The position numbers were made by a program, and so were the translations under genes. Below, piece by piece: positions 1-64,000 of a stretch of DNA of 64,000 nucleotides. The DNA comes from Thalassotalea atypica. GTDB taxonomy: Bacteria; Pseudomonadota; Gammaproteobacteria; Enterobacterales; Alteromonadaceae. Each line of letters opens with the position of its first letter. The stretch's first letter is position 1. Under the pieces are notes generated by a model, which made no database searches, was not told the origin of the DNA, and saw only the letters and a list, made by a program, of their open reading frames with translations. The DNA lies in assembly GCF_030295975.1 (NCBI RefSeq), contig NZ_AP027364.1:930001-994000 (forward strand). Direction: 5' to 3'.

Positions 1-630
1 TACAGTTTATATACGCAAAAATGGCAAAAACGAGTGGATACCTTTTGGCAAGGTACACAAGACGGAATTGCTTTTGACTCCATCAATAGAATGCTTGCTA
101 GTGCAATGCCTTATGTGATTAAAAATAGTCAGAAAAAGGCAGAGATTTACTTCAAAGCAAGTAGTGAAGAAATAGAGTGGGTTACGGCTTCTGCTATTTT
201 TTCTCAAGATGCTGCATTAGTTAACATCAGTGTTGTTCAAGATGGAAATCTTAGTAAGCTGATTTATAAAGAAAAGCCGATGCAAAATTTTGTGTTAATA
301 AACGAGAATCAAATTAACACTGAAGCACCGGAATTCTGGGTCTACCAAGTGACCCTGTTATCAGATATAAAGACAATCAATTTTAGTTTTTACGGTTGGC
401 AGTCATTTGAAGAAGCACTGATGTTTGTCAATGAAGAAACCAATATTGACCCTCGTAATCAGCCTGAAAGAGCCTGGTACTCAACTCATCAACCACAAAT
501 TAAAAGAATTCTGCCAGAGCAAATACAAATAACAGTGCAGCAGATTGCTCAGTTACATGAATTTAATGTCCAACTGCCTGTGGCTACTATTTATGCGTTA
601 ATGTCACATATCAGAAAGGATATAGACTAA
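1..630 (+). CDS. gspJ: Type II secretion minor pseudopilin GspJ, 5' truncated by window edge
   Basis: This is the C-terminal part of a GspJ-like minor pseudopilin, which with GspI and GspK would form the tip of the periplasmic pseudopilus. The reading frame is open to base 1, so the GTG at 34 is probably internal and the prepilin-peptidase site and N-terminal helix lie outside the window. The visible part fits the GspJ globular domain: a beta-rich body, an aromatic stretch (INFSFYGWQSF), then the late Trp and LPEQIQITV motif typical of the family. The identity rests mainly on position directly before an unmistakable gspK, which it overlaps by one base (TAATG). The sequence alone is divergent, so another pseudopilin is possible but unlikely. 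Confidence 0.72.
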   Translation, partial: YSLYTQKWQKRVDTFWQGTQDGIAFDSINRMLASAMPYVIKNSQKKAEIYFKASSEEIEWVTASAIFSQDAALVNISVVQDGNLSKLIYKEKPMQNFVLINENQINTEAPEFWVYQVTLLSDIKTINFSFYGWQSFEEALMFVNEETNIDPRNQPERAWYSTHQPQIKRILPEQIQITVQQIAQLHEFNVQLPVATIYALMSHIRKDID

Positions 631-1526
631 TGAAGAGAGTAAACCAAAAGGGCATTGCTTTAATTCAAGTGCTGATCATTTCAATCATATTGGCTATGTT
701 AGGCATATATATCAGCCAAACGGTTCGCTCTCAGATACACTCGGCTGGCGTTATGAAGCAAAGTCAGCAAGCTATTGCTGATTTAGAATCAGCTGAAGCT
801 GAGTTGTTGCACTATCTGGCAACGGAAAGTCGTTACCCATCTAAAACAGATGAAGGCATCAGGGCTCGATGGAATTTTTACGGCAAGCCATTTCTAATAA
901 ATGAACATGTCATAGCAACCATTCAAGATGTATCAAGCTTGTTAAGCATTAATCATGTTAATCGTAGATTGGCAGAAAACTTATTTTATCGATTAGGTAA
1001 AGAGAATGAGCCTGTCCGAATATTCTTGGACTCGCTGGCTGACTGGAAAGACAAAGACGACTTAACTCATCTAAACGGTGCAGAGTCGAGCTACTATGAA
1101 AAGACGTTAGGTTATGGACCAAGAAATTCATATCTGCAATCTTTTGCTGAAATTAGTCATATCAAACAAGGGGATTTGTTAACTAATCATCAATGGAAAC
1201 AATATTTTTCACTTTCCTTAGGAACATCTTTTAACCCACTAAATGCGCCTGAACACCTGCTTAGCGCCTACTTAGATGATGTACAAGCATTTCAACAAGT
1301 CGTCGAATTAAGAGAGAATAAAGAATTAAATGGGTTTGCTTTCTTTCAAGCGACTGGTATTGACGAGGATGATTTTATATCATTCCGTACTGGGCGAGTT
1401 TTTAACATTAAGTTAGAAACAGCAAATAACGAAAACTATTTAAACAAAAGTATGACGGTAGAGGTTCGCGCGAACTCAAAAAAACGCCCCATTCTAATGA
1501 CAAATATAACTTGGAATAACTCGTGA
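630..1526 (+). CDS. gspK: Type II secretion minor pseudopilin GspK
   Basis: The 298-residue product is a GspK pseudopilin. It starts with a short basic leader and a prepilin-peptidase site (QKG followed by IALIQVLIIS). Position 5 of the mature helix is Gln and not Glu, as is usual for GspK, which caps the pseudopilus tip. Residues about 100-190 carry the GspK-type helical region: a Ser-Leu-Leu-Ser-Ile-Asn segment, an LADWKDKDD segment, an NGAESSYYE segment and a closing FAEISHIKQG. The length is close to the family norm of roughly 300. The gene overlaps gspJ by one base and the next gene by four (GTGA), indicating tight translational coupling. Confidence 0.88.
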   Translation: MKRVNQKGIALIQVLIISIILAMLGIYISQTVRSQIHSAGVMKQSQQAIADLESAEAELLHYLATESRYPSKTDEGIRARWNFYGKPFLINEHVIATIQDVSSLLSINHVNRRLAENLFYRLGKENEPVRIFLDSLADWKDKDDLTHLNGAESSYYEKTLGYGPRNSYLQSFAEISHIKQGDLLTNHQWKQYFSLSLGTSFNPLNAPEHLLSAYLDDVQAFQQVVELRENKELNGFAFFQATGIDEDDFISFRTGRVFNIKLETANNENYLNKSMTVEVRANSKKRPILMTNITWNNS

Positions 1527-2623
1527 ATTTCGAAGTACTAAATCAAATTCCATTGCTGCAACAGCAACTTAACAAAAGAATAGCTTATTATTCTAACTCG
1601 CTATTAGCGTTAGAAGAAAACAAATTTGAAGCTGTTGAAAATGATAAAAAACGTATTGTCATTGTTGCTAAAACTCATTACAGCGAACGTTGGCAAGCTT
1701 TTTCAGCTATCAATAAATCGGAGCTGAATAAGTTACTTTCTTTAAAAAAGCAATCAACAGAACTCAATAACAGTATTTTTCAAATTATTGAAAACAAAAA
1801 TATCGACGGCTTTGATGTTAAAACTATAGAATTTTCCCCTGAACTGATGGCTAAACTTGGCACAGCCAATATTTATGTTCCTGAAACAGAGTTGTTTCAT
1901 CAAGGATTCGATTCTATTTTGGAAATAGAGACGCCTATAGGTACTTTGTTTAGCTCTGCCACAGGTAACAAAGTGAATAGCGCGTATGCCAAAGGTATTG
2001 TTGCGAATATAGAAACGTATCGATTGAGTGCTGGCTTACCAAGTGATAAATCAGTAAATAAAATATCAACAGATGAATTTCCTCAGTTCTTGCAAAGTTG
2101 TTTGCACAAGTTACCGCTGAAAGAGTTTCCAAAAAAAGCCTTAATTAGCCCTAAAGAATGGATTAACCTAGAGAAATTACATTGGTTATATGCTGCTCCG
2201 TTATTAACTGCACTTGTCTTTTATGTATTAACTAATAGTTATTTGGCATTTAACATTTATAGCCAAGAAGCTTCTCTTGGTGCGGAAGGTGACCGAGTGT
2301 CTAATGTGCTTATGCAAAAGCAAGAAATTGATACAAAGCGCGCCTTACTTAATCAATTATCAACTGAACTTGCAGATCAAAAAATAGCACATAACAATTG
2401 GGATATTGTTTATCAAATTGTAGAGGAAGGTGCTACGTTAACCCGAATTACTTATAAAAAAGGTGAATTAACTGTTAGAGGTAAAACTGATAAGGCATCA
2501 ACTTTACTGGCAATGATTGCCGAACACCAAGGAGTGGCGTCAGCAAGCTTCAAAGGCTCCGTTAGGAAGTCAGGTAATCAAGAGAGTTTTGTCATCAATA
2601 TTATTCCCAAGGAGTCAGTATGA
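1523..2623 (+). CDS. GspL/PilN-like inner-membrane assembly protein of the T2SS
   Basis: The 366-residue protein has an N-terminal part of about 215 residues predicted to be cytoplasmic, one membrane segment at about 219-242 (LHWLYAAPLLTALVFYVL), a helical linker, and a C-terminal domain ending in two beta-rich segments (LTRITYKKGELTVRG and ESFVINII). This is the layout of GspL, or of PilM/PilN combined: an assembly-platform subunit that couples the cytoplasmic ATPase to the pseudopilus. Gene position between gspK and a GspM-like gene supports GspL. Sequence resemblance to classical GspL is weak, so the symbol is withheld. It starts with GTG inside the gspK stop (GTGA). Confidence 0.68.
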   Translation: MNFEVLNQIPLLQQQLNKRIAYYSNSLLALEENKFEAVENDKKRIVIVAKTHYSERWQAFSAINKSELNKLLSLKKQSTELNNSIFQIIENKNIDGFDVKTIEFSPELMAKLGTANIYVPETELFHQGFDSILEIETPIGTLFSSATGNKVNSAYAKGIVANIETYRLSAGLPSDKSVNKISTDEFPQFLQSCLHKLPLKEFPKKALISPKEWINLEKLHWLYAAPLLTALVFYVLTNSYLAFNIYSQEASLGAEGDRVSNVLMQKQEIDTKRALLNQLSTELADQKIAHNNWDIVYQIVEEGATLTRITYKKGELTVRGKTDKASTLLAMIAEHQGVASASFKGSVRKSGNQESFVINIIPKESV

Positions 2624-3186
2624 GTAAATTGACTCAAGAGCTAACGCAGTACAAACATTATTTGATACTGCTTTGTGCATTAATTGTTGCTAATTATATA
2701 GTTGTCCCTCTGAGCGATTGGCAAACAGAGCAGCAGCAGACTTACACTTTACTTGATAAGAAAAGTGATAAGATCAGTTCATTATTAAATAACCAACAAG
2801 AATTTGGTAATCAGCTTGCTTTGGTAAATGAAGAAGTAAAGCAAATAGCGTCTTTTAATTATACGCAACAGGATGAAGCCAAATTCAAACTTACCGCCCA
2901 ATCGAATATAGAAAAGATATTATCAGAGTCAGGCTGTTCCGTAGACAGAATTGGTTTTAAAGGTAATACCATAGTTGATGAAAGATTATCTAAATGGCGA
3001 ATCGAACTGCGTTTTAAAGGCGATGCTGTGTGCCTAACAAAAACAACGCGAGCAATTGAAACGGCTAAACCTTTATTTAATATTGAAGATTTCAACTTCA
3101 ATCATAGAAATTTTGACATTGATGCCAAGGGTTCATTTAATGCTGTAATGAATATAAACGCATGGCACTTAAAGGGAGGTGTATAG
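2620..3186 (+). CDS. GspM/PilO-like inner-membrane assembly protein of the T2SS
   Basis: The 188-residue protein has a short cytoplasmic tail, one membrane helix at about 14-32 (YLILLCALIVANYIVVPL), a coiled-coil-prone Gln-rich stretch at about 37-80, and a C-terminal ferredoxin-like domain. That is the GspM/PilO plan, a partner of GspL in the assembly platform. Two cysteines (in ESGCSVD and DAVCLTK) could form a periplasmic disulfide. The gene overlaps its upstream neighbour by ATGA and is followed by a strong GGAGG that serves the next gene. The family call rests on architecture and operon position. Confidence 0.66.
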   Translation: MSKLTQELTQYKHYLILLCALIVANYIVVPLSDWQTEQQQTYTLLDKKSDKISSLLNNQQEFGNQLALVNEEVKQIASFNYTQQDEAKFKLTAQSNIEKILSESGCSVDRIGFKGNTIVDERLSKWRIELRFKGDAVCLTKTTRAIETAKPLFNIEDFNFNHRNFDIDAKGSFNAVMNINAWHLKGGV

Positions 3187-3190
3187 CCCT

Positions 3191-3655
3191 ATGCGAGTAC
3201 TTCCGTTAATATTGTCTTTACTGACATTTACGTATTTAGCGAGTGATTATTTTGAATTTGCAGATGCCCAAGCTCAAAATTCGGCTGCGCAAGTTAACGT
3301 TAAACCATACCAACCCAAAACACTTGCAAAAGAGCCGTTAGCTGCCGAGCAATCTTGGCTGGCTAAAAAACTCGAACGAGCAGAAAAAAACGCACCTAAA
3401 AAGGTAGAGAAAGTTGCGGCAACATCACAGCAAGTTTTAGCTTTGGGCGATCAAGAATACATTTTATACGGCATTTTTAATGACCCTCAAAAACCTTTTA
3501 TCTTATTGAAAGGCGAATCAGGTAATATGGTCAGATTAGCCAAAGGTGACAAACTAGGGCAAGATGCTACGCTAGTCGACTTAAAATCGAACAAAATTAG
3601 CTTTGATCGCAATAGCGAACTAATTGAATTTAAACTATTTGAACGTAAGAAATAA
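3191..3655 (+). CDS. GspC/PilP-like secretin-contacting protein of the T2SS
   Basis: The product of about 154 residues has one N-terminal membrane segment (VLPLILSLLTFTYLA), a Pro/Ala/Lys-rich linker, and a small beta domain at about 90-150 (YILYGIFND, PFILLKGESG). This domain resembles the HR domain of GspC or the equivalent in PilP, which binds the secretin N0 domain. I chose ATG 3191 over the in-frame GTG at 3179 because a GGAGG at 3175-3179 sits 11 bases before the ATG but would overlap the GTG. In classical operons gspC is the first gene; here it follows the M-like gene and directly precedes gspD, with a TAATG overlap. Confidence 0.65.
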   Translation: MRVLPLILSLLTFTYLASDYFEFADAQAQNSAAQVNVKPYQPKTLAKEPLAAEQSWLAKKLERAEKNAPKKVEKVAATSQQVLALGDQEYILYGIFNDPQKPFILLKGESGNMVRLAKGDKLGQDATLVDLKSNKISFDRNSELIEFKLFERKK

Positions 3656-5757
3656 TGCACTCACAATACAAGCAAAAATTAAATAAGCATAAATTAGCAC
3701 TCGTTATCTCATCAATGTTTGCCTTGTCAGGTTGTGCATCACTAATGGAACCTGACAGCCCAATACAATCAAATGAGATGAATTTAAAAAAATCTTATTT
3801 AGAATCTGAAGGTGGTCAACCTAAAACGAATGACCAAGTGAATGGTCAAGAATTTAATGAAGCAGGTGAGTTTGTTCGTTTAAATAATTTAAGTGACAAT
3901 AAAAATAACCTAAAGCTTGAAATTGATTTATCTAAACAATTTAGTGATAACGCTGAATTTCAAGTTTCTGTAAATGAATTACCGCTCAATGATTTTCTAC
4001 ATTACGTATTAGGTGATTTACTTAACGTATCGTATTTAATTGAGCCAAGCGTTAAAAACAATACAACCCCAGTTACCCTAGAGCTTAAAGAAAAGGTCTC
4101 AGGTAAAAAACTCTTTCAACTAGTACAGCAAATATTGGCGCAAAATACCATTAATGTTGCTATTAATGATGATGTATTTTTTATTCACCCGCTTAACAAA
4201 CAAGGTAGTCGTTCTGATACCGCATTTGGTTATGGTTCAAGCAAAAAAGATGTCCCTAATGTATCTGGCGATATTCTCCAATTAGTACCAGCTAAATACG
4301 GTGTGAGTGTAGGTCTAAGGAACACATTAACTTCCTTAGTTGATGCTACAGTAACAATAGATCCAACGCAGGGTTTAGTCACTATTAAAGGTAAACGCCC
4401 ACAAGTTGTAAGAGCAATAGAATTACTTAAACTGCTTGAAAGCAAAGCAATGCTCAATAAAGCCATAGCTATGCTAAGCTTTCAGTACATTGACTCCGAA
4501 ACATTCATTGAAAAAGTTACAAGCCTATTGCAAGAAGAAGGGGTTATCTCTAAAAGTACCCGTGCCCCTGTAACCAATTTACAATTTATTCCAATCGAGC
4601 ATTTAGGTAAGGTTGTCGTTTTTGCCAGTGCGGATGAAATATTGGATAGGGTTGAATACTGGGCCGATATCCTAGACAAACCAAGAAAGGGCTCTGAGCA
4701 ATCGTTTTATACCTACCACCCTAGATATGCTAGGGCTTCTGATCTAGGGGAAAGCTTAACTCCGCTTATTTCTTCAACAACAAATAAGTCATTTTCAAGA
4801 AACACTACAACAAACCTGAGCAATAGTGCTTCAGGAAATACTCAACAGAATAATCGCTCATCATCTACAAATGCCACACAAAGTACGCAAGCCATTGAAG
4901 GCGAAAACATGCGTATGGTGGTAGATTCTCGCTCAAACTCGTTAATTTTTTATTCAACGGGTAAACATTATCAAGAGCTGCAACCCATTATTCGTAAGCT
5001 TGATGTTATGCCTAAGCAAGTGATGCTTGAAGTAGTGATTGCGGAAGTTACCCTTACAGGAAGTTTTGCGAAAGGCGTTGAGTACGCAATCAAAAGTGGC
5101 CCAAGCGGAAGTACGACTGAAAGTTTCAACTATAACGGTGAATCAGGATTTAGTTATTCTGTAGTAGGACTTGATGGCAGCATTAATATAAATTTAAATC
5201 AAAAAGATGGCCTAGTAAATGTACTGTCTCGGCCAACCTTGCTAGTGCGGGATGGGGTAGATGCTACAATTAGCGTCGGCGATGATGTGCCAACAGTAGG
5301 AAGCACAACCGCAGACCCTATTAATGGCGACAGAGAAACCACGAATATTCAATACCGTAAAACAGGTATCGATTTAACCGTTACGCCAACAGTGAATGCA
5401 CAAGGGACTGTAATAATGACCATTTCTCAAAATATTTCGAATATTGCGGCGGATGGACTTTCTATTAGTGGTTCACCATCAATCTTCGAGCGTAAAGTAT
5501 CGACAGAAGTGGTAGCAGGTGACGGGCAAACAGTTATGTTAGGCGGCTTAATCAGTGAAAACCGTTCAAATAATGCTAACGCCATTCCAGGGTTAGGTGA
5601 CCTACCTTTACTAGGCCACCTTTTTAGAAGTGACTCAGAAACTACGTCTAAAACAGAGTTGGTAATTCTAGTGACACCCAAAATAGTGCATAACTTAGAC
5701 GACTGGAAGCGAGTACAAGACAGCTTTATTCAAGGCCTAGAAAATATTAACCTATAA
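3655..5757 (+). CDS. gspD: Type II secretion secretin GspD (lipoprotein)
   Basis: The 700-residue protein is the outer-membrane secretin through which folded substrates leave the periplasm. It begins with a lipoprotein signal (LSGC, Cys27) followed by Ala, which predicts outer-membrane sorting without a separate pilotin. Residues about 95-390 hold N0 and repeated N domains (for example LPLNDFLHYVLGDLL, ILQLVPAKYG, LVTIKGKRPQVVRAIELL). A Ser/Asn/Thr-rich insertion lies at about 375-420. The secretin core at about 420-680 includes VLSRPTLLVRDG and the hallmark IPGLGDLPLLGHLF. Most GspD proteins have an ordinary signal peptide, so the lipobox is a notable feature. It closes the visible operon. 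Confidence 0.9.
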   Translation: MHSQYKQKLNKHKLALVISSMFALSGCASLMEPDSPIQSNEMNLKKSYLESEGGQPKTNDQVNGQEFNEAGEFVRLNNLSDNKNNLKLEIDLSKQFSDNAEFQVSVNELPLNDFLHYVLGDLLNVSYLIEPSVKNNTTPVTLELKEKVSGKKLFQLVQQILAQNTINVAINDDVFFIHPLNKQGSRSDTAFGYGSSKKDVPNVSGDILQLVPAKYGVSVGLRNTLTSLVDATVTIDPTQGLVTIKGKRPQVVRAIELLKLLESKAMLNKAIAMLSFQYIDSETFIEKVTSLLQEEGVISKSTRAPVTNLQFIPIEHLGKVVVFASADEILDRVEYWADILDKPRKGSEQSFYTYHPRYARASDLGESLTPLISSTTNKSFSRNTTTNLSNSASGNTQQNNRSSSTNATQSTQAIEGENMRMVVDSRSNSLIFYSTGKHYQELQPIIRKLDVMPKQVMLEVVIAEVTLTGSFAKGVEYAIKSGPSGSTTESFNYNGESGFSYSVVGLDGSININLNQKDGLVNVLSRPTLLVRDGVDATISVGDDVPTVGSTTADPINGDRETTNIQYRKTGIDLTVTPTVNAQGTVIMTISQNISNIAADGLSISGSPSIFERKVSTEVVAGDGQTVMLGGLISENRSNNANAIPGLGDLPLLGHLFRSDSETTSKTELVILVTPKIVHNLDDWKRVQDSFIQGLENINL

Positions 5758-5794
5758 GCGCCGCTACTCTTTATTACGTCATACCAGCATACTA

Positions 5795-5863
5795 CGTCAT
5801 CCCCGCGAAAGCGGGGATCTCTATAATAACCTCCAGACGGCTCCTAACTGCGCGGGGATGACG
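5795..5863. repeat. REP-like GC-rich palindromic element
   Basis: Perfect 13-base inverted arms (CGTCATCCCCGCG at 5795-5807 and CGCGGGGATGACG at 5851-5863) flank a second hairpin (CCCCGC, GAAA, GCGGGG at 5801-5816). The GC-rich element stands out against A/T-rich surroundings and lies just past the gspD stop. Sequences of this type (GTCATCCCCGCG with a nearby complement) are dispersed intergenic repeats in many proteobacteria. Copy number elsewhere in this genome cannot be seen from one window. Confidence 0.65.
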
Positions 5864-5957
5864 CACTAAAGCGGTATCTAAACGCAGTACTAAAAACCAA
5901 TAAACAAGCTAACGAAATCCACATAAGTACTTTAAAACCAAGTCAGTTTTTTGACAC

Positions 5958-6002
5958 AAAGCAAAGGATTTAGAACAATTCTAATGTTTTTTGCTTTTTT
6001 TT
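5958..6002 (+). terminator. Probable Rho-independent terminator of the T2SS operon
   Basis: An outer 8-base stem (AAAGCAAA at 5958-5965 with TTTGCTTT at 5990-5997) encloses an internal loop and an inner 6-base stem (TTAGAA with TTCTAA, 5970-5984). It is followed directly by a T run to 6002. The stem is A/T-rich and the site is about 200 bases past gspD, so termination strength is uncertain. Confidence 0.45.
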
Positions 6003-6334
6003 GGTCACACCACTTGAAAACCACAAAAAGACAAAGTAACTTAGCATCGAAATGTAGCGAGTCGTCTGCAGATTGAAATATGGATGTTTAATAAAGTGAT
6101 TTGCTTGAAAATAACAACAAGATTAAAGATTTCAATTCTATAACACTTGTACTACTATTAATTCGCTATAAGTAGTAGCGCATCTGACTATTATTGGTTA
6201 AAATGCGCCGCATATAGTTATTGTTAAGAACAGTAAATATAAAGCACAAAAACGTTAAGTAAGCTAAATTAGCCTTGTTGATGTATTAATTGGTTGTTTA
6301 TTCAACAAAATATAAAAATAAGAAAGCTATTTAC

Positions 6335-6363
6335 TTGACTTTATTAGGGCTTTATCATTAAAT
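6335..6363 (+). promoter_or_regulatory. Sigma-70 type promoter of the S-layer-like gene
   Basis: TTGACT at 6335-6340 and TTAAAT at 6358-6363 are separated by exactly 17 bases, a good sigma-70 match placed about 100 bases before the ATG at 6465. Transcription would start near 6370, just ahead of the first leader hairpin. This is inferred from sequence match and spacing only. Confidence 0.55.
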
Positions 6364-6372
6364 TCGATTTGA

Positions 6373-6454
6373 TTCGGCTAAAACTCCCGCCGAAACAGGA
6401 AAAATATTGGCAATAGAGCTCATTACTCTATTGCTGGTTTCATGAAACTAGGAG
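6373..6454 (+). promoter_or_regulatory. Structured 5' leader and ribosome binding site of the S-layer-like mRNA
   Basis: Two short perfect hairpins follow the predicted transcription start: TTCGGC/GCCGAA (6373-6378 with 6389-6394) and CAATAGAG/CTCTATTG (6411-6418 with 6426-6433). A clear AGGAG at 6450-6454 sits ten bases before the ATG. A hairpin at the very 5' end of an mRNA commonly protects it from decay, and long stable leaders are known for S-layer genes in other bacteria. Stabilisation here is inference. Confidence 0.45.
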
Positions 6455-6464
6455 AAAGAAAATA

Positions 6465-7871
6465 ATGAAATTTTTCAAAAAAGCACTAGTAGCTTCTGCT
6501 ATCTTAGGTGCGTCAACTGTAGCAAATGCTGCTGATTTGACTGATGCAACAGTTGCTCACTCAGCTCAAGGTATTGAAGTGAATGGCGCAACAGCATCTA
6601 CAATTCGCGTAATCGTACGTGAACAGCTTGAAGCAGGTGATTTGATTACTTTTACCTTTGGTACAGGTGTTGATAAAACTGGTTTGGCAGCGCTAGCTGT
6701 TGATACACTTCCAGCTGCTGATGTTGCGAAAATTGATGTCAACTACGGTTCAGGTACATACACAGTGTCTGAGCATGCTTCTACTGACCTTTCAAAAGGT
6801 ATTTTAGTTTTAGAAGTTAACACAGGTGACCCAGTAACTAAAGATTCATCATTTGAACTTTATTTACCAGCTTCAGCTTTTGACGCAACTAAAGCATCTA
6901 CAGCTACAGCTACTTATTCAGCTAAATCAGGTCTAACTGGTGATGCTAAAGATACTTCAGGTGATAACACAGGTTTGTTCCTTGTTACTCAAGATCAATA
7001 TGCAGTTTCAGTAAAGTCTGATTTTGATGGTGTGGTAGAACGTTTGAATCAAGTAACATTTACTAAAAATGGTGACTTGTTTGCTAATGGTAGTAACTCT
7101 GCGTCTTTAGATGATGCAGTTTTAATTGATGTTACAGATAACCAGACGTTAGCTAGTAAAGTAACTGCTGCTACTACAACTTTAACTGTAGATGTAACTG
7201 GTAACTTCAAAGATTACGCTGCTAATATGGCTACTGCTGAAGCTTTCTTATTAAGCACAGCTGCAACACCTATTGCTTTAGCTGGTACTACAGCTACAGT
7301 TGCTAAAGTAAATGATACCACTGCTCGTGTAGTTGTATCTGCTGATAACTTTGCTGGTAACGTGTTAGGTGATTTTTACCTAGCTTTGACTAAGCCTGTG
7401 GCTGCAGGTAAAACTATTCCTGCTACTGAATTCTTAATGGATTCAAGTGTTGGTTTTGGTGGCGCTAAAGCATTCGTTACACAAACTGATGCTGATGCAG
7501 GTGAGTGGAAACTCGACGCAACTGTAATCACTGTACCTTACTTCCCTGTAGGTAAAGAAGGTACTTCATCTTCAATTCACTTCGCAAACAACAGCTCATC
7601 AGATGTTGATGTAATTGTTAGTGTAATTGATGCTGATGGAACTGACACTTACACTTCAATGGACTTAGGTAAAGACTTAGGTAAAAATGCTGTAACTAAA
7701 GTTAGCCAAGCTGAGTTAATTGCATTATTTGGTCTTCCAACTGATTCATTAACTAAGTTAAGCGTTACTTTTAACATCGATGCTAAAGAAGGCGATGTTA
7801 ATGCTTACGCATTCACTACAGATGACACTGGTCGTACTGAGATTTCTACTACTCAACAACACGGTCAATAA
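6465..7871 (+). CDS. Probable S-layer protein of the Slr4 type
   Basis: The 468-residue protein has a textbook signal peptide (positive MKFFKK, hydrophobic core, ANA at 20-22). The mature part is Ala/Thr/Val/Asp-rich and acidic, with no cysteine and one tryptophan, made of repeated beta-prone segments. Near residue 350 a VPYFPVGKEG motif opens a C-terminal domain (SSIHFANNSS, VDVIVSVIDADG). Codon choice is strongly biased towards GCT, GGT, ACT and GTT, as in very abundant proteins, and it has its own promoter, strong AGGAG and terminator. These traits match what I recall of Slr4, the S-layer and biofilm-matrix protein of Pseudoalteromonas tunicata, but I could not align them. The adjacent T2SS operon may export it. 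It could instead be another abundant secreted matrix protein. Confidence 0.6.
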   Translation: MKFFKKALVASAILGASTVANAADLTDATVAHSAQGIEVNGATASTIRVIVREQLEAGDLITFTFGTGVDKTGLAALAVDTLPAADVAKIDVNYGSGTYTVSEHASTDLSKGILVLEVNTGDPVTKDSSFELYLPASAFDATKASTATATYSAKSGLTGDAKDTSGDNTGLFLVTQDQYAVSVKSDFDGVVERLNQVTFTKNGDLFANGSNSASLDDAVLIDVTDNQTLASKVTAATTTLTVDVTGNFKDYAANMATAEAFLLSTAATPIALAGTTATVAKVNDTTARVVVSADNFAGNVLGDFYLALTKPVAAGKTIPATEFLMDSSVGFGGAKAFVTQTDADAGEWKLDATVITVPYFPVGKEGTSSSIHFANNSSSDVDVIVSVIDADGTDTYTSMDLGKDLGKNAVTKVSQAELIALFGLPTDSLTKLSVTFNIDAKEGDVNAYAFTTDDTGRTEISTTQQHGQ

Positions 7872-7900
7872 TCACTAGTTTATCTAGCGATATTTACTTT

Positions 7901-7928
7901 AAAAACCCAGCTTAGGCTGGGTTTTTTA
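7901..7928 (+). terminator. Rho-independent terminator after the S-layer-like gene
   Basis: CCCAGC (7906-7911), loop TTAG and GCTGGG (7916-7921) form a GC-rich stem extended by A/T pairs and followed by a T run to 7927. It lies 30 bases after the stop codon. Confidence 0.85.
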
Positions 7929-8116
7929 TTGCCTGAAAATTATTAAAGAGAAATGTATAGGTTATTATCAGCTAATCTGAATTACGCTATAACTCTTCTA
8001 TATACCTTGCAGCAATTTTTTTATATTATCGTCCTCACTATATCACCGAGAAATAATTCGGTTTAAAACCTTTAATCATTGGCTTATTGCCAAGACATTA
8101 TTTACGGAGAATTTTT

Positions 8117-8707
8117 GTGACAGTTCGTATTACTTCATTGTCTTTTCTTTTAGTGCTGGTTACCTCTATTATGACCTTTAACACTAACGCCGCTTCAGCC
8201 GAAAACTCTGAAGTTATTTTGTCAAACAGCTGTGATGCTTCATTGAACTTTAAAGTTAAACCCTTCAGTAAAAAACAAAACCTACAGCTTGATAAGGCAA
8301 CAAGTTTAGAAATGAATCAGCAATTAAGCTCATATACGCATAACAGTGCTAAAGTTGCGTCTAACGTCACTTGTCAGCGATTAACTGGCGCAAATTATAC
8401 GGGCAGTGATGCTGAGTGGGCAGGTGTGATTAAAAGCGCATTAGACGGTATTAATGCTAAAGGTGCAACCGAGGTTAAATTAGCGCTAACAACGCCACTT
8501 GGCAAAGTGTATAAAGGCAGTGAAAATAACAAAGAATATGATTTCCGCGCTGATTTTGGAGGCAATAAGCAGGTAATTAAAAATCTTACGGTGTTAGACC
8601 TACCACGAAACACCGTTTACACCTTATCCGTTAGCGGCGCAGAACAAGTTGAAGACGAAGTGATGAAAGAGTTTAAACGCATTGTTACGTCTTTTAAATT
8701 GAATTGA
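8117..8707 (+). CDS. Secreted protein of unknown function
   Basis: I do not recognise this protein of about 196 residues. GTG 8117 is preferred over the upstream TTG at 8087 because a CGGAGA at 8105-8110 lies six bases before it and the product then starts with a clean signal peptide (VTVRITSLSFLLVLV, cleavage near NAASA). The mature part has two cysteines (in NSCDAS and VTCQRL) that could pair, and ends in beta-rich segments with Lys/Glu-rich turns. It stands alone between the S-layer-like gene and a convergent sulfotransferase, with its own terminator. A periplasmic or cell-surface location is likely; any role in the surface layer is conjecture. Confidence 0.6.
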   Translation: MTVRITSLSFLLVLVTSIMTFNTNAASAENSEVILSNSCDASLNFKVKPFSKKQNLQLDKATSLEMNQQLSSYTHNSAKVASNVTCQRLTGANYTGSDAEWAGVIKSALDGINAKGATEVKLALTTPLGKVYKGSENNKEYDFRADFGGNKQVIKNLTVLDLPRNTVYTLSVSGAEQVEDEVMKEFKRIVTSFKLN

Positions 8708-8720
8708 TTTTACTAACTTA

Positions 8721-8744
8721 AAATGCCGACAAAGTCGGCATTTA
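8721..8744 (+). terminator. Rho-independent terminator
   Basis: AAATGCCGAC (8721-8730), loop AAA and GTCGGCATTT (8734-8743) form a perfect 10-base stem. The T run is short. It follows the 8117-8707 gene and precedes the convergent sulfotransferase gene. Confidence 0.7.
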
Positions 8745-8815
8745 ACATCTTAAGGCACTAGAAGAATGGGGTTGTCTAAAGAACAATAATATGTCTCTAG
8801 TTTTTATTGTTCGAG

Positions 8816-9721
8816 TTAACTAAGCTTTCCTCTCGCTTTACCCACAATTTCTAACTCACTACAACATAAGTCACTCAGCTTATTTATTGTTTTTGGACGG
8901 CTGAAGTATGCCTGCAAAGAGTTACTCACACCTTCCTCTTTTTTCATGACAGATGATTGAGTGTTTATTTTTTCAAAAGTAATTTTACGCTCCGTCAATT
9001 GACTACATTGCATAGCAAACGCATCTAAATCATCCAAAAAGCCAACTACCTTAAATTGTTCTAAGTTACCCATAACCTCAATTTGCATTGACTCAGCATC
9101 AGCACTGTCTTTAGGGTAACGGCCTGTTAAAAACATGGTTTGAGTATTAGCCAATTGCCAACCGCGTTCACTATTAATAATAGCCTCAGCTTCAGCTATA
9201 AGTTCAGCTTCACTTTGCCTTGATGTGTTTAAGGCATTAGGCAGCATAAAAGGGTTTTGATTGGTGAGTTTGTTGTAAATATAGTTGGATTTAAATCGCT
9301 CAACTGGATCGCGCAGCACGGTCATAAACGCATAGTCGTTAGCGTACTTAGCCAGCAATTCACTGTTTACGGTAACGTGCCCACTAACGTATTGCCATTG
9401 CTTTGCAAGGTAATAATCGAAGATGCTTGAAAGGTTTTTCGCGTGATGTCGGCTAAAGGCAATACTGTCTTCTTCTGATAATATTTCTTTGCTAAAGCTT
9501 GCCACGCTCGCAGCAAGCGTTGCATCTCGGTCAATACGTTGCTGTTGTGGCAGCGCAATCGCTTGCCTCAGCGCTTTATCGACCGACATACCGGCACACT
9601 TTGCGATATGCACAAAGGCAATTTTTGGTCCTTCATACGCTTCCTTAGCAATAGGATGCAAAGCGATATCATAGCCTTGTTTTATCAGTAACTGCTTTAC
9701 TAAATTTTTAATATTTACCAT
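8816..9721 (-). CDS. Sulfotransferase family protein
   Basis: The 301-residue protein looks like a PAPS-dependent carbohydrate sulfotransferase. The 5'-phosphosulfate-binding loop is HIAKCAGMS at 38-46, with the catalytic-type Lys41. The 3'-phosphate site is LRDPVERFKS at 136-145, with the expected Arg and Ser. Both motifs are at family-typical positions and spacing. There is no membrane helix, so it should act in the cytoplasm, probably on a polysaccharide intermediate. It is transcribed with the flippase gene 9751-11070 (29-base gap) at the edge of the polysaccharide locus. The PAPS it needs would come from cysD, cysN and cysC at 46220-51078. The exact acceptor cannot be read from sequence. 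Confidence 0.82.
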   Translation of the reverse strand: MVNIKNLVKQLLIKQGYDIALHPIAKEAYEGPKIAFVHIAKCAGMSVDKALRQAIALPQQQRIDRDATLAASVASFSKEILSEEDSIAFSRHHAKNLSSIFDYYLAKQWQYVSGHVTVNSELLAKYANDYAFMTVLRDPVERFKSNYIYNKLTNQNPFMLPNALNTSRQSEAELIAEAEAIINSERGWQLANTQTMFLTGRYPKDSADAESMQIEVMGNLEQFKVVGFLDDLDAFAMQCSQLTERKITFEKINTQSSVMKKEEGVSNSLQAYFSRPKTINKLSDLCCSELEIVGKARGKLS

Positions 9722-9750
9722 AGCGCTAATCTTAACTGCCTTGTGCCATA

Positions 9751-11070
9751 TTATTTTTCATCTATTGCCACTTTTTTACGCTGTAATCCAGCGACTATAA
9801 TTTGCGGCCATTGTAACATTGCTTTGGTCATCAAAAAGGCAAACGGTCGTGTTTTTTGATACAAAAATAAACTGATATAGCTAGCAACAATGTAGGAGAG
9901 TAGTGTTGCCCAAGCGGCGCCAAGGCCACCATATTTAGGGATTAAAAATATATTTAATAGCACGTTGCACACAGCGCCTAAACCATGTGTATATAAGCTG
10001 TATTTTAAATGATTATTGATGATTAACCATTTGCTAAACAATGCACGTTGAAAAATAAATATACTCGCAAATATGTGAACACTTAAAATGGCGGCACTAG
10101 GTAGATAATTATCGCCGTAAACTAATGCAATGATCGGCTCAGATAAAATCAAAGTCGCAAAGCTAATCACTAATGCTGTGATGATGAATAAGGCGAGTAA
10201 GTACAGCAAAAAGCCGTTCATCGCCTTTGTACCTAATTTACGTTTAGTGATTATGCTTGGGTTATAAGCATTGGCGATTAGAATTGGAAAGATATACCAA
10301 AACTCTGATAGCTTGGCCGCTGCGGCGTAATAGGCAACTTCTTCGGTGCTTACTAAATTAGCTAGCATAATTTGATCTATTTTTAGATAAATTATTGCCG
10401 CAATGCCCGATAATAATAACCACTTACCCTTATGCAACATTACTTGTGCGCCATGACGGTTAGCCGGGCGGGTAATTTGTATTTGATGCTGCTGAGATCG
10501 GTATTGAACATGGTATAGCAAGGCTACCGCAGCATACTCAATGCATTGAATTATTATTAAAGGCAATAAATTTGCTTGGTTAACAATAACGATGATTTTG
10601 ACAATATTAGCAATAACAGCAACTGACATTCTTATTTTTAGCGTAGATACTACTTGCTGCTTAGCGAGAAAAAAGTACTCATAAATGAGTAAGGCATTAG
10701 CACTTTGAAAGAGCAGTAACAGAAATATATAGCTCGATAGCGTATTGTTATCATTAAACAATAAAATCCCAGCTGTACCTAATACAACGGATGCTGCAGC
10801 ACCTAATAATCGAATAGTTAGTGCGGACTTTACGTAGTAATGACTATTTCGTGGATATTTTACGACATACTTAGTGACTATGTTGTTTAAGCCCATAATA
10901 CACAGAGGAGAAAATAATGTGGCAAAAGCAGTTACATAAGCATATTGACCAAAAAGCTCAGTACCACCCACACGAGCAAGCAATACACTAGTGACAAACG
11001 CGAAGCCTATTACTATCACCTTTTCTGCGATAAGCAATATGCTGTTTTGTGCGCTTTTAGACCAATTCAT
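9751..11070 (-). CDS. Oligosaccharide flippase family protein (Wzx-like)
   Basis: This 439-residue polytopic protein has about a dozen hydrophobic segments and the start of a Wzx/MOP-superfamily flippase: an opening amphipathic segment, then VLLARVGGTELFGQYAYVTAFATLFSP-type sequence at about 25-50. Such proteins move undecaprenyl-linked oligosaccharides across the inner membrane. It is upstream of, and probably co-transcribed with, the sulfotransferase gene on the minus strand, and divergent from the main polysaccharide operon starting at 11250. A second flippase gene lies at 20800-22047, so two different repeat units or one redundant protein are possible. Confidence 0.8.
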   Translation of the reverse strand: MNWSKSAQNSILLIAEKVIVIGFAFVTSVLLARVGGTELFGQYAYVTAFATLFSPLCIMGLNNIVTKYVVKYPRNSHYYVKSALTIRLLGAAASVVLGTAGILLFNDNNTLSSYIFLLLLFQSANALLIYEYFFLAKQQVVSTLKIRMSVAVIANIVKIIVIVNQANLLPLIIIQCIEYAAVALLYHVQYRSQQHQIQITRPANRHGAQVMLHKGKWLLLSGIAAIIYLKIDQIMLANLVSTEEVAYYAAAAKLSEFWYIFPILIANAYNPSIITKRKLGTKAMNGFLLYLLALFIITALVISFATLILSEPIIALVYGDNYLPSAAILSVHIFASIFIFQRALFSKWLIINNHLKYSLYTHGLGAVCNVLLNIFLIPKYGGLGAAWATLLSYIVASYISLFLYQKTRPFAFLMTKAMLQWPQIIVAGLQRKKVAIDEK

Positions 11071-11249
11071 GAAAATATTTTGCTTTGATTATAATAAGAT
11101 AGTGCATCTAATGACTAATATACCATTATTTAATTCGTATCGAGAGCGAAAGTTAATTTCGCTAGCTGTTATGTCGTCTATTCGCTAGAATATACCTGCG
11201 TATTCAACAATAAAGGCTTAGTTTTCGCCTTTAAATTAGCAAGTGTTAA

Positions 11250-12326
11250 ATGAAGGCATTAATAAAAAAAATATTACCAGAGACACTCTTTGATGCGCTT
11301 GCTCGAACTCGCGCTAAAGTAGACCTCTTCCTTGCGAAGCACTGCGTGAAGTTTCGTTTTACCAGCTCACTCTTCTATTTCTTAATTAACGGTCAATTTC
11401 GTCGAGAGCATCAATCGGTACTGGCGGGGCGTATTGCTTATCATGAGGCGCTTGAAGCCATTAATGCTTCGCATGCATTGCTTAGAAGAAATACACATCG
11501 CCTTGAAAAGGGTTTAATTATGGAGCCCAGAAAGCCAAGCTTTGCTGAAGCTTATATTGGTGAAACAGTAGATATTTTTGCCAAGTGCTTGAATCAAGAA
11601 GGTTTTAATAAAGAAGAGTTAGATTGGGCATCAGATGTATTAAGCGCCTATTTTGAGGTTGTTACAGATACTCCTGTGATTAAAAAAGCAAGAGCATTGT
11701 TTAATGCCTTACCTGTTTCTATGTCTCGTACGACAACAAAGTCACCTCCTAATAGCCCGTATCCCAGTGAAAATAGAGTCAAATCTTCTATTAGCGAGGA
11801 AGACTTGCATGCACTATTTAAACAGCGTCGCTCAACTCGGTGGTATCAAGATAAGACCGTAGATATCTCTTTGATAGAGCAGGCTATTGACATGGCGGCT
11901 CAAGCACCAAGTGCTTGTAATCGTCAGCCATTTGAATTTTACACATGTATTGAACCTAGCATTGCACAGGAAATAGCGAGTATACCAATGGGCACTAAAG
12001 GATTTAGTGATAATATCCAAGCACTAATCGTCATTATGGGGGATTTAAGCGCATATCCGTTCGAGCGTGATCGTCACGTTATTTATATTGATGGTGGTCT
12101 GGTTGCTATGCAATTAATGTTGGCGTTTGAGTCTTTAGGCTTGTCCACATGCCCAATAAATTGGCCCGACATTGAATCATTTGAAGTTAAATTGACTAAT
12201 CGTCTTAACCTTCCAGCACATAAAAGACCAATAATGATGGTTGCAGTGGGGTATGCAAAAGACACTGGCGGGATTCCGTTTTCTCAGAAAAAAAGTGCGA
12301 AGCAATTAATCAAGGTCGTTAAGTAA
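11250..12326 (+). CDS. Nitroreductase-fold protein with N-terminal extension
   Basis: The C-terminal half (about 185-345 of 358) is a nitroreductase-fold FMN domain. It begins with the family start LFKQRRSTRWYQDK and continues with AAQAPSACNRQPFEFY, which normally contacts FMN, and a late YAKDTGG segment. The N-terminal 180 residues are an extension with many basic residues and are not a domain I can name. The gene opens the plus-strand polysaccharide operon and overlaps the pyruvyl transferase gene by one base. Nitroreductase-fold proteins sometimes appear in such loci, but the substrate is unknown; a redox step on a sugar or a cofactor role are both guesses. Confidence 0.75.
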   Translation: MKALIKKILPETLFDALARTRAKVDLFLAKHCVKFRFTSSLFYFLINGQFRREHQSVLAGRIAYHEALEAINASHALLRRNTHRLEKGLIMEPRKPSFAEAYIGETVDIFAKCLNQEGFNKEELDWASDVLSAYFEVVTDTPVIKKARALFNALPVSMSRTTTKSPPNSPYPSENRVKSSISEEDLHALFKQRRSTRWYQDKTVDISLIEQAIDMAAQAPSACNRQPFEFYTCIEPSIAQEIASIPMGTKGFSDNIQALIVIMGDLSAYPFERDRHVIYIDGGLVAMQLMLAFESLGLSTCPINWPDIESFEVKLTNRLNLPAHKRPIMMVAVGYAKDTGGIPFSQKKSAKQLIKVVK

Positions 12327-13471
12327 TGCTTATTGAAATTAAGGGCGTTCAGTTTGTCAATAAAGGCGCTGAATTGATGTTGCAAGCAATTATCGACCAG
12401 GTAAATAAATTGTGGCCGGATGCAGAAATTTGTATGGAGCCGGATCAGAATTCACCGTACCTTAAACGTGCTGAAATTGGCGCGTATCAAAAACTCAGAT
12501 TGGTTAAAAACCGCTTTGACTTCAATGGAGTAAGTTATCTTGTTCCTAAATATCTTCGCCAGTACTTAAAGACATCTTTAGGTATAGTTACTGAAGCTGA
12601 TGTGGACATGGTGCTTGATGCTTCAGGGTTTTTATATGGTGACCAATGGAATTACCTTCCTCTAAAGCAAGCAAGCTTAATCGCCAAGCGATTCAAGAAA
12701 AAAAATAAGCAATATATACTGATGCCACAAGCATTAGGGCCTTTTTCTAGTCTTAAGTATCAGCAAGCTGCGAGGGTATTAACTGAAAACGTTGCAGTGG
12801 CTTTTGCTAGAGATAGCGTGTCAGTGAATCATGTAACAGAACTGACGGCACAAAGTAATGTGCAATTAGCCCCAGACTTCACTAATTTATTGGTCCCTGA
12901 GTTGCCATCTCAATATGTTTATTTAAAAGGCCAAGTAGCTGTTATTCCGAATAGTAAAATGATCAGCAATAGTAATAAAAACACTTTGTGGCGAGAAAAA
13001 TACATCGACGTTCTTGTTAATGCTATTGAAGCGGCTCAAGCGATAAATCAAAAGGTATTTTTACTAAACCATGAAGGGAAGGGAGATCAACAAATTTGTC
13101 AGCAAATTAATCATAAGTTGGCGTTTCCAGTTGAAATTGTTAACCCTGAAAGTTGTTTGGCAATAAAGTCGATTATAGGGCAATGTGCTTGGGTGATAAG
13201 TTCGCGGTATCATGGTTGTGTCAGTGCACTTTCACAAAATGTTCCTTGCTTGGGGACAAGCTGGTCTCATAAGTATGAGCAGCTTTTTGATGATTACGGA
13301 TGCAAAAACTGGATATTAGATGCATCAATAGATAAGACTGCCCTTTCAGGTGTTATTAGTCATTTTGCAGAATCTGCAGAGCAAAATAGCGCTGAATTGT
13401 CTGATTATTCAGCTGACATCAAAGAAAGCGCCAAATTAGTTTGGTCAACAATTAGTAATGAATTAAATTAG
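12326..13471 (+). CDS. Polysaccharide pyruvyl transferase family protein
   Basis: The 381-residue protein matches the polysaccharide pyruvyl transferase family, which places a ketal-linked pyruvate from phosphoenolpyruvate on a sugar. Visible features are the N-terminal VQFVNKGAELMLQAII, the central LMPQALGPFSS (the usual PQSxGPF-like motif), a basic segment after AFARDSVSV, and the late SSRYHGCVSALSQNVPCLG that is the family hallmark. It is soluble and should act in the cytoplasm on the lipid-linked unit. It is translationally coupled to the nitroreductase-like gene by a TAATG overlap. Some members of the fold act in other pathways, but the locus supports a surface-polymer role. Confidence 0.82.
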   Translation: MLIEIKGVQFVNKGAELMLQAIIDQVNKLWPDAEICMEPDQNSPYLKRAEIGAYQKLRLVKNRFDFNGVSYLVPKYLRQYLKTSLGIVTEADVDMVLDASGFLYGDQWNYLPLKQASLIAKRFKKKNKQYILMPQALGPFSSLKYQQAARVLTENVAVAFARDSVSVNHVTELTAQSNVQLAPDFTNLLVPELPSQYVYLKGQVAVIPNSKMISNSNKNTLWREKYIDVLVNAIEAAQAINQKVFLLNHEGKGDQQICQQINHKLAFPVEIVNPESCLAIKSIIGQCAWVISSRYHGCVSALSQNVPCLGTSWSHKYEQLFDDYGCKNWILDASIDKTALSGVISHFAESAEQNSAELSDYSADIKESAKLVWSTISNELN

Positions 13472-13480
13472 TAATATTGA

Positions 13481-13509
13481 TTTAATCTGCAGGCGTTATT
13501 CACTACAAT
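13481..13509 (+). promoter_or_regulatory. Possible internal promoter before the TagD-like gene
   Basis: TTTAAT at 13481-13486 and a good TACAAT at 13504-13509 are 17 bases apart and lie about 30 bases before ATG 13541, in the widest gap (69 bases) of this part of the operon. The -35 match is weak, so this is tentative. Confidence 0.3.
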
Positions 13510-13540
13510 AGCGCACTTTTAATTTTCTACGGTAATACAT

Positions 13541-13933
13541 ATGTCACGCGTGATAACGTTTGGTACTTTTGATATTTTCCATGTTGGCCATCTAAATATT
13601 TTAAAAAGGTCGGCAGCGTATGGGAATCATCTTATTGTTGGCGTGTCGACGGATGAACTTAACTTCTCTAAAAAAAATCGTTACCCTATTTGCCCGCAAC
13701 ACAGCCGCAGTGCGATAGTACAAGAGCTAAAATGTGTTGATGAAGTGTTTTATGAAGAGTCACTAGAACTAAAGCGAGAATACATTATTAATTATCGGGC
13801 TGATGTTTTAGTCATGGGTGATGATTGGGCCGGTAAATTTGATGAGTTTAAAGATATATGTGAGGTTGTCTATTTACCCCGAACTCCTTCTATCTCAACG
13901 ACAGAACTCATTGAAATTGTAAAAGACTACTGA
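13541..13933 (+). CDS. Glycerol-3-phosphate cytidylyltransferase-like protein (TagD family)
   Basis: This 130-residue protein has the cytidylyltransferase signature FGTFDIFHVGHLNILKRSA, with the catalytic HxGH at about residues 14-17, a conserved VMGDDWAGKF segment, and the closing ISTTEL typical of TagD-type enzymes. TagD makes CDP-glycerol from CTP and glycerol 3-phosphate. The length is right for TagD (about 130). A TagB/TagF-like glycerophosphotransferase at 22044-23228 in the same operon would use the product, which makes glycerol 3-phosphate the most likely substrate. A related phosphosugar cytidylyltransferase activity cannot be excluded. Confidence 0.82.
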   Translation: MSRVITFGTFDIFHVGHLNILKRSAAYGNHLIVGVSTDELNFSKKNRYPICPQHSRSAIVQELKCVDEVFYEESLELKREYIINYRADVLVMGDDWAGKFDEFKDICEVVYLPRTPSISTTELIEIVKDY

Positions 13934-13944
13934 ATAGAGAATCT

Positions 13945-14439
13945 ATGTTTAATAAAAAAACAGAGGTCATCTTACTGGTTTACGGTAAAGGCGGCCATGC
14001 CGCACAAATGAAGCGATTTTTGAGCAATAAAACAGAGGCAGAGCAAAATTGCCAATATGTTACTCTATCTAATGCCGATCTCGACTTCCCATGTATTGTT
14101 GATAGTTATTTTTGTATCGATGCTAGGGATAAGTTTTATTGGTACAAAAATTTTTTTATTTCTATTGCCTATATTTTTCTGGCCATTGTGCAAATGGTCC
14201 GGATTTGTTTTAAATATCGTGTAGTAGGCATGATTTCTACTGGTCCTGGTCTTGCGGTAGTACCTAGCTTGATATGCCGTATGCTGTTTAAAAAAGTGAT
14301 TTTCTTTGAAGATTGGTGTCGATTTTCCACTCCATCGATTGCGGGGCGCATGATGTACCTGATAGCGAATAAATTTTTTATTCAACAAGAGTCGCTGCGT
14401 AAATTTTATCCTGATGGTATTTATATGGGACGACTATGA
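13945..14439 (+). CDS. PssD/Alg14-like glycosyltransferase membrane subunit
   Basis: The 164-residue protein is of the Alg14/PssD type, the membrane-anchoring half of a two-protein glycosyltransferase. It shows the VYGKGGHAAQMKRFL glycine-rich start, a hydrophobic segment at about 70-92, and the conserved STGPGLAVVPSLICRML and FFEDWCRFSTPS motifs (family: TGPG and E-x-x-x-R-x-x-x-P). Its catalytic partner would be the PssE/Alg13-like domain encoded next, with which it overlaps by ATGA. In rhizobia the PssD/PssE pair adds glucuronic acid to lipid-linked glucose, and ugd is in this window; the sugar here is still inference. Confidence 0.82.
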   Translation: MFNKKTEVILLVYGKGGHAAQMKRFLSNKTEAEQNCQYVTLSNADLDFPCIVDSYFCIDARDKFYWYKNFFISIAYIFLAIVQMVRICFKYRVVGMISTGPGLAVVPSLICRMLFKKVIFFEDWCRFSTPSIAGRMMYLIANKFFIQQESLRKFYPDGIYMGRL

Positions 14440-15605
14440 AAATATTCGTCACTGTTGGTAATACCCATTACAACTCACTGATCCAAGCAATTGATGAAAA
14501 TTTGTCACCTAAGCAGTACGACATTACCATTCAATTGGCTAACGGTGATTATACACCTAAAAATCATGAGTTCTTTCGCTACACGGATCAAATAGACAAG
14601 TATTTCGAGCAAAGCGATCTAGTCATTGCACATGCGGGTGCAGGTACAGTATTTCAGTTGCTGGAAGAACATCGACGTATGGTGGTGGTACCTAATAGCG
14701 ATCGAGTTGATGATCATCAACTCGATTTAGCCTCGTATTTGGAAGAAAACAACCTTGCTTGTGTTTGTCATGACTTTGACAAGATTTTTTCTGCAATTGA
14801 GCAGGCTAAATCTACAACATTTGATACATACGTAAATCAGCCCTTTTGGGGTTATGGATATATTGATGAGTTTTTTGAGGTCACGCCTTCAAATCTAGTC
14901 GGCGGATTACCTATTGATATATTTCCAACCATGGAAGACGCCGTTAATCACATTATTTCGGCTCGGGGAGATGTATTGCCAGGCAGTGCTATCGCTATAA
15001 ACCCTGAAAAAGTGATTCAATCAATAAATGAGCCTGATACAAAAGAAGCGATTTTGTCAGCGAGCATTCGCTATGCTGACGGCATAGGTGTTGTAAAAAC
15101 CCTTAAACGAAAATCAAGGCAGCGTGTTTCTCGTATTCCAGGTTGCGAGCTTTGGGAAGCATTGATGGAAAAATCAGCTGAATTTGACTTGCCAGTGTTT
15201 CTTGTTGGTGCAACAAAAGAAACTAACTTTGCTGCGGTTAATCAGTTAGAAGCGCAATATGGCGTGAATGTGTGCGGTTATCAAGATGGTTATTTTGATA
15301 AGAGCCAAGAGCAGGCTGTGATAGAAAGAATCGTCAGTGTGCAGCCTAAAATAGTGTCTGTAGCACTAGGCTCTCCAAGGCAGGAATTATTCATTCAACA
15401 GTGCCGAGAGTTATGCCCTGATACCTTTTTTATGGGGGTTGGTGGAACTTATGATGTATATACCAACAAAGTGAAGCGGGCACCGTTACTGTATCGTAAG
15501 CTTAATTTAGAATGGTTTTACCGCTTGGCAAACCAACCTTCTCGTGCCCTTAGGCAAGGTAACTTATTGCGCTATTTATTCTTAGAGCTAGTACGAAAGC
15601 TTTAG
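14436..15605 (+). CDS. PssE (Alg13-like) and WecG/TagA/CpsF (GT26) fusion glycosyltransferase
   Basis: This 389-residue protein appears to join two enzymes. Residues 1 to about 150 are PssE/Alg13-like: MKIFVTVGNTHYNSL, then HAGAGTVFQLL and VVPNSDRVDDHQLDLASYL. Residues about 155-389 are a complete WecG/TagA/CpsF domain: LPIDIFPTMEDAVNHI, ADGIGVVKTLKR, GCELWEALM, VFLVGATKE, ALGSPRQELFI, GVGGTYDVYTNKVKRAP and EWFYRLANQPSRA. The gene overlaps pssD by ATGA. The product could carry out two successive transfers on the lipid carrier, with PssD anchoring the first domain. I see no frameshift between the two parts and no internal start that would obviously separate them. Confidence 0.8.
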   Translation: MKIFVTVGNTHYNSLIQAIDENLSPKQYDITIQLANGDYTPKNHEFFRYTDQIDKYFEQSDLVIAHAGAGTVFQLLEEHRRMVVVPNSDRVDDHQLDLASYLEENNLACVCHDFDKIFSAIEQAKSTTFDTYVNQPFWGYGYIDEFFEVTPSNLVGGLPIDIFPTMEDAVNHIISARGDVLPGSAIAINPEKVIQSINEPDTKEAILSASIRYADGIGVVKTLKRKSRQRVSRIPGCELWEALMEKSAEFDLPVFLVGATKETNFAAVNQLEAQYGVNVCGYQDGYFDKSQEQAVIERIVSVQPKIVSVALGSPRQELFIQQCRELCPDTFFMGVGGTYDVYTNKVKRAPLLYRKLNLEWFYRLANQPSRALRQGNLLRYLFLELVRKL

Positions 15606-15627
15606 CTCTTATGTTGAAACAAATAAT

Positions 15628-16677
15628 ATGAAAAAACTCATCATAGTTGGCACAAAGGCGGATAGCGGAAAAGGCGGTATTTCCACGGCTCTTACTGGCT
15701 ATATTGAAGGTCTGGAAGCTCACAATATAGATTATGAATTTGTGGTATCACATGATGGAGATCGAAACTCCATTGTCTGCTGGATAATCGCGCTGGTAAA
15801 GATTAAATTGCTTGCATTGAGATATCGTTCAAATGCTGTGTTTTGGTTTCATTGTGGCCCTTGGCTATCAATGACGAGAAAATTCACCCTCGCTGTTGTA
15901 CCGAGAATACTAGGGGCAAAAACCATTGCTCACATTCATTCTCCGACCTTCAATCAATATATTAATGGCAGCCTATTTACTCGTTTTTTCTTACGCCTTG
16001 TCATGCTTCCTTATTCAAAAATAGTGGCTTTAACGCCTTGGTGGAAATCTCTAATGCAAGAGAGAGGTATTGAAAAGCCTATCATTATTTCACCAAACCC
16101 CAATAATAGTTTTAGTTGCCAAATAGCGAAGCAATATCTTGATAATCCAAGAAATATAAAGTCTAACGATACGGTGAAAATTTTAACCATGGCACGTATG
16201 GTTGACGGGAAAGGCATTGAAACGGTGATAAGTGCTTTTGAATTATTGCCTGAGCATTACACGTTAACTATTGCCGGTGATGGCGTACAACTTGAACATT
16301 ATCAATCAATGGCTAGTTTATCAGAGGCGAATGATCGCATTGAGTTTACAGGCTGGATTGATGGCGAGCAAAAGCACAGTTTAATGTCACAAGCTGATAT
16401 ATTTTGTTTACCGTCAACCTATGATTCGTTTGGTATGGTATTTATTGAAGCAATGGCATACGACTTACCGGTGATTGCATATGGTTGGGGACCGATAAAC
16501 GATGTTGTTACGCCAGAGGTTGGTGAATGTTGTCAGTCTGTGTCAGCTACAGAAGTAGCAGATAAAATTAAAATAGTAGCGCAGAATAGAGCAAAATATT
16601 CTGGTTTTGGTCCCAATAGAGTATTAACGTATTATACGCCAGAGCAAGTCGCCAAAAATATAATCGAGCAGCTTTAA
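15628..16677 (+). CDS. Glycosyltransferase family 4 protein
   Basis: The 349-residue protein has a GT-B retaining glycosyltransferase layout: an N-terminal acceptor domain with a Gly-rich loop (TKADSGKGGISTAL), and a C-terminal GT4 domain with KILTMARMVDGKGIETVISAF, LTIAGDG, and PSTYDSFGMVFIEAMA. In the EX7E motif the first acid is Asp rather than Glu, a tolerated variation in some members. It should add one sugar to the lipid-linked repeat unit at the cytoplasmic face. The donor and linkage cannot be read from sequence. It follows the PssE-WecG fusion gene by 22 bases. Confidence 0.83.
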   Translation: MKKLIIVGTKADSGKGGISTALTGYIEGLEAHNIDYEFVVSHDGDRNSIVCWIIALVKIKLLALRYRSNAVFWFHCGPWLSMTRKFTLAVVPRILGAKTIAHIHSPTFNQYINGSLFTRFFLRLVMLPYSKIVALTPWWKSLMQERGIEKPIIISPNPNNSFSCQIAKQYLDNPRNIKSNDTVKILTMARMVDGKGIETVISAFELLPEHYTLTIAGDGVQLEHYQSMASLSEANDRIEFTGWIDGEQKHSLMSQADIFCLPSTYDSFGMVFIEAMAYDLPVIAYGWGPINDVVTPEVGECCQSVSATEVADKIKIVAQNRAKYSGFGPNRVLTYYTPEQVAKNIIEQL

Positions 16678-16680
16678 TTC

Positions 16681-17523
16681 ATGAAAAGCATAATCATACC
16701 CGCGTATAATGAAGCAAATCTGTTGCCCAATACCTTGGCGAGTTTACTTGCTGATGATGCCTTAACTGACTGTAAAATATTTATCGTTTGTAACGGTTGT
16801 ACTGACAATAGCGTAGATGTTATGCAACTCTTTGCCACATCAGTTGCTCAAAAAAATAACATGAAGCAGATCACGATAGACGTGGTTGATGAAAAAAAAC
16901 CTTCTAAAACTCATGCACTCAACGTTGGTTTAAGTTTAACCGACAATGACGCTGTGGTTTTACTTGATGCTGACATTTTAGTTACGGGCCAGTGTGTCAT
17001 GTCCTTATTTGAGCAACTTGAACTGCGCAAACTAAAGGCTGTTTCACCGAGAGTTGCTTTCGATACGGCTAAAAGTAGTAAGTGGGTAAGTCATTACTAT
17101 CAGGTTGAGCAGCGTTCTCACTATAATCAAACATTAAGACTTTCAAACGTTATCGCCCTGAGTGCTCAAGCAGTAAAAGAGCTTAACCAGTTTCCAGATG
17201 TCATTGCCGATGACGAATATTTGAGGCGCTCATTTAGCAATACTGATTATGCAATCTTAAGTGAATTTAGTTTTAGTTTTATTGCGCCACGAAATATCTA
17301 TAGCCTCATTACAGTATTGGCCCGTGTTGAGCGCGGGAATATTCAACTGGATCAAATGGGTCATTTTAGTGCCGGTGTAACGTCAGGAAATAGAGCGCCA
17401 CAAAAGTTAGTCGCGAGATTGATATTTATTACAACCAAACTTTGTGCCAAAGTACTAGCTAGAGTCGAATATCATTTTGGACGACGCAATAAATGGCATA
17501 GGGACTTATCAAATCGTTGCTAA
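16681..17523 (+). CDS. Glycosyltransferase family 2 protein
   Basis: The 280-residue protein is a GT-A family 2 enzyme. It begins IIIPAYNEANLLPNTLASL, has a nucleotide-binding VCNGCTDNS, a metal-binding DAD in VVLLDADILV, and an acceptor-side IADDEYLRRSF. The spacing to the previous gene is three bases. The C-terminal 60 residues are basic and amphipathic, suggesting association with the inner membrane. It would extend the repeat unit of the surface polymer; the donor sugar is unknown. Confidence 0.82.
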   Translation: MKSIIIPAYNEANLLPNTLASLLADDALTDCKIFIVCNGCTDNSVDVMQLFATSVAQKNNMKQITIDVVDEKKPSKTHALNVGLSLTDNDAVVLLDADILVTGQCVMSLFEQLELRKLKAVSPRVAFDTAKSSKWVSHYYQVEQRSHYNQTLRLSNVIALSAQAVKELNQFPDVIADDEYLRRSFSNTDYAILSEFSFSFIAPRNIYSLITVLARVERGNIQLDQMGHFSAGVTSGNRAPQKLVARLIFITTKLCAKVLARVEYHFGRRNKWHRDLSNRC

Positions 17524-17544
17524 TGCTGCAGCTTTATTAAAACT

Positions 17545-18426
17545 ATGAACTTACTCCAACAAAATCCGCTTGTTAGTGTCTATATGCCTACTAAAAATAG
17601 GCGTGATTTGCTTGAGCGTGCGCTTAACTCAATTCTTGAGCAAACCTATTCGAATTTGGATGTCATCGTTGTAGATGATGGCTCTACTGATGATACTGTC
17701 GCCTTTTTAGAGACGGTAGTTAACAACGATCAACGGGTAAGATTTTTTAGTAATAAAACAAGCGCAGGTGCATGTGCTGCAAGAAATATCGCGATACAAC
17801 ATGCTTACGGTAAGTTCATAACCGGGCTTGATGATGATGATTTATTCTTGCCTAATCGGATCGAATCATTGCTGAGTCAGTATGATGGAAAATATGCGTT
17901 TATTTGTTCAAGTGCGTGGTGGGATTACGGCAAAAAACAGCGTTTGATTGATAGCCGAAATATGGATATTTCGTTAAAGCAGCAGCTGAACTACAATGAA
18001 GCCACAACGCAAGTCTTAGTCGCTACTGAACGAGTTAAAGCGTTAGGCGGTTTTGACGAAACTTTTGTTGCTTGTCAAGATTATGACTTATGGACACGCT
18101 TAATTGAGCATTATGGGATGGCTAAGCGAATTGCAAATCCAACCTACATTATTAACGATACTGGTTCGTCAAATCGCATGATATCTAGTCCTAATAGCGT
18201 CAAAGGGTATCATCAATTTATGCAAAAGCATGGGCACTTGATGTCACGAAAAAATATCATTAACCAAGAGTTTATGATGCTGCGCAGAGAAGCCAGAGTC
18301 ATGAGCTTGCATGATCTAATTCGACAAATAGGTACAGGTTACTTCACCAGTAAATTGCGTTATTTCCTCTCTTCAAATTTTTCAATTATAAGATCACTAC
18401 ATAAAAAATTTTATAAGAATAGTTAA
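17545..18426 (+). CDS. Glycosyltransferase family 2 protein
   Basis: The 293-residue protein is another GT2 enzyme, with VSVYMPTKNRRDLLERALNS at its start, VVDDGSTDDT for the nucleotide, a TGLDDDDLF metal site, and a later GGFDETFVACQDYDLWTRL, the usual acceptor and base region. The C-terminus is basic. It sits in the same operon as the preceding GT2 but is only distantly similar to it, so it is not a recent duplicate. It should add a separate residue of the repeat unit. Confidence 0.84.
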   Translation: MNLLQQNPLVSVYMPTKNRRDLLERALNSILEQTYSNLDVIVVDDGSTDDTVAFLETVVNNDQRVRFFSNKTSAGACAARNIAIQHAYGKFITGLDDDDLFLPNRIESLLSQYDGKYAFICSSAWWDYGKKQRLIDSRNMDISLKQQLNYNEATTQVLVATERVKALGGFDETFVACQDYDLWTRLIEHYGMAKRIANPTYIINDTGSSNRMISSPNSVKGYHQFMQKHGHLMSRKNIINQEFMMLRREARVMSLHDLIRQIGTGYFTSKLRYFLSSNFSIIRSLHKKFYKNS

Positions 18427-18507
18427 CGTCATAAATCGACACTGAGAACGTTACAATATATAATTTTGCACTTTATTTATGTGCTTAATTATCTTGGAAT
18501 AATTTTT

Positions 18508-19455
18508 ATGGAATCAACGCAATTAACTGCGAATCAAACAACTGAAGAATTATCTTTATACGGGTTGTTCTCGTTATTTCTTCAAAACTGGTTGACGCTA
18601 GTTATTTCAGGCTTTTCTTTTGCGATTATTGCGTTGATTTGGGCAGTCAATCAGGCAAATGTCTATAAAGCGCAGACGTTACTTATGCCTGTTTCTGAAG
18701 AACAGTCTTCGCTAGGAGGGCTTGCCGGTGATTTAGGTGGATTGGCTGCTGTTGCAGGGCTTAGTTTAGGCGAAGGTGGTGATGAGAACGCTAAATTAGC
18801 GCTAGAGTTGATTAAATCACAAGCTTTTTTGGGGGAGTTTATAAAAGAAAATGATCTTGTTGTGCCTATAATGGCAGCTTCTGAATGGGATCCTGTATCG
18901 GATACGTTAATAATCGATCCTGAAGTTTACGATGTCGAAAGCAAAACCTGGGTAAGAACAGCACCACCTTCAAGAAAACAGATCCCATCTATTCAAGAAA
19001 CCTTTGAAGTATTCTCACAGCTATTAGAGGTTGAGCAAGATCCTAAATCAGGTTTTGTAGTAGTTAGTTTGGAGTTTTATTCACCAAACCTTGCCGCTAA
19101 ATGGACAATACTGCTAATTGAAAAGTTAAATGAAGCAATTAGAGTGATGGATCGCAATGAAGCTGACAATAGCATTAAGTATTTACAAAAACTTGCTGAA
19201 GAATCTTATGTACAGGAGCTGAGAAAGGCATTTACGAGCTTGATGGAAGAACAAATCAAATCTCGAATGTTAACCGAAATCCGTAAAGATTATGTTTTCA
19301 AAGTGGTTGATCCTGCCGTTGTTCCTGAATTAAAGCACAAGCCTAGGCGTTCTATCATTGTAGTTGTCGCGGGATTCCTTGGAGGAATTATCGGGCTTAT
19401 CATTATTTTGTTTAGAACCGGTAGAGCTGAGCATATTAAACAACAGTCACTTTAA
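18508..19455 (+). CDS. Wzz-family chain-length determinant protein
   Basis: This protein of about 315 residues has the Wzz/polysaccharide co-polymerase plan: a cytoplasmic start (LSLYGLFSLFLQNW), a first membrane helix (VISGFSFAIIALIWAV), a long periplasmic region, and a second helix at the C-terminus (IIVVVAGFLGGIIGLIIILF) preceded by the typical HKPRRS. A Gly/Leu-rich insert (LGGLAGDLGGLAAVAGLSLGEGG) after the first helix is characteristic of many Wzz proteins. There is no tyrosine-kinase domain, which argues for an O-antigen-type rather than a Wzc-type system. ATG 18508 is preferred to the TTG at 18466 because of its start codon and the GGA upstream. Confidence 0.83.
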   Translation: MESTQLTANQTTEELSLYGLFSLFLQNWLTLVISGFSFAIIALIWAVNQANVYKAQTLLMPVSEEQSSLGGLAGDLGGLAAVAGLSLGEGGDENAKLALELIKSQAFLGEFIKENDLVVPIMAASEWDPVSDTLIIDPEVYDVESKTWVRTAPPSRKQIPSIQETFEVFSQLLEVEQDPKSGFVVVSLEFYSPNLAAKWTILLIEKLNEAIRVMDRNEADNSIKYLQKLAEESYVQELRKAFTSLMEEQIKSRMLTEIRKDYVFKVVDPAVVPELKHKPRRSIIVVVAGFLGGIIGLIIILFRTGRAEHIKQQSL

Positions 19456-19470
19456 GACTCTAACGTTCTT

Positions 19471-20799
19471 ATGTCTTTTGACATGATTAATCCCAACCCA
19501 GACGCTAAAATCAGAAGTTTGAAGCTGGCTATATGTCAGCTAACCTTTTTAATGCTAGGCGTTACGCTGCTAGTTGACTCGGTTAATGGCTTTTTCTTAT
19601 CGGGGATGGGAATCGATCCCAAGCTTTCAGCAATGTTTAAGTTGACGTTGCTGTTTCTTGTGTTACTTCAAGTGGGAGCTGAGTCTAAGCGCGCTTTAGC
19701 CTATTCATTAACTATCCTAATTTTTTTTCTAGTTGGTCCAGTTATTACGCTAGTTGATACATTAGATGCGGCTGGCTTTATCGATGATTTCACTTCCTCC
19801 TTAAAGATACTTACTGCATTATTCATTTTTGTCTACTGCTGCTTAATGGCGGATAAATGGCCAGTCTTGACGGAAAAGTACGGGCAAATGGCAATAAAAT
19901 TTGGCTTTCTAATTCTTTTGTCCAACATAATACTAGGCGTACTTGGTTTTGGCTTTTCAAGTTATGGTGGTGCAGAAGATGGTGACAATGAAGAAATAGG
20001 GGTTAAGGGCTTCTTTTATGCAGGTAATGAAGTCAGTGGTATTTTTATTGTGTTATTTGGCGTCATCCTTCATTTATTATGGATAAGAAGTAGGCGGCTA
20101 TACTTTTTATTTGCACCAATAGCGATGGTATGTGGTCTGTTAATCGCCACTAAAGCAGCTATGCTAGCGGGTGTGGCAATGGTATTTGCTATCCCACTGT
20201 TTAATGAACGGAACAAACTATTAAATTTAACCTGGCTTAAATTGAAAATGGCTTTTCCGCTTATTGTTGTGGGCATTATCCTAGCTGTAGTTTTACTACC
20301 AGTATTCGAGGCTACTGGCCTCCTTGGTCGGTTTATGTGGTTTTATGAGAAAAAAGGCATAATTGGTATTTTATTATCAGGTCGTGATGAGTTTGTAGTT
20401 AATATGATGCAAGTATTCGAGCACCACACTAATCTATTAGATTATGTTTTTGGTTTAAGTAAGACTGGACTTGGGCTATTAACAAAAAATGCGATGGAAA
20501 TTGATCCGATTGACATGTATTTATGGCACGGCTTACCAGGACTACTCTTTTTCTTAGTGAACGCCACTATATTTTTACGAGTATCTTATCTTGCGACTAG
20601 AATTCCAACTAGTACGTGGGGACCTTCAGTATTGGTGATTAACCTGATACTAATTGGTGTATCAGTTGTTGCTGGACATATTTTCACTTCAGGCATGCTG
20701 GCACCGTTATTAGGGTTAGTTAATGGTATGGCTTATATAGATCTTGTGAATCAAAGGAGACGCCTCTGTAAGTCGCCTAATATTAATGTGGCGGCATAA
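19471..20799 (+). CDS. Wzy-like O-antigen polymerase (or WaaL-like ligase)
   Basis: This 442-residue polytopic protein has about ten to twelve membrane segments and a large periplasmic loop around residues 285-350 containing GRDEFVVNMMQVFEHHTNLLDYVFG. This is typical of the Wzy/WaaL superfamily, in which a loop between late helices binds the lipid-linked chain. Its place between Wzz and Wzx genes favours a polymerase. Members of this family diverge so strongly that polymerase and ligase cannot be told apart from sequence alone. The N-terminal LKLAICQLTFLMLGVTLLVDSV segment is the first helix. Confidence 0.7.
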   Translation: MSFDMINPNPDAKIRSLKLAICQLTFLMLGVTLLVDSVNGFFLSGMGIDPKLSAMFKLTLLFLVLLQVGAESKRALAYSLTILIFFLVGPVITLVDTLDAAGFIDDFTSSLKILTALFIFVYCCLMADKWPVLTEKYGQMAIKFGFLILLSNIILGVLGFGFSSYGGAEDGDNEEIGVKGFFYAGNEVSGIFIVLFGVILHLLWIRSRRLYFLFAPIAMVCGLLIATKAAMLAGVAMVFAIPLFNERNKLLNLTWLKLKMAFPLIVVGIILAVVLLPVFEATGLLGRFMWFYEKKGIIGILLSGRDEFVVNMMQVFEHHTNLLDYVFGLSKTGLGLLTKNAMEIDPIDMYLWHGLPGLLFFLVNATIFLRVSYLATRIPTSTWGPSVLVINLILIGVSVVAGHIFTSGMLAPLLGLVNGMAYIDLVNQRRRLCKSPNINVAA

Positions 20800-22047
20800 A
20801 TGAGTAGGCTTGTTTATAAGAACTTTTTTTTCTTATTTATCGTTCAATTTAGCAACTATGTGCTGCCATTTCTAGTTATTCCCCTCCTAACGCGAGCACT
20901 CGGGCTTGATGGCTTTGGTAAATACGCTTTTTATATCGGGATAGGGAACTTATTACTGGTATTCATTCGCTTTGGTTTTGAATTTTCAGCTACTCGACAA
21001 ATAAGCATTGAAAGCGAGAATAAGGAAAGAGTAGGGCAAATTGTTGGTGCTGTACTCGCTATCAAGACTTGCTTATTAGTGCTCACCTTAGCGGTATTTT
21101 ATCTTGTTGTATTTATATTAAAACCTGATGTACAGCACAATATATTAATGCTGGGTGGAATGTTCTTATTGTCGGGGCAAATGATGTTGCCAGTTTGGTT
21201 CTTCCAAGGCATGCAACAAATGAAATTTGTGACCTTTTATACAGTGGTAACAAAAATAGTTTATGTCGGTTTATTGTTTTTGTTTATCAGAGATACAAGT
21301 GATTATGGTCTTGCAACAGTCGTATATGGCTGTGGCTTTTTTATCGCTGGAGCAATAAGCTTAATCCATGTGTTCAAAGCGGTACCGGTTTCATTTCCAA
21401 CATGGTTATTGATAAAAGATACCTTTAAAGAAGCATTACCGTTTTTCAGCTCTCGCGTCTTTATCATGTCTTATACTTCGGCAATGATTCCATTGATTGG
21501 GTTTATTGGAACACCAGCTCAAGCGGCAATTTACGCTGCATCAGAAAAACTATATAACGCTGCTCAATCTGTTATGTATCCGTTGGCGAACGCATTGTAT
21601 CCTCATGTAGCGAAGAATAAAGATCTGAGCTTATATAAGCGTTTGTTTCTAATCGCGATGGTTGTTGTTTTGTTTGGTGGCGTCATAGGCTATTTTGTTG
21701 CGCCGGTAATAATTGAGTTCTTATTTGGCAGTGAATTTAAAGCAAGTGCTGACATATTTTCTATTCACCTAGTCGCGTTGGTATTTTTATTCCCTTCAAT
21801 GATGCTTGGTTTTCCTCTTCTAGCTGCACTGGGCTTTTCTAAAGAAGCTAATGGTGTTGTAATTGTTGGTGCATTAGTGTTTTTCGCTATTGCTCTTTAT
21901 GGTTATTTAAGCGGAATTGTAGACTCTCAATATTTTGTTTGGGGTGTGGTTGCCGCGGAATGTACAGTATTTGTTCTAAGGGCTTATTTTGCAAAAACGC
22001 GAGTCTTTAACCATTTAGCGCAATTTTCAAAGAAAGAACCAGTATGA
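20800..22047 (+). CDS. Oligosaccharide flippase family protein (Wzx-like)
   Basis: This 415-residue, twelve-helix-like protein has the Wzx start ([36 protein letters not shown]) and conserved later motifs ([15 protein letters not shown]). It should flip the undecaprenyl-linked repeat unit to the periplasm for Wzy and Wzz. It starts immediately after the stop of the polymerase gene and overlaps the next gene by four bases. It is the flippase inside the main operon; the one at 9751-11070 is divergent in sequence and lies outside it. Confidence 0.88.
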
Positions 22048-23228
22048 TTATTATCAAGTACTTCGTTACGTTAGCAGTGTTATGGCCCATTTATTTCATC
22101 GTCAAGCTAATTCCGAAAAAGAAAAATTTATGGTGTTTTTCATCATATCGCGATTCTTTTGTCGATAATTCAAAGTACTTATTTCACTATACTCATAACC
22201 AACATAAAGAAATTGATGCTGTTTGGGTTACAGATAATAATCAATTATATGAAGAGTTGTTGTCCGCAGGTTATAAGGTCGTAAAACGTAAGAGTGTTAG
22301 CGGAATATTGACTATTATCAGGGCGGAATTTGTTTTTTTCTCTTCGTATGTATCTGAAGTCAGTTTCTGGTTTAGCTCAGGGGCAAAACTGGTTAACTTG
22401 TGGCACGGATTACCCCTTAAGAAAATTGAATTTGATATAGACAGTGGTGCATTAGCTGAAAAATATGCAGAAAAACCAAGTCGTAAGCAGTTGTTTTTAA
22501 GATTTTTTTATCCTGCTGCCTATAGTCGTCCAGATTTTGTTACCGCACCCAGTGATAAAATGGCAGAGCTTTTTAAAAGTGCTTTTAGAATCGAAGAACA
22601 AAATATTATTAGGTCTAGCTCGCCGCGTACTGATCAATTTTTTGATCAAGTTTCGTTCAATCAATTATCGTCAAACGAGTTAGCGCCAACGATTGGTAGT
22701 AAAGTATTTATTTATATGCCAACTTTTAGAGATACCGGCGGTGAGTTCTTTTCAAAAGAAAGGTTTGATTTTAAAGAACTTAACGAAGTCATGAAAGAAG
22801 TGGATGGCGAGTTTTGGATTAAGGCTCACCCTTCGGCAGGCGCTGAAGGTATTGACGTGTCTGAATTTGAAAGAGTTAAATTATTGCCTAATAATATTGA
22901 TATGTACCCAGTGTTACGAGACTCATATGCACTGATTACAGATTACTCATCAATATATATTGATTATTTAATGTTGAATAAACCAATACATTTTTACTGC
23001 TTTGATCTTAAAGAGTACCTAGAGAACTGTAGAAGCATGTATTTTGATTATCACGATGTTACACCTGGCTCCAAATCACATAATTTTGATGAATTACTTG
23101 TGGCTTTACAAAGCTTGTCTGATGACTATAAAGTTGAACGTGAATACGTTATAAAGTTATTTTGGGGGGATGATTACAAGACATCTTGTAAGAAAATTAT
23201 TGATACGCTAACAAAAAGTGAATTATAA
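22044..23228 (+). CDS. CDP-glycerol glycerophosphotransferase family protein (TagB/TagF-like)
   Basis: The 394-residue protein matches the TagB/TagF family, which transfers glycerol phosphate from CDP-glycerol. Features include an N-terminal hydrophobic anchor ([18 protein letters not shown]), a [21 protein letters not shown] segment, [16 protein letters not shown] with the conserved His, [21 protein letters not shown], and a closing [19 protein letters not shown]. It overlaps the wzx gene by ATGA. With the TagD-like gene at 13541 it forms a complete route for adding glycerol phosphate to the polymer. Single-transfer decoration (TagB-like) seems more likely than chain polymerisation, but that is inference. 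Confidence 0.85.
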
Positions 23229-23249
23229 AAAATAATAAGAAATACCTTT

Positions 23250-24176
23250 ATGAAACTATTTAAACTCACATTGATACTAATGAGTATTAGTCTGTTAAGT
23301 GGCTGCAACTCTGAAAACGATGTTAACTATTGTGCTGATATTTCTCCAACAAAAATTAGTAAAAATGCCTTTTTGTTTGACTATTTTGAGCAGGACATTG
23401 TTACAAACCGGGCTGGAAGAAAAGTCGCCGTATCGTGCCATAACTGTTATGCAAATAACTCTGAACTGAATGAGACTTTAACCCTTATTCATTCAGCCAA
23501 AACGGGTAGTGCTGATTTTATTGAAATAGATGTACTGTATGGCAATGAGAATATCAATAGCATAGCGATCAGTCATGATGAAAGTTCTGAACTGGTCGAT
23601 TTCGACGCTGTTATTAACTCACCGGATCTAGTTGATGCTCGACAAATTCTCTTCGTTGAAGTTAAAGGAGTTATCATTTCTGAGGAGCAGGCTCGAACGC
23701 TTATTCGACAAATTTCAGCTCCGATGAATGCGTTTAATCAAAGAGCTTATTTAAACCCCAACAGAATGACATTTATACGATCGTTTGAATTTGACGGGTC
23801 ATTGTCTAGGTTTTATCAAGTACTGGAAGAGCCTGAGTTTGCTGAAGTTAGACCTTATATTTTGCTAAGCAGATTAACGTATATTAAAAGCCAAAAGACC
23901 ATGTTTGCTGAGATAGAGCAAGCCGCAGAATGTGGGCTTGATATGGTAGAGTTGAGTGCAGAGGTCAAAACTCAGCGCCTAACATCTCTTAGTGAATATG
24001 CTCAATCACTCGGTTTGCTTGTGAATGTGTTTACTTTTAATGACGATGAACTTGACACTAAGTTGAGCCAATCATTAAGTCATGTTGATGTGGTGACGAT
24101 AGAGCCAAACAGAAACGCCGAAACCCAAACGGTTTTCGAAAGTGCGAAAGAAATTATTCAGCAAAGCAATCTATAA
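23250..24176 (+). CDS. GDPD-like (glycerophosphodiester phosphodiesterase) lipoprotein
   Basis: The 308-residue protein has a lipoprotein signal (LLSGC, Cys19). Despite wide divergence it keeps the GDPD pattern: a first His in VSCHNC (His64, where classical members have HRG), then Glu92 and Asp94 in FIEIDV, His109 in ISHDES, a Glu-Val-Lys (FVEVKG), and a closing VVTIEPNR. GDPD enzymes cut glycerophosphodiesters. Located just after the glycerophosphotransferase gene and predicted to be exported, it could trim or recycle glycerol-phosphate groups on the polymer. HRG replaced by HNC is unusual, so activity is not assured. The C-terminus contains part of a terminator. Confidence 0.68.
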   Translation: MKLFKLTLILMSISLLSGCNSENDVNYCADISPTKISKNAFLFDYFEQDIVTNRAGRKVAVSCHNCYANNSELNETLTLIHSAKTGSADFIEIDVLYGNENINSIAISHDESSELVDFDAVINSPDLVDARQILFVEVKGVIISEEQARTLIRQISAPMNAFNQRAYLNPNRMTFIRSFEFDGSLSRFYQVLEEPEFAEVRPYILLSRLTYIKSQKTMFAEIEQAAECGLDMVELSAEVKTQRLTSLSEYAQSLGLLVNVFTFNDDELDTKLSQSLSHVDVVTIEPNRNAETQTVFESAKEIIQQSNL

Positions 24177-24203
24177 AGTTACTTCTCTTTAGATTGCTTT
24201 TTT
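24163..24203. terminator. Bidirectional terminator inside two convergent coding ends
   Basis: AAAGCAATCTA (24163-24173) and TAGATTGCTTT (24190-24200) are perfect 11-base arms. They lie across the stop codon of the GDPD-like gene (24174-24176) and the last codons of the convergent gene (stop at 24179), with a T run on one side and A's on the other. Both genes appear to end on the same hairpin. Confidence 0.72.
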
Positions 24204-25699
24204 AACAGCCTTTTTTGCTGAATGCCATAATTAGCTCGAGATGGGATTAAGTGAAACATTAGTCGATAGGCTAATTGAGTATATGGAATCAACCAGGTTG
24301 GCGATTTCGGCGTATAACCCGATTCAACTTTCTCTGTGCGATATTTAGGTAGCACTTTCTGCCAGATTTTACGCATCGAGACATAGCGAACACTTGCTGA
24401 AAAATCTTGATGGATTACAGTATTAAATACTTTCTTATCGGCAAATGGTGAAGCGACTGTAAAAAATTGCGCTGCTAAAATATTACTGCCAAATACAGCG
24501 TATCGGCCACCTCTACCGTAAAGAAACTCATAATAGGTGACTTTTTGATAGTCATTTAATGATAACTTCTCTGTTTTGCTCACATAGTCTTTATACAATA
24601 AATCAAATTCTTCACTGGACAGAGATTTGTTTCTTTTTAGTAATAGCGTTTTCTCATTCCAATTGAGCAATTTATAAAGCCAAGGAAAAAGCTTCAGTAG
24701 CTCACCCTCTATGCCTTTGAAGGTCAAGAATGTTCCTCGTTGAAAGACATCACCACAATACCCGTCATAAAAGACATTGGCACTTTTAAAATGGTCTTTT
24801 ACATGAGCGTAATTTGTTAATAATCGGTGTATCGGCTGTAAAGAAGCAAACGACATCTCTGATACTATTTCAGCCTCTTTTGAGTAAAGTTCTGGTGCGC
24901 TAAAGTCATAGGCATAATAATGTTGGAAGTCTGACGAAAATTTTTTCGCTATCGTAATTTCAGGTGAGTTTATAGGCCCGTAAGTAAAACCATAATTAAA
25001 CTCACCATTTGCTAAGATTAGGCGAGAATCGAGCCCGCTACTTAATGGTAGTAATCTGTCATTAAATGACCATGATTGTATAAAGCGGGTAAACTCTTGG
25101 CCAATGTCTTCAAGCTCGACGCTAAGGCGACGATCAAGGATAGCATAGTGTTCCACATGGTTAAGCGTGGTAATACTGTGAGGAGCTAACCTTTCGATGC
25201 CATCAAATAGTGTATAGTTACCAAATAGGTGCTGCTTTTTATTAAAAATACGTTCAAGAGTAGGGTTGATAGGGTGATTGTCAGCATGGTAAATGGCTTT
25301 AGTGGTCGGAGCTACTTTCAGTGACTTATGTGTTGTATCGATAAAATGACTAGAAAGTCCTAAGGGATCAGTGATCAGACATTCTTTTTCGTTGTTACTC
25401 CAGAAAATAACGAAAACACCAGAGTTCACATAATCTAGTGCTTTGTATCCATCTTTAATTAGTGCATTGGCTAACTCTTTAATGTTATTACGGAGGTTGT
25501 TGTAAATGAACCAGCCGCTAATGACGAATAGATGACCATCTATTTGATATTCGGGTTTATCAGGCCATTCAAATTCATTGTAAATGACTTGCCCTGTACT
25601 GTATTTAGTTTGAAACTCGGAAGTCGCACTGTAATGAGAAGATAGTTCTTTACTGGCAGGAATTTCTCTTAAATCGCAATTTAGATATAAGCCTCTCAT
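24179..25699 (-). CDS. Asparagine synthetase-like protein lacking the glutaminase nucleophile
   Basis: The 506-residue protein resembles class-II asparagine synthetases. The synthetase ATP-binding loop is LPLSSGLDSRLIL with SSGLDS at 220-225, in place of the usual SGGxDS. The N-terminal domain keeps features of the Ntn-hydrolase fold (for example ITDPLG near 109-114) but the protein begins Met-Arg, so the catalytic Cys2 is absent and glutamine hydrolysis is not expected. Such proteins in polysaccharide or peptide loci adenylate a carboxylate and amidate it using free ammonia or another amine. A uronic acid would be a plausible target here, but that is conjecture. It is transcribed against the main operon. 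Confidence 0.75.
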   Translation of the reverse strand: MRGLYLNCDLREIPASKELSSHYSATSEFQTKYSTGQVIYNEFEWPDKPEYQIDGHLFVISGWFIYNNLRNNIKELANALIKDGYKALDYVNSGVFVIFWSNNEKECLITDPLGLSSHFIDTTHKSLKVAPTTKAIYHADNHPINPTLERIFNKKQHLFGNYTLFDGIERLAPHSITTLNHVEHYAILDRRLSVELEDIGQEFTRFIQSWSFNDRLLPLSSGLDSRLILANGEFNYGFTYGPINSPEITIAKKFSSDFQHYYAYDFSAPELYSKEAEIVSEMSFASLQPIHRLLTNYAHVKDHFKSANVFYDGYCGDVFQRGTFLTFKGIEGELLKLFPWLYKLLNWNEKTLLLKRNKSLSSEEFDLLYKDYVSKTEKLSLNDYQKVTYYEFLYGRGGRYAVFGSNILAAQFFTVASPFADKKVFNTVIHQDFSASVRYVSMRKIWQKVLPKYRTEKVESGYTPKSPTWLIPYTQLAYRLMFHLIPSRANYGIQQKRLLKKQSKEK

Positions 25700-25741
25700 G
25701 GATCTCCTAGAACGACTATTCAGTACTTTATTTGGTGCGCT

Positions 25742-25770
25742 ATAATACCCTAAGTTTACGTATTTCTTAA
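25742..25770 (-). promoter_or_regulatory. Possible promoter of the asparagine synthetase-like gene
   Basis: Read on the minus strand, TTAAGA (25770-25765) and TATTAT (25747-25742) are separated by 17 bases and lie about 45 bases before ATG 25699. Matches are 4 of 6 and 5 of 6, so this is tentative. Confidence 0.3.
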
Positions 25771-25873
25771 ACTTATTATTATGCTTTTTGTCATCTTAAC
25801 ACGTGTTCTTTGTAAGCATATTCGTGATATTATGGATGACTATTTCGCAATTTAGAATTCGAGCCTGTTTGTT

Positions 25874-26875
25874 TTGCTAGTTTCATTAATCGTCCCTATT
25901 TATAACGTCGAAAAATATTTAAATGAGTGCCTAGACTCTTTAGTTCATCAAAGCGATGAAAATTTTGAAGTAATACTTGTAGATGATGGCTCTACTGATA
26001 CTAGTGGAGATATTGCCAAGCAATTTGAGCGCGAACATGCTGAAATCTTTAGGTATTATTATAAAGAAAATGGCGGTTTATCTGACGCAAGAAATTATGG
26101 CTTGTCTGTGGCGAAAGGAAAATATGTCGCTTTTTTAGATTCAGACGACTATCTAGCAAAAGGTACTATTGAGGTTTTAAAAAAACAGCTAGCTACCGAA
26201 GCAGTCGATATTATCTGTTTTGGTATGAGAGAAGTGACAGAGGTTGGTGAGCATATACGCTTTATTCATCCAAACGCAAAGGGATTAACCGGCACCTATA
26301 GTGTGACTCAACAAGAGGGTTTGATCAGTAGTTCGCTGCCTAATGCATGCAATAAACTTATAAAAGCTTCTTTATTCCGTGAACATAACATAAAATTTCC
26401 GATTGGCCTTTGGTATGAAGACTTAGGTACCTTGCCTAAGTTATTCTTTCTTGCAGATAAAATTACTTTTATAGAAACGCCTTGTTACTTTTATCGTCAC
26501 AGAGAGGGGGCGATAACTAAAACCTATTCTGATAAAGTGATGGACATTTACCAGGTCCTAGCAGAATTGAGGGCGTTTTTTCAGAACAACCCATATTCAT
26601 CTTCAGATATTGATCTTAATACTTGGTATATAAATTTAACGGTCATCACCTTAGCTCGTCTAAGTTTGTGCAAGAATTTCGAACTTCCTGATTATGTGGA
26701 TAGAAAAATTGAACGTGAGATATTGCAACACTTTAGGCATGTTTTTGATATTTATACACGTGCTAATTCTAAAAAGCGGTATAAAATTTTTGTATTCTTA
26801 ATTCGATTAAGAGCAACTAAACTGGTCAGAAAGATAATTGAATTTTTAGTTAGAAGAAAAGCAATAAGAGTATGA
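25874..26875 (+). CDS. Glycosyltransferase family 2 protein
   Basis: The 333-residue protein is a WcaA-like GT2 enzyme: [45 protein letters not shown], a FLDSDDYL metal site, and [14 protein letters not shown] on the acceptor side. The C-terminus is strongly basic and probably membrane-associated. It starts with TTG; no better start is visible, since the conserved fold begins at residue 2 and the next in-frame codons upstream do not offer ATG or GTG. It overlaps the acetyltransferase gene by ATGA, forming a two-gene unit separate from the main operon. Confidence 0.83.
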
Positions 26876-27393
26876 TGAGATTATTATCGCTGTGCGCGTA
26901 TTACCTTATAGTCCGGCATTTGCCTACAACTGAAACACCGGTAATAGGTTTAGGCATTAGAAGAGTAAGACGACTGCTTGTAGGTCGAATATTTAAGCAT
27001 TCAGGGCAAAACGTAAACATCAATAAGAATGTGTATTTTGGCACTGGTGCTGATATTTCAATTGGCAATAATTCATCTATTGAACCTGACTGCCAAATTG
27101 CTAATGACACAATTATTGGTGATGATGTCATGATTGCGCCAGAGGTGATTATTTTTTCAAAAGGGCATAATACCAAGCAAACTGATATAGCAATGCGATT
27201 ACAAGGTGATACGGCACAGCGTCCTGTTACTATAGGGAATGATGTCTGGATTGGACAGCGCAGTATTATATTGCCAGGCGTATTCATAGCTGATGGCGCA
27301 ATTGTTGGTGCTGGCTCAGTAGTAACAAAAAATGTAGCAGAAAAAACGGTAGTTGCAGGTAATCCCGCAAAATTTATTAAAACAAGGCAGTAA
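26872..27393 (+). CDS. Hexapeptide-repeat acyltransferase
   Basis: The 173-residue protein belongs to the left-handed beta-helix acyltransferases (maltose or serine O-acetyltransferase type, as WcaF). Repeats such as [22 protein letters not shown], a FSKGHNT catalytic-type His segment, and the closing [30 protein letters not shown] and [10 protein letters not shown] are clear. It should move an acetyl group from acetyl-CoA to a sugar of the polymer. It begins at ATG 26872 or 26875 within the stop of the GT2 gene, so it is tightly coupled to that gene. Confidence 0.85.
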
Positions 27394-27470
27394 TACGGCT
27401 GTTTATGGTGTGTAATTAGAGTAAATACATGCCATATAACACTGGGAATAACTAATTAGGAGAGCACTAC

Positions 27471-29024
27471 GTGCGAAAAATTTTACCATTTATCATGCTG
27501 ATATCACCTTCAACTTTTGCATTAGACTTCAATCAATATTGTTCATATACACAAGCCGAACAAGATTGCTCTGCTGAGTTTGTTCAAGCAATGTACGATG
27601 CACAAGAGCTAGGCGAAAGCATTACTTTTGAAGCTGGCGAAATTTTCAATATCGAACGAGTCGATACTAAAGGTTATGGGTTAAGTGATATTAAGTTAGT
27701 CGGCATTGCTAAAGGTGATCAAAAACCACGCATAGTTAGTGACAAATTTCATTTATTTGATGTTAGCAATTTATATATAAATAACATCAGCTTTAGCGGT
27801 CTTCATAATGAAATAGGCGATACTCATCAAGGTACGTCTGTTGTTATCTTGGGTACAAAAGACGAACAACAAAAAGCAGAGAATATTACTGTTAGTAATA
27901 GTTATTTTGAAAACTCAGCAGAAGATTTGTTAGCCGTTTGGAACAGCCGAAATGTTGTCATTAATAATAACGTTTTTAAACGAACAGGGTTAGCGATGAG
28001 GACTCAATCAAGCGATGGTGATCCTGATGATTTGAGGCCAGCGGGTAGCGGTATGCTGTTTTTTAACGTTGATGATGCGGAAGTGAGCTACAACGAATAT
28101 TACGAAATCAAGAAAACGGCAATGTACTTCCACGCAGAAACCATCATTAATAAGAATGTGAATGTGCATAATAATTACATCGATATGGAGAATTTTGAAA
28201 AGCCAACTCAGCGGTATGGCTTGTTAGGTGGTGCAGGTATTTATATTGGCAACTCTCCTAACTTTAGTAATTTTAGAGTGCAAGAAAACCGTGTTTTGAA
28301 TTTTAAAGGGAATGCTGTTCGAGTAAATGGCTCTGATATGTTAGTTAAAAATAACTACATAAACCATAGAGGTGAATGTCATACTAAGGATACATCTGTA
28401 GTCCAGGGAGCTGGCATAGCCGTTAAAGCGCATTATCTTAAAAATTCAGTCATAGTCGGGAATTGCTTCCAAAATTCTGGTGCAGGTATTTCATTAGAAA
28501 GTTGGTCAGATATTTCGAAAGTGACCATTCAAGATAATGTTATCTATGAAGCGGAAAATGCTATTTTTGTTACTTATAGAGGCTCAGCACAATATTCTAA
28601 TTTGCTAATTGATCGAAATAGAATATTTGGCACGACTAATTACGGAATTGCGTTCTTTTCTAAAACGCCAAGTGCTGGTAATCGAGTAACAGGAAATACA
28701 TTGGTAACAAGCCAACAAAAGTTTGGTGGCCCACTAATAGCAATTAAAGATCAAGAAAAATTCTATTTTAACAATAATTTCGTGCAAGGCCAGGCGGTGT
28801 CGCGTAACTGGAGTCATTTAGTTTTGACAAATGTCAGTAACTCAACATTTATTCGTAGCGAGTTTAGAAGCCCTACAGGCGATGATGGAAGCTATGGCGG
28901 TATCTTTATACGTGACAGTAAATCTCAAAATAACCGTTTTGACAGGATTACTTTTACTAAGTTAGATCCTGGTTACAAAGACGACGGTCAATCGAATAGT
29001 TTTACAAATTTAACTTATCAGTAG
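27471..29024 (+). CDS. Secreted right-handed beta-helix protein
   Basis: The 517-residue protein has a signal peptide (MRKILPFIMLISPSTFA) and many short turns of a right-handed parallel beta-helix, as in pectate-lyase-like folds (ITVSNSYFENSAEDLLAVW, VVINNNVFKR, VNVHNNYID, FRVQENRVLN). Conserved stretches shared with the convergent paralog at 29119-30390 include LAMRT, DLRPAGSG and KPTQRYG. Such proteins in polysaccharide loci are often lyases, epimerases or binding proteins; no catalytic residues can be assigned. It starts with GTG preceded by AGGAG. Unlike its paralog it has no C-terminal sorting signal. Confidence 0.75.
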   Translation: MRKILPFIMLISPSTFALDFNQYCSYTQAEQDCSAEFVQAMYDAQELGESITFEAGEIFNIERVDTKGYGLSDIKLVGIAKGDQKPRIVSDKFHLFDVSNLYINNISFSGLHNEIGDTHQGTSVVILGTKDEQQKAENITVSNSYFENSAEDLLAVWNSRNVVINNNVFKRTGLAMRTQSSDGDPDDLRPAGSGMLFFNVDDAEVSYNEYYEIKKTAMYFHAETIINKNVNVHNNYIDMENFEKPTQRYGLLGGAGIYIGNSPNFSNFRVQENRVLNFKGNAVRVNGSDMLVKNNYINHRGECHTKDTSVVQGAGIAVKAHYLKNSVIVGNCFQNSGAGISLESWSDISKVTIQDNVIYEAENAIFVTYRGSAQYSNLLIDRNRIFGTTNYGIAFFSKTPSAGNRVTGNTLVTSQQKFGGPLIAIKDQEKFYFNNNFVQGQAVSRNWSHLVLTNVSNSTFIRSEFRSPTGDDGSYGGIFIRDSKSQNNRFDRITFTKLDPGYKDDGQSNSFTNLTYQ

Positions 29025-29044
29025 ACAATATTATTGTCTCTATT

Positions 29045-29072
29045 AAAAAAGAGGCTATAAGCCTCTTTTTTT
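29045..29072. terminator. Bidirectional Rho-independent terminator
   Basis: AAAAAAGAGGC (29045-29055), loop TATAA and GCCTCTTTTTT (29061-29071) form a perfect 11-base stem between the two convergent beta-helix genes, with T runs suited to both directions. Confidence 0.85.
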
Positions 29073-29118
29073 ATTTGTCTGATTCTTTAGGTATGGTTAA
29101 AACGATAAGTTACACAGA

Positions 29119-30390
29119 TTAAACGTCTCTCTTTGTTTTACACAAGAAATTCCAAAGACAAAGTAAAATAAGTAAACTAGATGCGCCACCGGAAGACTCA
29201 GATTCACCATCTCCATTACCGACTACATTATCTGAAATATCAATATTTGATGAAGTACCGCCCTCTTGATCATCAACCCAAAAATCTACCTTAGCGCCAA
29301 AGATGTGATTGTTTTTGACAATTATATTCATAATGTTGTCCCAGCTTTCTAAAACAATTCCTGCATGGGTATTTTGAATACAGTTATTGGTAATCTCTGC
29401 ATTAATAAGATAGTGTGCCTTGATTGCCATGCCGACTAAGGGTTGTGAAACACTGTTGTCAGTTTCTCCACATTTACCTGAAAAATTAAATGAATTGTTG
29501 AATACCTTAATATTTGAGCCGTTTATCCTCATGCCATTCATGGTGTAATTAATAATTCTATTATTATAGATTTCTACGTCTTTAGTGTTTATTGAGTTGG
29601 CGAGGTAAATTCCTGCGCCGCCTTTAAGGCCATACCTTTGGGTCGGCTTTTCATCGCTTAACAAATCAATATAGTTGTCATGTATTTTAATGTTTTCATC
29701 GAGAACATCTTCACCATCGAGAAAAACACCGACTTTTTTAATTTGATAAAATTCATTAAAGCTAACATTTAAGTCAGTTACGTTGTGAAATAGTAGCCCA
29801 CTTCCTCTCGGCCTTAAATCATTTGGATCTCCAACACTTGAAACCGTGCGCATTGCCAGTCCTGAACGGCTAAATTTACTGTTAGTTATAGTGACATTTT
29901 GCGTATTCCAAAGTACCAATAAATCTTCTGCGGCATTCTCAAATTCAACGTTGTCCACGGTTATATTGTTTTTTTTATTTAGGCGTTCTCTTGTCCCTAG
30001 CAACATTAATGTATTGCCTTGCTCGGTATCATTCTCACCATTGTGAATACCATTGACCTTAATGTTTTTCACCAATAAATCATCAATATCAAAAAGGTAT
30101 AAACCATCTGTGAGAATAACCGGCTTATTTTCACCTTCACCAATAATGGAAACACCGTTAAGGTTGAGCCCTTCAGTATTAATATTATCAAAATGGTATT
30201 GACTGCCTTCGGATAAAATAATTGCTTCTTGAGTGTTAGCTGCATCTAGCATGGCATCTAAAAAAGCGGTAGAACAATCTTGTTGTGCTTCGTTATATTG
30301 ACAATATTCGTCAAACTCTAAAGCATGTACGCGGCCAGTAATAAACACTATTACCAACAAAAATATGACTATTAATAATTTATTGTGCAT
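29119..30390 (-). CDS. Beta-helix protein with GlyGly-CTERM sorting signal
   Basis: The 423-residue protein has a signal peptide (LLIVIFLLVIVFITGRVHA) and a right-handed beta-helix closely related to the product of 27471-29024: both begin with an FxxYC and QQDCS or EQDCS motif and share LAMRT, DLRPRGSG and EKPTQRYG. It is shorter at the helix end and instead finishes with a GlyGly-CTERM tripartite signal: SSGG, a hydrophobic stretch (ASSLLILLCLWNFL), and a basic tail (KTKRD). Such tails are cut by rhombosortase and are a mark of T2SS substrates in marine gammaproteobacteria, so cell-surface display is likely. The enzymatic role is not known. Confidence 0.75.
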   Translation of the reverse strand: MHNKLLIVIFLLVIVFITGRVHALEFDEYCQYNEAQQDCSTAFLDAMLDAANTQEAIILSEGSQYHFDNINTEGLNLNGVSIIGEGENKPVILTDGLYLFDIDDLLVKNIKVNGIHNGENDTEQGNTLMLLGTRERLNKKNNITVDNVEFENAAEDLLVLWNTQNVTITNSKFSRSGLAMRTVSSVGDPNDLRPRGSGLLFHNVTDLNVSFNEFYQIKKVGVFLDGEDVLDENIKIHDNYIDLLSDEKPTQRYGLKGGAGIYLANSINTKDVEIYNNRIINYTMNGMRINGSNIKVFNNSFNFSGKCGETDNSVSQPLVGMAIKAHYLINAEITNNCIQNTHAGIVLESWDNIMNIIVKNNHIFGAKVDFWVDDQEGGTSSNIDISDNVVGNGDGESESSGGASSLLILLCLWNFLCKTKRDV

Positions 30391-30451
30391 TGAGCAAAAC
30401 CTTATTCTATTTGCTGTCAGTCGTTAGGATAAGATAGAAGTTCTAATTTTA

Positions 30452-33331
30452 TCATCGCGATTTATTCAGTGCCGTACTTTGTTTATGCATTAAGTGTTTC
30501 CGTTTTATCATACAGCTAGCAAGAAGCAGCAAAAGAATTATATTCAAACTCCCCCCGCTACTATTGCTTGTTTCTTCCTTAATAGGAGGCATTTCAATAG
30601 GAGGCGTCTCTGGCTTAGCGGTTACGGTTATTTCGAAAGGTGTTAGATAGCTAGTATAAGCGCCATTGTTCACTGATAGTTGTATCTCTTTATATTCACC
30701 GATATCAGCAGTAGCTGGCATTCCGCTGAGCTCTCCAGTAACGGTATCAAACGTTGCCCAGCTTGGTTTATTTTCAATAGTAAATGAAAGGATTGCATTC
30801 TCATATTCAAGCACGGTAGGTTTAAAGTTATACTGATCACCGACTTGAATATCGTTTGTACTGTCGCCCTTAATTTCAGCTGCTGCGCCAGAAATTTTTG
30901 CTATGAGTAATTCGCTTCCGATTTGAATATTTTCTTTTTCAAGTGCACTTGCGCAGATTAAATAATTTTCATCTTTGATCATTGGTGTACAACTTTTGAT
31001 TTCTGGTATTAGAGATGCTTGTAATGAGTCATCAATTTCAATGACTCCTTCAGAGGAATGAATATAAAGTTTGTCAGATGTAACATAGGCTGAATGTAAT
31101 TGCTCATAAGGTATGGGTAATTCAATTGGCACCAAGTCATTTGCTTCAGCGTGATATTGCCATAATGTGTAAGTATAGATTGGGCTATTGTCCTCTGGTG
31201 AGTAATCTACGCCACGAGATAATAAGGTGATCTTGTCACTAAATAAGGCCTCGCTAGCATTTAATGGTAACCAAGAGGTATGGTTTTCTGACTCGAACTC
31301 AGAATCGGTTATCGAGACTTTTTCTAGCACTTTTGTCTGAGGATCATATGACCAAAACTCCAGTCCATATTTTGTCGAAGTAAAATACAGCTTATCTTGG
31401 AATATCATTAAATCGTGTAGTCGCGCTACCGGCGGGGTTGGTGATGGAGTTGATATAATCGTGTGTAGCTCACCCGTAGATATTCTATATTCGTATAAAG
31501 CCAGCGCTGTTTGTTCATCTTCGAGTGCAATGTAAAGGGTGTCGTCATGGTAAATAACATTAGTAACTCCTGAATAACCAGATAGCTCAAATGTTAGATC
31601 TAATTTTGTCAGTTGAAGCGTTTCTAAGTCAAATAGGTAGAAGTTTGACGTGTTGTTGTCATCGCCATTTGCTTTACTGGTACTAAATGTTATGACCTTA
31701 TCTACTTGCGTTAAAGTATTAATTTTTAAATAATGCTCTTTAAGCTCCGCTATCTCTTTAACTTCATTGTTCTCTGTGCTATCTAAGCTAAATTGTTGAA
31801 CAACAACGTTACTCACGCCATCAGAATATTTAGCTCCTATTCCGTATAGAAAGTCATTAAATTGGAAAAGTTTACGGTGGTAGCCGTAAATAGAGAACTC
31901 AATGGCGTGCAATGATCTTACTTCACCACTAAAAAAATCATATTGCCAAAGGTAGTCCTCGTTGTCTTCTGTCGCTAGAAAATAAAGATTATCTTTGTTG
32001 CTGATAAAGTTTGATGGGAATGAACTTGCATTGCTTTTTGCTATGTCTTTGACTAGTTCTATGTTACTTTCTGTGTTGATACGAAAAAGTTCTTGGTCAT
32101 ATCCTCCATATGCGCCTTCATGTTCTCGTTCGATGATATCTCCTCTAAAATACAGCTCATTTTGATAAATGGCTAATGTGCCTTTACCTTGAGTCATATA
32201 AGCGCTTAACGCCACTCGTTCAGTAATTTCGGTTTGTGGATCATATACCCATAATTCTTTGTCTGATGAGTAGCCGGATGCAAAATAAATCCAAAAATAA
32301 AGCTTATTATTAAAAATGGTGAATTGGTGAGGAAAAGAGGAGCCTATGCCTACTTCCCAATCATAATGACGAGAGGTAAAGTCAAATACTAGCTTGACTT
32401 GCTTTGTTTGTGGGTTGTAGGTGTATAACTCTACGCCTACATCGAGGTTTTTACCTGAGAAATACAGTAAGCCGTTAAATTCTTTATAGTTTCTAACTTC
32501 TATATTATCAGTCAACTTGATTGCGGTAAAATCGTTTGTGTTTAATTGATAAAGCTGGTCTTCAAAATTATAAAGGAGTTTATTCTGGAATGGGATGAGC
32601 TTTATTGGGACAGCAGAATTTCTATAACCATATCCGGAATAAGTAAGCTGCGCTTTAACGGTAAATACATTGCTCAATTGTGCTTGGTTGTTAAGTCGCC
32701 AAACCTCAAAGTTACTATCATCGACTACGACAGAAATATATAACGCACCATTAAAAGTGAGTAGTTGTGCAACACGAAGTGCTAGTACCTTTTCAATAAT
32801 ATTTTTGTCAGGATCAAAAACCCATAATGCTGAAGTGCTATTTTCCATGTAATTGCGATTGGTTGTAGCAAAATATAACTTCCCTTGGAATTCTTGTGGC
32901 TCATTCACATCGGTATACGGGTCATCATGAGTCATTAGCTTAGTGTGTTTATCGTCGGCAAGGTTGTAACTCCACAGACTCCCTTGTTCGCTATAAAACA
33001 GGAGGTTACCTATCGCGCTTAACGTGAATCGGTTGCTTCCGGAGTGGTCATCAATTGCTTTAATAAAGGACACTGTGTCAGTTTCTTTTTGATAAGACAC
33101 TAAAGCTCTTTGATAATATTTGCCGTCAAATGTACCGGTGGCTAAAAAATAGAGTTTATCTTGAAGTACGGTAAAACCGTCGGGATAGCTGTCATTTCTA
33201 TGGTTTGATTCAGCCTTATTGAGGTCTAACTTTTCAATCGATATTTCAGATGCTGATGTTAATAACGAAAATAAAGATAAAACCCCAATGAGGACTAGTT
33301 GGAAAATTCTGATAGCGTAATTCCTTTTCAA
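30452..33331 (-). CDS. Large secreted beta-propeller-like protein with GlyGly-CTERM
   Basis: The 959-residue protein has a signal peptide (LVLIGVLSLFSLLTSA), then about a dozen repeats around the pattern LYF plus LWxYDPxT (for example GKLYFATTNRN, ALWVFDPDKN, ELWVYDPQTE, FWSYDPQTK), which suggest a beta-propeller or Kelch-like array. Residues about 835-915 form an Ig-like, cadherin-type domain (FTIENKPSWATFDTVTGELSG). A Pro-rich linker (PPIEMPPIKEE) leads to a GlyGly-CTERM: SSGG, SLNIILLLLLASC, and a basic IKRKH tail. It should be surface-exposed. I cannot assign a ligand or enzyme activity. It lies upstream of the beta-helix gene on the same strand. Confidence 0.72.
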   Translation of the reverse strand: MKRNYAIRIFQLVLIGVLSLFSLLTSASEISIEKLDLNKAESNHRNDSYPDGFTVLQDKLYFLATGTFDGKYYQRALVSYQKETDTVSFIKAIDDHSGSNRFTLSAIGNLLFYSEQGSLWSYNLADDKHTKLMTHDDPYTDVNEPQEFQGKLYFATTNRNYMENSTSALWVFDPDKNIIEKVLALRVAQLLTFNGALYISVVVDDSNFEVWRLNNQAQLSNVFTVKAQLTYSGYGYRNSAVPIKLIPFQNKLLYNFEDQLYQLNTNDFTAIKLTDNIEVRNYKEFNGLLYFSGKNLDVGVELYTYNPQTKQVKLVFDFTSRHYDWEVGIGSSFPHQFTIFNNKLYFWIYFASGYSSDKELWVYDPQTEITERVALSAYMTQGKGTLAIYQNELYFRGDIIEREHEGAYGGYDQELFRINTESNIELVKDIAKSNASSFPSNFISNKDNLYFLATEDNEDYLWQYDFFSGEVRSLHAIEFSIYGYHRKLFQFNDFLYGIGAKYSDGVSNVVVQQFSLDSTENNEVKEIAELKEHYLKINTLTQVDKVITFSTSKANGDDNNTSNFYLFDLETLQLTKLDLTFELSGYSGVTNVIYHDDTLYIALEDEQTALALYEYRISTGELHTIISTPSPTPPVARLHDLMIFQDKLYFTSTKYGLEFWSYDPQTKVLEKVSITDSEFESENHTSWLPLNASEALFSDKITLLSRGVDYSPEDNSPIYTYTLWQYHAEANDLVPIELPIPYEQLHSAYVTSDKLYIHSSEGVIEIDDSLQASLIPEIKSCTPMIKDENYLICASALEKENIQIGSELLIAKISGAAAEIKGDSTNDIQVGDQYNFKPTVLEYENAILSFTIENKPSWATFDTVTGELSGMPATADIGEYKEIQLSVNNGAYTSYLTPFEITVTAKPETPPIEMPPIKEETSNSSGGSLNIILLLLLASCMIKRKHLMHKQSTALNKSR

Positions 33332-33572
33332 TAACTTTTATTCTTCCAATAACATCAGCATCATATCTCAATTCGTTGAAAGTTAAAGCGATATTGCAGA
33401 CTTCTTTGTTTCATTGCAGCTTTTAGGTTTATGGACGGATGCTATTTTGAATTAACAATAAATAATGATAACTTAGCCACCCATCGTGCATCTCTAGTTG
33501 CTGTAGGAATGCAAAAACAAACACTGTTAGGCTTCGGTTGTTATATAGAAGTGCCTAAGTTGGAGTAACAAA

Positions 33573-35165
33573 GTGAATAAGTTGATTTGCACATTATTGG
33601 TTTTGACCTGCCTGATCGGTTGCAATAGCGATGATAGCGCGAATACCGCATTTATTATTCCTCAACCAACTAATGTAGAGCTAACATCGGGTACATATCT
33701 AATTAAGAATGATGTGAAAATAGTGCTAGAAAGCGGTGATGAACAGACTCTAGTTATTGCTGATCAATTAAGTGACTTTATCAAGGCGCAGCTTGCAGTC
33801 AACATCTACATAAATGAAGAGCCGCCAGGAGATGATTATTCTTCTATCGTACTCAGGAAAGAAAGCTCAGGTAATGTTACCGAACCTGAAGCTTATACTC
33901 TTGCTATAAACAACGAGGAAATTAGTATAACGGCCAATGAAAATCACGGTTTGTTTAATGGCATTCAATCATTAAAACAGCTTATTTTTACTCAGCAGAA
34001 AGATAATGAAATTCCTCAGTTGGTTGTGACTGATCAACCTACATTTAGCTACCGAGGTATGATGCTGGATGTTAGCCGACATTTTTTCTCCGTGGAAGAA
34101 GTTAAACGCTTTATAGATCTAATGGCGTTGTACAAGCTAAATAAGTTCCATTGGCATTTAACGGATGATCAGGGGTGGCGAATTGAAATAAAGCAATATC
34201 CTTTACTAACTGATATTGGCTCATATCGTTTTGAGAGTATGTTAGAAAAAAACTATGAACCTTATATCGGCGACGGTATACCCCATAGTGGCTTTTATAC
34301 ACAGGAACAAATAAAAGAGGTTGTCGCTTATGCTGCTGAACGGTTTGTTGAGGTAATTCCTGAAATAGAAATGCCAGGCCATGCAATGGCTGCTTTAGCG
34401 GCTTACCCTGAACTAGGGTGTTTTGATATCAATTACCAGGTATCAACTTCTTGGTGGGAATCTTTTGGGGTTATGTGCCCGAAAGAAAGTACCTTTGAGA
34501 TAGTTGAACATATCCTCGATGAAGTGATTATATTATTCCCAAGTAAATATGTCCATATAGGCGGGGATGAAGTTGCTATCAATACTTGGCAGCAAAGCAA
34601 TCTTGCTCAGCAGGTTATACAAGAGCATAACCTAAAAGATGAACATGCCTTACAAGGCTATTTTTTTGACAGAGTGAGTCAATACTTGGTGACTAAAGGT
34701 AAGCAAGCTATAGGTTGGGACGAAGTGTTGGAAAAAAATATTCAATCACAGCCTACCGTAATGATATGGCGCGATTTGGACTTACTCGCTAAAGCGCAAG
34801 AGCAGAATACCTCGGTTATATTAACCCCTGGCCTTTATACTTATTTTGATTATTATCAGGGAAACAGTGAAACAGAGCCATTAGCTCAATGTTGCTTTTT
34901 ACCTGTGGAAGAAGTGTACAAAATGCCTGTGGATTATTCAGCCGATTACAATGTTGATATTTTAGGTGGGCAAGGGCAGCTTTGGTCAGCTTTTATAAAA
35001 ACAGAGTCCCGACTTCAGTATATGGCTTTACCTAGAATGCCGGCTCTTGCTGAAGTCCTTTGGAGCACTCAGTCACAGAAAGACTTTGCTCATTTCAAAG
35101 ATAAAATGAAGGCTCACGAAGTTTATTTATCAAACAAGGAAATAAATTATAGAGTTATTCAATAG
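33573..35165 (+). CDS. GH20 beta-N-acetylhexosaminidase lipoprotein
   Basis: The 530-residue protein has a lipoprotein signal (LIGC, Cys17), a GH20b-type N-terminal domain at about 30-155 (FIIPQPTNVELTSG, LFNGIQSLKQLI), and a GH20 barrel from about 160: RGMMLDVSRHFF, KFHWHLTDDQGWRIEIKQYP and VHIGGDEV with the catalytic Asp332-Glu333 pair. GH20 enzymes remove terminal GlcNAc or GalNAc by substrate-assisted catalysis. Anchoring to the membrane and its position beside polysaccharide genes suggest it acts on the polymer or on chitin-type oligosaccharides. Its 3' end overlaps the convergent gene by 11 bases. Confidence 0.88.
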   Translation: MNKLICTLLVLTCLIGCNSDDSANTAFIIPQPTNVELTSGTYLIKNDVKIVLESGDEQTLVIADQLSDFIKAQLAVNIYINEEPPGDDYSSIVLRKESSGNVTEPEAYTLAINNEEISITANENHGLFNGIQSLKQLIFTQQKDNEIPQLVVTDQPTFSYRGMMLDVSRHFFSVEEVKRFIDLMALYKLNKFHWHLTDDQGWRIEIKQYPLLTDIGSYRFESMLEKNYEPYIGDGIPHSGFYTQEQIKEVVAYAAERFVEVIPEIEMPGHAMAALAAYPELGCFDINYQVSTSWWESFGVMCPKESTFEIVEHILDEVIILFPSKYVHIGGDEVAINTWQQSNLAQQVIQEHNLKDEHALQGYFFDRVSQYLVTKGKQAIGWDEVLEKNIQSQPTVMIWRDLDLLAKAQEQNTSVILTPGLYTYFDYYQGNSETEPLAQCCFLPVEEVYKMPVDYSADYNVDILGGQGQLWSAFIKTESRLQYMALPRMPALAEVLWSTQSQKDFAHFKDKMKAHEVYLSNKEINYRVIQ

Positions 35166-35463
35166 ATTTCGAGAATTGCTTTAAAGCCTGCTTAATATGA
35201 GCCTTACAAAAGCTCAATGAAGCCGGCTTCATTACAAGCAAGTATGCTACTAAAGAAATTATCACTGTCAAAACCAACATGCCCCAATCCTGTCTTGCCA
35301 AATAAATAAAAGGTGGGATTAACAAGCCAAGTTTGATTAAGTTAAGCATTAGCTTTTGTGGTACTGTGAGCTTCTGCATCGCAAGAGCGAGAATCTCTTG
35401 TCGTTCTTTGATGCTGTAATCTTTCAGTTCTTCAATTTGATTAGATGAAAAAATCATATCCAA
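35155..35463 (-). CDS. Small membrane protein of unknown function
   Basis: The 102-residue protein has a helical, charged N-terminus (IFSSNQIEELKDYSIKERQ), then two likely membrane segments (LGLLIPPFIYLA and WGMLVLTVIISLVAYLLV) and a short basic tail. It may belong to a small DUF family known in Alteromonadales (DUF6170 comes to mind, from memory only). It is a single gene facing the GH20 gene, with an 11-base overlap of the two 3' ends, and it lies upstream of and divergent from ribH. Confidence 0.6.
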   Translation of the reverse strand: MDMIFSSNQIEELKDYSIKERQEILALAMQKLTVPQKLMLNLIKLGLLIPPFIYLARQDWGMLVLTVIISLVAYLLVMKPASLSFCKAHIKQALKQFSKSIE

Positions 35464-35655
35464 TTCTACGTAACCCTATTATTAGGCACAGTGTACCTAA
35501 AGCTTTGCTTGCAATCATCTATAATTACCAAATTGATTATGTTGCTTTATCTGTAAGCTTAATTCTTGCTGTGTATATTTTTAACAACAAACAAGTACCT
35601 AAAAAGCCGTTTTTTTGTTAGAATCGCGACAATTTTTTTCTATAGGTAAAATTCA

Positions 35656-36120
35656 ATGAACGTAATTGAAGGTAATTTTGAAGCAAAGGGCAAGAAGTTT
35701 GCTATCGTTGTTTCTCGTTTTAATGATTTTGTTGTTAACGCTTTATTAGAAGGCGCGATTGATACGTTAAAGCGTCACGGTAATGTCAATGATGAAGATA
35801 TCACTGTTGTTAAAGTACCTGGTGCGTATGAATTACCATTAGCGGCACAGCGTGTTGCAGCTAAAAATGAATTTGATGCCATTATTGCGTTAGGTGCGGT
35901 TATCCGTGGGGGTACACCTCATTTCGATTTTGTTGCTGGCGAGTGTAATAAAGGCTTAGCACAAGTTTCATTATCAGCATCTATTCCGGTATCTTTTGGT
36001 GTTATTACCACTGACTCTATTGAGCAAGCGATTGAACGTGCAGGCACTAAGATGGGTAACAAAGGTGGTGAAGCAGCGTTAGGTGCTTTAGAGATGGTTA
36101 ACGTGTTAGAACAAATTTAA
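35656..36120 (+). CDS. ribH: 6,7-dimethyl-8-ribityllumazine synthase
   Basis: The 154-residue protein is lumazine synthase, which joins 5-amino-6-ribitylaminouracil and a butanone phosphate in riboflavin synthesis. Family motifs are present: [17 protein letters not shown] near the start, [14 protein letters not shown], the [17 protein letters not shown] active-site loop with the catalytic His, and the closing [13 protein letters not shown]. Length is typical. It begins a tight ribH-nusB-thiL-pgpA operon that is common in gammaproteobacteria. No FMN riboswitch is visible upstream. Confidence 0.96.
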
Positions 36121-36134
36121 GCTAAGGATTCACA

Positions 36135-36551
36135 GTGAAACCTACTCCTAGACGTAAAGCGAGAGAATTAGCGGTTCAAGCCGTGTATTCTTGGCAGCTT
36201 AGTCAAAATGATATCGCCGATGTTGAAGCGCACTTTTTAACAGATAACGCTAAACGTCGTTTTGATATTGAATATTTCCAACAATTGTTACGTGGTGTTG
36301 CTGCAAAGCTTTCAACACTGGACGGTGTGATTGCGCCGCACGTTGATCGTCCACTAGACGATGTTGACCCTGTTGAAAAAGCCATTCTTCGTACGGCAAT
36401 TTATGAACTGAGCGATTGCCAAGAAGTGCCGTATCGTGTGGTGATTAATGAAGCAATTGAACTTGCAAAATCGTTTGCGGCTGATGACAGCCATAAATTT
36501 GTGAACGGTGTGCTTGATAAAGCGGTCAAAGATTTACGGCCTAACGAATAA
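36135..36551 (+). CDS. nusB: Transcription antitermination factor NusB
   Basis: The 138-residue all-helical protein is NusB, which with NusE (S10) binds boxA RNA to support rRNA antitermination. It opens with [19 protein letters not shown] and has the conserved [32 protein letters not shown] and [14 protein letters not shown] segments. Length matches the E. coli protein. It follows ribH by 14 bases and is preceded by AAGGA, as expected for the conserved ribH-nusB pair. Confidence 0.96.
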
Positions 36552-36568
36552 GTAGCGTTGTAATAACT

Positions 36569-37540
36569 ATGAAAGAATTTGACATGATCAAGCGTTATTT
36601 TGCTGAGCAAATTGTTCAACGAAAAGACGTATTATTAGGTATAGGTGACGATTGTGCCATTGTTAAGCCTGATGAAAGACAAAATTTAGCGATCACTACA
36701 GACACTTTAGTTGCTGGCGTGCATTTTCCTGTGGAAACAGCACCTCGCGCTATTGGACATAAAGTGATTGCAGTGAGTTTATCAGATCTGGCTGCAATGG
36801 GGGCTGAGCCTAATTGGCTATCTCTTGCTATAACTTTACCTAACGCGGATGAAGCTTGGTTAACTGAGTTTTGTGCTGGCGTATTTGAATTATGTGAATA
36901 CTTCAATGTTCAGTTAATTGGTGGTGATACCACACAAGGGCCGCTTAGTGTTACTGTGACGGCTCAAGGTACGACGCCTTTGGGGAAACATATTTCTCGC
37001 TCGGGCGCTAAGTCAGGTGATTGGGTTTATCTAACCGGTGAAGTGGGCGATGCAGGCTTGGCGTTGCAGCACTTGAAAGGCAAACTTAAGGTTGAAGACG
37101 TATTTGTTGAACAAATAATGTCAAAACTTAATTACCCTAAACCCAGAGTATTAGCTGGGCAGGCATTACGTGAATATGCCAGCGCTGCGATTGATATTTC
37201 TGACGGCGTGATTGCTGATTTAACCCACATCTGTAAAGCGTCCAATGTCGGCGCTAATATTGTTTTAGACTCCTTACCTTTATCTAAAGTAATGTTAAGT
37301 ACTCTAGAGCAAACTGATGCCGCTAAACTTGCATTGTCATCTGGTGACGATTACGAGCTTCTGTTCACCGTCTCAGAAGATAATAAAGTGGGCATGGAAA
37401 CGGCGCTCAATAATCTAGGTGTGCCTATTCGCTGTATTGGGCAAATAAACCCTAACGAAGCTATTACAACGACCATGGACAGCAAGCCTATCGCATTAGA
37501 GATTAACGGGTATGAACATTTTTCTCATGCTCAATCATAA
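36569..37540 (+). CDS. thiL: Thiamine-monophosphate kinase
   Basis: The 323-residue protein is ThiL, which phosphorylates thiamine monophosphate to thiamine diphosphate. Motifs include GIGDDCAIV near 21-29, TTDTLVAGVHF, SLSDLAAMGAEP, GGDTTQGPLSVTVTAQG and SGDDYELLFTV, the acidic Mg-ATP sites of the family. It lies 17 bases after nusB in the conserved cluster. Length is as usual (about 325). Confidence 0.95.
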   Translation: MKEFDMIKRYFAEQIVQRKDVLLGIGDDCAIVKPDERQNLAITTDTLVAGVHFPVETAPRAIGHKVIAVSLSDLAAMGAEPNWLSLAITLPNADEAWLTEFCAGVFELCEYFNVQLIGGDTTQGPLSVTVTAQGTTPLGKHISRSGAKSGDWVYLTGEVGDAGLALQHLKGKLKVEDVFVEQIMSKLNYPKPRVLAGQALREYASAAIDISDGVIADLTHICKASNVGANIVLDSLPLSKVMLSTLEQTDAAKLALSSGDDYELLFTVSEDNKVGMETALNNLGVPIRCIGQINPNEAITTTMDSKPIALEINGYEHFSHAQS

Positions 37541-37553
37541 AGGTGAACTCTAA

Positions 37554-38021
37554 GTGAAGCCTCATTTTTCTCTAACTGATCCCGTTCAGTTTTTGGCATT
37601 AGGTTTTGGTAGTGGCTTAGCACCTAAAGCGCCCGGCACATTTGGCACTTTGGCTGCTATACCTGTTTATTTATTGATGACGGGCCTATCGCCATTCGTA
37701 TACTTATTATTGACGCTAGTCATGGCTGTAGTTGGTATATACATCTGTGGATATTGCGCTAAAGCTGTAAATGAGCACGATCATCCTGCCATTGTATGGG
37801 ATGAAATTGTAGGTTTTCTTATTACCATGTATTTGGTGCCTGTATCTGTGTTAAACATTGTTTTAGGCTTTGCTTTGTTCCGCTTTTTTGACATCGTCAA
37901 ACCTTGGCCCATCTCATATTTAGACCGCTATGTAAAAGGTGGTTTTGGTATCATGATTGATGATGTTATTGCCGGTATTATGGCGTTAGCTTGTTTACAG
38001 TTACTGCTTTATTTTTTGTAG
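37554..38021 (+). CDS. pgpA: Phosphatidylglycerophosphatase A
   Basis: The 155-residue integral membrane protein is PgpA, which removes phosphate from phosphatidylglycerophosphate in phospholipid synthesis. It carries GSGLAPKAPGTFGTLAAIP, the AIVWDEIVGF acidic motif, and DIVKPWPISYLDR, with three to four membrane helices. GTG 37554 is the start, just after thiL. A strong bidirectional terminator follows. Confidence 0.93.
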   Translation: MKPHFSLTDPVQFLALGFGSGLAPKAPGTFGTLAAIPVYLLMTGLSPFVYLLLTLVMAVVGIYICGYCAKAVNEHDHPAIVWDEIVGFLITMYLVPVSVLNIVLGFALFRFFDIVKPWPISYLDRYVKGGFGIMIDDVIAGIMALACLQLLLYFL

Positions 38022-38041
38022 TCTAAAAAGTTCTAAATACT

Positions 38042-38069
38042 AAAAAGCCGAGATTGTCTCGGCTTTTTT
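38042..38069. terminator. Bidirectional Rho-independent terminator
   Basis: AAAAAGCCGAGA (38042-38053), loop TTG and TCTCGGCTTTTT (38057-38068) form a perfect 12-base stem between the convergent pgpA and serA genes, with T runs on both strands. Confidence 0.92.
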
Positions 38070-38090
38070 ATGTTTCACACTTTAATAGAC

Positions 38091-39320
38091 TTAATGAAGA
38101 ATACGAGCGCGAATAGTACCTTCAATTTGCTTTAACTCTTTTAATGCCATTTCACTGTTTTCTGTTTCTACATCAATTACAACATATCCAATTTTATCGT
38201 CGGTTTGAAGATATTGCGCTGCAATATTGATTTCGTGTTGGGCAAACGCGTTGTTAATAGCCGTTAACATTCCTGGTTGGTTGTGGTGAATGTGCAATAA
38301 TCGAGACGTGCCAGTGTGTCCAGGAAGCGATACTTCAGGAAAGTTTACGGCTGATAATGTTGAGCCATTATCCGAGTATTTAGCCAGTTTACTAGCAACT
38401 TCCAATCCGATATTTTCTTGAGCTTCTTGAGTACTACCACCAATGTGCGGCGTTAAAATGACATTATCAAAGGCGCGTAATGGCGAGATAAATTCCTCGT
38501 CATTTCCTTTTGGCTCTACAGGGAATACGTCGATTGCAGCTCCCGCCACGGTTTTATTCTCAAGTGCTTCAGCTAAAGCATCGATGTCAACAACGGTACC
38601 ACGAGAAGCGTTGATGAAGATGGCTCCTTTCTTAATCACTTCAAACTCAGCAACGCCCATCATATTTTGAGTTTGTGCTGTTTCTGGTACATGAAGGCTG
38701 ATCACGTCGGACTCTTTTAACAGCGCTGTAAGTGAAGGGGCCTGACTGGCATTTCCCAATGGCAATTTAGTTTCAATGTCATAGAAGCGAACTTTCATTC
38801 CTACATTTTCCGCCATGATGCCCAGTTGAGTGCCAATGTGCCCGTAACCAATAATTCCCAAAGTTTTACCGCGAGCTTCAACAGAGCCTACGGCTGACTT
38901 TTGCCAAATGCCACGATGAGCCAATGCGCTTTTTTCGGGAATACCACGAAGTAAAAGTAGAATTTCACCTAACACGAGTTCTGCTACAGAGCGGGTATTA
39001 GAAAACGGAGCATTAAATACAGGAATGCCTCTCTTTTGAGCAGCAGGTAATTCCACTTGGTTTGTACCGATACAAAAACAACCAATAGCAACTAGTTTGT
39101 TCGCATGACTTAACACTTTATCGTTTAATTGCGTGCGAGAACGTATACCGATGAAGTGCACATCCTTGATCTTTTCAATTAATTCAGCTTCTGAAAGGGA
39201 TGTTTTAATATATTCAATATTTGAATAGCCTTTGGATTTTAGTTCTTCTAGCGAGCTTTGGTGAAGCCCTTCCAGTAAAAGGATTTTAATTTTTTCTTTG
39301 GCTAACGAGTTTTGGTTCAT
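38091..39320 (-). CDS. serA: D-3-phosphoglycerate dehydrogenase
   Basis: The 409-residue protein is SerA, the first enzyme of serine synthesis. It has the NAD-binding GIIGYGHIGTQLG, the family ASRGTVVD and the catalytic-region LTPHIGGSTQEAQ. A C-terminal ACT domain (from about 335, HHNQPGMLTAINNAFAQ) normally gives serine feedback inhibition. The length and single ACT domain match the E. coli type. It stands next to rpiA on the same strand, an arrangement conserved with E. coli. Confidence 0.95.
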   Translation of the reverse strand: MNQNSLAKEKIKILLLEGLHQSSLEELKSKGYSNIEYIKTSLSEAELIEKIKDVHFIGIRSRTQLNDKVLSHANKLVAIGCFCIGTNQVELPAAQKRGIPVFNAPFSNTRSVAELVLGEILLLLRGIPEKSALAHRGIWQKSAVGSVEARGKTLGIIGYGHIGTQLGIMAENVGMKVRFYDIETKLPLGNASQAPSLTALLKESDVISLHVPETAQTQNMMGVAEFEVIKKGAIFINASRGTVVDIDALAEALENKTVAGAAIDVFPVEPKGNDEEFISPLRAFDNVILTPHIGGSTQEAQENIGLEVASKLAKYSDNGSTLSAVNFPEVSLPGHTGTSRLLHIHHNQPGMLTAINNAFAQHEINIAAQYLQTDDKIGYVVIDVETENSEMALKELKQIEGTIRARILH

Positions 39321-39423
39321 AGTAATTTTCAGTCGCGTCTGTTTGGATGGCTAGATATCTAAAATATCATATAGTGCTATAACTCTAAAGTGCTAATTTT
39401 GCTTTTTTTGGATATTTTTTCAG

Positions 39424-40083
39424 CTATATGCTCACTTCTTTTACACCGCTAGTTGTGCCTAGTAATAACCTGTTGGCCGCGCGATTAGCGAATAAACCAT
39501 TGGTGACAACACCGACTATTGCGTTTATTTTTGTTTCCAATTCAGTTGGGTTGATAATTTTTAAATTATAAACGTCGAGGATCACGTTGCCGTTGTCAGT
39601 GATTACACCTTGTCTATAAACGGGGTCGCCGCCCAGTTTAACCAATTCTCTTGCTACGTAACTACGCGCCATAGGAATGACTTCAACTGGTAGTGGAAAC
39701 TCACCTAATACGCCAACTAACTTTGATTCATCAGCAATACAAATAAATTCTTTAGCAACGGCCGCTACAATTTTTTCACGGGTTAACGCTGCACCACCGC
39801 CTTTGATCATATGCATGTGTTCATTAATTTCATCTGCGCCGTCTACGTAGACATCTAATACATCAACACTATTTAAATCAAATACTTCGATACCGTATGA
39901 TTTAAGTTTTTCTGTTGATTGCTCTGAGCTTGAAACTGCGCCGCGAATTTTATCTTTGATGGTGGCAAGTGCATCAATAAAATGATTTACGGTAGAACCC
40001 GTACCGACACCGACAATACTATCGTCTGCTACAAATTCGATAGCTTTATAGCCTACTGCTTTTTTTAGTTCATCTTGGGTCAT
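39424..40083 (-). CDS. rpiA: Ribose-5-phosphate isomerase A
   Basis: The 219-residue protein is RpiA, which interconverts ribose 5-phosphate and ribulose 5-phosphate. Family motifs are [24 protein letters not shown], the catalytic [11 protein letters not shown], and [14 protein letters not shown]. Length matches the 219 residues of E. coli RpiA. It lies 103 bases upstream of serA on the same strand. Confidence 0.96.
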
Positions 40084-40167
40084 AACAATCTCGTTTGGTT
40101 AATTCAATGTTGCTGGCTTTAAATTGTGACGAGATTATAACGTGTCAGCCTAGTTGCGCACAGTAAA

Positions 40168-40791
40168 TTAACAAATGATCCGTTGTGTTGGTGTGATTAT
40201 TTCGGGAATGGGGATGTCCCATGATTCGGTAGGGACTTTAGCGATTTGTTGGCAATCATGGGCTAGGCCAATCAAATAGGGAGTAGTTTGCTTGCTTGCT
40301 GATTGGCTTGGTGTGTCAAAGGTGTCGTAGATTGGCGCTAATGTACGATCATAAAAGCCTCCTCCCATACCTAAGCGGGCCCCTGTATGGTCGAAAGCCA
40401 CCAACGGCGTACATATTATGTCGAGCTCTTTAATTGGAATAAGCTCTGCTTTATTCAGCCTTGGCTCTAAGATGCCAAACTTGTTAGCGACCATTTTTTG
40501 GTCGGAACGATACAGTGTGAATAATAAATGATTAGCACTAAAAGGATGTAATATTGGCAGGTATACGCGTTTACCTTGTTGCCAACACCATTTTACAATC
40601 GGAGAAAGGTCTAGCTCACCGTCGTTAGCCAAATACAATGCAACGGTGTTCGCTATAGCGAATCTTGGGTGCTCAGTGAGTTGCTTAAGAAGTTGCCCAC
40701 TTGCCAAATGTTGAAATTCACGATCAAGTGCATTTCTTTTTGTTCTAATCAGTTTACGAAGCTGTTGACGAGAAAGTAGACGATCGTTCAT
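40168..40791 (-). CDS. 5-formyltetrahydrofolate cyclo-ligase
   Basis: The 207-residue protein matches the YgfA/MTHFS family, which converts 5-formyl-THF to 5,10-methenyl-THF using ATP. The N-terminus has the substrate-binding RKLIRTKRNAL, the middle has LYLANDGELDLSPI, and the C-terminal part has RLGMGGGFYDRTL. In many gammaproteobacteria 6S RNA lies just upstream of this gene, but the space here is only 93 bases and holds a terminator, so ssrS is not here. It is 84 bases upstream of rpiA. Confidence 0.88.
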   Translation of the reverse strand: MNDRLLSRQQLRKLIRTKRNALDREFQHLASGQLLKQLTEHPRFAIANTVALYLANDGELDLSPIVKWCWQQGKRVYLPILHPFSANHLLFTLYRSDQKMVANKFGILEPRLNKAELIPIKELDIICTPLVAFDHTGARLGMGGGFYDRTLAPIYDTFDTPSQSASKQTTPYLIGLAHDCQQIAKVPTESWDIPIPEIITPTQRIIC

Positions 40792-40835
40792 TGCTCTGTT
40801 CTTTTGTTATTATTCAATATATTGATATCAATGGT

Positions 40836-40870
40836 AAAAAAAAAGCTAGCGTCAAAGCTAGCTTTTTTTA
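40836..40870 (-). terminator. Rho-independent terminator of the POT transporter gene
   Basis: An A run and GCTAGC (to 40850), loop GTCAAA, and GCTAGC plus a T run (40857-40869) form a perfect stem downstream of the minus-strand gene ending at 40885. T runs are present on both strands. Confidence 0.85.
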
Positions 40871-40884
40871 TTCAAAGTGCTCGA

Positions 40885-42369
40885 TTAAGTGTGCTTTTCA
40901 GGCATACCTTCGTGAGTACCCACAACAGACATTTCTTCTTCTAGTTTGTTGTCTAAATCTTGTGGCTTGTTATCTTCTGCGCCGTGCATCCAGTCTACCA
41001 ACTTGCCGCTGACTAACCAAAGAATGATACCTGCTACGAACGCCATGATGGCAACACCCATAAAGGCAGCAAATGGACCTACATCACCAACCATTTGCCC
41101 CACTGCAGCAGCTGCATAGTTACCTACACCAGAGAAGAAGAACCACATACCCATCAATAGTGAAGTGTATTTAAGCGGTGCCAATTTAGTGACTAGTGAA
41201 AGGCCAATAGGAGATAAGCATAATTCACCCATGGTATGGAACATATAGGCTAAAACTAACCAAATGATACTAGCTTTTGCTGTCTCGCTGTCACCAATTT
41301 GAAGTGCAGCCATTACCATAGAAATAAAACCAAGACCTAAGAAGAACATACCTAAAGCGAATTTTTTAGGAGAGTTTGGCTCTGCTTCACCCATCTTAAG
41401 CCAAATAGCAGCAAACATAGGAGCAAACAATATAACGAAGATAGGGTTAACTGACTGTAGCCAAGAAGCAGGGATCTCGAAGCCTAATACGACAAGGTCT
41501 GTTTTTTGTTTAGCAAATAGGTTCATTGAGCCAGCGGCTTGTTCGAAACCTAACCAGAAGATTATCGTGAAGAATGACATGATTAAAATAACTTTTACAC
41601 GATCACGTTCTTCAGAAGTTAAAGGAGCATTTGAAGCACCTTCTGCTTCACGGCCTTTCTTAGCAGCTGGTTCAACACCAACGTTACCAAGGTATTTTTT
41701 AGACATTGCTAATTGTAAAATCACGCCCAAAATCATACCAATACCGGCAACTAAGAAGCCATATTGATAGTTGATTTTTTCGCCAATTGTACCAACCACG
41801 AAATAACCTAAGATAGAGCCTAAGTTGATACCCATGTAGAAAATAGTGAATGCCGCATCACGACGTTTGTCACCTTCTTCATATAAATCACCAACCATGG
41901 TAGAAATATTCGGTTTGAAGAAACCGTTACCCATGATCAAAAGGAATAAACCTAAGTATAAAAATTCAATTTCCATGCCTGGAATTAAGTGGTGAGGAGT
42001 ACCTAGTGAAAATTGGCCACACGCCATTAACACACCACCAATAATTATAGCCTTACGCTGACCCCAGTGGTTATCAGCCATCCAACCACCAAGAACTGGT
42101 GTTACGTATACCCAAAACGCATAAATTCCCAAAATACCAAGGGCGTTTTTGTTTAATGCTTTGGCTAACTGGTCTTGTGCATCAGCTGCAGTAGGATCTA
42201 TGCCGAAGTAGGCCATATCCCAGCCAAAGTTTGCGGCAAATGCCACCAAATATAATACAAAGATACCGCGCATACCGTAGTAGCTCATGCGCTCCCACAT
42301 TTCGGTACCAAATAATAGGAAGAGTCCTTTCGGGTGACCAAGCATGGTTCCCGTATTAGGCTTATTCAT
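40885..42369 (-). CDS. POT/PTR family proton-dependent peptide transporter
   Basis: The 494-residue membrane protein is a proton-coupled di- or tripeptide symporter (MFS, POT family). It has the EMWERMSYYGMR proton-coupling motif in the first helix, GGWMADNHWGQRKAI after the second, and the PTR2 signature region GNGFFKPNISTMVGDLY and FYMGINLGS. It has about fourteen membrane segments, with an acidic cytoplasmic C-terminus. An AAGGA lies before the start. It is a single transcription unit ending in a strong hairpin. Confidence 0.93.
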   Translation of the reverse strand: MNKPNTGTMLGHPKGLFLLFGTEMWERMSYYGMRGIFVLYLVAFAANFGWDMAYFGIDPTAADAQDQLAKALNKNALGILGIYAFWVYVTPVLGGWMADNHWGQRKAIIIGGVLMACGQFSLGTPHHLIPGMEIEFLYLGLFLLIMGNGFFKPNISTMVGDLYEEGDKRRDAAFTIFYMGINLGSILGYFVVGTIGEKINYQYGFLVAGIGMILGVILQLAMSKKYLGNVGVEPAAKKGREAEGASNAPLTSEERDRVKVILIMSFFTIIFWLGFEQAAGSMNLFAKQKTDLVVLGFEIPASWLQSVNPIFVILFAPMFAAIWLKMGEAEPNSPKKFALGMFFLGLGFISMVMAALQIGDSETAKASIIWLVLAYMFHTMGELCLSPIGLSLVTKLAPLKYTSLLMGMWFFFSGVGNYAAAAVGQMVGDVGPFAAFMGVAIMAFVAGIILWLVSGKLVDWMHGAEDNKPQDLDNKLEEEMSVVGTHEGMPEKHT

Positions 42370-42684
42370 ATAATTATCCTTTCCAGATTTAATTTCGTGA
42401 TTTTATTACAGCCCGTGTTATACCTTTGCTAGAGCGTAAAGGCAAGTGCATTAGGTTGATCTAAATAAAATATAAGATGAAAACTTTCACTGAGTAAATA
42501 ATCTAATTCTGTGGTGGTGCTCGTTCTGATAACAAATATTAAAAGCGCGTAATCTTTGGCGTAAATTTGTAACCTAGCTCTATTTGTTTCTCGTTTTATT
42601 CGTTATTATTTGCGTAAATAAAATGTAGCACTAACAATGTTATTATTTGTCTTAGCTATGCACTTCACAGCGAGTAGGAAGTAA
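42370..42684. other. Divergent intergenic region between the POT transporter gene and ugd
   Basis: This 315-base A/T-rich gap must carry promoters for both flanking genes. The best plus-strand candidate is TTGCGT (42610-42615), 17 bases, AACAAT (42633-42638), about 45 bases before ATG 42685; the match is moderate. An AGGAAG lies before the ugd start. I see no gene or strong repeat in it. Confidence 0.4.
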
Positions 42685-44025
42685 ATGAAAGTAACAGTTT
42701 TTGGTATTGGGTACGTTGGCTTGGTGCAGGCCGCCATTTTAGCTTCTGTGGGGCATGACGTTGTCTGTGTCGATGTTGATGAAAAAAAGGTCGCGGATTT
42801 AGAAAAAGGCATCATCCCGATCTATGAACCTGGGTTAACGCCGATTGTTGAAGAAACATATAAAAATGGCTTGTTAAGCTTTACTACAGACGCTAGGTTT
42901 GGCGTTGAACATGGTGAAATTCAGTTTATCGCTGTGGGTACGCCACCGGATGAAGACGGCTCAGCAGATTTAAAATATGTGTTAGCGGTGGCAGAAACTA
43001 TCGCATCTCACATGACCTCTCCCAAAATCATTATCGATAAGTCAACCGTGCCCGTTGGCACAGCCGATAAAGTTTCTGCGAAGGTTGCAGAGGTGCTTGG
43101 CAGTCGTAATCTCAATATTTCTTACGATGTCGTTTCCAACCCTGAGTTTCTAAAAGAAGGGGCAGCCGTCAACGACTGTATGAAACCTGATCGAATCGTT
43201 GTTGGTACGTTAAACGAACATTCTCGAGAAATCATGCGTGAACTTTATGCGCCATTTAATCGCAATCATGATCGGATGATTTTTATGGATGTGCGCTCAG
43301 CTGAACTCACTAAATATGCCGCAAACTGCATGCTCGCAACAAAAATTTCATTCATGAATGAAATTGCCAATCTTGCTGAGTTATTGGGTGCTGACATAGA
43401 GGCCGTGCGTCACGGTATTGGCTCTGATTCACGTATCGGCTATCAATTTATTTATCCAGGTTGTGGCTATGGTGGATCGTGCTTTCCAAAAGATGTGCAA
43501 GCATTAGTAAAAACAGCACAAAGTATTAATTATCAACCTGCCTTGCTGGCTGCCGTTGAAAGCGTCAATTATAGTCAAAAGCAGAAATTATTTTTTCATA
43601 TCAACAATCACTTTAATGGCGAACTGAAAGGTAAAACCATTGCCGTTTGGGGATTGTCATTTAAACCACAAACCGATGATATGCGTGAAGCGTCTTCTCG
43701 CGTGTTAATGGAAGCTTTATGGCAGGCAGGCGCAAAAGTACAAGCCTATGATCCAGAAGCAATGGAAGAGTGTCAGAGGATTTATGGAAATAGAGATGAT
43801 TTGTCTTTAGTCGGCACAAAAGAATCAGCTTTAAATGGCGCTGATGCATTAGTTATTTGCACAGAATGGAGCCAATTTAGAGCGCCAGACTTTGAACTAA
43901 TAGAAAAGTCCCTCTCTCATCCAGTAATTGTTGATGGACGCAATTTGTATGATCCAGGCCTGCTTAAGAGTAGGGGCTTTTCGTACTACGCCATTGGCCG
44001 TGGCGACAGTGTAAAATCTTTTTAA
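42685..44025 (+). CDS. ugd: UDP-glucose 6-dehydrogenase
   Basis: The 446-residue protein oxidises UDP-glucose to UDP-glucuronate. It has the NAD-binding [20 protein letters not shown], a [13 protein letters not shown] segment, [12 protein letters not shown], and the active-site GGSCFPKDV with catalytic Cys. The C-terminal domain has [17 protein letters not shown] and a closing DGRNLYDP. It begins a plus-strand block of nucleotide-sugar genes (epimerase and galU next). UDP-GlcA would feed the PssD/PssE-type transferase and the following epimerase. Confidence 0.95.
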
Positions 44026-44054
44026 TTTAATGATTTTGGGATAAAGATAAACAA

Positions 44055-45062
44055 GTGAAGTATTTAGTAACGGGTGCAGCAGGATTTATAGGCTTTTTTG
44101 TCAGCAAACGATTAATTGAACAAGGCCATCAAGTGGTAGGGTTAGATAATCTCAATGACTATTATGATGTAAATCTAAAGTTGTCACGTCTTCAATTACT
44201 GAACGAGCTGACGTTGTTTAATTTTAAGCAACTAGATTTAGCGGACAGAAGAGGTATTGAAGACCTGTTTGCTATTGAGAAATTTGATCGTGTCATTCAT
44301 TTAGCGGCACAGGCGGGTGTTCGCTATTCTATTGATAACCCGATGGCTTATGCTGATTCAAATTTAATTGGTCATTTAACTATTTTGGAAGGGTGTCGTC
44401 ATAACAATATCGAGCACCTTGTCTATGCATCATCTAGCTCTGTTTATGGCTTAAACAGTAAAACACCTTTTTCAACAAGTGATGCGGTTGATCATCCTGT
44501 TTCCTTGTATGCAGCGACTAAAAAGTCAAATGAACTGATGTCTCATACATACTCACACCTATATGACATTCCAACTACAGGCTTGAGATTTTTTACGGTT
44601 TATGGGCCATGGGGGAGACCTGATATGGCGCTATTTAAATTCACAAAAGCCATTTTTGAAGGCAAGCCAATTGATGTCTACAATCATGGTGATATGCGAC
44701 GAGACTTCACTTATATCGATGATATTGTTGAAGGCATTATTCGAACGCAAAACAACATCCCGATAAGAAACAATAGTTGGTCGGTTGAGCAAGGCAGCGC
44801 AGCACAAAGTAGTGCACCATATCGTATTTATAATATTGGTAATGGCAATCCGATAAAATTAACTTCATTTGTCAGCGCACTTGAAAAGGCGATAGGCATT
44901 GAAGCCAAGCAAAACTTATTACCAATGCAAGCGGGTGATGTTTATCAAACCTATGCCGATGTAGATGACTTATTTGCTGCGACAAGGTATCAGCCGCAAA
45001 TGAATATTGAACAAGGCGTTGCAAATTTTGTTCAATGGTATCGAAAACATTATAACGTGTGA
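44055..45062 (+). CDS. NAD-dependent epimerase, probably UDP-glucuronate 4-epimerase
   Basis: The 335-residue protein is a short-chain-dehydrogenase-type nucleotide-sugar epimerase, with GAAGFIGFFVSKRLIEQGH for NAD, DNLNDYYDVNLKLSRL, which is typical of the CapI/LspL UDP-glucuronate 4-epimerases, ASSSSVYG, and the catalytic YAATKKSNE. Its place directly after ugd supports conversion of UDP-GlcA to UDP-GalA. It starts with GTG. A related activity on another sugar cannot be excluded. Confidence 0.88.
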   Translation: MKYLVTGAAGFIGFFVSKRLIEQGHQVVGLDNLNDYYDVNLKLSRLQLLNELTLFNFKQLDLADRRGIEDLFAIEKFDRVIHLAAQAGVRYSIDNPMAYADSNLIGHLTILEGCRHNNIEHLVYASSSSVYGLNSKTPFSTSDAVDHPVSLYAATKKSNELMSHTYSHLYDIPTTGLRFFTVYGPWGRPDMALFKFTKAIFEGKPIDVYNHGDMRRDFTYIDDIVEGIIRTQNNIPIRNNSWSVEQGSAAQSSAPYRIYNIGNGNPIKLTSFVSALEKAIGIEAKQNLLPMQAGDVYQTYADVDDLFAATRYQPQMNIEQGVANFVQWYRKHYNV

Positions 45063-45154
45063 TTGCCACAATAATGCAATATTTAATGAACCACGGATTA
45101 CCAAATTGTGTCAGTAAATGACACCAATAACGTATTATGAAAATGGAAGACGAA

Positions 45155-46054
45155 ATGTCAAAAGTGATCAGAAAAGCTGTTATCCCTGTTGCGGGTTTAG
45201 GGACTCGAATGTTACCTGCAACCAAAGCCATTCCTAAAGAAATGTTGCCCATAGTTGATAAACCTTTAATTCAGTACATTGTAAATGAGTGTGTGGCGGC
45301 GGGTATAAAAGAAATTGTATTAGTGACGCATTCATCTAAAAATGCGATAGAAAATCATTTTGATAAATCTTTTGAGCTAGAGACGACGCTGGAAAAGCGG
45401 GTTAAACGTCAATTGCTTGGAGAAATTCAAGCAATATGCCCAAGAGATGTCACCATAATGCATGTTCGACAGGGCGAAGCTAAAGGTCTTGGGCATGCTG
45501 TATTAAAAGCCCGTCCAGTGGTTGGAAATGAGCCTTTTGTCGTGGTATTACCCGATGTTATTCTTGATGATGGTAGTGCCAACTTAAAAGAAGAAAACTT
45601 GGCTGCTATGATAGCTCGCTTTAACCAAACCGAACATAGTCAAATATTGGTAGAGCCAGTGCCTATGGAAAAAGTAAGCAATTATGGTGTGGTTGATTGC
45701 GGCGGTGCAGCTTTAAGTGCAGGACAATGTGAGAAAATGACAGCGGTTGTTGAAAAGCCCGCGGTTGAAGATGCGCCATCAAATTTGGCGGTTGTCGGTC
45801 GCTATGTATTATCAGAGCAAATATGGGATTTGTTAGAATATACACCACCAGGTGCCGGTGATGAAATACAGCTAACGGACGCTATTGCAAGTTTAATGAA
45901 AATAGAAACAGTTGAGGCTTTTCATATGACAGGTAAGTCTCATGACTGTGGCTCTAAAATGGGCTACATGATGGCCAATGTCGAGTATGGCCTGCGTCAC
46001 CCTGAGCTAAATAGTCAGTTTAGGGCATATCTAAAGCAACTGGTTTTAGAGTAA
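45155..46054 (+). CDS. galU: UTP-glucose-1-phosphate uridylyltransferase
   Basis: The product of about 300 residues is GalU, which makes UDP-glucose. It matches the E. coli enzyme throughout: [23 protein letters not shown]-type nucleotide site, [12 protein letters not shown], and [22 protein letters not shown] favour ATG 45155, preceded by GGAAGA at the right distance, over ATG 45137, because the protein then starts as other GalU proteins do. It supplies ugd and galE in the same region. Confidence 0.93.
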
Positions 46055-46078
46055 GCTTAGATATTGCTGATAAATGGT

Positions 46079-46121
46079 AAAAGGAGTTTTTATATTTCGA
46101 AATGGAATATAAAAGCTTTTT
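46079..46121 (+). terminator. Possible terminator after galU
   Basis: TTTTATATT (46088-46096) and AATATAAAA (46106-46114) are perfect 9-base arms, with an outer AAAAG/CTTTT pairing and a T run at the end. The stem is A/T-rich, so strength is doubtful. Confidence 0.35.
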
Positions 46122-46219
46122 CTTATATGGTTGAGCTACGCAGGATGTGGCACAATATTGACAATAAAAATTGCAACAGCTGATTGGCGCTTGCAAAAAC
46201 GAAGGAAGTTAATAGGTTT

Positions 46220-47119
46220 ATGAATTTAACCCATCTGCAAAAATTAGAAGCTGAATCAATCCATATTATACGTGAAGTCGCTGCGGAATTTGATAAGCCG
46301 GTGATGCTTTACTCTGTGGGCAAAGACTCTGCCGTTTTGTTACACCTTGCGCGAAAAGCGTTTGCCCCAGGAAAAATTCCCTTCCCACTTTTACATGTGG
46401 ATACTACGTGGAAGTTTAAAGAAATGATCGCGTTTCGTGATGAAATGGCGAAAAAATATGATTTTGAACTACTTGTTCATAAAAATCCTGAAGGGTTAAA
46501 AATGGGGATCAGCCCATTTAAACATGGCAGTGCAAAACATACTGACGTCATGAAAACCCAAGGCTTGAAACAGGCACTCGATCATTATGGCTTTGATGCT
46601 GCTTTTGGTGGCGCACGTCGTGATGAAGAAAAATCTCGTGCCAAAGAAAGAGTGTATTCATTTAGAGATGAGAACCACCGTTGGGATCCGAAAAATCAAC
46701 GTCCAGAGTTATGGAACATATACAACGGTAAGGTTGATAATGGCGAAAGTATTCGTGTATTTCCGTTATCAAACTGGACTGAACTCGATATTTGGCAATA
46801 TATATACCTTGAAAATATTGAAATTGTACCGTTATACCTTTCTGCCGAGCGACCAGTAGTAGAGCGTGATGGCACCCTGATCATGGTCGATGATGACCGT
46901 ATGCCGCTTGAAGAAAATGAGCAGGTTCAGATGAAGAAAGTTAGATTTAGAACTCTAGGTTGTTACCCATTAACAGGCGCCGTTGAATCTGAGGCTGCGA
47001 CCTTACCTGATATAATTCAAGAAATGTTGCTGACGAAAACTTCAGAACGACAGGGGCGAGTTATTGATCACGATTCAGCAGGTTCAATGGAGAAGAAGAA
47101 AATGGAAGGGTACTTCTAA
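46220..47119 (+). CDS. cysD: Sulfate adenylyltransferase subunit 2
   Basis: The product of about 299 residues is CysD, the catalytic subunit that makes adenosine phosphosulfate (APS) from sulfate and ATP. The PP-loop motif [21 protein letters not shown] and the downstream [22 protein letters not shown] and [10 protein letters not shown] are near identical to the E. coli protein. The start is placed at ATG 46220 rather than the TTG at 46184, so that the protein begins as others do ([20 protein letters not shown]). It begins a cysD-cysN-SLC13-cysC cluster. Confidence 0.95.
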
Positions 47120-47209
47120 ATTTTCTTTAGGCAATACATCAAATTTTCTCAGCTGCGTTTTATCATTGTGAGTTCAATTCAAAGTGCAGTTGCTAAGTAA
47201 GGGATAAAA

Positions 47210-48622
47210 ATGAGTCATCAGTCAGACTTAATTGAACAAGACATTCAAGCGTATTTAAAGCAACATGAAAATAAAGAACTGGTCAGATTTTTGACTTGTG
47301 GTAGTGTTGATGATGGAAAAAGTACGTTAATCGGCCGCTTATTACACGACTCAAAAATGATTTTTGAAGACCAATTAGCAGCTATTGAAAACGACAGTAA
47401 AAAATCGGGTACAACGGGCGAAACAGTTGATTTAGCGCTATTGGTTGATGGTTTACAGTCAGAGCGAGAGCAAGGTATCACTATTGATGTTGCTTATCGT
47501 TATTTTTCAACAGATAAAAGAAAGTTCATTATTGCAGATACCCCTGGACACGAGCAATATACACGCAACATGGCAACAGGGGCTTCCACCTGCGATTTGG
47601 CCATTATCTTGATTGACGCTCGCCATGGCGTTCAAGTGCAGACCCGTCGCCATTCTTTTATTTGTTCGCTACTGGGTATCAAACACGTTTTAGTGGCCGT
47701 GAATAAAATGGACTTGGTTGATTATAGTCAAGAGAGATACCAAGAAATTAAAAAAAGTTATCGTGAATTTGCTGAATCATTAGCGTTTGAAGACATTCGT
47801 TTTGTACCGATTTCGGCGCTCAATGGCGATAATGTTGTTGAAGAAAGTGAAAACATGAGTTGGTACCCCGGTGCTACCTTAATGAAGTTACTGAACACGA
47901 TAAAAGTTGAACGTCAGCAAGCATTGTCAGAGTTTAGGTTCCCTGTGCAATACGTTAACAGGCCACATCTTAACTTTAGAGGATTTGCGGGCACGATTGC
48001 GGCTGGCCAAATTAGAATTGGCGATACGATTGTTGCCTTGCCATCAGGCAAAGAAAGTCATGTAAAATCAATAGTCACCTTTGATGGCGAGCTAGAGCGT
48101 GCGGAAAAAGGCATGGCCATTACCCTGACGCTAGAAGATGAAATTGATATCAGCCGTGGTGACATGATTGTGAAGAAGGATGCCATCCCTTCTTCATCTA
48201 AAAACTTCAGTGCTAACGTTGTTTGGATGCATGAAGAAGCGTTAGAAACTGGTCGTGAATATTACATCAAGCACGGCACCCGAATGACTACTGGGCACGT
48301 ATCGAAAATTGAAAATAAAATTGATGTTAATACCATGGAGGCGAGTGAGGTCTCGCAATTGGGCTTAAATGAAATTGGCACGGTCGCTATGAGCGTGGCA
48401 GAGCAAATCCATTTTGATCCGTATGAAATTAACCCAGAAACTGGGGCGTTTATCATTATCGATCGCTTAAGTAATGTGACGGTTGGTGCCGGCATGATTA
48501 AGCAAATAAGTGAAACGCTTAAAGAGCAAAGCTATTCCGATTTTGAAGTTGAATTTAACGCCTTAGTCCGCAAACATTTCCCACATTGGGGCTCTCGCGA
48601 TTTATCTAAATTGTTTGGCTAA
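47210..48622 (+). CDS. cysN: Sulfate adenylyltransferase subunit 1 (GTPase)
   Basis: The 470-residue protein is CysN, the GTPase subunit that drives APS synthesis by CysD. It has the P-loop [19 protein letters not shown], the switch [17 protein letters not shown], and the [10 protein letters not shown]4 motif, then an EF-Tu-like beta domain. There is no fused APS kinase domain; that activity is encoded separately by cysC. An imperfect inverted repeat of A/T-rich arms lies after the stop. Confidence 0.95.
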
Positions 48623-48732
48623 CTACTTCTTGATGAAAAAGCGCTTAATTGCTTGCTAGACTTAAAATGTTGAGTAATAGTAAGTAATTAAGGCGCGCTT
48701 TTAGCATTAAACAACGTGAAAAGGATCACTAG

Positions 48733-50460
48733 ATGGCTGCTATGCAATGGGTAATGCTGGCGATATTCTTCGGTACTTTAGTCGGTCTGATCAAGTTTCA
48801 AAAGGCTCCTGAGCGCGTATTTTTCGGCGCTACACTTCTCTGCCTCGCCGCTACATTAGTCTCTACCGATGATATTTTAGCAAATGCAGTTAACCCAGGG
48901 TTAGTAACACTCGTTTTATTGGTACTTTGTTCATTTGCGTTCGAGCGTACCAGTGTGCTTCGTCGATTGTCGACTATTCTAATCAGTGGCTCGAAAATTA
49001 AATCCACATTGAGGACTTTACTCAGTGCGGCATTCGCATCGGCTTTGATGAATAATACAGCGGTTGTGGCAAGCCTGATCAATACCGTTAAAAACAACAC
49101 CCTTATTAATCCAGGAAAATTACTATTACCACTTTCATTTGTGTCGATTTTGGGCGGTACGTTAACCCTGGTCGGCACCTCCACCAATTTACTTGTAAAT
49201 AGCCTCTACATCGAACAAAGTCAAAACAGCTTGGCATTTTTTGATTTCACTATCATTGGTCTTACCGCATTAGGCATTTGCTCTATTGTTATATTACTTC
49301 GCTTGCCGAGTTTGCCTGATATTACTAAAGAAGCATTACAAACCAAAGAATACCTAGTTGAAGCTGAAGTTGTAGAATCATCTGGACTAATTGGTAAGAC
49401 TATCGAGGAGAATGGCTTAAGAAGCTTGGACTCATTATTCCTAGTAGAATTGGTTAGAAAAGGACGACTTATTTCTCCTGTAAAGCCTGAGGAATATTTG
49501 GAAGTGGGCGATAAACTGATTTTTACTGGTGACATATCCAAAGTGTTGACCTTACAGCAATTTGACGGTTTAACACTCTTTGCTGAACAAGATGGTTTGC
49601 TGCGGGATAATTTGACTGAAGTGGTGATAAAACCGGATTCTGCTGTTATTGGAAAAAGCCTTAAAGGAGCGGGATTTCGGGCTCGATTTGATTCAGCCGT
49701 TGTTGCAATAAGGCGAGAAGGTGGGACATTATCAGGTAAGCTTGGTGAAATCGTCATTCAATCAGGCGATTTTCTTGTCCTTGCCGTCGGTAAAGACTTT
49801 AGCTCTCGTACCAATTTATCTAAAAACTTTTTTATCTTATCCGGTCATCAGCCCGATAACATGCTTTATGGTTGGCGTGATCGTTTGACCGTGTTTGGCT
49901 TTATCGTTTCTATTGCAACGTCTGTACTAACGTCTATTAGCTTGCTTAAATGCCTATTGTTTTTTGTTGCTTTACTCGTCTTTACTGGCTGTCTACCTAT
50001 TAACGAAATTAAGCGACGTTTTCCACTGGAAATATGGATGATCGTATTAAGCGCACTGACCTTAGCAACCGCTATGGAAAATAGCGGTGTGGCAGAGTTA
50101 CTGGCGAGTCAAGTTGAGCAACTATTACATGGGCAAAGTATTTTTATCGTCTTTATTATGGTATTTGTCTTGACCTTAGTGGTGACTGAATTGGTAACAA
50201 ACAATGCGGCAGCAGCATTGATATTTCCTATTGCTTACAATATGGCCATTGGGCTAGACGCAAACCCGGTACCCTTTGTCATGGCAGTCGCTTTTGCTGC
50301 TAGCGGGAGTTTTATCAGTCCGTACGGTTATCAAACCAATGTCATGGTATTTAACGCGGGCAACTACCGATTAGCCGATTTCGTTAAGTATGGCTTGCCT
50401 GTATCAATCACATATTCGGCGGTGGTGATTTTTATGATCCCCGTTATATTTCCATTTTAA
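48733..50460 (+). CDS. SLC13-family permease with TrkA-C domains (probable sulfate transporter)
   Basis: The 575-residue protein has two blocks of membrane helices of the divalent anion/sodium symporter (SLC13) type. Motifs such as SALMNNTAVVA and NNAAAALIFPIAYNMA are in the re-entrant regions. They flank two TrkA-C (RCK_C) regulatory domains at about 205-290 (EVVESSGLIGKTIEENGLRS, GDKLIFTG) and 295-365. Its position between cysN and cysC makes sulfate the likely substrate. Proteins of this type are often in cys clusters of gammaproteobacteria. Confidence 0.85.
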   Translation: MAAMQWVMLAIFFGTLVGLIKFQKAPERVFFGATLLCLAATLVSTDDILANAVNPGLVTLVLLVLCSFAFERTSVLRRLSTILISGSKIKSTLRTLLSAAFASALMNNTAVVASLINTVKNNTLINPGKLLLPLSFVSILGGTLTLVGTSTNLLVNSLYIEQSQNSLAFFDFTIIGLTALGICSIVILLRLPSLPDITKEALQTKEYLVEAEVVESSGLIGKTIEENGLRSLDSLFLVELVRKGRLISPVKPEEYLEVGDKLIFTGDISKVLTLQQFDGLTLFAEQDGLLRDNLTEVVIKPDSAVIGKSLKGAGFRARFDSAVVAIRREGGTLSGKLGEIVIQSGDFLVLAVGKDFSSRTNLSKNFFILSGHQPDNMLYGWRDRLTVFGFIVSIATSVLTSISLLKCLLFFVALLVFTGCLPINEIKRRFPLEIWMIVLSALTLATAMENSGVAELLASQVEQLLHGQSIFIVFIMVFVLTLVVTELVTNNAAAALIFPIAYNMAIGLDANPVPFVMAVAFAASGSFISPYGYQTNVMVFNAGNYRLADFVKYGLPVSITYSAVVIFMIPVIFPF

Positions 50461-50478
50461 TCATTTAAGTTAAAACAT

Positions 50479-51078
50479 ATGAAAACAGAAAACACCGTTT
50501 GGCATGAACAACAAGTAAACAAAGCCCAACGTGCAGCACTGAACAATCAAAAATCGTGCTTACTTTGGTACACCGGATTAAGCGGCTCAGGCAAATCAAC
50601 CATAGCTAACGCTGTTGATGCATTGTTACATCAACAGCAGTGTCGTACATATTTGCTTGATGGTGATAATGTGCGTCATGGTTTAAACGGCGACTTAGGC
50701 TTTAGTGATGAAGATCGTATAGAAAATATACGCCGTGTTAGCGAAGTGGCAAAACTGTTTGTCGATGCTGGCGTGATTGTTTCTACTGCATTTATTTCAC
50801 CTTTTGCCTGTGATCGTCAGATGGCGCGTGAAAAATTAGACCATGGTGAGTTTATTGAGGTCTTTATCGATACCCCTATAGCTGTTTGTGAACAACGAGA
50901 CCCAAAAGGGCTATATAAAAAAGCACGAAGTGGCGAGATTAAGGATTTTACTGGCATAGACTCTGGCTATGATGTACCTAAGGCGCCTGAAATTCACGTT
51001 CACACCGACGAACACTCTGTTCAGGCATGTGCGGAGCAAATCGTAAGTTACTTACGAAATCAAGGATTTATACAGTAG
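50479..51078 (+). CDS. cysC: Adenylyl-sulfate kinase
   Basis: The 199-residue protein is APS kinase, which phosphorylates APS to PAPS. It has the P-loop YTGLSGSGKSTIANAVDALL, DGDNVRHGLNGDLGFSDEDR, and FISPFACDRQMAR, and the length of stand-alone CysC. PAPS is used for sulfite production or for sulfotransferases such as the one at 8816-9721. Its stop (TAG) overlaps the GTG of the DHH gene by one base. Confidence 0.96.
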   Translation: MKTENTVWHEQQVNKAQRAALNNQKSCLLWYTGLSGSGKSTIANAVDALLHQQQCRTYLLDGDNVRHGLNGDLGFSDEDRIENIRRVSEVAKLFVDAGVIVSTAFISPFACDRQMAREKLDHGEFIEVFIDTPIAVCEQRDPKGLYKKARSGEIKDFTGIDSGYDVPKAPEIHVHTDEHSVQACAEQIVSYLRNQGFIQ

Positions 51079-52055
51079 TGGTTAAAAATAATAAAAAACA
51101 TTTTGATGTCTTTAATGGTGATGCTGATGGCATTATTTCATTAATTCAACTGCGTCTTGCTGAGCCTAAAGATTCAGTCTTGATCACGGGGGTAAAACGA
51201 GACATTCAATTAATTGAAAAAATAGATCTATCGAGAGCTCAGTCAATGACAGTGCTTGATATATCCATGGAAAAAAACGTTACGGCGCTCGAACAAGCAT
51301 TGGCTCAAGGCATTGCTACGTTTTATGTTGATCATCATCGAAGTGGTGAAATTCCTACTCATCAAAACCTAACACCGATCATTAATACTGATGCCAATAC
51401 ATGTACCGCATTATTGGTCAATGAGTATTTAAAGGGACAATATGCCAACTGGGCGGTTGCTGCTGCATTTGGTGACAATATGACGGCCTCGGCTATCGCA
51501 TTATCTAATCAGATAGGCCTGTCAGAGATACAACAGCAGCAATTGAGCGCTTTAGGAACGTACATTAATTATAACGGTTATGGTCAGGCGGTCGAGGACT
51601 TACATTTTCACCCTGCGGAGCTGTTTAAGGCATTGTTAGCATATTCTGATCCATTTGATCTGATCTTGGATGAGGATTCAATTTTTTCAACCTTAGAACG
51701 GGCCTATCATGAAGACATGAAACAAGCCCAACATTCTGAGATTCTAGTTGATAATGAAGCGATTAAAGTTGTGCTCCTAGATGACGCACCTTGGTCACGA
51801 CGTGTTAGTGGTGTATTTGGCAATGAACTTGCGAATGAGTCACCTGATAAAGCTCATGGGGTGCTAACCTATAATCGCGATGGTGAAAGTTATACGGTAA
51901 GTGTTAGAGCGCCGCTAAAAAATAAGCAAGGTGCTGATGAGGTATGTATTCAATTTGCCACTGGTGGTGGCCGATCAGGCGCGGCAGGAATTAATAAATT
52001 ACCCTTAGATCAGCGCGAACAGTTTATTTCGACCTTATTTAACTACTATAATTAA
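51078..52055 (+). CDS. DHH-family phosphoesterase, possibly a pAp phosphatase/NrnA-like
   Basis: The product of about 325 residues has the DHH phosphoesterase layout: VFNGDADGIISL near the start, VLDISM, a canonical DHH in FYVDHHRSGE, AAAFGDNMTAS, and a DHHA1-type end with ATGGGRSGAAGINKLP, in which the usual GGGH His is Arg. NrnA-type members of this family hydrolyse short RNA and 3'-phosphoadenosine 5'-phosphate (pAp), the by-product of PAPS use. GTG 51078 overlaps the cysC stop, which fits coupled production, so a pAp phosphatase role is attractive. That role is inferred from context; other substrates are possible. Confidence 0.75.
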   Translation: MVKNNKKHFDVFNGDADGIISLIQLRLAEPKDSVLITGVKRDIQLIEKIDLSRAQSMTVLDISMEKNVTALEQALAQGIATFYVDHHRSGEIPTHQNLTPIINTDANTCTALLVNEYLKGQYANWAVAAAFGDNMTASAIALSNQIGLSEIQQQQLSALGTYINYNGYGQAVEDLHFHPAELFKALLAYSDPFDLILDEDSIFSTLERAYHEDMKQAQHSEILVDNEAIKVVLLDDAPWSRRVSGVFGNELANESPDKAHGVLTYNRDGESYTVSVRAPLKNKQGADEVCIQFATGGGRSGAAGINKLPLDQREQFISTLFNYYN

Positions 52056-52125
52056 ATCTCAGGCGTAGTCGCCATATTGAATAAATTAAATGTTAACGAG
52101 ATTTAGCGTGATAAATGGATAAAAG

Positions 52126-53136
52126 ATGAGTTTATTAGTTACAGGGGGCACGGGCTATATTGGTAGTCATACCGTGGTGGAATTGATTGAAAAAGGGCAT
52201 GAGGTTGTTATTGTTGATAACCTGTCAAACTCTTCTACTCGGGTGCTGTCTAGAATAGAAGCCCTAACCGGTGTTTTCCCAACATTCATTCAAGCGGATA
52301 TCTGTGATGCAAAAGCAATGAGTGATGTGTTTAGCCAACATGATATCGAAGCTGTTATTCACTTTGCTGGTTTAAAAGCAGTCGGTGAGTCAAATGAAAT
52401 ACCACTGAGTTATTACCAGAATAATGTCAGTGGCTCGATCACGCTTTTCGAAATAATGGCAAAGTTTAATGTTAAAAAACTTGTTTTTAGCTCGTCTGCA
52501 ACGGTCTATGGTGAAAACAATATTTCTCCTTTAGATGAGTCGATGGCAACTTCTGCGACTAACCCTTATGGTCAAACGAAGCTAATGATCGAGAATATAT
52601 TGATGGATTTGGCAAAGAGCGATACAAAATGGTCGATTGCTTGTTTACGTTATTTCAACCCAATTGGCGCTCATGCATCCGGTACTATGGGTGAAAACCC
52701 TAACGGTATTCCCAATAACCTTTTACCTTATGTCGCTCAAGTCGCCGTTGGCCGGTTGGCTCAGCTCAATGTATTTGGTGATGACTATGATACGCCAGAC
52801 GGTACCGGAGTTAGAGACTATATTCATGTTGTAGACCTTGCCTTGGGTCATATTAAAGCTGTAGAGGCCTTAAATGATTTACAAGGATGTCAGCCGATCA
52901 ATTTAGGTACTGGCAATGGCACTTCAGTTTTGGAGATTGTGAAGAGCTTTAAAGCGATTAGTGGTAAAGATATCCCATATGCTATTGTGCCCAGACGTGT
53001 TGGTGATATTGCGACAGTATTTGCTAATGCTGATAAAGCACTAACATTATTGAACTGGAAAGCGGTTCGTGATTTAAACACGATGATTGAAGATACATGG
53101 CGATGGCAATCGCAAAACCCAAACGGTTTTGAATAA
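52126..53136 (+). CDS. galE: UDP-glucose 4-epimerase
   Basis: The 336-residue protein is GalE, which interconverts UDP-glucose and UDP-galactose. It has VTGGTGYIGSHTVVELIEKGH for NAD, HFAGLKAVGESNEIPLSYYQNN, the catalytic SSATVYG and NPYGQTKLMIE, and RYFNPIGAHASG. Length and motifs are as in E. coli. It is a single gene, in line with the cys block, and ends at a strong terminator. Confidence 0.95.
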   Translation: MSLLVTGGTGYIGSHTVVELIEKGHEVVIVDNLSNSSTRVLSRIEALTGVFPTFIQADICDAKAMSDVFSQHDIEAVIHFAGLKAVGESNEIPLSYYQNNVSGSITLFEIMAKFNVKKLVFSSSATVYGENNISPLDESMATSATNPYGQTKLMIENILMDLAKSDTKWSIACLRYFNPIGAHASGTMGENPNGIPNNLLPYVAQVAVGRLAQLNVFGDDYDTPDGTGVRDYIHVVDLALGHIKAVEALNDLQGCQPINLGTGNGTSVLEIVKSFKAISGKDIPYAIVPRRVGDIATVFANADKALTLLNWKAVRDLNTMIEDTWRWQSQNPNGFE

Positions 53137-53164
53137 CAACATTACCACCTTCTTACTCTCAATA

Positions 53165-53190
53165 AAAAAAGAGCCTACGGGCTCTTTTTT
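53165..53190. terminator. Bidirectional Rho-independent terminator
   Basis: AAAAAAGAGCC (53165-53175), loop TACG and GGCTCTTTTTT (53180-53190) form a perfect 11-base stem between galE and the convergent EAL-HDOD gene. Confidence 0.9.
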
Positions 53191-53220
53191 CATTGCGTTA
53201 CAGCGACAATAAAACTGATG

Positions 53221-54441
53221 CTATGTCATCTGACTAGCCTGTTCATCGGCCCATGCAAGCGCTTGGTTATAACATTCAACGGTTTTTTCTTTATCGAGTT
53301 GTAACTTTTCCATCACTAACATGGCCTTATCCCATTCTGCATGTTCAATCAGTTCCAACTGCTTGATAATCGCAGCCATGGTGCCTTTGCCAGTTAAGAG
53401 TGGCTCTGTTACTTCTTTTGCTAGTGGTAATTTAGCCAGTACGCTTTCCAAACTTTCATCTAAGATAGCATCAATCATTGATAAAAGGCCTGTCAAAAAT
53501 GCCATTGATGTATCGCCTTGCGTTTTCATTAGTGGCGCGACAAGCTCACAGAATTTTGCCCGTGCCATCGACATTGTGATTAATTCAGACGGTTTATCAG
53601 GGTTAGCCGTAGTTGCAAACATTAAAGCAATAAACTTTTTCAACTCCGCTGAGCCTAAGATCACCAAGGCCTGTTTTATTGTTGAAATTTCACTTCGTCG
53701 ACGAAAGATTGGTGAATTTGCATAGCGTAGAAGCTTGTATGATAACGACACATCGCGTTCAAATACTGCCGTGATAGAAGTTAAGTCTAAATCCGGTTTA
53801 GAGGTTTCATACAGCAATTCTGCCATAGCAATTTGCGAGGGCGATAAATTTTTGGCCTTAACCATTTCGGGTTTAGAAAAAAAGAAGCCCTGAAAATAAT
53901 CAAAATCAAGAGCTACTGCTTGATTATATTCTTCATGGGTCTCTACTTTCTCCGCTAACAATTTTATGTGGGGATATGACTCAATTGCTTTTTTGATGAC
54001 TTTAATTTCATCTACAGTAGTTTGCTGAAAATCGATTTTGATTATCTGGATAAACGGGTAAAAATGCCCCCAAACTGATTGATGCTCATAATCATCAAGC
54101 GCGATAGTGTAGCCTTTGTCATTAAGCTCTTTACAAATCGCCAAAAGTTTCTTACCTGGTTTAACTGTTTCCAATATCTCAACGACGACTTCTTCGTTGG
54201 TGAGCATGGTGGCATAACCTTGACTCAAAGTTTCTAGTGTAAAGTTAATAAAAGCTGGTTTGTTGCCGGTGAACTCATTGATTCCCATGTTAAACTGGCT
54301 TGCTTCAACCATTTTAGTTGTTGCTTCATCACCGTCTATATCTGGAAATATATTATCGATGCTATCTCTAAACAGCAGCTCATAGGCAAATAAAGCTTTG
54401 TTTTTGTCCAAAATAGGCTGTCGGGCCGCATAAAAATACAT
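53221..54441 (-). CDS. EAL-HDOD domain signalling protein with degenerate EAL domain
   Basis: The 406-residue protein pairs an N-terminal EAL-like domain (about 1-200) with an HDOD domain (about 205-390), as in YuxH/CdgJ-type proteins. It starts FYAARQPILDKNKALFAYELLFRDS, with ELL in place of EAL. The usual DDFGTG motif is DDYEHQS, so cyclic-di-GMP hydrolysis is unlikely. Binding of c-di-GMP or protein partners is more plausible. The HDOD part (YKLLRYANSPIFRRRSEISTIKQAL) has no HD-type metal site. Such proteins affect motility or surface traits in vibrios. Confidence 0.87.
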   Translation of the reverse strand: MYFYAARQPILDKNKALFAYELLFRDSIDNIFPDIDGDEATTKMVEASQFNMGINEFTGNKPAFINFTLETLSQGYATMLTNEEVVVEILETVKPGKKLLAICKELNDKGYTIALDDYEHQSVWGHFYPFIQIIKIDFQQTTVDEIKVIKKAIESYPHIKLLAEKVETHEEYNQAVALDFDYFQGFFFSKPEMVKAKNLSPSQIAMAELLYETSKPDLDLTSITAVFERDVSLSYKLLRYANSPIFRRRSEISTIKQALVILGSAELKKFIALMFATTANPDKPSELITMSMARAKFCELVAPLMKTQGDTSMAFLTGLLSMIDAILDESLESVLAKLPLAKEVTEPLLTGKGTMAAIIKQLELIEHAEWDKAMLVMEKLQLDKEKTVECYNQALAWADEQASQMT

Positions 54442-54566
54442 ACGTAAGAAAATCCTTGGTTTAGCTTTTGTCTTCGTATTACTTAATTATTATTCTTTTG
54501 GGGTAAATTCAGGCGCAATACTGAAGTTAGGTATTACGCCACTATAATTTAATCGTTATTAAATCG

Positions 54567-56036
54567 CTAATCTTTATTTAACTGATGAAACATTTCTTCG
54601 GATTCTGTTGAGTCTGATTTAACGGTAGTTGACACTAATACGCCCACAGCCATTGCAGTGATAAAACCAGGGACTATTTCGTATAAATCAAATATTCCGC
54701 CGGTTAATTGCTTCCAAACAACGACAATTATTGCTCCAGTAATAACCGTGCAAATAGCGCCTAACTTGGTATATTTAGACCAATAAAGAGAAAGTATTAC
54801 CGTTGGGCCAAACGCAGCGCCAAAACCTGCCCAAGCATAGCTAACCAAGTCAAGAACCGAGCTTTCAGGGTTCGTTGCGATTACTGTGGCGAGTAATGCA
54901 ATAACAATTAGAGAAATACGCGAAAGCCACACAAGTTCTTTTTCACTGGCTTCACGTTGATTCAGGTGCTTGTAAAAGTCTTCTACAATTACACTTGAGC
55001 AAACCAGTAGTTGAGAATCAATCGTACTCATGATAGCTGATAGTATGGCGGCAATTATTACGCCGGCAACCCAAGGGTTGAGAATGCTTGACGAAAGCTG
55101 AATAAAAATTGTTTCACTATTTTCCAATGGTGTTTGTACATAGTAGGCCAGGCCTACCAAACCAACACCAAGCGCACCGATCAAAGACACCACCATCCAT
55201 ACCATGGCAATATTACGTGATGCTGGAATGTCTTTTGTTGAACGAATTGCCATAAAGCGAGATAAAATATGAGGTTGACCAAAGTAACCCAATCCCCAAG
55301 CCATAAGTGAGATAAAACCAAGCCATGAAAAATTTTTAAATAAACTGGCGTATTCTGGGTTGGCATTATCTAAAATTGCCGCTGTTTTATCTATACCGCC
55401 TAATTCATAGATTGTCGTAATAGGCAAAATAACCAATGCAAGTAGCATCAAGCAGCCTTGGAAGAAGTCAGTCCAACTGACCGCCAAGAAGCCACCTAAA
55501 AAGGTGTAAGATACAATGACTACTGCGCCAATGATTAACGCTGAGTTATAATCTAAGCCAAAGACTTTTTCAAATAAAATGGCGCCCCCAACTAAACCAG
55601 AAGAAACATAGAAGGTAAAAAAGATTAAAATAGTGGCTGCTGATATAAACCTTAGTAGATGAGAAGTATCATTGAAGCGGTTCTCGAAAAACTCTGGTAA
55701 CGTAAGTGAGTCATTGGCTTTTTCTGTGAATTTTCTAAGTCGTGGAGCGACTAATAGCCAATTGAAGTAGGCCCCCACAACCAAGCCGACACCTATCCAT
55801 ACTTCGCTAACCCCAGAAAGATATATTGCGCCGGGAAGCCCAAGTAGTAGCCAGCCGCTCATATCAGATGCACCGACACTCAAAGCGGTAACTGCAGGGC
55901 CCAATTTACGGCCACCTAAAATATAATCACTTAAGGTATCAGTTGCTTTAAAAGCGACAACACCAATTGCTAAAGTGACCAGTAGGTAACTTACGAATGT
56001 TACTAAAGTTGGAAGTTCAAATGCCATGTTTGCCAT
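54567..56036 (-). CDS. putP: Sodium/proline symporter
   Basis: The 489-residue protein is PutP of the SSS family, with about thirteen membrane helices. It has LGGRKLGPAVTALSVGASDMSGWLLLGLPGA near the start, FGQPHILSRFMAI, and the late AILSAIMSTIDSQLLV that forms part of the sodium and substrate site. These are close to the E. coli protein. It is a single minus-strand gene; no proline dehydrogenase gene is adjacent in the window. Confidence 0.92.
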   Translation of the reverse strand: MANMAFELPTLVTFVSYLLVTLAIGVVAFKATDTLSDYILGGRKLGPAVTALSVGASDMSGWLLLGLPGAIYLSGVSEVWIGVGLVVGAYFNWLLVAPRLRKFTEKANDSLTLPEFFENRFNDTSHLLRFISAATILIFFTFYVSSGLVGGAILFEKVFGLDYNSALIIGAVVIVSYTFLGGFLAVSWTDFFQGCLMLLALVILPITTIYELGGIDKTAAILDNANPEYASLFKNFSWLGFISLMAWGLGYFGQPHILSRFMAIRSTKDIPASRNIAMVWMVVSLIGALGVGLVGLAYYVQTPLENSETIFIQLSSSILNPWVAGVIIAAILSAIMSTIDSQLLVCSSVIVEDFYKHLNQREASEKELVWLSRISLIVIALLATVIATNPESSVLDLVSYAWAGFGAAFGPTVILSLYWSKYTKLGAICTVITGAIIVVVWKQLTGGIFDLYEIVPGFITAMAVGVLVSTTVKSDSTESEEMFHQLNKD

Positions 56037-56143
56037 ACTTATTAGCTAGAATGTCGCTATGCTAACAAGTATGGTTTTAATGAGCTAGGGGCTAGTCTGA
56101 AATATTCGTAACAACTTTGTGATTTATAAAGTTTAGCCTTTGA

Positions 56144-56857
56144 TTAAGTTGACCATTGAATGTTTTTTGCAAGGTTTTGCTGCCATTGATTTAAAGACTC
56201 TTGCTTATCGCCGACTATAATCACATTCTGTTGCCCAAACTGCTTTGCAATACCACGCAATTGAGCGTCTGAAAACTGCTCTGAAAACAACACTTCGTCA
56301 CGATTAGGTACCACAAAAACATTAACTGGTGACGTTTTACCTTGGAAGACCAAATGCAAACTCTTGATGCCATCAAATCGACAATAATCTGCAGATATTA
56401 GTTCACCAATAGTACCACTAAAGCGGCCATCAAATGACGCCATTTTGCTATTTAATGAGGTCAGTGAAACCCGAGCATCTGTAGTATTATCAAAACTACC
56501 TACTTCATGATAAACGTGGGCTAATGCATAATCATCAATACCTGAGTATGCGCTAGAAAATTGCATAAAATTAAAGATTAAACCAAAGGCGAATGCCACT
56601 GATGCAGCTAGAGCAAGGTGAGTTCGACTCTTACGCTTTTGCTGACGATGACTAGCCATGGTTTGGCGCAGGATTAAATGATCACACAAATCTTCAGGTA
56701 CAGGCACATTCAATGCTTGTTCAATTTTACTGTTTAGGATTTCAATCTCTTGAGCATATTGTTGTTTACTTGCATCTGCTTTTCTTGCAGACATAAATTC
56801 AGGATCTTGACTGTAGGGATCAGCGAGCAGGCTGCGTCTAAATTTCAGATCATCCAT
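56144..56857 (-). CDS. DUF3379 protein, putative membrane anti-sigma partner
   Basis: The 237-residue protein matches what I know of DUF3379: an N-terminal cytoplasmic part (FRRSLLADPYSQDPEF, then a helical segment and VPEDLCDHLILRQ), one membrane helix at about 82-100 (LALAASVAFAFGLIFNFM), and a periplasmic domain of about 130 residues. It overlaps the ECF sigma factor gene by eight bases. Such pairing usually means the membrane protein binds and restrains the sigma factor. No zinc-binding anti-sigma HxxxCxxC motif is visible. The signal sensed is unknown. Confidence 0.75.
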   Translation of the reverse strand: MDDLKFRRSLLADPYSQDPEFMSARKADASKQQYAQEIEILNSKIEQALNVPVPEDLCDHLILRQTMASHRQQKRKSRTHLALAASVAFAFGLIFNFMQFSSAYSGIDDYALAHVYHEVGSFDNTTDARVSLTSLNSKMASFDGRFSGTIGELISADYCRFDGIKSLHLVFQGKTSPVNVFVVPNRDEVLFSEQFSDAQLRGIAKQFGQQNVIIVGDKQESLNQWQQNLAKNIQWST

Positions 56858-57419
56858 TGTGATTACCTCTTTTCAATGGTTGTTCATCGATCGCTTCTTT
56901 TAACTGGTTTCTGGCGCGAAACAGTCTTGTCATTACGGTGTTCTTATTTAAGTCGAGGATTTTAGCTATTTCTTCGCCGCTAAAGCCACCGACCACCTGT
57001 AACACAAGTGGCTCTCGATATTCATCTGGCATGAGACCTATTTTTTCTCTTAGCCAGTGGTTTTCTATTTCTTGTTCGGTACTTGTTGAGCGCGTATCTG
57101 TTATTGCGGCTTCATCATATTCACTCATTTCAAAACGCTTTCGTTCAAAGCGTCTGGCATTTTCACGTCGTAATATGGTGATCAGCCAAGACTTCGCGGC
57201 TTTTTCGTCCTTAAGTGAATCTAAGGCGCGCCATGCACGCAGAAAGGTTTCTTGCACCAAATCTTCTGACACTTGCTTATCATGCGTCAACCAATACGCA
57301 TAGCGATATAAATCACTATGCAAGGCCCGAACAAGGGCTTCGTATCTTACTTGTTTTGTCGTCATGGAAGTAGAGACCCGATGGTCTGAATTATTATTTC
57401 GAATTATTTTTTTTAGCAT
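56850..57419 (-). CDS. ECF-type RNA polymerase sigma factor
   Basis: The 189-residue protein is an extracytoplasmic-function sigma-70 family member. Region 2 (about 25-90) includes HSDLYRYAYWLTHDKQVSEDLVQETFLRAWRAL-type sequence, and region 4 (about 125-175) includes MPDEYREPLVLQVVGGFSGEEIAKILDLNKNTVMTRLFRAR-type sequence. The start could be ATG 57419 or the internal ATG at 57365; neither has a strong ribosome site. It is encoded with a DUF3379 partner. Its regulon cannot be read from the window. Confidence 0.9.
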   Translation of the reverse strand: MLKKIIRNNNSDHRVSTSMTTKQVRYEALVRALHSDLYRYAYWLTHDKQVSEDLVQETFLRAWRALDSLKDEKAAKSWLITILRRENARRFERKRFEMSEYDEAAITDTRSTSTEQEIENHWLREKIGLMPDEYREPLVLQVVGGFSGEEIAKILDLNKNTVMTRLFRARNQLKEAIDEQPLKRGNHNG

Positions 57420-57514
57420 TATTTAACGCGTAGAAATTAAAACGGCGAGGTTAAGTTTAGCCGATTGTGCTAAAAATAACATCGCCGAAGAAGTGTGATA
57501 TTGAACCTGAAATA

Positions 57515-59185
57515 TTAAGGGTTCAGTTTTATTGATGTGTTAGCGCTTTGTTTTGCTTGGATTTTATAAAGCGCTGATATTGCATGAACAAGCGCGTCTC
57601 CCTGCCACTCTTTGGCCGGTTGGTCGTTATTGCCATAAAAATAGGCATATAAATCATCGACTGCTTGGCTAAATTCATCATGACTAAAATACGCCTTTGC
57701 GTCACTAATATTATTGACGGTTTGCGTTTTACTGATACTTTTTGCCCAAGGCAACAACAAGTTCATCACTTGTGCACCTTGGTTCTTTTTACAGGCTGCT
57801 AATATAGCCAAGTGAACATCATTAACTTGATAAGTGTCGGTCTTATTCTTAAGAATTGACTTTGTACGTCGACTCAAAAGGTATTGCGTCAACCACGCTA
57901 GGCAAGTCAGTAACCATAATGCTAGGAATAACCACTGCAGCCAAGGCGATTTCTCAATAATAACAGTTTCGGGAGTGATATATCCTTTGTCTTGTTGAAT
58001 GGCTGGGGGGGGAATATCTGTAGTCGTATCGATATTTTCGTTTGGTTTGATAATGATCGATTGCGCCGGTAATGTTGCAGTTTCCATGCGATTAGTGATC
58101 GTGTTCCACCATGGGATAGTTAGCGCTGGCAATTGATATTCTCCGGCACGACTTGCGACAATGGCAAAGTTTCGCACTGACTGACTGATGATTCGCCCTT
58201 TGTTTAAGCTTGAATGCAGCTCTGCTTGGTCAGGGTATACTTTAAGTCCTTTCGGCAACGTCAATGCTATTGATGGCAATTGCTCTGAAGAAACACCCGC
58301 AGCGGTTAACGTGATAGTACGTGTGATTGGCTCTCCAACTGTAAATTGCCCTTCAGTAGGTTGCCATTCTTCGTGTAGGGTCAGGAGCTCACTGGGTAGC
58401 CATTGGCCTTTGAATTGCTGAGGAATAGGGCGAACCTTAATAGGAATTTCTTCACCGATGACGCTTACGGGTTTTGTCTCACCAAAGCTTAGAAAATTTG
58501 AGCGTCTTGCCGATTGCACCATGATTTCACCTGAAAACATTGGGGATGCAAGTATAAAATCTCCGCTTTGTTGTGGAGTGACAGAGTAGGTACGTTCAAT
58601 GACGCGAAAACGACGTCCATTAATAATGGTTTCATTTTCTTTATCTTTCCCCACTTGAGTGATGGTTGCGCCTTCGAAGCTTGGCTCACTTAAGCTGCCT
58701 CGTTGTAGTTCCGCAGCAAAATGCAGCTTTACCGTTAATGTCATCATCTGCTGAACATAAATGTCTTTGTTTGACACTTCTGTGGTGATAAAAAGGTCTT
58801 GCTGCCTTGACGCGCTGGGATCACTAGCCGATAGCACTTTAACTTGAATTGGCGCTGTTTGTTGATCGTCAATTTTTAGTGCAGGAATTGTTAAATTTCC
58901 TTCATGACGTGGAACCAATAATGTTGTCCATTTTGTGGTTCTCGAAGTTTGAAAATTAACCATGCTAGTTTGCGTGCTAACCGATGTTCTACCGACAATA
59001 AAATCATTCAATAGGGCAGAAGTGTCCAGTGCATTAGAATCGACATCATCATCAGCAACAACTGTTAATACGATAGACTCTTTGACAGTAACAGGGTTTT
59101 TATCTATCGAAGCGGTTACTTGAGTCAATGCATGCGACGGCATCATCCCAAATACACTGACCAATAAAATAATAGCTCTTACCAC
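57515..59185 (-). CDS. BatD family protein
   Basis: The 556-residue protein is BatD-like. It has a signal peptide (IILLVSVFGMMPSHA), several Ig-like or beta-sandwich segments (ITASIDKNPVTVKESIVLTV type), a long periplasmic region, and one membrane helix near 420-445 (WLQWLFLALWLLTCLAWLTQYLL) followed by a cytoplasmic tail. Bat proteins act with MoxR ATPases and VWA proteins in envelope stress or maintenance; their exact role is unsettled. It overlaps the TPR-VWA gene by seven bases and is the last gene of the operon. Confidence 0.87.
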   Translation of the reverse strand: MVRAIILLVSVFGMMPSHALTQVTASIDKNPVTVKESIVLTVVADDDVDSNALDTSALLNDFIVGRTSVSTQTSMVNFQTSRTTKWTTLLVPRHEGNLTIPALKIDDQQTAPIQVKVLSASDPSASRQQDLFITTEVSNKDIYVQQMMTLTVKLHFAAELQRGSLSEPSFEGATITQVGKDKENETIINGRRFRVIERTYSVTPQQSGDFILASPMFSGEIMVQSARRSNFLSFGETKPVSVIGEEIPIKVRPIPQQFKGQWLPSELLTLHEEWQPTEGQFTVGEPITRTITLTAAGVSSEQLPSIALTLPKGLKVYPDQAELHSSLNKGRIISQSVRNFAIVASRAGEYQLPALTIPWWNTITNRMETATLPAQSIIIKPNENIDTTTDIPPPAIQQDKGYITPETVIIEKSPWLQWLFLALWLLTCLAWLTQYLLSRRTKSILKNKTDTYQVNDVHLAILAACKKNQGAQVMNLLLPWAKSISKTQTVNNISDAKAYFSHDEFSQAVDDLYAYFYGNNDQPAKEWQGDALVHAISALYKIQAKQSANTSIKLNP

Positions 59186-61053
59186 TTTTTCTTCACTCCT
59201 GATTGGCTGCCATTTTGACGACGCTTTTGATACTCCAACTGCATTTTGTTGCGTAATAAAAGGTAAGGATCGTCGGTGACCTTATTTAATAATTGCTGAT
59301 GTTTTTGCGCTTTTTCTTGATCTATTTGTTCTTGACGCGCTTGTTGAGCTTGAGCTTCTTTAGTTTCTGGCTCGCCTTCTTCGGGCTGTGCTTCATTTTG
59401 AGCTTGTTGCTCTTTCTCTTGTTCTAGGTCTTTTTCTGCCTCGTTTTGTTGAGCGTTGCTGTTTTCCTGCTGCTGATCTTGCTGTTCTTGCTCTGATTGA
59501 TTTTCTTGCGAGTTAGCCTGATCATCTTTTTTTTGTTCTGACTGAGATTGATTTTCGTCCGAGCTGTCAGATTGCTGGCTATCTTTATTTTGTTGCTCCT
59601 TTTGCTCTGATTGCTGTTCTTCAGAATCTTGTTGATCTTGGCTCTGATCGCCTTGTTGTTGCTCATTTTCCTGCTGTTGCTGTTGTTCTTGCTGTTTTTT
59701 GAGCTCTTCAATTAACGCCTTATTTTTTTGGGCATTTTCATCGTTTGGGTTTTTCTCCAATGCTTTATCATACGCTTCAATAGCGTTATCAAAATCTTTC
59801 AATTGGGCGTAAGCATTCCCTTGATTGTAATAGGCGTCTGCGGTATCAAGTTGTTGAAAGGAGCTCAAGGCTTGTTCATATTCTCCATTTTTATATTGTG
59901 CACTGCCTTTCCACATCGGATCTTCAAATAGCGCAGCGGCAGTGTCATAGCTTTCTTGATTATATTGCTGTTGACCCTGTTGATCTTTGGTCTTCCACAA
60001 ATTGCTAAAATCAACAGCGTAGCTTGGTTTGCTCGGCAGCGTGAACATTAAGATCGCAGCAACTGATAACACGCCACGTCGGAAATAGCCCAATAAAAGT
60101 GGTAATAATAAAATAACGAGATAAGGACCCGCTTCTTGCCATTGATCACCGGTATTATTATTTTCCCCCTGCTGTTTTTCTTGCTGATTTTTCGAAGGTT
60201 TCGTCAAGGCTTCAATATCATCATTTTCATGGGAAATCGTTTGATAATGACCAGTTGATTGATTTGCAACGCCCGCTAAATACTTTGAGCTCAGGCGAGG
60301 AAGGACTATTGCACCTTTATCATCTTTTAATAACTCACCGTTAGTCAGCTTTATTGGTGCACCATCGTTGGTGCCAACACCGAGAATATTTAAACGATGT
60401 GGAAATGATTTTGACCAGTCGTTAATATCGCTGATGTCTTCAAAATCTATGCCGTCGGTAAACCAGTATATATCGCCTTCAACATGCCCTGCATTTGCTA
60501 ACATATCGTTAGCCAGATACAAAGCGGCTAATGGATTACTGCCCATTTCAGGCATAAGATCAGGACTGAGAGACGGCAGTAATAATTTGATGTTATTAAT
60601 ATCTTCTGTGAGCGGACTAATAACAAACGCATCTCCGGCATAAGCAATAAGGCCAATGTCACCTTCGTTAAGGTTATCCAACAAGTCGATGGCTTTGTAG
60701 CGCGCACGGGTTAAGCGATTAGGGGTGATATCTGTGGCATACATGGAGTATGACATATCCATAATGAGCACAGAGCCCCGCTGTATTTGATAAACAGGCT
60801 GAGGTAACTTTTGCCAAGTAGGACCTGCCAGCGCAACTATTGCCAGCAGTCCGGTCAAAAAAGGTAAGGCAAGTGAAAGCGATTTGCCTTCGTTTCCTTG
60901 CTCTAACAACACCGAAGACAGGTGCTTGGGTACTAACTTGGTCCAGCCGGATTGGCTAACGCGGATCTTTCTTAGCAGATACATTGCAAGCATTAGCGCG
61001 ATAATTGCTAATAACCACACCGGCCTAATAAAATGAAAGTCATTGAAATTCAT
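59179..61053 (-). CDS. VWA-TPR protein (BatB and BatC in one chain)
   Basis: The 624-residue protein combines a BatB-type VWA domain with a BatC-type TPR region. Residues about 95-280 are the VWA domain, with MIDAS start VLIMDMSYSMYATD. Membrane helices flank it (WLLAIIALMLAMYLL near the start; LVILLLPLLLGYF after). TPR units follow (AYYNQGNAYAQLKDFDNAIEAYDKAL). The last 170 residues are an extreme Gln/Glu/Asn/Ser-rich tail ending in a basic VKKKW. Its neighbours overlap it on both sides. Confidence 0.88.
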   Translation of the reverse strand: MNFNDFHFIRPVWLLAIIALMLAMYLLRKIRVSQSGWTKLVPKHLSSVLLEQGNEGKSLSLALPFLTGLLAIVALAGPTWQKLPQPVYQIQRGSVLIMDMSYSMYATDITPNRLTRARYKAIDLLDNLNEGDIGLIAYAGDAFVISPLTEDINNIKLLLPSLSPDLMPEMGSNPLAALYLANDMLANAGHVEGDIYWFTDGIDFEDISDINDWSKSFPHRLNILGVGTNDGAPIKLTNGELLKDDKGAIVLPRLSSKYLAGVANQSTGHYQTISHENDDIEALTKPSKNQQEKQQGENNNTGDQWQEAGPYLVILLLPLLLGYFRRGVLSVAAILMFTLPSKPSYAVDFSNLWKTKDQQGQQQYNQESYDTAAALFEDPMWKGSAQYKNGEYEQALSSFQQLDTADAYYNQGNAYAQLKDFDNAIEAYDKALEKNPNDENAQKNKALIEELKKQQEQQQQQENEQQQGDQSQDQQDSEEQQSEQKEQQNKDSQQSDSSDENQSQSEQKKDDQANSQENQSEQEQQDQQQENSNAQQNEAEKDLEQEKEQQAQNEAQPEEGEPETKEAQAQQARQEQIDQEKAQKHQQLLNKVTDDPYLLLRNKMQLEYQKRRQNGSQSGVKKKW

Positions 61054-62090
61054 TTGCTCACCCCTGCATTCTTATCTAATTTACTGCTGGCCGTATGCGT
61101 CGACCGACTTGCCCACATATGCCTTATGTTTATGGTAAGTAAATAACAGAACACGAGAATAAGCGATACAGCCAGTGGGTAATGGAACAAAGAAGTCAAC
61201 GGACGCATTTGTTGTTGCTCTTGCTCTACCGGCTCTAGATTGTCGAGTAATTGGTATATTTCACTCATGCTTTGGCTGTCTCGAGCCCTAAAATATTTAC
61301 CGCCAGTTTGTTCGGCGAGGTTTGTTAGTGTTGCTTCATCTAATTCGCTTGATGGGTTAACGCGGCGCGTACCAAACAAAGAACGTTGCAGCATGACATC
61401 TGCGCCAATACCGATGGAGTATATGGTAATGCCTTTATCAACAGCTAATTCAAGTGCTTGATCTGGTGTGATTTTACCTGCCGTGTTTTGACCATCAGTC
61501 AGTAATACCAATACGCGGTTCGAGTCCGGTTTTTCGTCAAAGCGTTTTGCGGCTAAAGCAATTGCATCACCAATCGCAGTTTTCTTGCCGACTAAACCAA
61601 GCACTGTTTCTTCTAACATTTGTTTGACTGTTTTTCTGTCAAACGTCATGGGGGTTTGCATATAAGCATCATCACCAAATAATATCAGGCCTAGGCGATC
61701 GCCTTGTCTTCTTTCTATAAACTCACCAAGCAATACTTTGAGCATGTCTAATCGGTTAACTGTAGTACCGCCCAGTTCCATGTCTTCTACTTGCATACTG
61801 CCCGATAAATCCACCGCTATCATCATTTCACGGCCTTCGGTTGGAATATCAATTGGCTCTCCTAACCATTGTGGCTGACTTGCCGAGACAACTGTAAGTA
61901 GCCATATGATGGTTAATATCGACAGTGGTACTTTATTTTTATTACTGCTCGACTCAATGGTTGAAACGCCAGACAACAAGTGTGGAATTTTCAGCGCTGC
62001 ACTTTGGCTGTGCTTTTTTGCCGGTAGCCAATAGACCAATAGAGGTAATGGTAAGGCAAGCAGTAACCACGGCCATTCAAAATGGATCAT
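61050..62090 (-). CDS. VWA domain protein (BatA-like)
   Basis: The 346-residue protein has membrane helices near the start (WPWLLLALPLPLLVYWL and ILTIIWLLTVVSASQP) and near the end (LAVSLILVFCYLLTI), and a VWA domain in between with a full MIDAS: AVDLSGSMQ, LTDGQNTAG and a conserved Thr in KKTAIGDAIAL. This is the BatA plan. It overlaps the following gene by four bases and the preceding one by four. It is expected to face the periplasm and bind partners via a metal ion. Confidence 0.88.
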   Translation of the reverse strand: MIHFEWPWLLLALPLPLLVYWLPAKKHSQSAALKIPHLLSGVSTIESSSNKNKVPLSILTIIWLLTVVSASQPQWLGEPIDIPTEGREMMIAVDLSGSMQVEDMELGGTTVNRLDMLKVLLGEFIERRQGDRLGLILFGDDAYMQTPMTFDRKTVKQMLEETVLGLVGKKTAIGDAIALAAKRFDEKPDSNRVLVLLTDGQNTAGKITPDQALELAVDKGITIYSIGIGADVMLQRSLFGTRRVNPSSELDEATLTNLAEQTGGKYFRARDSQSMSEIYQLLDNLEPVEQEQQQMRPLTSLFHYPLAVSLILVFCYLLTINIRHMWASRSTHTASSKLDKNAGVSK

Positions 62091-62560
62091 ATAGCCTCCT
62101 TCATTTGTGCAGGTTTAGGTGGTAAGGCTTGGCCAATCCAAAATTCAATAACTTCTTTTAATTGCTGGCATTCATTGTCATCAAAAGGCTTTTGATAATA
62201 GGTAATGAGTAAATTCTGGCATTTATTGTTGAACATTCGTTGTTGTTTTCTAGGTAGTGCTGCTGCTAAGAAGTCAGTTAACTTTTCTCCTGATAAATGA
62301 GCCACATCTTTTCTGGGAAAGTAAGCCATGGCAGCCCACTTTAATATGGTCATGTATTCGCTCGCCGAGCCAGCTTGTGCTAATTGTTTTAGCGCTACTT
62401 TACGATTACGCGTTAATTTAACCCGTTGTATAAATTTAATGATTAGCCATACCAATAATGCGGATAATAATGCGTATACCGCTATCCAGCCAGGGGCTGT
62501 TGGGTAATTGGCTATTTGTTCGGGGATGTGAATGTCTTGCAGTTGAGCTAACGGGTCCAT
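62087..62560 (-). CDS. DUF4381 domain protein
   Basis: The 157-residue protein has one membrane helix (WIAVYALLSALLVWLIIKFIQRV) after a short N-terminal segment (LAQLQDIHIPEQI), then a helical cytoplasmic domain. DUF4381 proteins are regularly found between DUF58 and VWA genes in MoxR/Bat operons, exactly as here. It overlaps its neighbours by 13 and 4 bases. No enzyme activity is known for the family. Confidence 0.83.
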   Translation of the reverse strand: MDPLAQLQDIHIPEQIANYPTAPGWIAVYALLSALLVWLIIKFIQRVKLTRNRKVALKQLAQAGSASEYMTILKWAAMAYFPRKDVAHLSGEKLTDFLAAALPRKQQRMFNNKCQNLLITYYQKPFDDNECQQLKEVIEFWIGQALPPKPAQMKEAI

Positions 62561-63576
62561 TGACGGTCTCCATGGCTCAATTGATTTTCCAATGTTTCGG
62601 CTGCGCTAATAGTCAAAAGTCGAGCGCCGGCTTTAGTAAATAAGTGTTGTTGCATTTTCTGATGAGCTAGAGCACTTTGCGCGTATTCTTGTTCACTCTT
62701 CTTGTTACCTAGTGTCAAAGTTTGCCTGTTTTCGCCATCGCTTAGCACTACATTAAGCATGTTGGTGGAGGCTGGCAGTTGATGTTCAATAGGATCATAA
62801 ATTTGGCAGACGATCAATTCACAGTGACGGCTGACATGAGCCAAATGTCTTACACTTTCTTCGCTTACTCCATAACCATCGGTGATTAAATAAACGAGAC
62901 TACCTGGTCGGGCTAGTTGTCTGATACGAGCACAATTCTCTTCGAAAGCTACAGTAGCTTCTAGGGCAGGAGCTTGCAGGTTTTTTTCATTCTCTTGTAG
63001 TTGTGTGTTTAGGCCTAAACGATGAATTTCTTGCAGATTATGTAGATAGTGTAACACACCTTGCTTACGACTGCGTGGCTTGCATTCTAAATGGCGATGT
63101 TCATTAAATACGATACCGCCGAGTCGATCTCCACGCCCTTTGGCATGCCACGCGACTAATGCTGCGACATGTGCTGCTTGCACGGATTTAAATAGTAACT
63201 TGCTGCCAAAATGCATATTACTCGATAAATCTGTCGCAATAAGTACCGGACGCTCAATTTCTTCTCGAAATAACTTGGTATGTGTTTTACCTGTTCTAGC
63301 GGTCACGCGCCAATCTATCGTACGTATATCATCGCCCGTTTGGTAATGACGTACCTCATCAAACTCCATGCCTCGACCTTTGCTGCGGGCAAGGTAATTT
63401 CCAGACATTTTACTCGACTGGTTGCGATTAGCTGACAAGTTGATCAAAGAAGCTTTACTTTGGTATTGTAATAACTCTTCAATACTTAACGCTATGCCGT
63501 TTGTCTTAAGGCTAGACAAAATCGCCGGTACATCATTATGCTCAGGCGCTATTGATAATTGATTAAACCATTTCAT
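62548..63576 (-). CDS. DUF58 domain protein
   Basis: The 342-residue protein is of the DUF58 family, a VWA-like fold that accompanies MoxR ATPases. It has SKMSGNYLARSKGRGMEFDEVRHYQTGDDIRTIDWRVTART-type sequence at about 54-95 (hallmark GRGMEFDEVR and IDWRVTAR), and RPVLIATDLSSNM with a degenerate MIDAS. It follows the MoxR gene by nine bases. Function in the family is linked to MoxR-driven chaperone-like or stress roles, still poorly defined. Confidence 0.9.
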   Translation of the reverse strand: MKWFNQLSIAPEHNDVPAILSSLKTNGIALSIEELLQYQSKASLINLSANRNQSSKMSGNYLARSKGRGMEFDEVRHYQTGDDIRTIDWRVTARTGKTHTKLFREEIERPVLIATDLSSNMHFGSKLLFKSVQAAHVAALVAWHAKGRGDRLGGIVFNEHRHLECKPRSRKQGVLHYLHNLQEIHRLGLNTQLQENEKNLQAPALEATVAFEENCARIRQLARPGSLVYLITDGYGVSEESVRHLAHVSRHCELIVCQIYDPIEHQLPASTNMLNVVLSDGENRQTLTLGNKKSEQEYAQSALAHQKMQQHLFTKAGARLLTISAAETLENQLSHGDRQWTR

Positions 63577-63585
63577 CGCATTAAC

Positions 63586-64000
63586 TTAGGCAACTGCAAC
63601 TAAACTCAACAAGTGGTCAAGTAACTGATTAGGCGTGATCCCTTCAGCTTCGGCTTGATAAGTGAGCAAAATTCTATGTCTTAATACGTTGTGAAATACC
63701 GCTTGAACATCTTCAGGGCTGACAAAGTCACGGTTGTGAAGCCAAGCTCTAGCGCGAGCACAGCGATCCAATGCGATGGTTGCACGTGGACTAGCGCCGT
63801 AAGCAAGCCACTTTTTCAATTTATCGTCATATTTTTCGGGCTGGCGTGTTGCCATAATCAAATCAACGATATAGTTTTCAACTGCTTCTGACATATGAAT
63901 TTTAAGGGCTTGTTCACGAGCCGAAAAAATTTCGTCTTGGCTTAAAATACGTAAAGCTTTTTTGTCGTGTTTAAGGGCTTCACCTCGATTAAGTTTGAGT
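63586..64000 (-). CDS. MoxR-family AAA+ ATPase, 5' truncated by window edge
   Basis: The reading frame continues past ATG 63894 to the window end, so the gene is cut at its 5' side and that Met is internal. The visible part is the C-terminal lid region of a MoxR ATPase. It includes LSQDEIFSAREQALKIHMSE, then YIVDLIMATRQPEKYDDKLKKWL, the sensor-2 type GASPRATIALDRCARARAWL, and VSPEDVQAVFHNVLRHRILLTY. The P-loop is outside the window. It is the first visible gene of the Bat-type operon. Confidence 0.92.
   Translation of the reverse strand, partial: LKLNRGEALKHDKKALRILSQDEIFSAREQALKIHMSEAVENYIVDLIMATRQPEKYDDKLKKWLAYGASPRATIALDRCARARAWLHNRDFVSPEDVQAVFHNVLRHRILLTYQAEAEGITPNQLLDHLLSLVAVA

What the first reader, a model, noticed from the sequence alone, without database searches (positions are those of the whole stretch)
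1..7871. A type II secretion operon directly precedes a probable S-layer gene
The operon ending in a secretin is followed by a heavily expressed, Cys-free exported protein that resembles Slr4, with only intergenic DNA between. In Aeromonas the S-layer protein is exported by a dedicated T2SS-like apparatus encoded near the S-layer gene. A similar dedicated system could exist here with unrelated S-layer protein and diverged secretion parts.
Basis: partly seen in the sequence, partly recalled or inferred. Interest (0 to 1): 0.75.

Follow-up and report, generated by a model that had tools for sequence, protein, structure and literature searches.

The report
S-layer gene with its secretion machine
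A marine bacterium carries the gene for its protein coat (S-layer) right beside genes for what looks like a private export machine, a pairing already described for its relatives, and the comparison suggests that it shares its origin with the S-layer system of Aeromonas.

Summary
In detail: a complete type II secretion (T2SS) operon (GspG-E-F-H-I-J-K-L-M-C-D, beginning 4.3 kb before the window) ends in a secretin at 3655-5757, and 707 bp later lies an Slr4 gene (PF19526, E 1e-33).

What I add: (1) in 394 genomes of the order this secretin subtype occurs in 16 of 17 Slr4 genomes and 0 of 377 others, beside a separate ordinary T2SS; the cassette looks exchanged as a unit between conserved flanks. 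(3) The cassette lies in a surface-polysaccharide locus enriched for a CsaB-like pyruvyltransferase (10 of 16 versus 3 of 55 controls, post hoc), which suggests, without proof, docking on a pyruvylated glycan in some members.

The parts
1..630 (+). gspJ, minor pseudopilin, 3' part (gene starts at L002:11902, before the window)
   Evidence: N_methyl motif on the full gene E 9.2e-6; position; no family for the part in the window
630..1526 (+). gspK, minor pseudopilin
   Evidence: T2SSK_1st E 1.5e-8; NF037980 GspK E 4.2e-17, under cut-off
1523..2623 (+). gspL-like inner-membrane protein
   Evidence: PilN E 2.9e-4, just under cut-off; position
2620..3186 (+). gspM-like protein
   Evidence: NF040576 GspM E 2.9e-4, under cut-off; position
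3179..3655 (+). gspC-like protein (start codon uncertain, 3179 or 3191)
   Evidence: weak only: T2SSC E 0.15, NF041515 GspC E 0.024; position
3655..5757 (+). gspD secretin, predicted lipoprotein (lipobox-like LSGC)
   Evidence: Secretin E 5.2e-47; TIGR02517 E 1.1e-92, under cut-off; lipobox pattern
6465..7871 (+). slr4, S-layer protein
   Evidence: PF19526 E 1e-33, 117.6 bits, cut-off 25; lowest effective codon number of 20 genes; sole copy found in the genome
7903..7926 (+). hairpin with T run, likely terminator of slr4
   Evidence: read by eye; not listed by the terminator scan
8117..8707 (+). PsbP-like exported protein next to slr4; also next to slr4 in 8 other distinct loci (L033, L037, L057, L058, L060, L061, L062, L064)
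   Evidence: PsbP E 0.0018, under cut-off
9751..11070 (-). flippase of the polysaccharide locus
   Evidence: Polysacc_synt E 1.1e-20
12326..13471 (+). CsaB-like polysaccharide pyruvyltransferase
   Evidence: PF04230 E 9e-31; TIGR03609 S_layer_CsaB E 2.9e-24, 85.9 bits against cut-off 213
14436..15605 (+). glycosyltransferase, GT28 C-terminal domain fused to a WecG/TagA/CpsF domain
   Evidence: PF04101 E 9e-17, PF03808 E 1.2e-48

Best explanation
GspG-E-F-H-I-J-K-L-M-C-D form a second T2SS, separate from the genome's ordinary one, whose main and perhaps only cargo is Slr4. Slr4 crosses the inner membrane by Sec, folds in the periplasm and is pushed through the lipoprotein secretin by the GspG pseudopilus powered by GspE; it then assembles as an S-layer on the outer membrane, probably held by the surface polysaccharide encoded around it. 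Shown here: gene content, Slr4 identity, near-perfect co-occurrence, inheritance as a unit. Inferred: export by this machine, exclusivity, layer formation in this species, and polysaccharide docking.
For: PF19526 match. Slr4 in 17 of 394 genomes; secretin at 470 bits or more in 16 of these 17 and 0 of 377 others, the 17th (G230) having a 224-bit secretin beside its Slr4-like gene. All ten of G,E,F,H,I,J,K,L,M,D beside slr4 in 15 of 17 loci; in 12 of 13 named loci gspD lies beside slr4. A separate ordinary T2SS exists in the same genome. Cassette genes and Slr4 share one history that differs from the flanking exporter and WecA. Slr4-linked secretins form one clade, 100/99. In A. salmonicida the linked T2SS is stated to be essential for S-layer formation (PMC10765051, passage citing Noonan and Trust 1995).
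Against: No export experiment exists for this species, and none was found in the passages read for Slr4. In the Aliagarivorans loci (L035, L036) the T2SS points away from slr4. gspL, M and C are weak by profile. In one named locus (L066) the contig ends 2.1 kb before slr4 and no gspD is seen. GspG identity does not follow Slr4 identity (rho -0.08) and WecA does somewhat (0.32).
Confidence: 0.85

Rival explanations
1. The T2SS is a general secretion system that happens to sit beside slr4; Slr4 is one of many cargoes, or leaves by the ordinary T2SS.
For: An ordinary T2SS exists in the genome; no cargo range was tested.
Against: Secretin subtype and Slr4 co-occur 16/17 versus 0/377, and the cassette is inherited as a unit. 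A general system would be expected without slr4 in some genomes; at 470 bits or more none of 394 shows that.
Confidence: 0.1
2. The Slr4 system is an independent invention, unrelated to the Aeromonas S-layer protein.
For: No VapA sequence was compared directly; PF19526 and the G230-type secretin were each found in only 1 of 37 genomes of the genus of G230; the candidate is 462-465 aa against 469 reported for VapA.
Against: The protein in the vapA position of Aeromonas-like G230 scores 56.7 bits to PF19526, cut-off 25, and E 2.2e-8 to the Slr4 profile against 0.32 at best in 20 column shuffles; eight neighbouring proteins can be read with the published AH-1 lengths.
Confidence: 0.15
3. The linkage to polysaccharide genes and to the pyruvyltransferase reflects only a shared insertion hot spot, with no role in anchoring the coat.
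For: The exporter is common (127 of 394 genomes); 4 of 17 Slr4 genomes have no PF04230 match at all and 3 more have none near; the test was chosen after seeing the gene.
Against: PF04230 near the exporter in 10/16 Slr4 genomes versus 3/55 exporter genomes without Slr4, p 3.7e-6; 6/7 versus 1/10 in single-contig genomes, p 0.004. Genomes are related, so p values are optimistic.
Confidence: 0.6

Closest known systems
Slr4 S-layer with adjacent T2SS, Pseudoalteromonas tunicata D2 (Ali et al. 2020, PMC7821379, passages)
   Same: Slr4-family protein directly downstream of a T2SS operon; dedicated export proposed
   Different: The passages read do not mention the polysaccharide-locus setting, the pyruvyltransferase or a relation to Aeromonas S-layer proteins
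Aeromonas S-layer cluster SpsE-F-G-H-I-J-K-L-M-Orf2-D-VapA (PMC4413209, PMC4483657, passages)
   Same: T2SS genes followed by the S-layer gene, lying within a surface-polysaccharide (O-antigen) cluster; similar gene sizes
   Different: In the window gspG comes before gspE, the flanking exporter is of SLBB type and not Wzm/Wzt, and the S-layer protein is only distantly similar to the one in G230
NpdA of Paracidovorax with 12 gsp genes (PMC10765051, passages)
   Same: S-layer gene beside a gsp cluster in a genome with two gsp clusters
   Different: NpdA sequence not compared here; betaproteobacterial and mostly terrestrial or aquatic
CsaB/TagA/TagO glycan docking of SLH S-layers (PMC6801904, passages)
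   Same: CsaB-like, WecG/TagA-like and WecA/TagO-like genes near an S-layer gene
   Different: No SLH domain found in Slr4; Gram-negative envelope; 4 of 17 Slr4 genomes lack any PF04230 match

Membership tests
Slr4 S-layer protein family (PF19526) | Match above the curated Pfam cut-off | tested here: met
   117.6 bits, cut-off 25, profile positions 1-367 of 370
Slr4 S-layer protein family (PF19526) | Forms a surface lattice | not testable with these tools
   needs microscopy; shown for P. tunicata Slr4 (PMC7821379, passages)
Type II secretion system | Secretin, E ATPase, F platform, G major pseudopilin in one operon | tested here: met
   T2SSG 1.1e-26, T2SSE 2.7e-127, T2SSF 2.7e-56; Secretin 5.2e-47
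Type II secretion system | Minor pseudopilins H, I, J, K and assembly proteins L, M, C | tested here: inconclusive
   K firm; H, I, J by N_methyl motif and position; L, M, C by weak hits and position
Dedicated S-layer T2SS | Secretin needed for S-layer export and not for other cargo | not testable with these tools
   needs a mutant; co-occurrence only
Aeromonas-type S-layer system | Same gene set and place within a surface-polysaccharide cluster | tested here: met
   against PMC4413209 and PMC4483657 passages
Aeromonas-type S-layer system | S-layer protein homologous to VapA | tested here: inconclusive
   homologous to the protein in the vapA position of Aeromonas-like G230; no VapA sequence itself was available
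CsaB-type pyruvyltransferase | Above the equivalog cut-off of TIGR03609 | tested here: not met
   85.9 bits against 213.1; PF04230 met, so a polysaccharide pyruvyltransferase, not called CsaB
SLH-type S-layer docking | SLH domains in the S-layer protein | tested here: not met
   PF19526 was the only Pfam family at E up to 1

The most novel reading that the evidence does not exclude
Slr4 and Aeromonas-type S-layer proteins are one superfamily of T2SS-exported coat proteins, carried as a swappable 'secretion machine plus coat' cassette inside surface-polysaccharide loci, and in many members the coat docks on a glycan pyruvylated by the linked CsaB-like enzyme: a Gram-negative counterpart of the pyruvate-based docking of SLH S-layers, using an unrelated protein.
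Probability: 0.2. Interest if true: 0.72.

Novelty: new member of a known kind. Interest (0 to 1): 0.42.

Why it matters
If Slr4 and Aeromonas-type S-layers are one family, the Aeromonas secretion-mutant evidence carries over to many marine bacteria, and tractable marine Pseudoalteromonas strains become models for it. A linked pyruvyltransferase gives a concrete, testable candidate for how some of these coats hold on to the outer membrane. Different cargo types beside related T2SSs also give a natural data set for asking how a T2SS recognises its cargo, a long-open question.

Tried and rejected
Independent invention of an unrelated S-layer protein: not kept as the best reading because of the PF19526 match in the vapA position. 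Solved structures by sequence profile: best hit E 0.0035 to a UPF0312 protein, not followed. Fold comparison of the Slr4 model: generic chains of Ig-like domains at TM 0.23 of the query, no S-layer protein among the 50 rows shown; I draw from it only 'chain of beta-rich domains'. Universal pyruvate docking: rejected, since G224, G134, G292 and G230 of 17 have no PF04230 match, and G160, G374 and G213 have none within 45 kb of the exporter on its contig. Promoter scan between gspD and slr4: 4 sites against 7.1 expected, no information. DNA comparison of the G230 locus with plasmid records: best rows were rml genes, uninformative for kinship; a second stretch was used. Direct profile comparison among cargo types gave nothing significant (B-C E 0.037, B-D 0.12, C-D 0.024), so they are tied together only through Slr4.

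Corrections to my own tests: the exporter Fisher test was run on 16/17 versus 111/377; the counts are 15/17 versus 112/377 (I had added the split copy of G175 and was one short for the rest); I did not rerun it. The PF04230 and PF03808 tests were chosen after seeing these genes in the window; without the window genome PF04230 stands at 9/15 versus 3/55. One search was given 55 of the 112 exporter genomes without Slr4 (those at 595 bits or more). Four further papers were opened as passages only.
Full report
WHAT IS THERE. The window is G000:C1:930001-994000 of a single-contig 4.39 Mb genome. Reading the genome upstream (L002) shows that the operon in the finding starts 4.3 kb before the window. 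In order: gspG (L002:7724-8128), gspE, gspF, gspH, gspI, gspJ (ends at window 630), then gspK, gspL, gspM, a short gspC-like gene, and gspD at 3655-5757. E, F, G, K and D are firm by profile; H, I and J carry the prepilin N_methyl motif; L, M and C rest on weak hits and position. GspD begins with a lipobox-like LSGC. Of 26 secretins labelled slr4-linked, 16 match a simple lipobox pattern and 9 more show a Gly- or Ser-Cys of that kind by eye; the ordinary GspD of this genome also matches the simple pattern, so the lipoprotein reading is a prediction only. After 707 bp comes slr4 (6465-7871), PF19526 at 1e-33, without Cys and with the strongest codon bias of 20 genes compared (effective codon number 35.8, others 43.5-56.4). 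A hairpin with a T run follows it, read by eye. PF19526 rings once in the genome, and the secretin family four times: here, in an ordinary T2SS at about 399-408 kb, and in PilQ-like and MshL-like loci.

ALREADY IN PRINT. Ali et al. 2020 (PMC7821379; passages read) found Slr4 in Pseudoalteromonas tunicata, supported it as the S-layer protein by electron microscopy and knock-out, reported the T2SS operon immediately upstream there and in other species, and proposed a dedicated system. AnnoView (PMC11094555; passages) repeats this. The finding is therefore a new member of a known kind.

HOW TIGHT IS THE LINK. In 394 genomes of the order, PF19526 occurs in 17. The window secretin finds matches at 1e-60 in 29 of 394; the 16 genomes at 470 bits or more (39-100% identity) are all among the 17. 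The 17th, G230, has a 224-bit secretin, also beside its Slr4-like gene. Fisher p for 16/17 versus 0/377 is 1.4e-27, too small because genomes are related. Fifteen of the 17 loci show all ten of G,E,F,H,I,J,K,L,M,D; L036 meets a contig end and L041 shows seven of ten with window queries.

THE CASSETTE SEEMS TO MOVE AS A UNIT. Between the window genome and its own-genus relative G224 the genes before the cassette are closest (exporter 66%, WecA 73%), yet GspG is 64, GspF 47, GspD 40 and Slr4 24%. Against G312 the exporter is 57 and WecA 66, but GspG 81, GspF 69, GspD 55 and Slr4 30%. Against Colwellia sp. 1_MG-2023, GspF is 75, GspD 62 and Slr4 51%; against G234 the exporter is 39%, GspF 72, GspD 58 and Slr4 46%. 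So GspG-to-Slr4 was probably exchanged between conserved flanks in at least one lineage. Across locus pairs Slr4 identity follows GspM (rho 0.58), GspJ (0.51), GspK (0.45), GspL (0.44) and GspD (0.40); the exporter (-0.04, 78 pairs) and GspG (-0.08) do not follow, while WecA does somewhat (0.32, 66 pairs). Pairs are not independent, so this is description.

RELATIVES WITHOUT A PF19526 HIT. Secretin matches at 207-353 bits lie in 13 genomes, one of them G230; I fetched the other 12. Eight of the 12 carry a signal-bearing exported protein at the cassette: type B (3 genomes, about 590 aa, 4 Cys, each with a thioredoxin-fold lipoprotein-like gene beside it; one of the three tested by Pfam), type C (4 genomes, about 460-490 aa, T2SS in two divergent blocks), type D (1 genome). 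Of the other four, three have a large ORF (1142-1945 aa) after gspD and one shows nothing that I could pick; I did not pursue these. Seven B, C and D proteins given to Pfam and NCBIfam show no match above a cut-off. Profile comparison with Slr4: C full length, E 4.7e-13; B over the C-terminal 112 columns only, 1.5e-7; D 2.2e-5. In 20 column shuffles each, the best E was 0.3, 0.18 and 0.025, and reversed profiles and six other proteins of this genome gave 0.2 or worse. B, C and D compared with each other directly gave no significant match (E 0.024-0.12). The best conserved part of Slr4 is the C-terminal region around G-x-W-x-L-N-G-S-V-V-x-V-P-Y-x-P-x-G (consensus). The secretin tree (41 rows) has one clade of 25 Slr4-linked secretins (100/99), joined by B (98/97), and beside them a clade of C, D, G230 and one genome without a recognised cargo (100/100), so cargo type broadly follows secretin type. 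An AlphaFold2 model of Slr4 (13 sequences, mean pLDDT 73.7, pTM 0.59) is a chain of beta-rich domains; Foldseek finds only general Ig-like surface proteins at TM 0.23.

THE AEROMONAS CONNECTION. G230 is Aeromonas or close to it: a 20 kb stretch from elsewhere in it (L070) covers 37% at 82% on an A. caviae chromosome, against 3% for the best other organism among the 8 rows shown of 43, and its locus has 58% GC. By reading the translations, the locus runs rmlB-rmlD-rmlA-rmlC-wzm-E-F-G-...-M-...-D-[PF19526 protein]-acetyltransferase-wzt; the names of the sugar genes are mine by eye, except rml, which match annotated rfb genes. Eight proteins can be read with exactly the lengths published for the A. 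hydrophila AH-1 O11 and S-layer clusters (RmlB 361, RmlD 295, SpsE 551, SpsF 399, SpsG 144, SpsH 123, SpsM 198, Orf2 166; PMC4413209, passages); for RmlB and Orf2 this needs a start other than the first. SpsD (733 here, 743 there) and the S-layer protein (462-465 here, 469 there) differ, and I, J, K and L could not be matched. The protein in the vapA place scores 56.7 bits to PF19526, 2.2e-8 to my Slr4 profile and 6e-18 to type C. I infer that this Aeromonas-type S-layer protein and Slr4 are homologous. I had no VapA sequence to compare. G230 alone of 37 genomes of its genus has the PF19526 match and the secretin at 1e-90. In the held library one paper has both 'Slr4' and 'VapA'; in the passages I read it treats them as separate examples (PMC10765051).

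THE POLYSACCHARIDE SETTING. Before gspG lie MlaA, a 919-aa SLBB polysaccharide exporter (from memory like WbfF/OtnA of Vibrio) and a WecA-like transferase. After slr4 come a PsbP-like exported protein, a sulfotransferase-like protein, a flippase, a nitroreductase-family protein, the pyruvyltransferase, a cytidylyltransferase-like protein, a GT28-WecG/TagA fusion, further glycosyltransferases, an O-antigen-ligase-like protein and a second flippase. In 14 of 17 Slr4 genomes an intact long exporter lies within 20 kb of slr4; G175 has a split one at 15 kb, G052 one at 40 kb, G230 none near. The exporter itself occurs in 127 of 394 genomes, so the cassette sits in a widespread locus. In Aeromonas the S-layer genes also lie inside the O-antigen cluster (PMC4483657 and PMC4413209, passages), so the setting as such is not new.

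PYRUVYLTRANSFERASE TEST, POST HOC. PF04230 lies within 45 kb of the exporter in 10 of 16 Slr4 genomes with an exporter (G230 left out) and in 3 of 55 exporter genomes without Slr4, one of which (G347) carries a type B cassette (Fisher p 3.7e-6; 9/15 versus 3/55 without the window genome; single-contig genomes only 6/7 versus 1/10, p 0.004). In type B genome G348 a PF04230 gene lies about 12 kb from the cassette gspD, though not near its exporter. PF03808 (WecG/TagA): 8 of 16 versus 5 of 55, p 8e-4; single-contig 5/7 versus 2/10, p 0.06. Both together: 6 of 16 versus 0 of 55, p 6e-5. In Gram-positive S-layers CsaB, TagA and TagO belong to the pathway of the pyruvylated glycan that SLH domains bind (PMC6801904, passages). 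The window has counterparts of all three, but the CsaB-like protein is below the equivalog cut-off, Slr4 showed no SLH domain, and 4 of 17 Slr4 genomes have no PF04230 match. A literature search for S-layer, O-antigen, pyruvate and Pseudoalteromonas gave one unrelated paper. Pyruvate docking is at most a trait of some members.

VERDICT. Observation confirmed. A dedicated T2SS for Slr4: about 0.85. 'Unrelated to the Aeromonas S-layer': probably wrong. Interest 0.42: the core is published; the added value is the homology, the cassette exchange and the docking candidate.

Noticed in passing
L045:588-2351 (+), L046:14180-15925 (+), L047:3924-5714 (-): Three T2SS-linked exported proteins of about 590 aa with 4 Cys share only the C-terminal region with Slr4, and each lies beside a thioredoxin-fold, lipoprotein-like gene; possibly a disulfide-bonded coat with its own oxidase.
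   Followed up: partly
L028:14079-18551 (genome G374): Three tandem slr4 paralogues behind one T2SS.
   Followed up: no
L039:16483-17136 (genome G052): The slr4 match is short (217 aa, lacks the N-terminal part of the family profile) although the T2SS beside it is complete.
   Followed up: no
L026:239-2927 (genome G175): The long polysaccharide exporter is spread over three ORFs near an otherwise complete S-layer cassette.
   Followed up: no
window 5775-5865: Palindromic, repeat-like element between gspD and slr4, seen by eye; its copy number in the genome was not counted.
   Followed up: no
window 8117-8707: PsbP-like exported protein next to slr4 in this and 8 other distinct loci; could be an accessory of the coat.
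   Followed up: partly
L049:912-4026 (-), L050:16798-19647 (+): Two neighbouring Slr4-like paralogues of different sequence at one T2SS in type C genomes.
   Followed up: no
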